Source of the DNA: Warburgia ugandensis
Lineage: Eukaryota > Streptophyta > Magnoliopsida > Canellales > Canellaceae
Assembly (NCBI GenBank): GCA_035236585.1
Contig: CP141134.1
Location: 18,158,414 to 18,222,413 of the forward strand
Direction: 5' to 3'
Length of the DNA: 64,000 nt
Shown: piece by piece, positions 1 to 64,000 of the stretch
Layout of the letters: each line of letters starts with the position of its first letter
Numbering within the stretch: the first letter of the stretch is position 1
Made by a program: the position numbers and the translations under genes
Notes under the pieces: generated by a model
What the model saw: the letters and a program-made list of their open reading frames with translations, nothing else
The model's database searches: none
What the model was told of the DNA's origin: nothing

Positions 1-30
1 TAATTGTACGATACTATGACTGGATGAATG

Positions 31-42
31 GCTCTAATACCA
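31..42 (-). other. Primer-binding site of a gypsy element (tRNA-iMet type)
   Basis: Read on the minus strand this is TGGTATTAGAGC, one base from the plant initiator tRNA-Met primer site TGGTATCAGAGC. It lies two bases from the LTR boundary at 45, the spacing expected for a minus-strand element whose body lies to the left, outside the window. Confidence 0.65.
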
Positions 43-1982
43 ATTGTGAAGACCCAGGTTTTTTTTTTTTTTTCTTAATAACACATTTTGTAATACATTT
101 TCAAAGACAGGGCCCTTAGTACTAAAATTTTTTCACAAAATAAAGTAGCGAAAATTCTTTTCTTTAGAACTTGTTTTAAAAAACCCAAGTCATCACTTCA
201 TACATAACATAAGTAGAATTTTTGTGCAAGATAAAATTCCATTGAAGGAATATATTTTATTAAATTCCAGAATCCATCCAGTGGTTCATAGAACAGCCCA
301 AATCCATTACAACACTTATTCACATTACATAATCCAAAACTCAAAGCTCACCATACAGTGAAACTCTCATTATAATACAATACTCTCAAACAAAACAAAT
401 TACATGTCTTCAAGGGATATACCCTGATGATTATTCTCTTCAAGTCTTCTATAGTCTTAAGCTCTTAAGTCTCCTTCTCTGTATCTAAGATATTGTAAAT
501 ATTAAAACATTTATAATATCTCGGCAAGTTATGCTTGGTAGGGGATTCAAGAAGCATAATAATTAACAGTATAATTCTAATACTTCATAATCCTGTGATT
601 CATAAACATACTCATGTATCTAACTCTTTACTTTGTAATATATGTACATCCTTATACATACATACTATACATGGATAAAATCTGTCAAATTTATGAAAGT
701 AGTCAAATATCATTCCCAACTAAGCTGATCAATTCTTTCTACTATGAGAAATCAGTATTTTAGCTAGTCCTATACTGGGAATTTCCCTTCTTAGGAAATA
801 CTGGTAATATACAATTACTTAGCATTTCATCTTTCCAAAACATATGACATTTTACTATGCATATCTCATATGCATCATAGTGCAAAATAATCAAAGGACT
901 ACCATCCTATAGTCTGATCCATACTAGCACGCTCGAATAACTGCCCTATTCATCAATGATACCACGGTGGAAAATATTATATCACTAATCATATGGGGAG
1001 ACAGAACTTCACAGTGGGGGCCTTCCCATAATTGCCCCACCCAACTTTTAGCCTCTCATAGGGCAAGGTATCATAAAATCATCAAATTTTGGGAAGCGGG
1101 TGGCCAAACCCTCATAACTCCCCTAGCATAGCATCCCCAGGCTCATGCATGTTTAAAACAAAACCACAAGCCTCCATGCTTGTATGTAAAATAGGTTTCA
1201 TACGTATTAGACAATCTATCCGTTTACTTAGGGCTAGAATATCTCCTAGTTCCATATTCACATAGAATCTAGTCTTCAATTCTAACTTAACCATTTCATA
1301 AGTGTTTGATTGGATCATAAGGGTTTCAGGGGATTTAATACAAGTATTAACATTCCACTTGTGAACATAAGGTCATGGGTTTAACATGTACATCCCATGC
1401 AGATGCATTCATCAAATCCTCCTACCTTCAAGTAGTGATCCATCTCTCTAGATCTTCCATGATCCTCACTAATGTATGTAATCTGTAAATCCATACATAC
1501 TATCAATATATATATACAATCTGAATAATCCTATTCATAAATAGATCTAATGGCTTGAATGATTTTTTAATCTTTCAGATCTAAGTATTTTCTATTCTAA
1601 GTCTTTGTGTATCCATCTCTTTGATCTTGATCTTTCATAAATCCTTTGATCAACAATCTATTCTTGTTGATAAAGATCAAGGGCCTAGATCTTTTATCGT
1701 CTAGTTCTTCTTTGATCTAGGTTCAGTTATTTGATCATCCCTAAAGAGGATGATCCTGGTTCTTTTCCTTGAATCATATTTGATTAAGGGTTTAGATTAT
1801 CTAATCCAATGATCTAGATTTGATCTATAGCATACATACTAATAAACATGTATACTAAGTACAATACAATGTTATTATTCTTATTGTTCTTGATCATTCA
1901 AGATCCAATGGATCTTATTTCATCATCCTTATCTTACTTATAATTTTTATTAAGGTTAGATAATTTACTAACCTTTTATGCT

Positions 1983-1983
1983 C

Positions 1984-2015
<32 letters not shown>
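1983..2015. repeat. (TTA)n microsatellite
   Basis: Eleven trinucleotide units of TTA in a row, inside the long LTR. Confidence 0.95.
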
Positions 2016-2017
<2 letters not shown>

Positions 2018-2039
2018 ACCAGTTAATGTTTTACTAGTT

Positions 2040-2500
2040 GAAGATAACTTATTTTAGCCTAAGTTTAGATTGCTCCTTTTATTTCCAATTGGCTAAGGCT
2101 TACTAGCTGAATGGGTGAACACAAAGTGGTTACTTCATTCCTCATGTAAGGAGGCATTTAGACCTCACAAATGTCAATGGAAGGTATGGGAGAGTGAGGC
2201 TCTATTAGAAAACCCCCTTAACCACCATGTTCAACATTCACTAGAGTGACCTTAGCCCAACCTTTCATAAGGTTCCTATGAGCATGTTAACCCTAAGTAC
2301 TCTTTCTAATTGATTTTAATTAAGTACATGAACATTCAAAATGTCATTCATGGGGTTTATTATTCTCCTAGTTCGGGCCAAGGATTTGATAATCCTTATA
2401 TTGTTCTACTAACTATAGCCCTTACTAATTAAGTCCAAGTCAAATAATTCACTCTTATTTGTGTCATGAAACTCTACTTTCTCATTAGATTCCATTTTTT
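2040..2500 (-). repeat. Athila leader-like block inside the LTR
   Basis: The order of motifs (AAGGAGG..TTTAGACCTCA, then TAGAGTGA, GGTTCCTATGAGC, CTTGATTTTA-like, GGGCCAAGGAT) recurs at 53275-53650 and, more weakly, at 60965-61350. Both of those lie between gag and the primer site of Athila-type elements. This suggests a piece of Athila leader embedded in the LTR. Homology was judged by eye. Confidence 0.4.
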
Positions 2501-4415
2501 GTATTTTATGCTCTTCATCTCATAACTACTTTAACAATTAAATCTAATAAAATTTAACCATAAATGAATTATAACTTTAAAGCATAAAACTACATAATTA
2601 AACCACCTAATGATAATGGTACAGGGTACTTGAGATTACACTAGCATGATTTCTAACTAATGTACTCAAATTAAACTATCATGGACTTAAAGTACCATCT
2701 CATATCATAGTCTAATCTAACATGAAATCCTAGCATCGTCCTAAGTTACAATTGCATGAAATCGTACCCACATGGTCCTAAATTAATTAAATCTATCAAA
2801 CTATAACAATCTAATAACACTTAGAACATAGCATGCTAAGTTTAAGAACTATCATGCTTTATAACATAAATCACATTTACAATACTATTATCAAATAAAA
2901 GACAATGAAACTAATTAGATTAAGATTACTAGAAACCTTTACTTATAATCCAACCATTAGATCTTAGATCTTTTCCTTTTAATCAAAGGTTTTAATTAAT
3001 TTTAGGGCTTTTACTCCATTAAGATGTAAAGACCTAATCAACTTGTTTTTGTTATATTCAATACATGATCTCAATGGATTCCATCATAATATCATTTATT
3101 AAATCCATCCCAAGGGTCTGATCATACTTGATTTTATTGATCAAGTGGGTCCTTTGTATTTTTAGGTTTTTTCTACGATAAAGGGTAGATCCCTCAATTT
3201 ATCTTAGATCTATCCAAATCAATCACGGATATTACTTGATTTCAATATTATATCATCAGTAATTTAGATCCCCAAGATCTGATTATCCTAGATCTTAAAG
3301 ATCATGAAAATTAGAAACTAAATTCTTAAAAATAGAAAGTTTCTAAAATGTTTTTGACAATATTATGGCTTCAGAAGAATATAGAAGCTATAACCTTTCC
3401 ATAGCTTCTTTCCGATCTCAATTTGGAGTTCAAATGATTCCACAATTGAACTACAAAGTTCATAATCGTTCTTGGGTCTAGATTTGACCTGGGCCCACCA
3501 AAACGGATGGCTTAGACCTATCGGGTAGAGCCGGCCAGTCAGATGGACGCGAGTGTGACCCGATCCACCCTGGATTGATTATACCATTGGATCTTCAAAT
3601 TGATTCAGGATTTTTGTAGATAAGATAGTCTAGGATGGTATGGACGGTGGGACTTGTGAGATTCAATTAGGAATAGAGTGCCTAATTGAATTTAGGTCTC
3701 TTGTTCCAATTAAAGAGAGGAGGGAGAAAGTGCAAGAAGGGAGATTTCTAGGAGTTTTGGAATTTTGGAAAGGAATCTAGATTTTTTTTTTTAGAGTAAG
3801 CAAGATGATTTTGTGGGAATTTTAATGAACATTTTTGGAGGGGTATTTATATGTATTTGACATTTTTCATAATTACATGTAATAATTATGTTTTAATTCT
3901 TTTGAATATTAAATTAACGTTGGATCCTCCACTACCACATCTTTCTCCACTAGAAGCTGATAGTGGTTTGACCACTCATTACATATTTTCTGGACATTGG
4001 ATTCTTTTGTGGGCCCCATGGGGTGTGAAATGACTATTTTGCCCTTTTATGGAGAAAAATCCGTTTTATTTTTCTAAACTCAAAATCGAGCATACTTAGT
4101 GGTGTTGGAATCATATTTTTGAGTACATTCTAAATATTGACGTTTTAGTTCTTCGCTATGGGTAAAATTACCATTTTGCCCTTTTATTCATAAAATGGAG
4201 AAAATTAAGGATTTTTCATTTTAACTTGGAATTGAATGTGCTTAGTGTCATTTTGATCAGTTTTTTGAGTACATTCATAATTTTTAAGTTTTAAATCACG
4301 TTTTACTCTCTATAAAAATAGAATTTTCAATAACCTAATATTCTAGCCCAAAATTTCTGAAAACTCAAACTTTATTAATTTTCTCACTCAATATAAAAAA
4401 ATTGGGATTATTACA

Positions 4416-4745
4416 CCTCTCTCTCGCCCTTTTGTTTGGCATTAGGTACTGTGGTGGTCATCAAGGGTGGCAACGCTGCCGAACCCTTGAATCCCAAACA
4501 AACAAAATTGCCAAACCCCTTCCTCTCTATCGCTCGACAACACAAAATCATGAGATCTAAGAAGTTTCCAAGCTGCCAAGCCCCCCTCTCTCTTGCCCTT
4601 TTGCTTGGCATCAGGTACTATGGTGGTGACGCTACCGAACCCGTGAATCCCAAATGAAAAAATGCCAAAACCCCCTCTCTCTCACCGTACAACACAAAAT
4701 TGTGAGATCTGAAGTCTCAAGAGGCTTTTATTTTCTCTCACTAAA
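4416..4745. repeat. Tandem duplication, period about 169 bp
   Basis: Two units (about 4416-4583 and 4584-4745) share CTCTCTC.TGCCCTTTTG, TTGGCAT.AGGTACT.TGGTGG, GAACCC.TGAATCCCAAA and ACAACACAAAAT..TGAGATCT. The second unit is shorter by several small deletions. Function unknown. Confidence 0.75.
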
Positions 4746-4794
4746 AAACAATGGTTTGTAGTTGATTTTTGTCACTAAAGATGATAAGATTTTA

Positions 4795-5440
4795 CACTAC
4801 AAAAGGGGTTTGGCATATCTCTAAAATAGCAAACATATCCCAATAATGTTAAATAAACTTGATATCTAACATATGCCCAACATAATGCAGTTAAATAATC
4901 CTAATATCTCACATATGCTAGAGATATTGTAGTTAAATAGATCTAATATCTCACATATCCCCAAGATTTTGCAGTTAAATAAGCCCAATATCTCACATAT
5001 GCCAAGGATATTATTGCTAAATAAGCTACACATCTGAGATATGCCATGATATCCCAAAAATGCCAAACATATGCTGTTAAATAGACTCCCCTAAATGTTG
5101 GTTCATCAACAGAAAATATATATTTATAATTATTTTATATGTTTTTAAAGTTGTTCTGAAAAATGACTTCAAAAAAATAATTTTTTAAAGTCGTTCTTAA
5201 GAAAACGACTTCCTAAACTAGTTTTGAAGTCATTTAAAAAAAATGGTTTCTAAAGTCATTCCAAAAAAAATGACTTGAAAGACTAGTTTCTAAAGTCATT
5301 CTAAGAAAAGGACTTCAAAAGCTTGTTTCTAAAGTCCTTCCAAAAAAATGACTTCAAAATTAGTTTCTAAAGTCATTCCAAAAAAATGACTTCAAAAACT
5401 AGATTTTAAAGTCGTTTTTTTCACAACTTCAAAAGTCCCT
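4795..5440 (+). mobile_element. CACTA-like terminus with subterminal repeats
   Basis: It starts CACTACAAAAGGGG, the typical opening of plant En/Spm (CACTA) elements. From 4810 to 5085 there are degenerate repeats of TTAAATAA followed by ATATCTCACATATGCC. From 5140 to 5440 an array alternates AAAGTCGTT with AACGACTTC, so neighbouring units can pair. CACTA elements typically carry such subterminal repeats. No transposase is visible, and the candidate right ends at 12109 and 15705 match only in the first six bases of the terminal repeat. This may therefore be a lone or mismatched end. Confidence 0.35.
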
Positions 5441-5586
5441 TGTTTATAACATCAAAATTTTGGTTCATCTTGCTAGTTTCCTTTTCCATCACTATCATCT
5501 ATAGTTTTCCCATGTTGTCTCTTCATCAATAGGTGCTACACCTCGTCAAAAAGTCTATAATTTTTGCCTACGCACATAAGGTGCTT

Positions 5587-5997
<411 letters not shown>

Positions 5998-7168
5998 ATG
6001 GCTTATGGACTGCAATATACATAGTTATATAGAAATTTTATTGGTTGTGTTCTCATTGAAAAAAACATGATTTATGGACTGTTCAGGGAGTGCTATATAC
6101 ATAGATCTATAAGAAGTTTACTTGTCTATGTTTTCAGTGAAAACGCACGGTTTGTGAACTGTTCATGGACTATTATATACATAGATCTATAGTAGGTTTA
6201 CTTAGCTATGTTTTATATGAAAACATAAATGGTTTATGGACTATTCATGGTTTGCTATATACATAGATCTATAGAAAGTTTACTTGGTAATGTTTTCGGT
6301 GAAAACTATATGGTTTATGGACTTCTATGTACGTAGATCTATAGTAGGTTTATTTGGCTATGTTTTATATGAAAATACAAGATTTATGAACTGTTCATTG
6401 ACTAATATATATATATATATATATAAAGTTTAAATGATTATATTTTATATAAAATAATACATGTTCTATGGACTATTCATGGACTGCTATATACAAATAT
6501 CTGTTGTAGGTCTACTTGGCCAAGTTTTTAATGAAAAACACCTAGTTTATGGACTATTATAGACATAGATCTATAGTAGGTTTACTTAGCAGTATTTTAT
6601 ATGAAAAATGCATGGTTTATGAACTGTTCATGGACTGCTATATACATATATCTATAACAGGTTTACTTGGATATGTTTGCAATGAAAAACACATGGGTTA
6701 TGGACAATTCATGGAATGATATATACATATATCTATAAGAAGTTTAATTGGTTGTGTTTTCAATGAAAAACACATGGTTTATGGATTATTCATGGATTAA
6801 TATATACATAGATCTATAGGAAGTTTACTTGGTTATGTTTTTAGTGAAAAACACATGATTTATAGACTACCATATATATATAGACCTATGGAAAATTTAC
6901 TCGGCTATGTTTTGAGTGAAAAATATAGGGTTTATAGACTATCCATGGACTACTATATATATATATATATATATCAATAGAAAGTTTACTTGGCTATGTT
7001 TTATATGAAAAGTACATGGTTTATGGACTATTCATTGATTGCTACATACATATATCCATAGTAAATTTATTTGGCTATATTTTCAAAGAAAAAAACATGG
7101 TTTATGGACTATTCATGGATTGATATATACATAGATCTATAGGAACTTTACTTGGCTATGTTTTCATC
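5998..7168 (+). repeat. Satellite array, unit about 78 bp, about 15 copies
   Basis: Each unit opens with GGTTTATGGACTRTTCATGG, continues with ATACATAGATCTATAG, then TTTACTTGGCTATGTTTT, and ends near GTGAAAAACACAT. Unit starts are near 5998, 6069, 6149, 6230, 6310, 6379, 6463, 6544, 6616, 6697, 6776, 6857, 6929, 7017 and 7098. Units differ by point changes; one (6310) is shortened and two carry expanded TA runs (about 6406 and 6955). No coding potential is evident. Confidence 0.88.
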
Positions 7169-8963
7169 TTCCCCGACCTAACACACATGAAGAGAAGAAA
7201 CCCGATGGGAAAAAACAGAGAAGAAGAGGAAGAAGAAGGAGAAGGAGAAGGAGAAGAGGGTGGAAAGAGGCAAGTGGGAGAACCCGTTCTTACCAAAGAC
7301 TAGCCTTGTTTGTAGGAGAAGATGCGTTACTCCAGCGAGGAGAAGAAGAAGGGTTTTGGTGCTAGAGTTGGCAGGCCATTGATGAAGAAGACGAGTGCTC
7401 AGGTCAGATATCTGAGTTGATCATCTCACTTAGTACGAAGAGCCTAACTTATAGCTAAGATTCTAAAGAATCCATATCTTGATTTGAGTGGTTCAAGCAT
7501 ACTTGTGTAACCTTGGGATATTCCTTTCCAAAATCTTAAAGTTTTAAATCAAGACTAGATTGTGTAACCTATATCACATACCAATTTTACAATTTAATAC
7601 AAGATACCCAATAGAAAAAATAAAATTTCCTATACTTAGTGTATTAGATTAGGTAGGTCCTTGGTTATGTTGATGAGTAAAATAAATATACAGATTTTAA
7701 ATATCTCCTTATTATGACAAAAGTCATGCTACCTTACAACCCTTAAATTTAACTATATTATGATTTCTATATGAAATTGCACCAAATAAATGCAATAAAC
7801 AAGAAAAACTATATTAACTGGAGAGTTTGTGAAGTCCTTAGAATTGAGACCAGCTACATATGCTAAATTTCCACACTCATCATGATTGTATAGTCTAGAG
7901 GAATGGTAAGTCAGGCATCATAGAACAAATCCTATGTCAAAATCATGATCAAACAGAAATTGGTTTATAACAATTTGAGAACAATGATGGGAAGTTATTC
8001 TTTGGACAAACTTATATCTATTTCTATATTCAATAGTTCTCCAAATAGCATTTCTTTTTCAAAAGGTATTGAATAGCAATGCAGTAGTGCTCTAGTCAAA
8101 AGAACCATTCACTTTATTTATGGGAGGAGTAAACTTTTACTGCTCATGGTTTATGTTTTACTCAAGAATGTATGCATGATATAACATGCAAAGTAAGGCT
8201 AGAATGTCCATGTATAGCATGTTGGCCTATATTGTGCTCACAAAACAAGGAAGTGCATTCATCTATACCAACCAAAATGTTAATCCACTAGTCTAACAGG
8301 TCATCCCCCATAAGTATAAGCCAATATGGATTGCAATCACCAGTATGAGATGGAAGCATAGTGTAGTTTGTCATTCCTACACAAATACCATGAACCTCAC
8401 TTTTCACTTGGTTTTGTCATTTCATAAAGAGTTATGCATATTTAGGCACTTAAACATAAATATCATCTACATCTACTACATTCAACCATAAAAGAAAAAT
8501 GAAAAAAGAATAAAACCCTTAAGAGTATGAATCAATATAGGTTTGTACTAATATATTCATTTAATATTTATATTCATCAATATATGTTTTCTCGACAAGA
8601 TTTGAAGAGACTTGTTTCTGATTTTGTAGAAACTTTACTTGTTCATTCTTCTATTCTTTAAATAGTATTGCTTCTTTTATTGATATATTATAAGGTAGCA
8701 TAGTATTATATTTTTATTCATCTCTTGTACCAGAGTAATGCGTTTTCTTCTTTATTTTATATACTTTTTTGTTTATTTTTTTACTTTCAATGTATATCTT
8801 CCATGTAATTTGTTATTTTAATTATTACAAACAATTTTTTCAAAGGCAATGATTATTAGAAACCTATGCATCCATATTTATGAACTTATTCTTTTTCTTT
8901 TCTTTTTTTTCATGTCTCGTCACAATTTTCCTCAAGAAAATTTGTTTTCCACCCATGTTTATA
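7169..8963. other. No recognisable gene
   Basis: 7185-7400 is GA-rich (runs of GAAGAAG and GGAGAAGGAGAAG) and could be coding-like, but no long open frame supports that. The rest is AT-rich sequence without recognisable repeats or RNA genes. Confidence 0.5.
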
Positions 8964-9239
8964 GGCTTATTCATGTTTCTTTGTTTTTATTCTAATACTA
9001 GCTTATAGATATGTTAGTTTAATAGCTTTTACTATTGATTTGATCATCCTTGTATTTGAAATAAGCTTCTACACTTAATTCCAATAGTAAGAAGAAAACT
9101 TGGCTTATTCATGTTTCTTTGTTTTTATTCTAATACTAGCTTATAGTTGTGTTAGTTTAACAACTTTTACTGTTCATTTGATCGTCCTTGTATTTGAAAT
9201 AAGTTTCTACACTTAATTCCAATAGTAACAAGAAAACTT
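8964..9239. repeat. Tandem duplication, period 138 bp
   Basis: Two units (8964-9101 and 9102-9239), both beginning GGCTTATTCATGTTTCTTTG, differ at only a handful of positions. This is a recent direct duplication compared with the surrounding decayed repeats. Confidence 0.9.
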
Positions 9240-10689
9240 GAAAATAAGCATACATATGATAGATAAAACTCACAAATAAAATTACCAATATAAAAATAAA
9301 AGATCTTAGTTGAAATAAATATATAAACAATCATCAAACATAAAACTAAACCAAGGACACAAGAAATAGTATGCCACTCTATATGGGACCATGATTATCT
9401 TTATCACCAGATTCACAGGTTCACTACAACAATACTGATTACGAAGATGTAGCATTGAACAAGTGATATAAATAGCAACTAGGTGATAATTTATTTTTGT
9501 AGCTATTGTATTGAATAAAACATTCTATGATTAGCAAAATAATATCTAAAGGTCATGTTTCATTTCCTAAAATGTATTTTCAACTAGATTTCTCTAAAAT
9601 CATCCCCAACTAATTCTTACCTTTGACAGTCACCACAAATTATCTTAGAGCATCTACATATTGGTTCTAGTTTTACAAAAAGAGGATCAATCTCGTCTTT
9701 GCAACAAGATGTATATAAAATCTTGATAATGGAAGGAAAAGGAACCTCCCACCTGCATGCCATTTATAGTACTATAAGAAGTTATTACAAACCCCTAATG
9801 CAATGCAAAAGAATATTATAAGTCTAAGCATCATAAGTGATTAAGAAGAGATTGATAACAATCCCCAAAAGAATTAGAAAAGGGGATCAACCATTATTAT
9901 AGAAGAAACATAAGATCTTTTTCCCTTGAAAAAACATATTCTTGATCTTTTGAATGAGTCTCCATAACACTTCACTTCTTTCTAAAAGTTCTATGATTCT
10001 TCCATAAGTAAATCCCACAAAATGGTAACAGAAAATACTTCCATTGCAAACAGAATGCCAAAATCATGATCAAGTGGATTGTCTATGGTCTTGTAGGATT
10101 AGAATCATAACTAGATGTATGATAGTTTAATAAATCAAAAATGATTTTACTACATTAAGACATATGCTCTGGTTATTCCACTTTTCACTTTTTATTGTCT
10201 AAAAGTCTTAGAGAACATTAAAAAATATGATTGCTAGTGCCTTTTCTCCTTCTTCATGTGAATACAGATGATAGACCAATTCTTGCCCAAAGATCAATTA
10301 AACAAACTCACTGTCTAAGCCTAGACTTAATGCAAACTAATTAAACCAAGTCTTTCCCAAGACTATAGTGGTTGTGAAGGGAGCTCATGATGGACCAAAA
10401 TTGGAGAAAATATTAGAATAAGAAATATATTCTTCCTTTAATAGGTAATCTAGGATTAAAGTAACTTACAGCATTAAGGATGGGTTACAAAGCCAAGACT
10501 GGCTTAGCCACAAGATCAACCTCGGTAGGAATCAATTTCTATGCACATGAGACACTGATCACAAAACATATTTAATTATGTGCCGAGTTGAAAATTCAAA
10601 AATGTGATAGTGATAACTTAGCCTTAAGAAAGGTAAGACACTTTTACTTTTCATAATCTTATATTTTCCTATAGTTTTTAAGGATTTAG
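9240..10689. other. No recognisable gene
   Basis: AT-rich sequence. A CACTACAACAATAC string at 9422 resembles a CACTA start but has no supporting structure. No open frame of interest. Confidence 0.5.
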
Positions 10690-10915
10690 CTAAAACATTT
10701 TGACCTTTATTAAATATGTTGTATTACAGGCTGTTGTGCTTTCTGATTGGGAAAACAATAAGAGTTACTCCAAAGTAAACCTCAACAAAATACAAAGCAA
10801 ATGGGCCTAGTATGTACTGAGTTTCAATTAGAACACTTGGAGTAGCTACATGGTTGTAAAATACATGATAAATTATTTTTTTCATTCACTTATTTGTGTT
10901 CTTTTAGTTTTCATT

Positions 10916-10918
<3 letters not shown>

Positions 10919-10990
<72 letters not shown>
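10919..10990. repeat. (GT)36 microsatellite
   Basis: 72 bp of uninterrupted GT dinucleotides inside CACTA-like copy A; absent at the equivalent place in copy B. Confidence 0.98.
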
Positions 10991-10992
<2 letters not shown>

Positions 10993-11477
10993 TTCTTAAG
11001 TGATGAATGAGTAGAAACTTAGAGTATGGGGGTGTGTAAGTGAGGTGAATACATGAGTTGGTTTTCAATATATTCAATGAATTATATAACTTTTATAGGA
11101 TGATGAATGAGGATAACTTACTATAGAGTATAGGAGTAAATGAGTATAGATAAAGTAAATTTAGAACTTATAAGTGAAGTGAATATGGGAGTTTGTTTCA
11201 ATATATTCATTGAATTATAACTTCTATGGGATGATGAAAGAGGGTAACTTAGTGTGAAAGTAAATGTGAATGTGTATAGATTTATAAATGACGTGAATGT
11301 GTATTGTGGTCTCTCCTTTTGTGGTTTCTCAAGATATATGTGGATGCATAGTGATGAATTTGGATATTTTGTACCCAATGTGGAAGTGAATGTATATTTA
11401 TTTTTCATGTGAATAAAGATTGTAAGATTAGGGACAATATTAAATTGTATAGGGTAGTGACTAGAATGTCACAAATG

Positions 11478-11514
<37 letters not shown>
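11478..11514. repeat. Poly(A) run, 37 bases
   Basis: An A run directly before the palindromic array. Copy B has only a short A-rich stretch here (about 15268-15284), so the run has expanded locally. Confidence 0.95.
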
Positions 11515-11516
<2 letters not shown>

Positions 11517-12095
11517 CTTTTGAAGTCATTTAGTCTTAAACAACTTCAAAAGTAGTGGAATTTTTTAATTCATTTAGACCTAAACGACTTCAAAAATCAG
11601 CACTTTTGAGTCATTTATTCTAAACAACTTTAAAAGTGGTAGACTTAAACAACTTCAAAATCAACACTTTTTGAAGTCATTTAATGTTAAACAACTTCAA
11701 AAGTCATTTTTACATACTTTTAAAGTCGTTTAGCCCTAAACAACTTAAAAAATCTAGTACTTTTGAAGTTGTTTAGCATAAACGATTTCAAAACTATGGC
11801 ACTTTTGAAGTCGTTCAACTAAACGACTTCAAAAGTACTCCAAAAGTGCCATAGTTTTGAAGTCTTTTATCACTAAACGACTTCAAAAATGCCATAGTTT
11901 TGAATTCATTTGTGCTAAACAACTTTAAAAATTCAACACTTTTGAAGTTGTTTAGTTAAACGACTTCGAAAGTCCTAGATATTTAAATTTGTTTGTCTAA
12001 ATGACTATAAAAAGTTATCAACTTTTGAAGTTGGCTCGATAGAAGTCTCTTTTTAATCGACTTCTATTATCATTTTTTATTGACTTTAAAAGCCT
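11515..12095. repeat. Palindromic subterminal array (GAAGTCGTTTA / AACGACTTCAAAA)
   Basis: About ten alternations of TTTTGAAGTCGTTTA and its reverse complement with variable spacers, for example 11807-11835 (GAAGTCGTTCAACTAAACGA then CTTC). Such alternating arrays can form serial hairpins and are typical of the ends of some CACTA elements. Confidence 0.8.
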
Positions 12096-12109
12096 CCTGT
12101 GTGGCAGTG

Positions 12110-12639
12110 ATGTTTTCTTGACAACTTATTCTACATATAAGGAATGTAAATTTTAATTGCAATTCATATAATTGTGTATATAGGGCTCAATAGATGCTAC
12201 TTGTTTTGCATGTGCACGGTGGGCAAGAGTTCTTTTCTTATTCTTGTGGATTGCATGCCCATCTAGCCCTCATAGAAATCATAAATAAGTAAGCTTTTAA
12301 TCTTTTTTTGTGTTGTGCATAGATCAATAATTTTTAATTCATATCTAATGCATTTGAAATTTAAATTTGTAGAACATGGTTAACATGGGAAAATCTGACC
12401 AAGACTGTGCAAGTGCCGAAATTTACTTAAAAGGATGTGAAGGTATGAAAAATAATTAATTACTTTATTTTATAAACTAAACTTACAATATCACACATAG
12501 TATTTATTAATACTTTTTTGTTTTCCTTCTTGTAGTGCTCTAAACAATAATATGATTGGAGTGCTGGTATTATGTGCTGAGATACATAATGATGATGGTG
12601 ATACCTTTTACTAGTCACAATCTTATTTTTTTCACAATT
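12110..12639. other. Spacer between CACTA-like copies
   Basis: AT-rich sequence with no open frame of note and no recognised repeat. Confidence 0.4.
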
Positions 12640-13106
12640 GTTTATGGATTCCAGTTCAAAAGAATGTATAAACTGAATTAAAAATATTGTATTGTAGGAT
12701 GCTATGCTTTTTGAATGAGCAAATAAGATGAGTTACTCCAAAGCAAACCTCAACAAAATACGAAGCAAATGGGCTAAGTATAATAAGTTTAATTTAGAAC
12801 AATTAGAGTAACCTCATGAATGTAAATTACCTTATCCACAATAAAGTATTCTTTGTTTTTTCATTGATATGTATGTTTTCTTGTACTTTTCATTATTTTG
12901 ATTGAAGTATATACATTTTATGGGCTGAATGAGGGGAACTTGGACTGTAAATGAAGTGAATGTAGATATACATGTGTTCTTCTAGTTTTTATTATGTTCA
13001 TTGAAGCATATACATTTCATGGGATGATGAATGGGGGGAACTTAAAGTGTAAATAATGTGAATGTATATGAAGTCAATATGAATGTGGTGTGGAAGTGAA
13101 TTTATG

Positions 13107-13416
13107 TGTAACAGCTAAGGGTCCCATAGCAACGATATTGTGTGCTTTGACTGCCTATACAGTCTCACAGTTTTGTTCCTCCCTTACTGGAAAAGGCCTT
13201 GTTGCTAGTAGAGTTCCCCAAACTCTTATAAACTACCCAGTTCACTCTCCTCAGGCGATGTGAGACTAATTCTCAATACCTCACCCATCTTGGGATTCAT
13301 CCCTCAAGGCTTCACATCTTTCCCCTTAGGGAACAAATATCCCCACATGATAGCCACGACCAAGCGTCCGTGTGCAGTTAGCAACCACACCATTAGGGGA
13401 ACTAGCTTTGATACCA
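13107..13416 (-). mobile_element. Inverted TRIM unit (LTR 13107-13283, internal to primer site)
   Basis: Reverse complement of the direct units. The LTR spans 13107-13283, the internal part follows, and the unit stops at the primer site 13405-13416 (TGGTATCAAAGC on the minus strand). The second LTR expected beyond the primer site is missing. Confidence 0.78.
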
Positions 13417-13957
13417 TTTTAACATTCCTAAGTATTATCAAATGCCAAGTTTCATGTATGATACATCTAGTAATATGCTAATCATGCAAAGTATACCAAA
13501 ACATGACTCAGTGTGTTAAGTATCAACAATGCTTTATCTCCATTCACTTATTTAAAAGTCACTATTTAAGACCCATGTGCCTATTTACTAATCAATACTT
13601 ATTGCACATGTGACTAATCACTAGTCACTGATTGATGCTTGCAAGCTTAAGCCTAGCTAGATCTCTTATTTGTGTATGGTGTGACTGTCATATGTAATGT
13701 GATATGCCCTTGACTTTGTTTCGTAATACCATGGAATTTCATTGTCCAAGGCATCATGCGCTTAATATGACTAGGTATCCATAAGCTGGTCAGTACCCAT
13801 TACTCTTGCATTTGGGTGTTACAATATGTTTTCCATTAATTTAGCACTTATGTATCTGTTAACACTAAATATATGTGCACAGATTTACTGGTTAGTGCAT
13901 GGGTCTAGTTGCTAATCTTTGCTTATATCCATACATATGTTTTTCTATGCAATGCTC
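13417..13957. other. Unrelated segment inside the TRIM composite
   Basis: About 540 bp with no similarity to the TRIM or to CACTA-like copy A. No open frame of note. Either filler captured during rearrangement or part of an original insertion site. Confidence 0.5.
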
Positions 13958-13994
13958 GGAATGTGAAGCCTTGAGGGATGAATCCTAGGATAGG

Positions 13995-14172
13995 TGAGGT
14001 ATTGAGACTTAGTCCTGCACTGCCTGGGGAGAGAGAACTAGGCAGTTTTTAAGAGTTTGAGGAACTCTCCTAGCAACGAGGCCTTTACCCGTAAGGGAGG
14101 AATCAAAACTGTAAGGTTGTATGGGTAGCCAAAGTGAAAAATATAATTGCTATGGGACCCCTAGCTATTACA
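13995..14172 (+). mobile_element. TRIM direct LTR 1
   Basis: 178 bp, preceded by a partial internal 3' end (from about 13965). The primer site after it is degraded (TAGTATCATAGC). Confidence 0.75.
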
Positions 14173-14306
14173 AATAGTATCATAGCTAGTTTCCCTCGTG
14201 GTGTGGTAGCCAGCCGCATGTGAGCACTTGGTCGTGGCTACCATACAGGGATGTGTGCTCTAAGGTAGGAAGAGGTGAAGGGTTGATGGATGAATCCTAA
14301 GACAGG

Positions 14307-14480
14307 TGAAGTATTGAGAGTTAGTCCCATATCGCCCGGGGAGAGGGATCCGGGCAGTTTATAAGAGTTCTGGGAACTCTCCTAGCAACGAGGCCTTTTC
14401 TTGTAATTGAGAAATAAAATTGTGAGGCTGTATAGGCAGCCAAAGCGGACAATATCATTGTTGTGGAACTGGCTGTGACA
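14307..14480 (+). mobile_element. TRIM direct LTR 2
   Basis: 174 bp, starting TGAAGTATTGAGAG and ending GGCTGTGACA. Followed by a primer-site relic containing TTATCAGAG. Confidence 0.75.
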
Positions 14481-14615
14481 AATGTTATCAGAGTCGGTTT
14501 CCTTTGTAGTGTGGTGGCTAGCTGCAAGCAGGCACCTAGTCGTGGCTATTACATAGGGAAGCATGTTCTCTAAGGGGGAAGAGGTGAAGCCTTGAGGGAT
14601 GAATCCTAATATAGG

Positions 14616-14792
14616 TGAGATATTAAGAGTTAGTCCCACATTGCCTGGGGAGAGGGAACTGGGCAGTTTATAAGAGTTTAGGGAACTCTTCTAGCAACAA
14701 GGCCTTTTCCTGTAAGGGAGGAACAAAACTGTGAGATTATATGGGTAGCCAAAGTAAACAATATTGTTGCTATGGGACCCCCAGCTATTACA
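14616..14792 (+). mobile_element. TRIM direct LTR 3
   Basis: 177 bp ending GCTATTACA, followed at 14795 by TGGTATCAGAGG, the best-preserved primer site of this array (11 of 12 to the tRNA-iMet site). Confidence 0.78.
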
Positions 14793-14927
14793 AATGGTAT
14801 CAGAGGCAGTTTCCCTTGTGGTGTGGTGGTTAGCTGCATGTAGGTGCTTAGTCATGGCTATCACGCAAGGCACATGTTCTCTAAGGGAGGAAGAGGTGAA
14901 GCCTTGAGGGATGAATCCTAGGACAGG

Positions 14928-15104
14928 TGAGGTATTGAGAGTTTGTCTCACATCTCTTGGAGAGAGGGAACTTGGTGGTCTATAAGAGTTAGGGAAGCTT
15001 TCCTAGCAACGAGGCCTTTTCATCTAAGGGAGGAACAAAACCATGAGGATGTATGAGTAGCCAAAGTAGACAATATTGTTGCTGGGGGACCCCAAGCTGT
15101 TATA
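14928..15104 (+). mobile_element. TRIM direct LTR 4 (right end)
   Basis: About 177 bp ending GCTGTTATA. The sequence after it is not a primer site but returns to the CACTA-like host sequence, so this is the outer end. Confidence 0.75.
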
Positions 15105-15284
15105 ATGTGGTATGGTGTGGTATGGATGGATGAAGAAATTTGGATGTTTTATACCCAATATGGAAGTAAATATATGTTTCTTTTTCCTGTATGTAGATAT
15201 TGCAAGAACAATGTCGCATGTGGCACATTGAATGTATGTAGCAAAGCAGGTAGATTGCAATGTAAGCAAAAGAAAAAAAAGCAT

Positions 15285-15620
15285 TTTTAAAGTTGTTCTA
15301 AAAAAAATGACTTCAAAAATAGCATCTTTTGAAGTCATTTTGAAAAAACAACTTCAAAATATTCTGTATTTGAAGTCATTTGGAAAAAAAATGACTTTAA
15401 AAGACTTTGTTTTTTAAGTCATTTTTTATAGATCGACTTCAAAAGGTGACATTTTTTAAGTTATTTTTTTCAGAATGACTTAAAAAACTGATATCTTTGA
15501 AGTCATTTATCCCAGAATGACTTTAAAAGTTGCCATTTTGGAAGTCAATTTTTTTATAACAACTTTAAAAATTGAGATTTTAAAGTCGTTTCCTTACCAA
15601 CTTATTTTCTTATTAATTTT
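15285..15620. repeat. Palindromic subterminal array, copy B
   Basis: Alternating GAAGTCATTT and AAATGACTTCAAAA units like those at 5140-5440 and 11515-12095, here more decayed. Confidence 0.75.
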
Positions 15621-15705
15621 CTATATTGACTCAATAGAAGTTGCTTTCACTACTAACTTCTATTAATGTTTTTTATAGAGTTTAAAAACCGCATGTGTAG
15701 TAGTG

Positions 15706-17107
15706 TACCCAAGGTTTAGTAAAAAGATAACTGGGCAACTTCCAAATTGGGAAAGTTTCGTTAGGTATATTATATTTTATGAGGTATGGTTTAGCTTAGG
15801 AAATCAGCTTACTTAGAAAGTTGCTTAATGCTAGTAAATTAGTTATTTAGAAGGGCTTTTCCCATCTATAAATACCCCAGATATGAATCAAACAAGTAAA
15901 GCTCTATTATAGCATATTCAAGGATATTTTCTCTAAAGGTTAGCATTTGAATACATTTTTCTCCATTGCTTCTAACGTGATTTTCAAGTTGGATTTTGGA
16001 CGTGTTTTGAAATTTGGACTAAGATAAGCTAGGCTGCCTCTTGGTTCATTACATTTCTGTATCGCTTTTTATATTTCTTTCGTTGTGAGACATTTTCTAG
16101 CTCTATATCCTCAAGGTGATGAAGATCATTATCCTTGTGATAGTAAGTTAGCTTCCAACCTAAGTTCTATATCTCTTGGGGGTGTCTCTGTATCCAAGAG
16201 TAGTGAACGACTTGTTTCTTGATTTCCTATGATGGTGATTCTCTATATCCATGAAAGGACTAAACTCTCAAATAAAAGACAATTTGTTAATCTTTGATTC
16301 ATGTTTCATAACTCTTTAGGTTGTGAATTTTTTTGTATCCATTGAGTTAGAATGATTATTTGAGAACTTGCATATTTAACTCCTTATATTTTGTAACCTT
16401 GCTTTAGTACCTGGTTATCCGTGTCACCTTTAAATAGGTCAAGCAACTGTATCCATTGACCTTTTTAAAATTTGTCGAACAAAAATGCGAAGAGTCTTCT
16501 TTTTCTGTTATTTAGCATTCATACGTCTCTCCTTTTCACGGGTGGACCTTGTCAGGTGCGCAATCCTAATCACTCGTTTAATTCATCTAATTTCATGTCC
16601 CTCTTAAAATATCTTGGCCTGAAATTTATCGCATTGCTTTCTTAAAGCAAAGCGTTCCCTTTATTTCCTGTTCCTTTGATGTGATCCTCACTTAAGAATC
16701 TGGAGACTTTCACAACAATAAGTTCTCATATTAACAAAGATGAACAAATTGGCAGGCACCAGTGTCTTGATCATTCCATGTGCACATAAGTTTTAATTTC
16801 AACATTGCATTCATTGTTGTCAATTACATCCCACCACCTAGCTTTGGGTATTTGGAAGAAGAGAGCTGCTTTGTCGTTTTTCCTACTTTTCTCCTCTAAC
16901 CCAAACTTTCCTTACTCTATTTTGTTCAAAGAGAGAAGGGCCGTTGAAATAATGCAACTACTCCGTATAATGGATTCTAACAAAACAAAAAAATGAAGAA
17001 ACTGCTTAAAAACAGATAATATATCGTAATTCGGGGTTTACTTGTGGACAAACCATGATGGACGTATCAGGGACTCATTCCAAATTTGGAGCCTCTTCAA
17101 TGTATAA
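15706..17107. other. No supported gene; LTR- or promoter-like stretch
   Basis: A TATA-like CTATAAATACCCC at about 15865 and repeated TATCCAAGAG/TATCCATTGA phrases suggest a decayed LTR, but no ends or primer site can be identified. One 63-codon frame at 16805-16996 is not convincing. Confidence 0.3.
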
Positions 17108-18923
17108 TTTAAAAACTCGAAAACTCATTGGCTCAAAAGGAAAGTAAGTCGAATTAACTCGATGAGACTCGTAGGTGACTCAAAAATATTCAAGATGATT
17201 TTGAATAAAAGTTTTATTGATTGATGATTGTATCTAGTATTTTCAATTTATATGCACAAATAATTGTTATGTAGTTGGCTAGGATGAGATATTGCTAATG
17301 GGAGGTCTCATAAGTGTCCATCTTAACCTTTGATACTTTTTGCTGTAAAATGTACATAAACTATATTATGTATACCACACCCAAAAAATCTCATCCATTA
17401 TGAATACTATTCTTCCCAGAACATCAAAGAGCAGGACCATTGAATGGATAAAGGATCCGAGGGTATGCCTGGATCACTGAGATATGGGTCCAAATAGCTA
17501 ACTTTATCCCTGATCTGATCTGGTCCCAATAACATTCAATATTCTTGTACTAACGCATTGTTCGTACCATGCGCATAATGGTGCACCAAGCAGTAATGCA
17601 CCTGATCGTAGTTACTCAACAGAGGATCAAAAGGATAGGTAAAAGAGTTGAGTAAAAATGACCAAAATTCAACATAACGTAGCAGATACCAATTGGAAGC
17701 AATAATATGAAGTTAATGAACAAACACGTTATTGCATAGAACGCAAAACCAAAATTAAAACGCCAAACGACAAAACAGAAAAGCACGAACGGCCATGCAA
17801 AGTCACAAACCCCAAAAATCAAAAGAAATAAGCAGAGGAACCCAAATCGAACCCGTCCAACACGCGCAGATAAGTATCAGATACAGGCGGCATTCTTCTG
17901 AAAAGTGGGCTGTCCACGGATTCAATCTTTTTTAAAAACCAGGTGAATGGACTCAGGGATCGGCGGATCCAGGTTGGATCGGCATGAATCCTAGTTAGAT
18001 CACCCAAATAGCTTGAAAGACATCATTATAAAGTTGACTCAGTGAATCGGGTGATATAGATCAGAAAAATTCATCAAGTTTTTCAGTGACTTGGTATGTT
18101 TTAAAATTTTGCCCTTCTCTTGACAAATGACAGCAAAGAAGAAAACCCATGTCTTAGATTTTCAAAGTATTTTGCTTATATTTGGAACTTGAAATTTTCA
18201 TTAAAATATTATGTTTTTAATTTATCCAAAGCATTGATTATATTCTAATCTATGTTAAAGTTTAAATTATTGCATTTCATTGAAAAAGCTTAATAGGTAC
18301 TTTTGCGCAAGTTAATAAATATAGTATGTTCACGATAGAATATATTACTATTGAATTTTTTTCTTGAAATCTAATACCATTAGATTCCTTGTAATTTAAC
18401 TATATTAGATACCAAGTTTCACTAAAAATTTTCATTGAAAAGTCATTAAGCTAAATGGCCAAAGTTGACAACGTAATCACAAGTTACTGTTGTAAAGTAT
18501 GGAACTTAAATATACAAATAAAGCCATTGTTTCTTCTTCGGTTTTTCCTCACCAATATATTACTCACAAAAACATTTTTCTTCCTCTCATAATTCTTGAA
18601 GATGGAAATAAATGATAATTTATAATTTCAAAATTTTCTAGTTTATGTTTTTTATATTTGTTAGTGTTAGTTTAATTTTGTTTGATTGCTTTCATCTCTG
18701 CATTATACAAACCTGTATTTTTATTTGAAGTCAGAAATCTAAATCTTTATTTTGTAGGTTTATCTTTGCTATTAGTTTGACAACTTTTATATTTTTTAAA
18801 AATTTACATTATTTATATATACTTATTTTATTATTTTATACTGAATTGCTGATAGATCACTCGACTCAGTGGAAAGGTAGGATCAGTAGCTAACCGAGTT
18901 TTTTGAGTTTTCGAGTTTTTAAA
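17108..18923. repeat. Segment bounded by a perfect 20-bp inverted repeat
   Basis: 17108-17127 (TTTAAAAACTCGAAAACTCA) is the exact reverse complement of 18904-18923. The right end reads outward to GTTTTTAAACACTG, like the hAT-type end CAGTGTTTAAAA. A diverged relative of the motif (AGTTTTCGAGCTTTTAAAC) is at 33868-33886. Eight-base flanks do not match, so a single transposon is not proven. The interior has no recognised gene. Confidence 0.45.
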
Positions 18924-20900
18924 CACTGGATCCAATATCTTAGAATTATATGATCATTGTTGGTACATCCAGTCCATTATATTGTGCGTTCGAACCTGAT
19001 CAAGAGCGTAAAGTCGTTGATAAAAAGTCTACTTGTTTTTAATTATAAAGGATTGCATTTATCACCTTCGCCTAAAAGAACCTATAAAATGACCATGAAG
19101 TAAATGATTAAAACCGGAAGGCCTTAGTCAAACAACAAAAGGTCGATTACGCTTGTCAATTTGGTGTTATAATTTTGGCTGTATATTTGTGCTGCGGATT
19201 CACAGACAGTTCCTTTTGTTGCCTTACCCTGGTGTGGCCCATATCACGCGTCTTTTCACCTTAATGACTAAATTAAATAGTAAAAACATCTCTCTTATAT
19301 TCCAAATTTGCTAAAAAGTTATTTTATATATCATTAATGAACCCCGGTAGATGTATGCGCCCCTTTTTCTTTCTTGAATATGAGAAGAAATCCGGCCCTT
19401 TTTGTCATACATGTTGTTTCTTTTTTCTTAGTTCCAAGCCACTTATCACGTTCTCCATGCCAAAAATAGGTAGCTTATTAGAAATCTATGCATCTGAATG
19501 ATTCTAGTTACTTGTTTTGGGCCCTGAAAAAATTAATAAAAATAAACTGTTACTTTTGTTTTTCATGAAAATATAGATTAAAAGTATCCAGTAAACATGA
19601 AATTCGATCAGTAACCTATCTAAGACATTTTAGACATAATGAACAAATTAGAATTATAGAAAAAAAATTGACAAGGCATAAAAAAGTTTCATATGATGAA
19701 GATATTATAATTGGAATTAGAATTATAGAAAAAAGTAGGGCATGGACTTCGTCTCATGCTAAGAGCGTGTACTCCCAAGGATCATGGTTGAAGGAGATTC
19801 CTCAAATATCATCTCGTGACTTAAAAACCTTTGTTTACGACCCGTAAGATTCTGGTATGTCCGTGATAAAACTAAGCTCGTTAGGAGAACATGGATGTCA
19901 CATATTATCACACTTTTCAGTTTGAAAAATGATCATGCTGCTTATTTAGCACGTGAGGGTGTCAATTTTGCATCAGTGAGAATCCGGTGGAACTCTCCCA
20001 AAAGTCTCGCCTACTTTCACATTTATTTTGCTTATCTTTTGTTCGTGATTTATTTAACCATCTCAATCTCAATGTATAGCCAAGGGAGGGCTGTTCTCTC
20101 GCTAATGACTAAAGTTTAACCTTTACGTCAGAAAAAATATAATAAGAGGAGCGCCTACCGGGGACTCATCGTTAGTCCTTAATGTTTCACTTGAACGCAC
20201 CCAGAGCCCTAAATAGGAATAGGGTACTTTTGTCTTTTTGTCAGGAAGGTCGTGAGGATTCTATCATAGAATGAGTTTCTAATGATGAGAACATGTCTTC
20301 CCAAAATCTGAAGTTAGATTGCGTGATTAGTGATTGTAAAGGGAAGGATTAGCATGTGCCATTCCATTTCACATGCCTTGCTCTATGATTATTCCAAATT
20401 AAAAGAATAAATTGTAATAATAAAACTCTTCTTTGATGCTTCATTTGTATTTCTAATATAATGAAACTTATATGTAAATCATTAGACGAAGGAAGAGATT
20501 TAAAATGAAGGAACCAAATCATAGAGTCACGACATGCATTAGAAATTAAGAAGCCTCAATTTTTTTGTATTTACATGCGTGAACAATAACTTACAGTTAC
20601 ACAACCAGGCAAGATGGATGGAGGCACTAAAAAGCTTATCCACAATTCTAGCGAGGACGTATTACTTGAATCTAACTGCAGGATCAAGATCTATTAGTAG
20701 TAGTCGTTGTGTTATAATCCTATGGTTGAACTGTGGAGGTATATGGAAGAGAAATGATTAGTCACAAAATCATTAGACAAGTAATGAATAACGTAACTTG
20801 GCAAAGGGCTCCGTGCATTGAATCTGCACTTATATTTTATTTTCGTTGGCCCACATGTAAGTCACCAATCATGAGTTACGGTGTGTAATCCTAGGAAATT
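18924..20900. other. No recognisable gene
   Basis: AT-rich sequence with scattered short frames (for example 19895-20119) that show no family motif. An ATTAGAATTATAGAAAAAA phrase is repeated near 19648 and 19717. Confidence 0.4.
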
Positions 20901-21062
20901 AGCAAAAGCAAAAGTAAAAAGAGGGCAGTCCCAAGAAGGGGTCAGACCACAAAGGTCAATAGTATGCAGCCTTACCTTGCATTTTGCAAGAGGCTGTTTT
21001 TACACCTTAAACCTGTGACCTCAAGGTCACACGACCACAACTCTACCTTTGCGCCAAGGCTA
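20901..21062 (-). mobile_element. Au-type tRNA-derived SINE
   Basis: Read on the minus strand it opens AGCCTTGGCGCAAAGGTAGA, continues with GTGACCTTGAGGTCACAGGTT (the Pol III B-box region), CAGCCTCTTGCA, GGTAAGGCTGC and ACCTTTGTGGTC, and ends in a T-rich tail (20901-20921). This is the order of blocks of the widespread plant Au SINE. The gypsy element begins three bases beyond its 5' end. Confidence 0.75.
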
Positions 21063-21064
21063 TG

Positions 21065-24000
21065 TGTGACGCCCCGGGTTTTCATAAGATTTTTTAAATC
21101 CAAAAGACATTGAATTAGCGAGCTCAATTTCTAATAAAATCATTTTTAAAGCTTAAACAAATACGGAAGAATCTTTTCTTTTAAATTCACTTTGAAAAAC
21201 CCCGAGTGTCATTTTACTTTTATAAAAAACAAGGATTCTCGGTGAAATAAGCGCTCATTTCTATCGACAATCCAGCAGAGTTTCCTCTGTTTTCCGGACA
21301 TATGACATTTAACGTATGTCATTGCAAAGTTTCTGATAAACATTTTTGATAATTTTAAAATATAAATGGAGATTATGTCTCCTTTTCATATATTTGCTCA
21401 AATAGAGTCAAATGAGATCCAACAAAAACACAACCAAGAACTCCACACTACAACCAAATCACATAAGTTATCCATCTCTCCAAAATTACATGTATATGGC
21501 AGTCTCTTTCCCATCTCAAATAAAAAGACTTCAAACATAAACCAATCATTACTTGTCTAAGTCAAGAGCTTTTCGTTGGTGTACTCCTGTCAAGAAGCTC
21601 CTACTTCTTGGGAATCCTCTGCTCTGAGATATTGTAAACAAATACAATATCTCAGCAAACTTACATTTGTGTAGGTGGAATAAGAAGCAATTATATATAT
21701 ACAAAATTATGATATTCTATATAATTTAACTTGTCTATGCTGAAACATGCAACTAGTATTCAATTATCATTTAGCTTGAAATAATTTGACATTCATCAAC
21801 ATTAAAAATTCATGCCAAGATGAAAAAACATCAATGCATTAGTACTAAAATATATTCTTGAAATGCAAGTATGCAGCCACATGTCAAACTCACTAATCAT
21901 TTTCATTTCGTAATACCAGCCTTTACTCATATGAGCCATTTCACATTACCAAACACCAACGTGTTGTTGTGTGTATCAAGTACACAACAGACGATATTAT
22001 CCTCTTTGGCGCAGTGAGTTAACGCAATGGGTTAAACCCAAAGACACACCTCAAGGCTTTACTCCTAAGAGACCAATAACTTGTCCAGCCCGAAGGCCCG
22101 CCCACATCATAACTACTCCGTGGCCCGCCCACATTATAACGACCCCTTAGGATGCGTCAAACTCCCCAAACAATGGGGCTACAACCCCAAGGACCGGTAG
22201 CTCGTCCAGCTAGGAACTGGTTGCTTGTTGTGACGACCCGGGTTTTCCCATGCATTTTTAAATGCAAGATCTAATCCCTAAGGCAGTATGCATTCCTATT
22301 TGAAAACCATTTTATAAAAGCCATGCAATGCAGCGGAAAATCTTTAGTTTTAAACTCATTTTGAAAACCCTGAGTGTCATTTGCTTTCACAATAACCAAA
22401 GTAGTTTTTGAAGAACTTCAGAAATCATAAATGTTTTTCCCAGGTCCATCCAGTCACAGCTCACAGCCCAACTGTAAATAAATACAAATACATGTCCAAA
22501 GGGTAGAGTGTTTACTTACATGTATAATTGTGTCCTTTTGATTTACTTGCTTGTAGCACTAACATAGGCGTCTTCTACTCGTGAATAGAACTATCCTGAA
22601 AAATGTTAAGGATAGGGTGAGTATACACTATACTCAGTAGGAGTCTATCACTACTAGTTTTGCAATGCATGCTATGTTTAAAATCATATGCTCTTTAAAA
22701 CATGTGCATGTTCGAACAACCATGTTCAATATCGATATTAAAAACCATTGTCAAATTGGAATACTAACGACTTAAAGAATAGCATAATCCAAGTCGAAAG
22801 TATCATATATATATATCATAAACATAATGATATGCATAAGATGCTCCGTTGAATCCAACTCATGGATATATGGTATGGTCGATCAACCTCATGTCATGCC
22901 ATATGCAATGCAAGTAAATCCTCAAACCATAGGGTCCAACTATGCCCATGACCTCGCCGCTGTGTGGTCCCCGGGTACCTAGGGACACAGGGTCACATGC
23001 CTCCATGGGACATATGACACTTCGACCCAGTGCCGTGACACCAGTGGTAGCCCCCTGTACCACATGCAGTCGAAGCAGGGACATGCCCTTTTTGGGCGTG
23101 TTACCCATCTACCTAATAGTGGTAGAGGCTGGAGGCCAACCCAAACCTCTCTGCATAGCGCCCACGAGCTTACCAGCCCAAATCATATACGATCAAACAA
23201 GCTATAAACCTCTTTTCCAAAACCTATCCTCTTTGGGTCCCTCACAACTGCCTACCCAACATCTTTTGGGCACTCTAGTGTCTTTTGGTAACCCTCAAGG
23301 ACATGCAATTTTTCAAGAACTCAATGCTCACAAATCATGCAATATAATGCAATTGTTTGCAAAACATGTCTATGCATAATGTATTTATCATATGCATGCT
23401 GAATTCATTCAAGTCATAAAATAAGTCATGCTAAACAAGTCATATACTTCTACTTAAAACATGCATTCTCAAAACGATCATGGCTCTTTTAAAAAGTCTA
23501 ATAGCGATAGAGCACCTACTTCAAAGTCTCCTAGAGTCACGTCCTTTATCACTTCAACCCGTCCCTGGGTCTCATTTATAAACTCCTGGGTATGAATGGA
23601 TATAAGGAGTCCTTATTAATTTCAATCTATTTAGACATTAGATCGCTAGATCTGTCTTTTAGGGTCCATGGGTCCTTGCCTAATTCATTGTTAGGTGATT
23701 TACTATTCAATGGTTAACTCCGTAAATTGTCCTCTAATCCTATCCTTATAGTCTCGTTAGGTCTGCGTGTTCCAGTTCCTAGGGCACCCGTGCATCCTGG
23801 TTGAACCGCAACTGCCTCACGTGCGTGCGCCGTCAAAGGCCGTGCTAGGGATCGCGTTTTGTACGCACACATGCAAGCTCCAGCGACGCACTATGACGTG
23901 CATCCTGGATGGCATAGCACGGACACACCTTTGGTGTAACATGGTGTGTCTCAGCTCCCAGGGCACCTCGTGCATCCTGGTCAAGTCGGCACCCGTGCCC

Positions 24001-26563
24001 CATGTCGCGTGTGCACCAAAAGGGCGCATCAGGGACAGTGTACGCACTACCGTACGCCTGGAACCCATCCCAAGGACCTTGTCCCGGGTGCACGTGTAGC
24101 ATGGTGTCCCTAGGACACCTGGTTCGTTCATGGCCAGCTGGAACTGGCTTTGTCTTATTCGGCTGGAAAAACCAGCTGGGATAGACCAGATCCGGCATGG
24201 ATCTTGGCATGGGGGAACCAAAACGGAGAGAAATAAGGGAAAAACGACTTACCTGGTTAGCCTGGGGACGCCCTTTTCCCGATGGGTGTGCCTGCTTGCC
24301 AGAACTCATGAAGAAGGGGGAAAACTCCACTTCCGATGATGCTAGAGGAACAAGAGGGGAGGTGGGGAGATGGGTAAAGGAATGGCCGGCCAGACTTGGG
24401 CTTGGCCATTGCTGGAAATCTCAGAGGGAACTGGGTTGAGATGGGTTTCCAATTTTGCCGGAAACCCCAGTCTCAAAATGGCCGGAAAAATCTTGTTTTG
24501 GAGAGGGGGAGATGGGGCTTTTTATAGCCCTGCTATGGCGGTGCTGCCATTGGCCGTGGGAGATTTCTGGAAAAATTGTGAAAAGAGGGTTTTTGGAGAG
24601 ATTTGGAGGTGGAAGACGACAGGGGGTGCCGTTATCAAAATGGCGCCCTGCATTTTTCATCTTTTTCGTTTTTCTGTTTTAATTATAGAACTGCCCCTGA
24701 TCTTTAAACGGCCGTAACTTCTTCATACGAACTCCGTTTTTGGCGTTCTTTGAGGCGTTGGATTTCATTTTTCGAGTAGAATCTAATGGTACCAAGTTTC
24801 CTCACAATTTCATTTGTTTACTATTTTAAATAAGATAAAACATTCAACACAGTTCATTTCTTATAGAATGTCCAAAAATAGCGTAAATTGCTCGGGCGTT
24901 ACACTTGTCCAGCCCAAAGACCCGCCCACATCATAACGACTCCGTGAGCCTCCCACATCATAATGACCCCTTTCGCTCTTACGAGCCAACTCATAATTTT
25001 CTGGTATCAATCTTATATTTTCTCACATAATTTACAATAATGTATAGCTTTTGCATGAGCAGTTTAATTGTGGTAAAATTTTATCATGCACATTCATCTT
25101 GCCTTTCATATAAATTGAAAAAACTTGTTTTGATACTCAAATTTCCTATACAAATATGTATATAGCAAAAATCTTAGCAATCCTAATTCCACCTACCTCA
25201 AATGGTGCTCTTCTAGTTCACTGGAACGAATACATTCCTCAATTTGCGTATGAGCTCCCAAATCAATCACACATCTGTAAAGTCTAAGAAAATATATTCA
25301 AATGTACGACTTTGGGACTTCTCCTAACTTCTCCAGTATGAAAGCTCCCTCTAAGTTAGTCACTGACACTAGTCGTCATAAGGCGAAGTGACAGTGCTTA
25401 ATTCCATGCTAAGGGTGTTTCATTAGCTATTGATTAATAGCTAATTGAATGACCTATGGTTATTGGATTGCCAATCCACACCATTGGTTCTAGATTGGTT
25501 GTTCACCACTTTTCTTAAGTGGCTGTAAGTTGTTTTCATCGTTAAATGGTCTCATCTTGAATTTTCCAAGTATCTTAACTTATTAAAGGTTAGGGTACAC
25601 CATGGTAGCTTCTAACCACAAATCAAAAGTGTCAGGTCCTTATTTTTCTACTGTCCAATCAAATGATTTTGATTTTTAGATCAATTTCAATATAAAATTT
25701 TTAATTTGTACCATATCTTACCAATTTTAGTGCTTTAGAACTCGCTTGTGGTGTCTGATCATCAATCGGACTTCAGAAGGTTACTATGTGAACAATACCC
25801 AATTAGACGGCTGAGATCGTTCGATCAAAATTCAGCCTAAATCTGATGTTTTTGTGTGATCAGAGCTACATCATGCACTAAATTACCTATCACTAGACTT
25901 GGATTGGGGATTGGACGGCTGGATTATCCGAAATTCTAGATCTAGGGTGAAAATGCACGGATTTTGGAAAACACCACAAATCAAAAGTTGGATTTTGTAG
26001 ATCTTACCTTCCCAGTGTTTTTTCATGTTTTTCCCTCTCTAGAATGGGCTAGATGTGCTCCAATTCGTCGAGAAACCCTCCAACATATTCATGTGACATT
26101 TTCCTTTTCAATTCGACATTCAAAGCTCGGATCATTCCATAACCTTAGGGTTTTGGTTCCTGCTAGTGTGTTGAGGAGATAGGTTGGCTCGATTGATGAT
26201 CAGAGCCGTCGTCTTCTCTGGTGAGGTCTGTGAACTCTGGAACCCGAAAAGCCCTAACACCCATTTCCCTGCTCGCTGGAGCGGCAAACTTGTCCTGTGG
26301 CTCTCTCCTTTCTCTTCTTCTTTCTCTCCTCCTTCTCTTCCCTCTCTCTCCTTTCCTTCTTCCCTCTCTCTTCTTTCCTTCTTCCCGTTTCTCCCTCTCG
26401 TCAATTTTTTTTTTTTTTTGGTCTATTGGGTTTTTGGGAAAAGACAGACCCAATGGGTCTCTTACATGGAGGGGGGGGGGGGGGGGGGTGCTAGTGTCAA
26501 TTCTGACCCCCCTTCGTTTAAGTGTTTTTATTTTATTTTATATTTTATATTACTGTTGTTACA
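21065..26563 (-). mobile_element. Left (3') LTR of the chromovirus, interrupted
   Basis: Begins TGTGACGCCCCGGG and ends TACTGTTGTTACA. After removing the nested solo LTR and its 5-bp duplication it is about 2.8 kb, like the other LTR. It contains a C/T-rich stretch (26286-26410), a T run and a G18 run (26471-26488). Open frames of up to 161 codons near 26184-26706 lie in this low-complexity DNA, recur in the other LTR, and are not genes. Confidence 0.9.
22229..24903 (-). mobile_element. Nested solo LTR of a related gypsy element, 2675 bp
   Basis: Begins TGTGACGACCCGGG and ends TCGGGCGTTACA. CTTGT occurs immediately on both sides (22224-22228 and 24904-24908), a perfect 5-bp target duplication, and there is no internal region. 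This is the footprint of an insertion that lost its body by LTR-LTR recombination. It is more GC-rich at 23760-24700, where several overlapping frames occur on both strands by chance. Confidence 0.92.
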
Positions 26564-26576
26564 TTATATCCCCCTT
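26564..26576 (-). other. Polypurine tract
   Basis: On the minus strand, AAGGGGGATATAA lies directly upstream of the 3' LTR start TGTAACA, in the position where plus-strand DNA synthesis is primed. Confidence 0.7.
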
Positions 26577-26611
26577 AAAAAAAAAATTTCATCCTCGAAA
26601 TTACCTTAATA

Positions 26612-27144
26612 TCATTTGTCAAATAGCTCGGGATATGTTTTCATCATCTCATCCTCAGTTTCCCAAGTGGCCTCTTCTAATGAATGATGTTGCCAAAGTA
26701 CTTTGACCAATGGAATGGTCTTCATTCTTAGCTTCCATTCCTTCTTATCTATGATTCGTATTGCATGCTCTTGGAATGTTAAGTTGGGTTGTAGTTCTAC
26801 TAGCATCTGCTCAAGAATGTGTGTGGGGTCTGGGATATATTTCCTCAACATTGATACATGGAAAATACTGTGAACCTCGAATAGCTGAGGTGGCAAGGCA
26901 AGTCGGTAGGCAGCTCAGCCCATCCTCTCCAATATCTTAAAGGGTCCCACATACTTTGGACTCAATTTTCTTTTAACCCAAACCTCATCACGCCTTTTAT
27001 AGGTGAGACTTTCAGGAAAACATGATCACCAACCTAAAACTCAAGGTCCCTATGCCTTTGATCTGTGTAGTTCTTCTATCTACTGTGTGCTGCCACTAGT
27101 TGTTTCTGAATCAATCTGACCTTTTCAGTGCATTGCTCAATTAA
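26612..27144 (-). pseudogene. Integrase C-terminus and chromodomain, broken
   Basis: The C-terminal end of Pol. A GPF/Y-type segment (VGDHVFLKVSP and YVGPFKILERMG) is followed by FHVSMLRKYIPDP and a chromodomain ending VLWQHHSLEEATWE..MMKTYPELF. In active relatives this part guides integration to particular chromatin. In-frame stops interrupt it (for example TGA at 26915-26917 and TAG before VGDHVF), and a frameshift lies just before the GPF/Y segment. The last stretch, 26612-26896, is open to its natural stop. The family call is firm; the protein is not functional. Confidence 0.85.
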
Positions 27145-27792
27145 TTATGATTTGGCAAATTGTCTTTCTCCTACGTCACTCCAGCAAGTATGTATGAGAC
27201 ATGGTCTACCATACAATGCCTCATAAGGTGCCATTCCAATGCTGGAATGATAACTGTTATTGTATGCGAATTCCACTAAAGGTAGGTACTCATCCCAACT
27301 ACCCTTCCACTCGAGTGCACAAGCCCTCAATAGATCCTCAAGGGTTTGGATGGTCCTCTCTGATTGTCCATCTGTTTGAGGATGTAATGCTATGCTGAAA
27401 CGTGGAGAAGTACCTAATCTCTTCTGTACACTCTACCAAAAGTGAGATGTGAATTTGGTGTCTCTATCTGATATGATCAAAATTGGCATGCCATGTAGAC
27501 TCACTATTTCCTTGATGTATAATTTGGCCAAGCTCTCTAGTGACTATTTCTGCCATATTGGAAGAAAATGAGCTGACTTGGTCAGCCGATACACAATAAT
27601 CCATATCATATCATGCCCACTAGAAGTTTTGGGCAACCCAACCATAAAATCCATGGTTACGTGATCCCATTTCCACTCTAGAAGCTCCAAAGTTCGTAGC
27701 AAACCTACTGGCCTCTGGTGTTCTACTTTCACTTTTTGACAAGTGAGGCAACACGCAACACATTCTCCAATATCCCGCTTCATTCCTGGCCA
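27145..27792 (-). pseudogene. Integrase core, broken by in-frame stops
   Basis: One continuous reading frame carries the zinc-binding H-H-C-C region (its histidines lie just upstream in AAHDFKFTIHPGG; the CLTCQ cysteines lie here) and the catalytic D,D,E residues in TMDFMVGLP, SDRDTKF and HPQTDGQSER. The D,D,E residues are all still present. The frame is broken by stops at 27793-27795, 27544-27546, 27433-27435 and 27145-27147. The first is where relatives have Trp, the third where they have Gln or Glu, consistent with simple transitions. VDRLTKSAHF of relatives reads VYRLTKSAHF. Integrase joins the cDNA to the host chromosome in the nucleus. Confidence 0.88.
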
Positions 27793-28377
27793 CTAGAAGT
27801 TCCTTTTTAAATCTTGATACATCTTCAAACCACCTGGGTGTATGGTAAACTTGAAATCATGCGCTGCCTTCAATAATTCCTGTTTCAACTCAGAATTTAC
27901 TGGTACAATAAGTCTCCCATGAAATCTCACACTACCATCAGGCCCTTTATGAAACCCTTTCTTTTCACTTAAGGTTTGAGTCTCCTCGCACAACTGTTGT
28001 GCTTGCAAAACTCGACCCAAGAAAGGTAACCTAATGGAGATATTGGCAATTATCCCTTTTGATTTTCTGCTAAGTGCATCTGCAACTACATTAGCCTTGC
28101 TCAGATGATATTTGATAATAAAGTCAAAATCTTTGAGGTACTCAACCCAACATCTTTGTCTCATGTTGAGATCACTTTGATAATTTGGCTTCACTATACA
28201 CAACGAATCCTCCATTCCCTTCAGGCAAAGACAAAACAGGTGCAGAAGTGAGTCTTTCCTTCAACTCCTTCAACTCCTCTCACAATCATCTGTCCATAAG
28301 AATTTATGCTCCTTCTTGGTCAATCTCGTCAATGGTTGTGCAATATGGGAGAAACCTTCGATAAAACATTGATAGTA
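27793..28377 (-). pseudogene. RNase H and linker, internally deleted
   Basis: After the RT domain come relics of the connection segment (GFSHIAQPLTRLTKK, LTSAPVLSLPEG), then a jump at about 28200 to SDLNMRQRCWVEYLKDFDF and KANVVADALSRK. In intact relatives some 75-80 residues lie between these points, including the first catalytic acidic residues of RNase H, so most of the nuclease core is deleted. A TGA stop follows FLGLA at about 28375, and there is a frameshift near 28285. The downstream part (28215-27793) is open and runs into the integrase zinc-binding region. Confidence 0.85.
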
Positions 28378-28931
28378 TCAAGCCAAACCAAGAAAACTAT
28401 GTATCTCGATCATGGTCTTTGGTTTTTCCCAATCTGTAATTGCTTCGATCTTCTTAGGATCAACTGTAACACCATCCTTAGATATAACATGGCCAAGAAA
28501 TTGAACGTGTTCTAGCCAAAACTCACACTTTGATAATTTGGCATATAACTGGTGAGTTCGAAGAGTGTCTAACACGATCCTTAGGTGTTCTTTATGATCT
28601 TCCCCACTATTAGCGTAAATAAGGATGTCATCAACAAAGACAATAACAAATTTGTCAAGATATTCTCTAAACACTCTGTTCATCAAGTCCATAAATGTTG
28701 CAGGTGCATTTGTTAACCCAAATGGCATCACCAAAAATTCATAATGTCCATAGCGTGTTCAAAATGCAGTTTTAGGAACATCTTCATCTCGAATTCTAAG
28801 TTGGTGATAGCCTGTTCTTAAATCAATCTTAGAGAATACTTTTGCTGATTGAAGTTGATCAAATAGGTTATCAATACTGGGTAATGGATACTTTCCTGAG
28901 CCACAACAGTAGCCAAGTATGCTTGACATCC
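28378..28931 (-). pseudogene. Reverse transcriptase, N-terminally deleted
   Basis: Recognisable from [14 protein letters not shown] through [15 protein letters not shown] and [14 protein letters not shown] to the catalytic FVDDIL (28627-28638) and the [10 protein letters not shown] and FLGLA blocks. RT copies the element RNA into DNA in the particle. A TGA at 28759-28761 replaces Arg before [14 protein letters not shown]. At about 28895 the frame jumps from a protease-spacer sequence ([13 protein letters not shown]) straight to KYPLP, so roughly 100 residues of spacer and RT fingers are missing by family comparison. Confidence 0.9.
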
Positions 28932-29225
28932 TTTAGACATCAGACGCATTACTTGTATAGCAGAGATTATGCTGACACTTGATGTGTCCAGCCGTCCTTG
29001 AAATACAAAGGACTCCCCCTTTGAGCTCATCAGTGTCACTCATTTCTTTGTGCAATCTACTAGTGCCCCATGTTCTTCCAACCAGTCCATGCCCAAAAAT
29101 GACATCAAAATCAATCATACTTAATAGGATTAAGTCGACACTAAGTTCCTTGCCTAAAATCACTACCAGTATTTCTCATAAGAACTCTCGCGCGATGACT
29201 ATTTCACCCACTATGGTACAAACTT
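28932..29225 (-). pseudogene. Aspartic protease remnant without its catalytic motif
   Basis: HSFIS, LGKELSVDLILLSMIDFDVI and KGGVLCIS are typical of the gypsy protease region. The catalytic D-S/T-G triplet that should precede HSFIS is absent: sequence passes from VEGTLL (about 29310) directly to THSFIS, so a small deletion removed the active site. FGHGL stands where relatives read LGMDWL. The protease would cut Gag-Pol in the particle. Confidence 0.75.
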
Positions 29226-30482
29226 CTAGACAAAATCCCAATTTATGTATAATAATATCCATACATGATGCAAAGTCACATGAAATGAATGAATGAGTAG
29301 TGTACCTTCCACTATAGCATTAGATGTGTGAGCTTGGTCAGTAGTCCACCCAAAAGCTCTCGCTTGACTCTTGGGTATTTGTTTTGCTCTGGCACCTGAA
29401 TCCATATGATGTGGTCTCTTACAACAGTCCTTAGCCATGTGCCCCTGTTCACCACAGTTAAAACATCTCTGATCCCGATAATAACACATCGTGCCCTCAT
29501 GGAATCTATTGCAACGAGGACACAGTTTCAAGTCCCTTTTTCTATCTGGCTAATAATATTGTCCTTTCTGGGGTTTCTGAGGTCCTGAAGAGAAACTTGA
29601 GCTCTTCCTTTCCCCATGGTATCCTTCGCTACCACCATGCCAAAACCTTCCTTTTTCCTTGCCTTTCACGGTAGTTTGCATCTTCACCTATTCCTCCTTG
29701 GCAATGGAAGCCATCTCCATTGCCTTAGCCATACTGGAAGGATGTGTCATTCAAACCTTACTCCTCAATCTAGGGTTCAACTCTTCCACAAACATCTAGG
29801 TTGCTTTATCCTCTGCCGTGCACATATCTGGCACAATTCTCCTAAACTGAGTGAATTTATCTTCAAACTTGAGAACAGTCATGCTTCCTTGCTTGAATGC
29901 TAAGAATTCTTGCTCTTTCTTTGCCTTAATGTGGGGAGGAAAATATTTGTTGTAGAAAACATTCTTGAATTCCTCCCAAGGAACATCACCTTGGTCCTTA
30001 AAAAATGTTCTCCTTGCAGATGACCACCAAAAAGAAGCTAATCTTGTCAAAACAAATGTTGCCACCTTCACCTTCCTATCATCTAGAATATCCATGGCCT
30101 CAAATATCTTCTCTATCTCATGTATCCACTCCTCTGCAGCTTCTAGCTCACTATTTCCAGCAAATACAGGCACAATCTTCTTAAACCTCTCCAGTAGGTT
30201 ATCCACCTTAGTCCTATCCCTGCCCAAACTTCCCTCAACCATATTAGGTATAGACGAGGTTTGGGGCTATGCTTGGGGTGGTTGTTACTGCTGTTGTTGT
30301 TGTTGTTGTTGTTGTTGTAATTGTTATTGTTGTTGTTGTTGTTGTTGCATTTGTTGTTGCTGCTGCATCAGCTGACTAAGGTTTTGCATCATATTGGCCA
30401 TGGACTCCGTCATTTGAGTCCCCTGGTCAGATAACTCAGCAGAGAGGTTTGTTGTCGTCTGACTCGTCCTCTTAGGTGGCAT
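29226..30482 (-). pseudogene. gag, with zinc knuckle, broken by stops
   Basis: Starts at ATG 30480-30482 (MPPKRTSQTTT). A glutamine-rich N-terminal stretch (CAA runs, 30284-30370) is followed by the capsid-like domain (AAEEWIHEIEKIFEAMD, FWWSSARRTFF, WEEFKNVFYNKYFP) and a zinc knuckle CFNCGEQGHMAKDC (29424-29465), with a second Cys/His cluster CPRCNRFHEGTMC just before. The frame is the same throughout but has stops at 30324-30326, 30285-30287, 30267-30269, 29796-29798, 29751-29753, 29688-29690 and 29550-29552. Two of these turn CAA into TAA within the Gln run, and others fit TGG, CGA or CAG mutated by a transition. Gag packages the element RNA. Confidence 0.9.
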
Positions 30483-30602
30483 CCTTCCCTTCACACCAAG
30501 AACTTTTTATGAGTTACTCTCTACACATCAATTTCAACATCTTTCTTTAGAGACTGCTTAAGATTTATTCAATGTGATTGGCTGTGAGTGGACTGAACCT
30601 GG

Positions 30603-30614
30603 GCTTTGATACCA
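30603..30614 (-). other. Primer-binding site, tRNA-iMet
   Basis: Minus-strand TGGTATCAAAGC, 11 of 12 to the initiator tRNA-Met complement, two bases from the 5' LTR. It fixes both the orientation and the LTR boundary. Confidence 0.9.
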
Positions 30615-30616
30615 AC

Positions 30617-33421
30617 TGTGACGCCCTGGGTTTTAATAACACTTTTTAAATCCAAAAGACATTGACTTAGCGAGCTCAATTTCTAATAAAATCATTGTTA
30701 AAGCATAAACAAATGCGGAAGAATCTTTTCTTTTAAATTCTCTTTGAAAAACCCCGAGTGTCATTTTACTTTTATAAAAAACTAGGATTCTCAGTGAAAT
30801 GAGCACTCATTTCTACCAACAATCTGGCAGAGTTTTCTTTATTTTTTGGACATATGACATTTAACGCATGTCATTGCAAAGTTTCTTATAAACATTTTTA
30901 ACAATTTTAAAATAAAAATGGAGAATGTGTCTCCTTTTCATACATCAGCTCAAATAGAGTCAAATCAGATCTAACAAAAACACAATCAGGAACTCCACAC
31001 CACAACCAAATCACATAAGTTATCCATCTCTCTAAAATTACATATATATGGCAGTCTCTTTCTCATCTCAAATAAAAAGACTTCAAACATAAACCAATCA
31101 CTACCTGTCCAAGTCAAGAGCTTTTCGTCGATGTACTCCTATCAACAAGCTCCTACTTCTTAGGAATCCTCTACTCTGAGATATTGTAAACAAATACAAT
31201 ATCTCAGCAAACTTGCATTTGTGTAGGTGGAATAAGAAGCAATTATATATACACAAAATCATGATATTCTATATAATTTAACTTGTCTATGCTGAAACAT
31301 GCAACTAGTATTCAATTACCATTTAGCTTGAAATAATTCAACATTCATCAACATTATAAATTCATGCCAAGATGAAAAAACATCAATGCATTAGTACTAA
31401 AACATATTCTTGAAATGCAAGAATGCAGCCACATGTCAAACTCACCAATCATTTTCATTTCCTAATACCAACCTTTGCTCATATGAGCCATTTCACATTA
31501 CCAAACACCAATGCGTTGTCGTGTGTATCAAGTACACAACAGACGATATTATCCTCTTTGGCACAGTGAGTTAGCGCAATGGGTTAAACCCAAAGACTTA
31601 CTAACTCAAAGACACACCTCAAGGCTTTACTCTTGAGAGACCAATAGCTCGTCCAGCCCGAATGCCCGCCCACATCATAACGACCCTCATGATGCTTCAA
31701 ACTCCCCAAACAATGGGGCTACAACCCCAGGGACTGGTAGCTCATCCAGCCTAAAGGCCTGCCCACATCATAACAACTTCGTGGCCTGCCCACATCATAA
31801 CGACCCCTTTCACTCTTATGAGCCAACTCACAATTTTCTGGTATTAGTCTTATATTTTCTCACATAATTTACAATAATGTATAGCTTTTGCATGAGCAAT
31901 TTTATCATGGTTAAATTTTATCATGCACATTCATCTTGCCTTTCATATAAATTGAAAAGACTTGTTTCAATGCTCAAATTTTGTATACAAATACATATAT
32001 AGCAAAAATCTTAGCAATCTCAATTCCACCTACCTCAAATGGTGCTCTTCTAGTTCACTGACACAAATACTTTCCTCAATTCGCATAAAAGCTCCCAAAT
32101 CAATCACACCTCTGTAAAGTATAAGAAAACATATTTAGATGTACGACTTTGGGACTTCTCCTAACTTCTCCAGTATGAAAGCTCCCTCTAAGTTAGTCAC
32201 TGACATTAGTCATCATAAGGAGAAGTGATAATGCTTAATTCCATGCTAAGGGTGTCTCCTTAGCTTTTGATTGATAGCTAGTTGAATGACCTATGGTTAC
32301 TGGATTGCCAATCCACACCATTGGTTCTAAACTAGTTGTTCACCACTTTTCTTAAGTGGCTGTAAGTTGTTTTCATTGTTAAATGATCTCATCTTGAATT
32401 TTCCAAGTATCTTAACTTATTAAAGGTTAGGGTACACCATGGTAGCTTCTAACCACAAATCAAAAGTGTCAGGTCCTTATTTTTCTACTGTCCAATCAAA
32501 TGATTTTGATTTTTAGATCAATTTCAATATAAAAATTTTAATTTGTACCATATCTTACCAATTTTAGTGCTTTAGAACTCGCTTGTGGTGTCTGATCATC
32601 AATCGGACTTCAGAAGGTTACTATGTGAACAATACCCAATTAGACGGCTGAGATCGTTCGATCAAAATTCAGCCTAAATCTGACGTTTTTGTGTGATCAG
32701 AGCTACATCATGCACTAAATTACCTATCACTAGACTTGGATTGGGGATTGGACGGCTGGATTATCCAAAATTCTAGATCTAGGGTGAAAATGCACGGATT
32801 TTAGAAAACACCACAAATCAAAAGTTGGATTTTGTAGATCTTACCTTCCCAGTGTTTTTTCATGTTTTTCCCTCTCTAGAATGGGCTAGATGGGCACCGA
32901 TTGGTAGAAAAATCCTCCAACATAAGTGTGCGATGTTTTCCTTTTCAATCCAACGTTTCGCAACACTCAGATCGTTCCAAAACCTTGGGGTTTTGGTTCA
33001 TGCTAGTATGTTGAGGAGATTGGTCGGCTTGATTGATGATTGGAGTCGTCGTTTTCTCCGGCGAGGTCTGTGAACTCCGGAACCAGAAAAGCATTAAGGC
33101 CCGTTTCCCTGCTCGCCGGAGTGGCAAACTTCTCCGACGGCTCTCTCCTCCCTCTTCTTCTTTCTCTCCTCCCTCTCTTCCCTCTCTCTCCTTTCCTTCT
33201 TCCCTCTCTCTTCTTTCCTTCTTACCTTTCTCTTCTTCTCTTCCCGTTTCTCCCTCTCGTCAGGTTTTTTTTTTGGTCTGTTGGGTTTTTGGGAAAAGAC
33301 AGACCCAATGGGTCTCTTACGTGGGGGAGGGGGGGGGGGAGGAGGGGGAGGGATGCTAGTATCAATTCTGGCCCCCCTTCGTTTAAGTGTTTTTATTTTA
33401 TTTTTTATTACTGTTGTTACA
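30617..33421 (-). mobile_element. Right (5') LTR of the chromovirus, 2805 bp
   Basis: Begins TGTGACGCCCTGGG and ends TACTGTTGTTACA. Aligns end to end with the left LTR apart from the nested insertion. Identity is uneven: 32397-32885 is nearly identical to 25560-26050, while the flanks differ at roughly one position in seven to twelve. It contains the same C/T-rich stretch and a G-rich run (33321-33352). Confidence 0.92.
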
Positions 33422-35316
<1,895 letters not shown>

Positions 35317-35689
35317 TATATAACTACACAATCAGGATTAAAAAAAAAAAGAAAACTAAAGTCACTCATTCTATACAAACAAGCTCTTGATCTAACTACA
35401 TGATCATGCTAATAATCTATTATTGGCCTATATCCCAACTAAACCTGCTCTAAATCCAGAAATACAACATGAAAAGGACCTACCTTGTTGACTTACTACT
35501 GATCTGGTTTTGGGTTTTTGATCACAGATCAGTTGTAGAATAGATCAAGGTGGAGAGAAATCATTGGACTCACATTCTTTAACCATCACACTCAATCATT
35601 TTTTGTCCTCTTGCTTTCTTCTTTTTCTGTAAAGAAAACCCAATGGTGAGTAGAGACAATGGACAAGCAATGTCTAGGGGAGGGAGAAA

Positions 35690-36150
35690 TTTTAAAAATC
35701 ACTTTCTAAGACGATTTTCAAAATGGTCTTAAAAAACATGATATCAACTTAGAAAATCATACTTTTTAAGATGTTTTTTAAAAGCCATCTTCTTTTTTAC
35801 TTTTTTAGGACTTTTTTTTATAACCATCTTTTTAATCAGTACATTTTAAGATGATATTTTTAACCATCTTCTCAATCAGATTTTTAAAAATGATTTTTTC
35901 TAATTGTCTTCTTAATCAGGTTTCTTGAAGATGGGTTTTTTCCAACTATCTTCTTAATTAGGTTTTTTAAGATGGTCTTTTTTAACCGCCTTCTTAAGTC
36001 TCTCCATTGACCTTTTAAGATGGTTTTTGAGAAACTATCTTGTTAAATTATATTATATAAGACAATTTTTTAATCATTTAGATTTATATTACTAAATGAT
36101 TGCTTAATAACCATCTTCTTTTTACCATCTTAGAAGACGGCCTAATATCC
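35690..36150. repeat. Palindromic array (TTTTTAAGATGG / AACCATCTTCTTAAT)
   Basis: Around eight alternations of TTTTTAAGATGGTTTTT and its complement CATCTTCTTAATCAGG. The design resembles the arrays at 5140, 11515 and 15285, but the unit sequence is different, so it probably belongs to the end of another DNA-transposon family. Confidence 0.7.
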
Positions 36151-38177
36151 ATGATGACCTTCCTAATCACATCCAAAATCTATTCCTTAGTACATCTCAA
36201 GTTTGTTCTGATTTTTGGGGTTTTGTTATTGTTTTCCATTTGTTGATGAATATGTGTGTGCACAAAGCAAGAATTACAAAGCAACACTTACACTTGCCTA
36301 AATCTAATATTTCATAAAGGGGAAAGTAGCACCTCAAATATGTGACTGAGCGATTTCAAGGGAGATTCCAATGAGATATCTACGATTAGTTGTGCTAGAT
36401 GTTGTTGGCTCAATTTGTTCAATTGAAGTCTATTTTTATGGAAAGCCAATTTAGTTGCTAATTGTTTACTAATACGGCATCTAGCAAACAAAGTGCATAT
36501 TTGAATGGTTATGTGTGCTACACACATGTATATAACTCTCTCTCGTACTATTTCAGGAAGTCACCCTATAGTTTGATACAAGAATTACCAAGATTGTTGT
36601 TAGGTAAAATTCTTTTTCTTGGATGGTTTTGAGAACCATAATAAAAAAATATTTCTTAGTTTTCTATAAGCACTTCCTATTTTCTTCAAATCCCTTCCAT
36701 TTTTCATGCTAATGTTTCCTTCTATTTTTTAGTGAACAGAGAATTCCATTTTAAAACTACATAAGCTTTTTCACATAAGTGCCATTATAGTCCAGTGATA
36801 ATGCAAACTCAGACCCTTTTTATTTTTATTATTTCAAAATTTTAATTAGATTGATCAAACCTTGTTAGTACATGTACAAGTATTTCCTTTATGATCTAGA
36901 TCAAATGGAGATGAATGAATGCTTGAAAAGATGAAGACAACAAATTTCTAAGAAACATTCAAGTTTGAGCAAATAAAAGTTGATTGTGTATTTCACCCCC
37001 ATGGTCTCCTAGGGGATTTCAAGAAGAAAAAGAACAAGTCTTGGAGGATTATTTGATTGTTATAATCTTGAAAGTCTATTGGTGATTGACTTCTTTGATG
37101 TTGTTGGTTATGTTTCATGACAGCCAATCACTATTTTATTCCCATCCAACTAACGTCAATCTTTTCATGAAAACATTCTCTAAGTAATTGACAGTTGAGT
37201 GTCACACTATGACAACCCATTGTTCTCTACATCAAAAATGCTAATTACATAGAATAGTTTGAACTAGGCTCTTATACTTATTCTAGTCAACTTATGCAAA
37301 TTTTCAAAGAATATGATATTGAGAACTTTGTTGCCTACCTACTTTTGTAAACCAACTGGCTGGATGTCTAGGAAAATTAAAAGAATGATATATGTTTCAA
37401 CTTGGGTTCTTTGTCAGTTTGGAGCAAAGGAACAGTGCCTACATATTTGCTTTATTTGTCAAATTTCTATGTTTCAGCGTAACTAACTGCCATGACAAAC
37501 AAGTTGACTAGAGACCATGATAAATTTATGCCAAACCCTAAACTTCTATAGTGTTGGTCAAATGAATAAATTAGAAATTTCAATTTTCAAATTGTTTAAC
37601 TTGTTCTCCAATGACTATTATTTTGAGTGTAGGTTCAAACACCTATTTGAAGAACTTTTGAATATCACAGAAGCAAATCAATCATACACCTCAAACACCT
37701 ATTCGAAGAACTATTTCAATTTTTTTTTTTCTAATAATTTTTATTGTAAAATCCTTCTCTCTCAATCCTTCTAGTTGTGTATTAAATTTTGTGAGGAAAA
37801 ACATCTTCTTCACAACTTCTTATAATTTGAGAGTGGTGTACCTTTCTTGTTCTTTGATAGTCATCCAAGTGTTTCTAAGAATGCTAAGTTTATTGTTGGT
37901 GCTTAAGTCATTTATTTGTGATTAACATAGTGTGAACGATTGGTGTAAAATCTTCTAAGCTTAGTGAAACAAAAAGTAGAGATTACTTTGAGAGAGAGTA
38001 AAAGTAGATGTCCTACTTGGCTGGTCAAATCATTGCAAAAATCATGTGTCTAGCTTCTTGTGTGCCAAAGTCTTTACTTCTTAAACTATTCTTGTTTGTT
38101 GGGCACTTTTGTTCAAAATTTGAGGAAGGTTTGAAAATTTATTAGGGCCCAATTCAACCCCTCTCTTGGACCTCACA
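36151..38177. other. Possible decayed copia-type LTR; no gene
   Basis: TGTTAGTACATGTACAAG at 36863 and GGGCCCAATTCAACCCCTCT at 38146, followed by CTTGGACCTCACA, resemble the start and end of copia LTRs. No target duplication or primer site supports this. An 85-codon frame at 37517-37774 has no family motif. Confidence 0.3.
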
Positions 38178-40383
38178 TATAAAGTTCTAAAATAAATTTA
38201 GGAAAAATACTAGACCGAACACAAGCATCCTCCATATAAATTGCACAATTAGCAAATGCATTTGCAACTCCATTCCTTTCCCTATATATGTGGATAAAGG
38301 AGGCAATACCCACCTCTTGATTAGATTGGGTCTCCTAAGTCAATAACTTATGCTTCTAGAGGGAGTTAATAGTACCTATGAGTCCCTCTGTACGTCAAAT
38401 TTAGAAATCTTTATATTAGTAACAACCTTGAAACCTTCCAACAATCCTATCCATTCTTCGTAATAGTTAGTCTATTTATGTAGATAAACAACAAACTAAA
38501 TGATTAAAAATCATTTTCAATCGTTAATAATACCACTAGATATATATTTCTTTGAAATTCTTGCAGGCACTCCATCAAATTTTAGAAGGAATCTTTCTTT
38601 CGGGAGGATCCCATCTTACTTAGTTTGTTTTACCCTATCTTTCCATCATTCTTTTTTGAATCAACTTCATCGAGATTGGGACATCTTTCTCATTATAACT
38701 ATTGTAGATTACATATTCATTCGGTATTTTAGTGATATAAATAATCTAGTTATATTTTAGTGCTTCCATTAATAAGTTTATAGTACTAAAAACCTTATCA
38801 TTTCTATTTAAATTGACAATGCTAGGTAATATCATGCATTTAGTTCTAAGTTTGTCATTCTCATATTCTTTGGAACTTTCTCAAAATATTTGGTAATGGT
38901 TTCTAAAAGTTTATTACTTTGAAGGGCCCACTTTTTGTAATTTGTTTGATTAATACACATTTGTTCATTAACTTTAGAACATGCCATGATTGAGGGCATT
39001 GGATTTCTGTTCCTGGGTTGCACCTTGCATAATTACCCATGAGAGAGTAGTTCTTGTTGGCAATCTCTCATAAATTGTCACCCAAAGGAAATCTTTCACT
39101 TTTTTTGTACAAATTATTCCCCACATATATTCCATAATATAGTACTAATGTTAGCATCATATCCAATTAAATAATAACCTAATTTAGGACTACAGTATCC
39201 ACAATGTTCCATTGTCCACTTTATTTTATCATCTTCCTCTTTAGCTAAGCCTTATCCATAGGATCTTCTTAGCTATTTTAGTTCTAGATATCTCCATACT
39301 TTTCAAAATATCTCATTGTGTAGTACTAAATACGAATAGCTAGACACTTTTCCACTTCATTCTCTTGATTTTGTTCAAGCTATCAGATTCATGCATGAAT
39401 TGGCAGTTTGAAGACCAGTCATAAAGACTACAATCTAAAATTTTTATGAGAAATAGTGGTCAAAATTATCCCTTTTTAAAGGAATTTCTTGCTTTATTGC
39501 TTTTCAAACCATTGTATCATTCATTTTGGAACAATCTAAAATAGTGTATCATTTGTTTTAAATATCTTTCTCTAAGTTGTGTCCACAACAATCTATTGTT
39601 TTTTATGATTCTCCATTGAAACTTAATCATGAAAGTCTTATTCATTATATTAGGATATCTCATTTCTAGTCCACCACAGCCTTTTACTCTACATACTTTC
39701 TTCAAGATACTCATGTATATATTTTTATTAGATTTTGGGTTTGCTCACATTTATTCGAAGTACCTTTTAATAGAGAAAATGCTTGCAGTGCGCAGTATGA
39801 TATAGCTAAAGTGACATGCTGGATGAAGATTGATCTTCCAACTTTAGATAGGATGTATATTTTGAGTTTGTAGTCAACTTTTTGATGGAGAAACCAAAAA
39901 TCATGTTGAGTTGTTTTACTATTGTAGCAGGGGATGGCAAGATATTTGTCTTTTTCAAAGGATTTTTTTTAATTTTTAACATGAAGAATGTTTTTCATAA
40001 CTTGAAGCATAAATTTTAAAAATATCTTTAGACAATTCAAGGGAAGATTTGTAAAGCAAAGATCAGAATTAAGCTAAATGTTTTGAAAAAAGTTAATGGT
40101 AACATAATTACTATATGTTGCCTTTTAGAAAAGGATAAGATCATGAATAGAGAAGAGCTAAGAGATTTTTGAGTTTTCCCTAAAATGACCATAGGATCAC
40201 AAGAGTTAACCTCAACATGTTTCTTATGGTGGGTGAAAGAACTTAAGCACATAGCACTAAGAGGTAAGGTGATGATAGATTGATTATTTAACACCTCTAC
40301 TTGGTGTGGACTAGTGTGATTCATAGTGATTGATCATAGTAGACATTTGAGGAATAGTGACACAATTCATCATAAGTGAGATC
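38178..40383 (-). pseudogene. L1 LINE, 3' part: RT end, zinc region and RNase H
   Basis: On the minus strand, broken frames give in order: TPSRGVK and LSPYLLVLC (about 40270-40330); HDLILF (about 40125), where the catalytic A/V-DD motif has decayed; KDKYLAIPCYNSKTTQHDF; LSKVGRSIFIQHV; KVCRVKGCGGLEMRYPNIMN with FQWRIIKNNRLLW (39517-39714); then an RNase H relic with FLLKFDGV, EEWIGLLEGFK and ERNGVANAFANCA (38200-38600). This is the order of a plant L1 ORF2 with a C-terminal RNase H. There are many stops and frameshifts. The 5' part of the same frame continues beyond the solo LTR at 42711. Confidence 0.8.
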
Positions 40384-42710
40384 TAATTTGTCTTAATTAT
40401 TACCACAAGTACACATGTCTATTGAAGTATTTTCCCAATGAAGACTATTTAATAAATGAGAATTAATTAAAACTTAAATTGCTTTACTTTAACTTAACCA
40501 ACAAGGAAAGAAAGGAAGAACCTTAAACTAAACAACTAATCCAAGCAACTAATTCAAATAAGGAAATCAACTAAAATTAGAAAAATAACTAAAACATAGA
40601 GCAAGAAAAGAAAGTAAATTAACTATGAAAGTTGAAAGTAACATTTCACTAATGGAGATTGAATTACAAAGATTACAATAAAGAAAGAAAGGAAAAATAC
40701 AGCAAATAAAGAAACTTCCTTAAAGTGTCCAATAAAGTGTCTGATATAGGTGTGTTTTGTTGTGTCACTCAACAAGACTCTTTAAACATCCTCTTCTTCT
40801 TTTTTGGGCTTGAACTACGCTTTATGGTCTTGTTTTTGTGTCACTTAACAAGTGCCTATACACTTACATCCAACCCAAAATACACTAATCTACCACTAAG
40901 CTTTTCTCATCTTCCTAACCCAACATACTACAAACCTAGTGAAATACTCAACCATCCTTTGGGAATTATAATAGTCCTTAAATACCATTAAAAGGTCTTT
41001 TTCTTTTTCTTTATTCCCAAATCCCAAAGAAAGAAGTTGAAAAAAAGATGGAAGATAGAAGGTGGAAGGCTAAAAAGATAGACAATGCATGTGAAAGTGA
41101 AGGGTGGAAAGGAAGAGTGGTAGAGTGTGTGTAAAACTAAGGGAGATGAGTAGTGGATGAAGAATGGAGGAGAAAGAAGGAGGAATGAGGAAGAATGGAA
41201 GAAAGAAAGGGAAGTGGGTATGAAAGAGCTTCATTCTCTTTTCTCCAAAGGGTTGAACATGCGGGAGCTTTGACAAAGGTGATCTCTCTCCCTCTATTTC
41301 ACCTATATTTAACTTTCATCTACAAAGAAAATGCAATGGATAAAAGTTTTTCTTGTTTTTCAAATCTTATTTATATATTTTGAGGAAAGGAAGTCCTAGG
41401 GATGGATGGCTTAGATATAAAGGAGAAAGATGATTGAATGGTTGAGATGGGGTGAGAGGAAGGGAAGCTAAGAGGGAGGTGCATGGAATTCAAGTATAGA
41501 AAGTATATTTGACTTGAAACCAAAGTGGAAGGTGGAATGTATTAGGAAATTGGGGCAGAAAAAGGGATAAGTATGGTTAGGGAAGGTAGTTTTGGTGAAA
41601 TAGGAGAGTAGCTTGCTTACAAGGGAAGGATGAGAGAAGATTAAGGTGAGTTGACTTTGGTCAAATTTAGAAGTGGATAGGTGGGGGCAGGCCTTTTCAA
41701 TTTAGGAATGTGGGATGAATTTGTAAAGTGGCGAGTTAGAAAAGATATGAAGTATGATAATAGAAAGGTAAGGAATGAGTGGGAAAGGAAAGAGATGGGA
41801 AGGAAAGTGGGGGAAATGGAAAGTAGGTGATGAAAAGCAAGGATTTTTAAAATTAAAAAAGTGTCCAAAAATGGGGGGCATGATTTGCAATTTGGGTGTC
41901 TGTGTATGTTTTTAGAAACCCTACGATGAGATGGATGTTAAATTTAGTTGGGTAGTTGAGATTTTCCTTCTCTTAAGGTTTTGGATTGACTTTTTAACAT
42001 TTTAAAGGTGGCTAGGGTTTCCTTCTTTGCTTTACGTCAATCCTATATCATACTTACCCTTGAATGGATGGCTGGGTTCCCATTTAGATCTTCCTTAAAA
42101 CTTCATTTTCTCTCCACCAATGGATTGGATTGCAATAGAATAAATGGCCTTGATTCTTATAGATCTTCATATGCCTAGGTGGATCAATTATGCTTCAGTA
42201 TCTTATGTGGATAAGACATCCAATCATTGCTTGATTCTTCATCTTTTGGTTGATTAGTAGAGAGAAAATAAGTAAAAAGTCTTCATATGGGCACATTCTT
42301 CTTTTATTTCAGAGATGCTTTCATTGTATATGATACCACTATATATGAACTTCTCTCATAAGCTTATTAGGGCAATGAAATGTATACAAATGTATTTAAT
42401 TAGAATTTTTTCACCTTTTATACTCTCAATTGAGTAGGAATTGTGCATAGGGTTTCTAACCACTCTGACATTGGCAGTAATATGCAATGACCATTCTAAA
42501 CCTCCAGGACTTCAATTTTTGCATGAATGATCCATGATGTAGCTTGGAAGATGACAATACTCTTTTAGGGAAAAAATTGGCAATTTTTATGCACTTTTTT
42601 ACTTGTATATAGAATAATAAAATTAACCCTCATTAGTGATAATTAAGTGATTTCTGGGGCTCAAACCTGCTAAATATAGTGGTATGCATGTAATATTTCT
42701 ATACCCATCA
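40384..42710 (-). mobile_element. Athila-type solo LTR inserted in the LINE, 2327 bp
   Basis: LINE coding sequence stops at 40383 and resumes at 42711. The insert is flanked by AGATC (40379-40383) and AGACC (42711-42715), a target duplication with one transition. Its start, TAATTTGTCTTAATTATTAC, is homologous to the starts of the Athila-type LTRs at 54279 and 62100. Its end, TACCCATCA, matches their style of end. The expected initial TG reads TA. No internal region is present. Confidence 0.68.
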
Positions 42711-43500
42711 AGACCCACTTTACATGAAAATTGAAATCTTACAAATATAGATCTCAAGAAATTCCAACTTATGATGTCACAGGCTTTTGCTATATCTATC
42801 TTATGTGTTGCATTTTCTTTTATTAACTTTTTTTGTGAAGCAAATTATCACTTAGAGGATCAAATGTTATCTTAGATCTATATGCCTGGTATAAAGATAT
42901 CGTGATTTTTTTTCCTATGTTTAGATTAGTCTTAGCTTATTAATGCTGACCTTTAAAATAATCTTATACAATACATTACAAATGCTGGTATTAATTACCA
43001 ATACTTTAGGGATGAGGCCTGTGAGGTTTTTATTGATTTTATGTATGATTGATCTTGATTGAAAAGAATTTCTATTTGCAAACTAAATCTCTAGCCCAAT
43101 TTAGTCCCAGCTTTTTTGATAAAAGAAAACATTGAACCCACCAATCCATGGAGATTTATTACAGTCCATGAAAATTAAGGCTACTCTATGCTTTTATATA
43201 ATAACACTATTTAAAGGAAGTAAGAACAAGTTTAGCTTTGTAAGGTTTCTAAAATAACTTGTGAAGGCCTTGAAAACTTATTCCTAACGTCTCATGCTAA
43301 ACCTCTTCAAGGTATCTAATACTAAAAATCATGCTCCTAACTCTTTTAGCAAAAGTAATAATGAGGATAGAGTCTCCCTCTCTCAACCATTTGGTTTTTG
43401 CTGTTCATTCCAGTGGTATTATTGTATTTTAAACTATTGTTGAATTTGCTAAAGAATTTGAATATGAGAGTTTCCATACTCTTATGTCCACTGCCTCTAA
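42711..43500 (-). pseudogene. L1 LINE, 5' part: RT fingers and palm
   Basis: Minus-strand frames read KTKWLREGDS (about 43410), then SICNVLYKIILK (about 42970, the PISLCNV-YKI block), a decayed Q-AF-PGR region (about 42890), and HKIDIAKACDIISWNFLRSIF with VRFQFSCKVGL (42711-42815). These are successive conserved blocks of plant L1 reverse transcriptase. The exact 5' limit is uncertain. I cannot see an endonuclease domain, so the LINE is probably 5'-truncated, as most copies are. Confidence 0.78.
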
Positions 43501-43783
43501 TTTAGTTGACTCTATTTTAGCTCCTCATATAGCTTTGACATATTATCATCAAACTTCTCAAAGGATTTTCTATTCCTCCTTCCATGGCCAAATTGGAGTA
43601 ACCTTGGTTTGATACACATTCTATTTACCCAAGAACCATCACAATTCAATTGACCCAAAGATTCTAAAATCCCTATTGAATTACTAAAGCCTATAGTTAT
43701 CTTCCACTCCAAGTTGCATAATGAGTCCTTTTCTTCACTGCTTTCATTAGAAATCTTTCCTTTCATATTCCTAATAACTACCA

Positions 43784-45351
<1,568 letters not shown>

Positions 45352-45989
45352 AAGTTGGATTACCATTTGACTTGAAATCTTAAGTTGATAGGAAGTGGGC
45401 TAACAATATTTATATTTCTAACACACACCCTTCATGTGGAGGGCCCTTTTTTGTTCTCTTGCACATCGATTTGATAGTGTGCGGTTGGGGATGGTATAAG
45501 TGGTCTTAAGATTTGAACTACCAATCTCTTAGTCAATAAGGCTCTAATAAAGTGTTGGTTTACCATCAACAAAAAAACTTAAGTTCATAGGATGTGAGCC
45601 AACAATGTTTATATCTTTAAAACACTGCCACATGTCAAAGGATCTCTTCAAGATTTAACACATGGATTTTTATAAAGGGGGAGGTTCTCAATATTCAAAA
45701 TCATGACCTCTCGGTTAGTAAGGTTGTGATGCCATGTTGGATACTTAGACCTAAATGCCGTAGCTTGCAAGAAGTCACCAACAATATTTATATCTCTAGC
45801 CTAATAAGTCTAAATGATACACATACAAGATTTTAATTGCTTTTGTATAGATTTACTTAGATACTATAGCTGTTTTCCTCTGCCTTAATCTAATTCTCTT
45901 CTACTCTGTAGGTTAGCATTGTTGTATTACCATTCAACCTAAAAGCTTAAGTTGATAGGACGTTGGCAAAAAATATTTATATGTCTAAC
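45352..45989. repeat. Tandem repeats, period about 190 bp
   Basis: The phrase CTTAAGTTGATAGGA, then GGGC.AACAATATTTATATCT and TAACAC, recurs at about 45380, 45570, 45755 (decayed) and 45945. The last unit is cut at 45989 by the start of the LTR fragment. Unit identity is modest. A repeat of unknown class. Confidence 0.6.
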
Positions 45990-48281
45990 TGTGACACCTT
46001 CTATTTTTAAATTCTAGAAATGCCCAATTACGTGGAAATTAGAATATTGGAGAATTGAAAATTTTAAAGATGAAATCACAAGCTAAAACCTCAATATTTG
46101 AAATGTACTCGAGACATGGAATTCAACGCCACTAAGAATGCAAAATTCGGAGGCCTGAGGAAAATTGGATAATTATTTTTATTTTTATATTCAAATAAAT
46201 AACCATAAGGGATAGAAATGTAATTACATGTGTAGGGCCCATAGGGACGGGCCCTGAAAACAAGACACTTCAGACATTAAATGGTATGAAGTGATCATTG
46301 ATGTAATAAATGAAAAACATATTTTTTATTAAAAAACAAAAATTTTAAAACATAATTGTGGGGGGGCCTTGAATGCACCTCCCCTTCCCATAAAAGCCAT
46401 CTCGGTTCTCGCTCAGCCATTACTCCTCAATCCTTGTGTCATAGACGATAGAAATGAACTCAATGTTGGCAATGCCAACAATGATGCTTTCCCTTCTTGT
46501 GTGCACACTCACGACGGATTTCTTCCCCTCTAGTCGACCTAACTTGAGGTAGGTCTGTTCTTTTTTCCCCTCCCCCCATTTCCAGTATTTCCATTGAAGT
46601 TTCACCATTTTTATGTCAAAAAACGATGTGGATTGCCATTTTCTGGTGAGTGTTTACACCTTACTATTGATATGAAAATAAACCGATGCAACACTATTAA
46701 ATGGATGATCTGAACCGTTCATCTTATGCATGCTGAGACAGAGAACAAACTCATGAAATCTCATGGAGATCCAACGGCTAGGGATGCTAGGAAATGTGAA
46801 AAATCAAGTAAAATCCTTAGAAATATGCAAAATTAGTTGATGGGAAGGTCATAAAGTGAATGTACATGAAAAATCGATCAAAATGGTGTAAAAATTGCAA
46901 GTTTTGGGCAATTGGGCGTTGTCGGTGGCTACCGGAGTCCAGTTCTCATCTCTGACGAGGGCGAACTATGTGGGACGCACTCAGAGAAGCACAACATGTA
47001 ACGCGCACATGCGGGTAGTGCGTGCATTGTCGTTGGGTGCAGCGTAATGTGTGTGTGTGTCTAGGAGATCGTGACACATGAGGAGGCGCGTTACGACCCG
47101 CATTGTGTGCACTTGCATCTGAATGATGGTGATCCAGCGGGGACACGTCCTGTACAAGCCTCGTGTGCGTGTGCATCCCCATGACGCCATTCCGATTTTC
47201 TAATTTTCTTGATTGATTTAGGCCATCCATTGTCATTGTATCGACGATGCGAACCTAGGTCTGAGATAGAAACTTCAATTTGACTATTTTTAAAATAGTA
47301 AAATCACAAAATACTATTAAATGGCCTAGATTAGGCCTATCAAAGGATGGTCAAACCTTAGAAATTGATTATATGCATTAAATGTGAGGTAATCAAGGGG
47401 ATTAGAAGAGTAGATCTCAAGTGATTGCCAAGAAAAGTGCTCTTGACCATTGATCTGATTAGGTGCCTTAGGATTGGCTAATTAGAGAGTGATCTAATGT
47501 CAAATTGATGTGTAATCATAGAGATACATGTAAATCACTAAACAAACATTGGAATTAGATAGATCATGATGAGAATAATTTGAATTGACCATCAGATGTC
47601 AATTATAAGTGATAAAGAGCGATTCAACGGTTGGATCGTCTCCAAACCCCATGAGATGTTAGAGGTTGACCCTTTATTGATTAAAGGACATCAATTGAAT
47701 GAATTATGATATAAATTGATGTTCAAAGACCACGGATGATTGTCTAGAGGTTAGAAAAACCAACATTTAGCTCAGGGTTGACCAAATGGAGGGTTAATCA
47801 AATGATCTAGACTATTAATCTAGGATTAACTACCATATCAAGAAAATTATCACTTGGACTTGTTTATTTTGAGATGTGAGAACATTAAGTGATTGATGAC
47901 TTGTGATGTTACAGGTACATCAAAGCGCAAGACTTGACATTGCTTATGCGCGATACCGCATTTTTTTGGTAAGTAATTACATTCGGGATTTTTCCATGAT
48001 TTCACTGATCATGACCTATTATCTGAAGTTCTTGAGGCTTGTGTTTTACACCCTATTGTGTTTATATAAATGTGTTCACTATTTCATGTTCGATAGCATG
48101 ACATTTGATTTTACGATGATCTATGTTTTACATGTGATGGACTATACTTTATCATGGGTTTTGATTAAGCCTATTAAGGTTTATTTCACATGAGGGTTTT
48201 CCATGATTTATAAGATTTTTGTTGATTTATGACGAGTGCTTTAGCCCAGTGGGTACTATGTTAGGAGGATAGTAGGGTTGG

Positions 48282-48519
48282 TGTCACAACCCCGTCAGGC
48301 CCACAGCAATGATATTATCCCGTGCGCACTCACGTGCCACAGGTTTCGCTCTTCCCCCACGTCCAGGGGAAAACTAGTCATTGCTGTGAAGGGAGGCATT
48401 CCCCCTTATAACTCAAGCCCATCACCCCCCCTAACCGATGTGGGACTAACTCTCAACCATCACCCCCTCGGCCTTCTCCGCTTCGCCGCCATCATGGTGC
48501 CTGAGCCGGTAAGGCTAGA
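48282..48519 (-). mobile_element. Inverted arm of the TRIM composite
   Basis: Inverted LTR 48282-48462 (TGTCACAACCCCG to CTCAACCATCA) plus the inverted 3' end of the internal region, including the purine tract (CCCCCTCGGCCTT read on the plus strand). At 48519/48520 it switches abruptly to the direct middle LTR. Confidence 0.85.
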
Positions 48520-48689
48520 TTAGTCCCACATCGGTTAGGGGGGGTGATGGGCCTGAGTTATAAGGGGGAATGCCTCCCTTCACAGCAATGATCGGTTTTC
48601 CCCTGGACGCGAGGGAAGAGCAAAACCCGTGGCACGTGAGTGCACACGGGACAATATCATTACTGTGGGCCCAACGAGGTTGTGACAAG

Positions 48690-48701
48690 TGGTATCAGAG
48701 C
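48690..48701 (+). other. TRIM primer-binding site, perfect tRNA-iMet match
   Basis: TGGTATCAGAGC, 12 of 12, two bases after the middle LTR. It fixes the direct orientation of the right half. Confidence 0.92.
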
Positions 48702-49372
48702 CAAACCCCGACCCCCAGGGTGGATGGCTAACCGCATGCTTACCTCGGTCACGCGAGGGCGTGTGTCCCTTAAGGGGGAGAGATCTAGCCTTGCCGGCTC
48801 AGGCACCATGAGGTACCGTGATGGTGGCGAAGCATAGAAGGCCGAGGGGGTGATGGTTGAGAGTTAGTCTCACATCGGTTTGGGGGGGGAGATGGGCCTG
48901 AGTTATAAGGGGGAATGCCTCCCTTTACAGCAATGACCGGTTTTCCCCTGGACACGGGGGAAGAGCAAAACCCGTGGCACGTGAGTGCGCACAGGACAAT
49001 ATCATTGCTGTGGGCCCGACGGGGTTGTGACAGTTGGCCACCAACCCTCTGATGATTAAACACCTGCCCTTGAGAGGGCCAGGTATGTAGGTGGTGATAT
49101 CATGTGTAGTGCCCCTTACAGGTCCATTCCACGCCCCCCCATGTAGGATAGAGAAAGTCTCCCATTATGGTGTTGGCAGGGAGCAGCAGTGGTTGAGATC
49201 CTAGTGTGGTTGTCACTACATCATAGTAGCCCATTCTCTTATTCTGTATGCTCATGTGATATGAGTTTTTTTAGTTGATGCCTTGGTGGTCGGTAAGATG
49301 TGGGCGGGCCCATGGGCAGGCAAGCTACCTGGTGTGCGAGCACAGGCTAGAGACCTTGGTGTGAGCTACAGA

Positions 49373-51685
49373 CTAATTAACAACTAAGAAAATAAAAAAA
49401 CTACAAAGAATTAGAAAGATTCAAACCAGGAAATTAAACTTAAGGAAACTATCTAAATAAGAAACTTTCCTAAACTAAAACTTACCAAAAATAGAACTTT
49501 TTAAAATTCAAAAAGGAAACTTTATAATCCTAAAAAAACTTGAAAACGAATAATTTAACTATTGTAACACAAAATTTAACAACTAAGTTAGCCAAGAATC
49601 TAAAAGGAATGGGATTTAGAACTATGCACATGGTTTGTGGACTGTGCACATAATTTTGGAGCCCTAAAGATGCTCAAATTTAATGCACATATAGTGAGTT
49701 AATATACAAACTAACTATGGGATATAATAGAAAACATAAAAATCTAAATGGGTACTTATGGATTCAGGAAAATAAGATGTTTTGATGGATGGAATTAAAG
49801 CACAAAGTTAAGGAAAAAACCAATTTTTAGATTTCAATACTTAAGAACAATCAATAAATCTTACGTTAAAAAGCTATTGAAATATAACTTTTATGTAAGA
49901 AAAAACCCAGATTTCAAGTACTTTGATGAAAAAAACATTCCATAATAAGAATTCCCAAATACCTTTATTAAATCATCTCCAAATTACACAAAAAAAATTA
50001 GACACATAATACATGTTCAAAAGTTGAAAATTACATCCAATTCCAAAGCATAAAACCTAATGGAAACTATAAAAAAAAAAGGTGCAATATAAAGTTCAAA
50101 AATGGAAGTATGAGGACATGCAATGAAAACCTAGAATGGAGTTTGAGAGAAAAGAAAGCTAAGTAGTTGAACTAACTAAGAAAAAACTTCCCAAAACTAA
50201 GGGAAAAATAGGGTAGAAAATAGGAAAATGAAGAATTTAAGCTAGTTATTCTCCTGGCCATCATTACTAGAGATGTGTTAACTTAAATATTGATAGAATA
50301 ACATAGAAAACAAGTGGAATTAAGGTAAAAAAGGAAGGAGAGCAAATAACTAAGACAATAAATAGAAATCCAAAGGGAGAAAAGCATCTAAGAAATTCCA
50401 AAGTGCAGCAGCAAATAGCACCAAAGAAAAGCTTGATTTCAAGGTGTGTCACCCACCTCTACTTAGAAAATTCGTATAGACTATAGAGCTATATATAGAT
50501 GAGTGGTTCCTTAACTTAGAAAGGGATGAAAATGTGAGAAAAGTGGCCCTAAGGTTAGGGTATTGAATGAGGAAGGTTAGGAGGAGGAAATTTAGGTAAG
50601 AGTAATGTCATCAAAGATGACACAAGAGAGAAATAAATATGAGCTGGATGGTTTTTAAATTAGAAAGTGGTGAAGGCATCCTTTTCCATAGAAGGAAAGT
50701 GGCTCTCTACCCTCCTAAATGGAAGGAATGTGAGTGGTGAAAAGTTAAGGAATAAGATTTAGGAAATATGTGGAAACATCTAGGGTTTTGAAGTTAATTG
50801 AATTGAAGTAGATCTAAGGTTTCCTTTTTAGGAAACCCTTGATCATCAAATAGGAAGAGGGGCCCGGGGGGGGGGGGGGGGTTTGGGTTCCTCGTTTTGG
50901 ATGGTTGCTCTCTCCTTCACTTAAAAATGTGGAACCCTAGTAGGATGGGTGGATTAGGGTTGGGAAAGGGATTAGGACTATGGAGATTTCTCTTTTTAAG
51001 AATCCCTTAATGCATGATCATCTTACCTTTTTACATTAATCTCACAAAATCCCTTAAAAATCACACTTTTAATATAGGAAAGTTGCTTGAATTAATGCTC
51101 CATTTGTATAACTCTATGTGGCACTCCTCCTTGGCTTGATGGATCACTTTGATAGATCATTCCTTGGTGGCTTAAGTTGCTTCAATGGTTGGCTTCAAGG
51201 ATTGAGTAGCTTGTATAGTTTATCACCCTTTTTCATGGCTTTAATGGCTAAGGTGCATGGCTTGAATGGTTCCATGCAAAGATAGTGGAAATGCATGGCT
51301 TACTTCTGGGCCCACTTGGGCCACCCTTAGCTCCTTTGATGCATTCATTGCTCATCCTTGACCTTGATTTCATGTATTGATGACTCTTAGGCTTTGTCTC
51401 CATCTTTTGATCTTGATCTTCAATATTCATCTTGATCAATTTGGGCCGTCAGATCATCATCTCTTTTCCTAAAAATGTAAAAAGACTTTAATTAAATCCT
51501 AGAAAAATATGATTAATCACATACCTTTGATTAGCCTTTGGACCTATAAAATATCAAAATTTTGCCTCAATAGGTCAAAAGTGCATGTGCTATGAATTTG
51601 GTCCAAAAACCCTAATTTACTCTTATAAGTTATAACATATGGGTAACTAATTGGGTGGTCTTTATGCAAAATTAGACACCTATCA
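49373..51685 (-). mobile_element. Left (3') LTR of the gag-only element, truncated
   Basis: Aligns with 54530-56984 and ends GACACCTATCA. About 250 bp corresponding to 54279-54530 is missing at its left edge, where the plus-strand gypsy LTR fragment abuts. It contains a G16 run at 50866-50881. Small frames (such as 50267-50452) are not genes. Confidence 0.75.
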
Positions 51686-51719
51686 CAGATGGAGTGGAAG
51701 ATTCCTATCTTTTCTCTTT

Positions 51720-53030
51720 CTCTTGAGTTTTAAGTAGTTCGTTCTCCTCTTCATTGTTCTCAATCTGCCTTACTTTGTTCAACCTAATGGCCACTCTTGA
51801 GGGTTGTGACATGCTTTGCTTGTTCATCGGGCCTTTGGTTATGTGAACTAGACCCTATTTCTAACTGGCCCTTGGGGTTAGGTATAGGCTAACTGGGAAA
51901 CTTTCCTTTTTCCCTTTCACTTAAGGAAGCAAACAATTGACCTATAGTATATTCCAACTTTGCAATGTTTTGAGAGATGGAATGTGGATTTTTCTTTGTA
52001 TCATTCTTGAATTGTATAGAATTCTGCATGAATAAATTTAGAGTTTCCTCCATGGAAGGCATTCTTAATTGTTGTGAAAATTGTTGAGGATTTGGTTGCT
52101 TTTGAACATGAGGAAAGGTTTGGGGATGAGAAATCCTTACTGCAGGCCCTTAGGTATTATTCTTGGACCATGAAAAATTGTGATGCTTAGCTCATCTAGG
52201 ATTGTAGGTCTTTGAACGAGTATTATTATTACTAGGATTGCTTATATGCATTCATTGCGTTCTCTTATTCTAAAAGATATTTAGGGTATGATTGTTTTGA
52301 TGGACAAGCTATAGTTACATGGGTTGGGCTTGAGCAAATACCACATACCTCTTATGGAGATTTAGAGGATAGGTTAGCTGCAATGAAAGTCTAACACAAA
52401 TTTTCATGCTTGTGTATTTTCTCATCTAAAGACTCACATTTTGTCTATTCTTTCAACTACAAAGTCAAGTTTATAAGACATTTGAGGTTACCCCTATTTC
52501 ATATATGCCTCCTTTATTTTGAGGCTGGGTATTCTATCTCTCCTATTGGGATAATCCCATTGCTAGGAATTATTTGTTAGAGTCTGGAAAAATTCCCAAC
52601 ATTTATAATATTGCTCATCGTCTCTTTTTTGGAAATTAATCATCTCCTTACCAAGAGCGTTACTCTTATGGATAGTAAAGAATTTGTTTCGAAACTTCCT
52701 AAACAACTGGTCCCATGTGGCAATGGAACCGACCTCTAAAGAATTTAGACAAGAAAGGGAACAACCAAAGTATAATAGAATCATTTGAGACAACAAGGAA
52801 TTTTAATGTAGCACAAATATCAAAGAATTCCTTGATTTGTAGGTATGGGTCCTCTCTCTCGTGACCATAAAAATATGGGAGTAATTGTATTACTCCAGGT
52901 TTAAGTTCAAAGTGGATTGTATTTTTAGGTGGTAATGTGATGCATGATGGAGTGTTCAACTAGATTAGTGCATAGAAATCTCTAGTAGCCTTATGCTCAA
53001 CAATTGCTGGTGGGTTAGCCATGGGGTTAG
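51720..53030 (-). pseudogene. Athila-type gag, broken
   Basis: The frame begins near 53020 (MANPPAIVEHKATRDFY), then FELKPGVIQLLPYFYG (52864-52911) with ICATLKFLVVSNDSIIL, SIATWDQLFRKFRNKFF and YYKCWEFFQTL, the capsid-like domain of Athila/Tat Gag. A frameshift near 52700 separates the two halves. Downstream are NFSWS (about 52180), MEETLNLFMQNSIQFKN and SISQNIAKLEYTIGQLFASL, then a C-terminal KHVTTLKSG block. Stops include TAG where relatives have Gln (in GKFPS-stop-PIPNPKGQ). Gag would form the particle; this copy is dead. Confidence 0.8.
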
Positions 53031-53039
53031 GAACTTGGT

Positions 53040-54250
53040 TTCTTACCCCTTGCCTATGAGTACATTCAATCTCAAGATCTGATAGTACTAATTTTGTGTT
53101 TTAAGATCGACGTCCTTGCATGCACTACAATGAAAACCTATCTAAATGATGCAACCTAAATCTAATTGTGACCCCTAAATCTATATGATATGCAAGCAAT
53201 CAATTCCCAATGCTAACGAGATGTCTTATTGATCTTTGTTAATCTGTGAGGTTGTATCTTTTAACCTAAAGATAGATAGCTCCTCATTTAATCTAGACTT
53301 GACTATTGTTACCAGTTAGGTCCTCTCGAAGGTGGTTAATACAATTCTCATGGAAGGAGGTGTTTAGACCTCAACAACCATCAACAAAAGGAGTGGAAAA
53401 ATCACTTGAATTTGGATACCCACTATAACGACAATCTTCAAGATCCATTAGAGTGATAATAGATTGCCTCTATAAAAAAGGGTCCTATGAGCTCAAAACC
53501 CTATGTTTCTTCCTACTTGATTTTAGAATAAGAGTAACATTTGGGATCGCAAGCATATAAGAAATTGATTTGATTTCCTAGGTGGGTCAAGGATCTGGTG
53601 ATGAAATCTAGTGCTTATCTTATGAGGGTTCCATGGGACCCATACTATCATTAAGTTCCATTCACTATAAAGTAATAAACATGCAATACAATACAAGAAA
53701 ACAAACTAATACAACCTATATGCTATCTACCCAAGGGTTAGATACGTGCAAGCTAATACAACAACCTTAAATAAGATACAACAATTAAGATGAATGATCC
53801 TAAACTATATGAACTACACTACCAACCAAATGCAAAGTTATACTAAATGCAACTACACTAAGAAGAGTTAAAGTGAGTGAGGGAAACTTACAGTGGGATT
53901 TTTGATGAAAATCAATTGTGAGCCTCCTTACACATCACTTGCCTTGTATTAATACAACCTATTTAAAATTGAAATAAAGAAATTACAAGTTATAATGGAG
54001 ATCAGTACAAATTCACTCAAAAAGAAAATCCTAATCTAAAAAAGTAATAAAAGTTGATGAAACTTTGGCCCACAAGATCCCCGCTACTACTTTTCCAAAT
54101 TCCCCTTACACAAAACAAAAAAAGATGAGTCAATTTATTAAAATTAGTAAAATATGTAGATATGATGCAAAAATTCTAATCTAATGCAATCTACAACTAA
54201 GACTAAGGTTAAACAATTTAAATAAGAATCCAACCATAAATCCATTGAGA
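53040..54250 (-). other. Untranslated leader of the gag-only element
   Basis: Between primer site and gag, with no long frame. 53275-53650 shares the ordered motifs seen at 2040-2500 and 60965-61350. Confidence 0.55.
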
Positions 54251-54272
54251 TTTCCCAGCAACAGTGCTAAAA
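54251..54272 (-). other. Decayed tRNA-Asp type primer-binding site
   Basis: Minus-strand TTTTAGCACTGTTGCTGGGA compared with the Athila/Tat consensus TTTTGGCGCCGTTGCCGGGG. The differences are all transitions. Confidence 0.7.
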
Positions 54273-54278
54273 ACTTGG

Positions 54279-56984
54279 TGTAGCTTAAAAATTACTCACA
54301 AGCACGTGAATCAATATAGTATTTTCATGCAAGTGAGGTTGATCCTACAAGGAATCTCACATATTTGAAATGGATTAGATTCTATTTAGATCAATTAACT
54401 TCATCCAAAGAGATAGAGATGTGATTAAACTAGGAAATTAAAACAAACTAAGAAGAAAACATGCATGGAATTAAAAACTAGAATTAAAAAAAAATTTCTA
54501 AAATTAAAGCTAAGAAATTAAAATGAAAAATTACCTAATTAATAAGCTAGCAAATAAATGAAACTAATGCTTATTTAGAATGAATCAAACTAAGCAATTG
54601 AACTTAAGGAAACTGTTAAAAAGGAAACTTTCCTACTCTAACACTTTCCTAAACTAAAACTTAAAATTTTTCTAAAAATAGAAATTTCTAATACCAAATT
54701 AGGAAACTTTTTAACACTAAGCTAACAATGCATTAACTACTTCCAAAATAAAATTATGCAATTAAACTAAACAAATGCTTAAAAGGAAAGTGACTCAGTA
54801 TCATGCATATTATCCATGGATTGTATGCATGGTTATAGCGTGCAAAAGTAACCACAAGTGATGAATCTAAAGTGAAATATGATGTAAAATAACTAAATAA
54901 TATGTTAAAAAACATAAAAATCTAAATGGGTTCCCAAGGATTCAAGAAAATAAGGTTAGATGGTTGGAAATAAAGCTCAAAGTTAAGGAGAGAAAAGTTC
55001 TAGATTTCAACTACTTAAGAACATCAAACAATTAAGCATAAGGAAGCAATAGAAACCACAGATTTTATGCATGTAAATAATCCATATCTATAGTAATTTT
55101 AGGATAGAAACATTCTATAACAAGATTTCTCACAAAAATTTATTGATTCACTTTAAAATTACACCAAAATTATCTGCATAAATGATCTATAAATTCTGAA
55201 AATTACTCATTGTTCAAGCTTGCAAAACTCTGTCTAAACTACAATAAAAACTTCAATATAAAAATTTCAATATAAATTATAATGAAAGGAAAAGAAAACC
55301 CATAAAAATTTTGAAGAGAAAAGAAGGCTAAAAGGGTGAGCTAGTTAATGCGAAAAGGACCTAAATTAAAGTGGGGAACAAGGAAAAAAAAAGGTAGAAT
55401 TCAAGAGGAGATCTCCAATTTCTAAGCTAGCTATTCTCTTGGCTCTCACTATCAAAGAATAACTAACTTAAATCTTGGTTGACTAACAAAGAAAAACTAA
55501 AGAATTGAAGCAATAAAGGAGGGGGATTGAAGGCTAGAAAGCTACATATAATCTAAGTAACAAAAAAAGAAAAACTTAGAGCAATGAAATTAAATCAAAA
55601 TAAGTAAACTACTTGCCTGAATTTGAGATTAATTAACCAAGACAACATCTAGAAAAACAAAAGAATAAAATTACTAAAAAAGTTTCAAAGTCCAACAACA
55701 AGTATGCTTTGAAGGAAAGTTTGATTTCATGTCTCACACAACTTCTACATGGAAAATTAGTATGAACCATGGGCTATATATAGATGAGTGTGTTCCTAAC
55801 TCAGGAAAGGGTGAATATATAAGGAAAGTGGGTCTAAGGTTAGGGTATTGAATGGGGAAGATTAGGAGTAGTTTTGAAGGAGGAAATTTTGGTAGGAATG
55901 ATGTCATAATGGTGACATAAGAGAGATGAGTAAGCATGGGCTAGCTGGTTACTAATTTTGTAAAGGGGGAGGCTTCTTTTTCCATGGAAGGAAAGTGGAT
56001 CTCCACCCTCCTAATTGAATGGTGATTGATTGGTGGGAAGAGGGAAAAAGAGAAAAAGAAAAAAAGAGAAAATTTTGGAAGAAAAACTAGATTTTTAACA
56101 TGTTAGCATGCATGGAATCTAGGGTTTCCTAATTAGGAAACCACTTGATTTTACTAAGCAAAGGGAGGGGGGGCTCTCCTCCTCTTAGATGGCGGCTCCG
56201 TGACTTAAAAACATGGAACCCTAAGATGAATGGTGGATTAGGAATGGGAATTGGGCTAGGAAAGTGGTTTTTTCTCTCTTGATGGGTCTTTTAATGCATG
56301 ATGATATTACCTTTTACAATTTTCTTAAAATCCCTTAAAAATCACACTTTTAACATAGGAAATATGCTTGAATTGATGATCCAATCATGTGGCTGCATGT
56401 GGCTCTCCACCTTGCCTTGATGGCTCATTCCTTGGTAAGTGGCTTCAATGGTTGGCTTCAAGGCTTGAGTATCTCATATGGCTTATTACCCCTTTTCATG
56501 GCTTTGATGGCTAAGTGGCTTGAATGGCTCCCATGCAAAGATGGTGGAAATGCAGGGCTTGGTCTTGGCTCCATTTCTATTCACCTTTTACTCTTTCAAT
56601 TGCGTTCTAGCTTGCTTTAGGATAGTTTTGAACCTTCATCACATCTTGGATTCATGACCTTTAAGCTTTGGCTTGCTTAGGTTGCCTAGTTAGACTAGAA
56701 AACCTCATGAAAGACCTCAATTCTTATTTTGATCAAGCTTAGCCTTTGGATTACCTTCCCACACCTATAAAAGAATAAAAAACTTAATTAAATCCTAACA
56801 AATTATGACCATTCACATACTTACTCCAAATTAGCTTATGAACCTACAAAATATCAAACTTTTAAATTATTAGGTCAAAAAATGCATGTGTTATAAAATC
56901 CCGAAAGAGCCCTAAAAATAACACTCTTTTTATAACATATGGGACACTAATTGGGAACCTTTTACATAAAATTGACACTTATCA
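54279..56984 (-). mobile_element. Right (5') LTR of the gag-only element, 2706 bp
   Basis: Begins TGTAGCTTAAAAATTACTCA next to the primer site and ends TTGACACTTATCA. Gives the full length of this LTR family. Confidence 0.78.
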
Positions 56985-57180
56985 TGAGCCCATGTTAATG
57001 CTCCAACTCTGGATTATCCAACTTTTAGGGTTTGAAATGCCAAAAATATATATATTTTATAATTGTACCATAATCCTGCAAAATATGAAAATAACTCTAA
57101 TTAGTTATCTTTATTATAAAACAAGGGACAAAATCTACTAAATATTATAGGTGCTCTATGTAATATATCTATACTTATCA
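56985..57180 (-). mobile_element. Possible LTR end of the next Athila-type element
   Basis: Ends TATACTTATCA after ATGTAATATATC, much like the end of the solo LTR at 42710 (ATGTAATATTTCTATACCCA, TCA). It may be the 3' LTR remnant of the element whose 5' LTR starts at 62100, with the gag-only element inserted in it. Tentative. Confidence 0.3.
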
Positions 57181-59330
57181 AATATCCCTATACTTGGCTT
57201 TTCCATGAGCAAAACTACTAATAGAAAATAAGAAATCTAAAAATTCATTATTGTCTACATTTAGCATATGTAGAAAACCTTTAAACCCCTAGGTTTCCCC
57301 TAGTGGATGAGTTGTAGTCTTGTAAGGGTTTTCAAAAATGATGCCTATAAACATTTTCAAAAACATCTTGAAAGTCTTATATTTGTTTGAGAAAATTTTC
57401 TTCTATTCAGCTTTTATTAAATCCCTAACTTTAACCTGCTAATAAAGATGATTTTTAAAAAAAAAATCCTAAACCCATTTTAAGATATCTTATTATTTCA
57501 CTAAACTTTGGAATATGAGAGTGTGATATTGCTAATATATATAATTACCAGTTTTGAAGTAAAATATAGCCTAAATTGACATTCAAAATTATGCTTTGAT
57601 TTCAAATCTCATAGAATATTCTTGACATTAAAAAAGAAGTCACTTTAAAGTGGTTACCCTCTCATTAATATGTGAATAGAATGTTGTTCATCAAGTCCAA
57701 AAATCTCACATATTTCATAAGAAAGAACAATAAAGTTAGAAAAATTGATAATGGTCTCATGAAAGGATATCAACTATTAAAAATATTATACTCTACTAAT
57801 TTCTATACTCATTCATGACCATATCCAAGCCATACTACTCCTAAGATCAAGTTAGGACTTTCAATTGGATGAAACAAAGCCTTAGGTAAGGGTTATCAAA
57901 AGAATGGGTACAAGGATAAACAAAGATTGTCTAGAAGATATGTTAAGGTCTTCTATCAGTGTATATTCACAACTTCCATTTTTTCTCACAAAAGTGAGAA
58001 TTTTTCCTCTTTGGCTATCGTTTTCTTTTATCATTTTCCATTTTACTTTGAATACAACCTCTCTTCTTATTTTTTTCCAGCCCTTTTTGATGTTAATCTA
58101 TTGAATTGTATTGTCCATGCTCTTTCTAAAGATAATGTTGAACTATCCCTATATATTTCCAAAACAATCTAGGTAATGGATACATTATAGGAGTTCCATA
58201 TGGGTAATAGTGGATTGGTTAACAAAGCAAAGCCTTAATATAAAGGCTCGAAGGGCTAACTATCAGAAAATAACATAGGGAAGGCTAAAAGCTCTCGGTT
58301 TACCAAGGCTGGCGGCTATCATTCCTTGGTTTCATATGACTTGAATTGACCATAAACATAATAGATATATGGTATATTCTTTTAGAAGTTTCTCGATACT
58401 TGACCAAGATGAAGAATAATGAGACCAACTAGGAAATTATGTCTACTAAAGAAAATTTTGATTTATATGTATAACCCTATAAAAAAAAAAGAGGAAGCAT
58501 GGCTCTACAAATCTTTTTCAAGATCTCTAAGCTATATTTACTTTTCAACTTAAACTGTATATATGTGGTTATTTTGAGCAATAATTGTTTCAAGTTTATC
58601 TTTTCATGGAATACATTAGAACAAGGATAAAATGATGAACTATAGTATGCAAATCTATTAATAATCTAAAGTTCATAAGATAACTAAATATTTGAAAATT
58701 TTGAATTCTCATCCTAATAAAGGAATTTATCATAATTGTTTTTCAAAATTTTATATTTTAAAAATAAAATGACTCTAAAAACCTAAATGGATACATTAAA
58801 GTTTGAAATTCTCCACCCTCACTATTAAAATAAACATTGTCCTCAATGTTTAAAACTACATACCATTGACAAATGAAAACAACAAACCTGATAGGAAAGG
58901 ATGAGAAAGATAGTATCTGCACTCTTGGAATAGTGCATTGATCTATTGATGTGGTCTGTTGAATGCCACATTAATATATAATGAATGATGGTGAAAATGC
59001 AAAACTAATATGATCCTAAAACTAAACTAACAAACTAATCTACTTGACCCTAATCTTAAATCTAACTAGTTAATCTAATCTATCCTAATCCTAACTCTAG
59101 CAATTAAATGGTAGAGTTTCTTTTTCCATTTAGGAATTTTAGAATAGTTAGTATACATTTTCCACCCTGAAATCTATGATGGTGATAAGATAAGGACATG
59201 AAAGACTACCGTGATTCTTAATTTCTTGGGACCAAATTCAAATAAATGGTCCCAATGGTTGCCAAATTGAGGTATAACAGTGCCTATATCAAGTAGTATA
59301 TAAAGTTCCTCCTTCTCCCTCGCATTTTCC
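57181..59330. other. No recognisable gene; presumed decayed element interior
   Basis: AT-rich. Frames at 57904-58172 and 59349-59600 show no domain. It may be the pol or 3' untranslated part of the Athila-type element to the right. Confidence 0.35.
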
Positions 59331-59339
59331 TAGATATTA

Positions 59340-60480
59340 GGGATAAGCATGCTCTGCATCTCTCATAAGGGATGTTCATGTTCCTCTAGTTGCAAAGAGA
59401 TGGTGGGGCTTAAACACTTAGTATTTACTAGTGTACACCCTAAAGTTGGTTGTTGTTGGGCAAGAACATTATTTAACTCTTATTCCTATTATGCAATTAC
59501 AACTAAGGTTTCAAATGAACCAAAAATCTCACATGGTGAGCTAACTTGTAAAGGATGTAGGTCCAAATCTTGTGCTTCTTCACTATATGTCTCAAATTAA
59601 ATCTCGGGAACTATAGGGGGTCCTACTTGAGCTTTGCCATTGAGAAGTGTTCATTAATGACATAGTATTTACTAAATCATTCACTTCATTAATGGAGGTC
59701 CAAATCATGTGCTTCTTCACTATATGGATAAAATTGAATCTCAAGAACTATAAGGGGTCCTACTTGAGCTTGCCATTAAGAAGTGTCCATTAATGGTACA
59801 ATCTCTTGTAAATCATTCACTTCATCAATGGAGCTGTCTATATCAAAATTAAATTGAGCGAGACATGTTAGGAGTGAACCTTTGCAAGAGAATGGTAGGG
59901 ATGGTATATTAGCCAAAATGTTTATCTTATATGGGTCTTGAGAGGCTAACATTATTTCTATCCCTATCAGAGTATTGATGGGCTTCTCACTATCCTCAAC
60001 TTGGTTAGTTTCCTTTTTTCATTTTGAAAATGTTGCAAATATCTAACCCATTTGGAACTCTAACTGTGCAATAGATTGTGAGTGGGCCTCCATAGTTTAT
60101 TTTGCATCATTATGAAATTCTAAAATGCTCTGCATACAAAAATTAAAGATATCTTCTAAAGATTGTTCCCTCTGTTATGAAGGGAATTCCTATTATGGCT
60201 CAAGTTGCTGTAGAGTTGAATCATGAGGGAAAGGTTGATTATACTAAGACCATGAGAAATTATCCGTAGCCCATCCAGGATGGAAATCTCAAAATAAAAC
60301 TTTTCATTAGGTTTTTAGAATGTACTTGTTCCATTCCTTTGCTCCATAAAGTATTCCGAATGCTCAGAGCTTGATGGACACAAAGTAGTTGGACGCATTG
60401 GACTAGTATAGAAGGAAAAAACCTCTTACTGAGGTTGCATAGAAGATTCTTTAGCCAACATAAAGGCACTTAATGTATTA
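59340..60480 (-). pseudogene. Athila-type gag remnant (C-terminal part)
   Basis: Minus-strand frames read WATDNFSWS (about 60250), YNQPFPHDSTLQQLE, MQSILEFHNDAK and SIAQLEFQMG (60048-60083), the same order as in the gag at 51720-53030 (NFSWS, MEETLNLFMQNS, IAKLEYTIGQL). Several in-frame stops interrupt it. The capsid half is too decayed for me to see. Confidence 0.6.
59557..59830. repeat. Tandem duplication, period about 138 bp
   Basis: Two units (about 59557-59695 and 59696-59830) share GGTCCAAATC.TGTGCTTCTT, CACTATATG, GGGTCCTACTTGAGCTT and CATTCACTTCAT.AATGG. They lie inside the gag remnant or just downstream of it. Confidence 0.8.
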
Positions 60481-62072
60481 GTCAGATTATCTACTTTATC
60501 CACCCTATCTACTAATCTATCTATTTTATTAAGCAAATCAAGATTAGCCCTCATTTCATATATATCATCATATTCAAGGGGTCGTAGAATAAAATAGTGC
60601 TATTATGGCTTTCTTTCCTCTACTTTGTTGGCTATGTCTAAGAAAGGTGATTAATATATACTTCATTCCTTGATCCTAGCCTTGTGGTTGATTCAATCGT
60701 TAGATCTAAAAGCACTAAGTTTGGGTTATATGATCGACAGCCTAGCCTACACTAGAAGTGGTGCAGTAAAATATACTCAACTTTATATACAAGAAAAATA
60801 AATCATTGTATGCAATGAAAGACTACTTCTTTTTTATAAAGAGAAACTAAGAGGAACCTATGCTATATGATGCACATTTAAGGGAACACAATGAATTCTA
60901 ACCCTAATGCAAACAAGTTGAAAGGTTTGACTTTTATTTATTTTCTTTGGGGGTGGCTTTTAGCTTAAATCTAACCTAGGTAGCTCCTGCTCTATTTCAA
61001 ACTTAACCTACTAATTACCAGTTCAATCCTTCCTTGATTAACCACTTGACACCCTCCTTAATCAGCCGCATATGATTTGGGCCATTGAATACATTGGCAG
61101 AGCTAGTCATTTAAATAACAATGTAGTTGATCAAGTAGGGGTCATTGGAGTGGAAATAGGTTAGCTCCTTCCAAGAGGTTCTTATGAGTTCATGAGCTGC
61201 TAAGGTTTCTTCTAGATTGATTTTAGTATAATTGTAGAAGCTAGGGTTGCATGTAAGGTGATGTTTAACTTAGGTTGGCCAAGGTATGGTGATGAAATAT
61301 ACCCATGATCTTCCATGATCTTATTGTGGGTGATTAGCTTTACTAATTGATTAAGCACATTCCCACAATCAATCAATCAACATATATCGCACCTTAAAGT
61401 AATTAAACATGCCTTAATTATATAGTAAAATCATTAAACTAATGCAACTACCTATATGCTATCTAACAAGGGGTCAGGGCCTCAACAACTGGACACTATA
61501 ACCCTGACAGCTTATGACCTCAAGTTATAGTTGAGCTTAGGCCATCCTTGTTACATAGTTACTGACTAATGCAAAGTCCTAGGTATAATGTAATAAGTAA
61601 TACAATGGATGCATACTATATAATTTACAATACCAAACAAATAATGCTATCTAAGTTATATGCAAACCAAATGATTGGAAATGGAAAGAGATTAGAAAAG
61701 CTTACAATGATGTCTTAAATAATGTCTTGTACAAGGTGGGTCCATGTACATGCCACCTCCTCTTCTGAGTTAGGATAGTCACCCTTGACCTATATTATTA
61801 CAACCCCTTTAATTCAAATAAATTACATTTAATTAAATATTATAACAAGTCCTCACTACAAGTCACTTAAAATAAAAAATAATTATAAGCTATCCTAATT
61901 TCTCCTCTAATTCTTGTTTCAATTTCCTGCAAAAATAAATATAAAAGTGAGAAACCAAAAATTCACATGAATGGAAATAAAATACAAAATGCAACTAAAA
62001 TGAATGCAACCTAAAATCTATGACTAGAGGTAAAGTAATTAATCTAGATTTTAACTAAAATTCCCTTGTCAG
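60481..62072 (-). other. Untranslated leader of the third Athila-type element
   Basis: 60965-61350 matches the leader block of the gag-only element in motif order, and 61445-61470 shares ACCTATATGCTATCTA with about 53718. No long frame. Confidence 0.5.
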
Positions 62073-62098
62073 TCCTTGGCAATGGCACTAAAAACTTG
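62073..62098 (-). other. Decayed tRNA-Asp type primer-binding site
   Basis: Minus-strand TTTTTAGTGCCATTGCCAAG then GA, a second transition-decayed form of TTTTTGGCGCCGTTGCCGGG. Confidence 0.68.
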
Positions 62099-62099
62099 A

Positions 62100-64000
62100 T
62101 TTGCTTAAATAATGTTGTAAGTGCATGGCTCTATTGTAACATGGATTATACAAGTATGGGTCAATCCATAGAGACTCCATTGCTAAATGAATTTTAATTA
62201 AAAATTATTTTATCTACTTTAGACTATCCAAACAATTTATTTAAAAATATTATTTTTTTAAAATGCTTAAAATCACATAAAATACTAGAAATTAAACATA
62301 AACCTAGGAATTAAAGCTCAAATACATTAGAAATCAATACTTTTAAGAACTAAGCTATCTAGGTTATTTTTACTCGTGTAAATAGAAGTACAATGTTTCT
62401 AATACATGTGACATAATTCTTTTAATGCTCTATTTTTATGATTTTCTTAATATCAGTTCATAGCTTGGGACTATACTTATTTAAAGTATAGCTAATCTTC
62501 TTAGGGCATTGACTATCAAAGATTCTTGTACAGCCCCTCTTTCTTTCTATACTATATATCCCTTTATTTCAAGCAATCATGAAGCATGTAATCCTAGAGT
62601 GCTATGATATAATATTAATATTAATTATTTTTGTAATTTAAGATAACTTAATCTTAAACATATATCATTTCTAACATATAATTCGTTCTAATACCCTAGG
62701 TAACTAATGACATAAACATGAAAACATAAAGTAAGTTTACAACTAATATAGCAAGTGAATATAACATAAAGAAAATAATTGGTTACAAGAAAAGAACTTT
62801 TATTCTATTGAAATGGAAATTATATGAATTGGTTACAAGAAAAGAAACAACAAAAGCATATACAACTAGTCCTATGAGTTAGAATGCATTCACCTAGAAT
62901 TTCCAACATATTACTTGAGAGATCTTTTGGTAATCTCATTAACCTATGCAATACCACCTTTCCTATTCTATTCTTGTCTTATAAGTCATGTTGTGTCACT
63001 CAACATAGGCGTGGATTACCAACCACTCATGCCATATCCCTTGGGAGAAGCTTTTACACCTAAAAATTTGCTTTATGCATGTAATACCAAGAGAGAGAAA
63101 GAGATTCAGAAAAGCCAGAAAATGGAAAAATTTTGGAAAAATGAATGGATGGAATGATAGAGGATATGGTAAAATTATAGAGACATGAATTTTAGAACCA
63201 TAATATGAAGAGAAAAATTTATAAAAATAAAACAATATGAAGAAGATTAAGGTGTGATAATGGACTAAATTTGGTGTAAAAAGGGGACAAATGGAAGAGG
63301 ATTAAAGAAACCAAATTTTTAAGTAAAATTTTGTGAAAATGTTTATTATTAGCTACAGAGATTAATAAATTAATTTTATAGAGAATTGGTAAGTTTAAAA
63401 AAATTAAAACTAAAATTGTGGAGAAAGGTCAAAAAATCAAGTAGAAAAGAATGAAAATAGAGTATGAAAGGGATGAATAAATGAAAGGGTTAAGGAATGA
63501 GTTTTAGGTGGATTGTTTGGTTTATTGATAAGGATGAGACAGAATGCTAGGATCATGATTTTGTGAGTGATGTGAAGTGAAGTGCAAAAGAAATGGAATA
63601 AAAAGATGGAATGGATTGAGGTATGATGGAAGGAAAAGAGCCTTTCTTACCTCTTCTCTTCACATTGGATGTTCCTCCTTTTAGGATGCACTTCCCTAGT
63701 GTCTGATCATTTTGTGTGGTCCTCTAAGGTTAAGAAATTTCTCCTGGTTCTCCACTATTTCTTCCTCTCTTCTAAGTTATGGAGCAACTGAATGGGGAAG
63801 CCGAGAATGGAATGAATAATCCCCTATATTTAGGTTTTGGAGTGAAAGCCTTAGGAAATGGATATTGGAGATTATATGGGTTAAAAGAAGGATATATGGT
63901 GTGGATTTAAGGAAGGAAATGAGGTTAGAAAGAAGGGAGAGGCATGGAATCGATGGGAATATGGATGTAGTTAAGAAGGAAGGGGATAAGGTGGAAAGGA
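62100..64000 (-). mobile_element. 5' LTR of the third Athila-type element (runs off window)
   Basis: Starts TTTGCTTAAATAATG beside the primer site and shares the GCTTAAA..ATT..CAAG.RC opening with the LTRs at 54279 and 40384. It continues with the same A/G-rich, gene-free composition to the window end. Frames at 62915-63235 are not convincing. Confidence 0.6.

Follow-up and report, generated by a model that had tools for sequence, protein, structure and literature searches.

The window analysed here is a stretch of 64,000 nucleotides from Warburgia ugandensis (contig CP141134.1), and at positions 48282-49032 it holds a 751-bp composite with two LTR 3' (U5) ends, both facing outward. An inverted LTR comes first and is followed by a plus-strand LTR-internal-LTR unit, with GTTGG standing outside both ends (Table 1). 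The first-pass annotation had proposed that the left LTR is inverted, so that the composite shows an identical LTR end on its two outer sides. This was confirmed (TGTCACAACC ... GGTTGTGACA): the inverted arms at 48282-48449 and 48520-48687 are 92% complementary over 168 nt, and a second inverted pair (48282-48434 and 48880-49032) reaches 92% over 153 nt. Besides, a direct repeat links 48535-48692 with 48880-49037 at 92%. The perfect GTTGG duplication reported around the whole 751 bp was found as described.

The plus-strand unit contains the parts of a TRIM, namely two short LTRs, a short internal region, a polypurine tract and a primer binding site, which we take to be of the tRNA-iMet type; three program-made ORFs of 65-92 aa overlap it. 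As inserted, the composite carries the 5-bp target duplication of a TRIM (GTTGG) and lacks the terminal direct repeats that would place U3 at one edge and U5 at the opposite edge, as both of its ends are U5 and mutually inverted. The palindrome also matched the MIR839 precursor model (48357-48611, minus strand, E 5.8e-23), and we take this match as a look-alike, since its 107.9 bits fall below the gathering score of 200.

Table 1. Parts of the composite and its flanks (window positions)
Feature	Position	Strand
Left copy of the target duplication, GTTGG	48277..48281	.
Left arm, read as a single LTR in inverted orientation; U5 facing outward at 48282, U3 ending at the switch	48282..48520	-
Head-to-head switch, one base (T) shared	48519..48520	.
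Right arm, 5' LTR, lacking about 81 bp of the U3 side	48520..48687	+
Internal region, 95 bp; end placed by the polypurine tract	48688..48782	+
Primer binding site TGGTATCAGAGC, two bases inside the inner U5 end	48690..48701	+
Polypurine tract AAGGGGGAGAG, preceding the U3 terminus	48772..48782	+
Right arm, 3' LTR, 250 bp; U5 end outward at 49032	48783..49032	+
Right copy of the target duplication, GTTGG	49033..49037	.

The head-to-head architecture is common in this TRIM family. The 1.12-Gb genome (14 contigs) was searched with the composite as query; of 1,093 candidates 40 were scored, and these yielded 276 matches. In all, 52 loci were fetched: two sets of 20 from the composite-search list, seven from an LTR-only search (six showing one orientation only there, plus L077, previously suspected to be mixed), and five others, which were taken on contig 1 in coordinate order as lone exact U5 sites absent from the listed sites of U5 plus primer binding site. 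A minus-to-plus switch is present in 40 of the 52 loci, and in 9 of the 12 that were not chosen by the composite query. Counted as switches, 42 run minus-to-plus versus 4 plus-to-minus; of these four, one belongs to flanking sequence at L038, and the others come from L047, L061 and L078, three loci that appear to be nested. The 12 loci without a switch are L041, L048, L051, L056, L065, L067-L072 and L080, with L071 and L072 running off the fetched segment. At L041, L048, L065, L069 and L070 the arrays stop at what appear to be the termini of larger LTR elements, marked by TGACGACCCGGG and TGTAATGACCCCAATTTTTG or similar motifs, and we read these five arrays, judged from one side, as nested insertions.

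Strand order was also assessed from coordinates, using the first 100 listed sites of each of three patterns (U5 end; U5 end plus primer binding site; subfamily A). Among the sites listed there are 146 clusters, and all 28 of the mixed-strand ones, some of which are also fetched loci, stand in minus-plus order; the remaining 118 single-strand clusters are uninformative, because only exact or near-exact sites appear. Genome-wide, the U5 end occurs 1,145 times (up to 2 mismatches) and the U5 end followed by the primer binding site 483 times (up to 3 mismatches). The gap between these counts, obtained with two search patterns that are not strictly comparable, suggests some hundreds of composite insertions in the genome.

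Identical 5-bp flanks were found in 21 of the 24 loci with both outer U5 ends in hand, the window composite (L031) among them, and L079 adds a further duplication, CTTAC, making 22 in total, all different. Together with the uniform order of the mixed clusters among the sites listed, so many matching flanks exceed chance expectation. Outer ends were set or checked by eye at seven loci (L035, L039, L040, L043, L046, L053 and L057). The U5-U5 loci lacking a duplication are L044 and the pair L055 and L059, which belong to one segmental duplication. At L045, AACTC is seen on both sides, with 17 extra bases between the duplication and a truncated left U5 end (L045:2430-2450), and this locus was left out of the count. 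In L060 (1770-1790) the right arm ends at LTR position 150 and is followed by an A run, perhaps a poly-A site.

The internal switch was correctly placed at 48519/48520 by the first-pass annotation, which had further described it as joining inverted internal sequence to an LTR missing about 13 bp; these two details have to be revised. By the landmarks given below, the stretch at 48463-48519 (inverted) and 48783-48851 (direct) is the U3 part of the LTR, lying after the polypurine tract. The left arm thus reads as one inverted LTR, and the plus-strand 5' LTR would lack about 81 bp, not 13. We redrew the LTR boundary on account of three observations. Inner arm ends pile up at the U3 terminus, with 12 of 54 ends there against 35 of 930 in simulated random joins, and still 12 of 50 without L047; only near-blunt junctions were counted (27 of 41 observed and 465 of 600 simulated), and L059 was dropped as a duplicate of L055. 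The polypurine tract, or a close variant, precedes the U3 base in most of the subfamily A occurrences among the 14 commonest contexts listed. In addition, the relative at L068, flanked by the duplication TCAAG, starts at the base homologous to the redrawn LTR start.

The junctions themselves differ from locus to locus. The window junction was found at a single place in the whole genome (up to 3 mismatches), and the L044 junction is likewise a single occurrence genome-wide. Of 30 junction 30-mers tested from among the 42 switches, 26 matched nowhere else in the 52 loci when up to 4 mismatches were allowed; the second sites found concern a tandem pair within L047, the L055/L059 duplication, and L078, which resembles L050. 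On these distinct junctions a mobile composite is rejected, and the alternative that had been offered, a one-off event, fails as well, since the same kind of composite recurs in many loci. Overlap at the near-blunt junctions averages 3.3 bp versus 1.48 bp in the simulation (P 0.0003). The observed mean is inflated by the tandem pair in L047, and on leaving this pair out it becomes 2.68 bp (P 0.012), so that the microhomology is then modest. The primer binding site showed no excess as a junction hotspot (6 of 54 ends, against 89 of 930 simulated).

Several composites point to two templates, as their outer ends come from different subfamilies. In L040 the left U5 end is of subfamily A and the right one of B, L043 has the reverse arrangement, and L057 carries a third type of U5 end on its left; all three lie within perfect duplications. 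Arms are often subfamily mosaics, and in 6 of 17 loci the partner arms are mutually the nearest LTR by LTR distances. At L049 (C10, 70.198 Mb), 126 bp made of two pieces lie between two U3 termini (L049:3685-3810). Screened for coding content, this insert gave only a weak Pfam match (E 0.09), and it was later traced to a ribosomal locus: its two pieces flank an 18S rRNA gene in a genomic copy (L083:175-1979, minus strand), and one of them stops at L083:1980, immediately ahead of 18S nucleotide 1. This arrangement, a single case at a locus with no intact left end, fits a polymerase that would have left the U3 terminus and jumped onto a fragment from ribosomal processing, at its 3' end.

The U3 terminus reads ATCTAG in subfamily A and GGCTAG in A', both without TG. 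At six loci (L056, L067, L068, L069, L070 and L080) one outer end is a U3 terminus and the opposite one is U5, and of these only L068, whose terminus is TGTGAA, has a matching duplication. L068 (C7, 51.636 Mb) is a canonical insertion with the U3 end on the left and U5 on the right. The TG-bearing U3 terminus occurs 1,751 times genome-wide (up to 2 mismatches). Among the first 100 sites listed, none of 21 multi-site clusters of the TG subfamily is mixed-strand, versus 12 of 25 for subfamily A (p 0.00014), a comparison between patterns that differ in kind, as that for A includes the polypurine tract. No duplication was confirmed at three further TG-subfamily copies: the fetched segments missed the outer end in two, and the flanks differ in the third (L086/L087). 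The one canonical copy and the strand order together indicate that a U3 end without TG may be dead for integration, a well-motivated reading. Were it so, duplication-matched U3/U5 insertions would be expected to be nearly absent from the ATCTAG and GGCTAGCC types and frequent in the TGTGAAG type.

We consider it likely that a TRIM-type element enters this genome as a palindromic cDNA dimer, its minus strands joined at their U3 sides and integrated by two U5 ends, with the U3 end probably dead. Two minus-strand cDNAs, each begun at U5, would be joined during reverse transcription at their inner, U3-side and often truncated ends, most likely by a polymerase that reaches the end of its template and jumps onto the 3' terminus of the second cDNA, with a few bases of homology helping. 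This would yield a linear DNA bounded by U5 at either side, and an integrase, presumably supplied by another element, would join both ends to the target with a 5-bp stagger. Since the U3 end reads ATCTAG without TG, it is probably not integrable, and only dimers would succeed. The proposal of the first-pass annotation that a head-to-head cDNA formed before integration and had two identical ends joined to the target is supported, as it agrees with the present locus and with 21 more, each lying within a separate perfect duplication of 5 bp.

Other routes to the same palindromes were weighed against this one. Ordinary tandem TRIMs inverted in place after insertion found no support and are hardly credible: such inversions would have to recur locus by locus with U5 always outward, as it is in every mixed cluster among the sites listed, and the structures sit inside intact duplications. 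It is improbable, too, that the palindromes are DNA transposons derived from TRIM sequence, moved by a transposase acting on long terminal inverted repeats with TGTCACAACC ends. Inverted ends and fixed 5-bp duplications are indeed present, and the ends are kept while the interior varies, as in deletion derivatives; however, such elements should show the same junction at different targets, against junctions that were mostly confined to one locus here (26 of the 30 tested), and the primer binding site and polypurine tract are placed as an LTR element requires.

Two further explanations concern how the arms were joined. A single minus strand might fold back and copy itself, the hairpin then being opened and integrated, which would account for partner arms that are each other's nearest LTR in both directions; yet a hairpin has one duplex end only, and the arms of L040, L043 and L057 end in different subfamilies, so that we regard this route as very improbable. 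Host end joining could instead link linear cDNAs head to head in the nucleus, the U5 ends then integrating the dimers. All family-level evidence for pre-formed dimers applies equally to it, and short overlaps and truncated arms agree with it. Template jumps by the polymerase are suggested instead by the mosaic arms and by the ribosomal sequence that stops at the 18S boundary; one such case is not decisive, and we judge host end joining unlikely. Joining by polymerase jump is the reading we prefer. In its strongest form, held tentatively and at somewhat less than an even chance, it describes a lineage lacking a U3 integration site and living only as U5-U5 cDNA dimers, formed afresh every cycle when the polymerase jumps from one minus strand to another, beside a TG sister that integrates normally. 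The data suggest a TRIM family for which the second LTR end is no longer usable and which multiplies through paired DNA copies.

The usual assumption is that an LTR element requires two different, correctly formed ends. Here, many natural copies were seemingly inserted by one end used twice, with the sister subfamily as a possible control, and sequence data can show what U3 and U5 each contribute and how cDNAs are joined before integration. Software built to find direct terminal repeats could overlook or misclassify copies of this kind, and the long hairpins of these copies might be sources of double-stranded RNA.

Among known retroelements, DIRS elements have inverted LTRs, use a tyrosine recombinase and are not known to make a target duplication. 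The composites resemble them as retroelements with inverted terminal repeats and differ by the 5-bp duplication. With inverted-repeat DNA transposons they share terminal inverted repeats and a duplication of fixed length, but not, for nearly all junctions tested, the same interior at several targets. In a literature search with subscription journals mostly outside its reach, no family with head-to-head dimers as its usual form was found, nor is the head-to-head form described in the accessible sections of a 2025 paper on tandem LTR elements, a bivalve TRIM paper and the SMART paper. As far as the accessible texts go, what is already in print is one inverted maize TRIM pair with a duplication, and a family with the dimer as its usual form was not found there. 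Cassandra also forms TRIM arrays with shared LTRs; unlike the present family, its arrays are direct tandems with 5S sequence in the LTR, and no head-to-head form is described in the sections available (PMC7215508). No 5S rRNA match was obtained in the window at 48200-49100 at E up to 1. Sabot and Schulman (2007) attributed direct fusions of LTR retrotransposons to template switching, and in those complexes, as here, two elements are fused before integration with a 5-bp duplication outside; theirs are direct fusions with a common LTR, and the word "inverted" is absent from the accessible part of the article (PMC1950507). The closest likeness in structure is offered by the Zma-SMART arrays of maize, in which non-coding LTR units are arrayed and one copy "with two inverted TRIMs" has the target duplication CTTCA (Gao et al., 2016; PMC4717578). 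In the available portion of that paper a single inverted copy is named and the outward LTR ends are unstated, whereas the inverted pair with its 5-bp duplication is the common form here.
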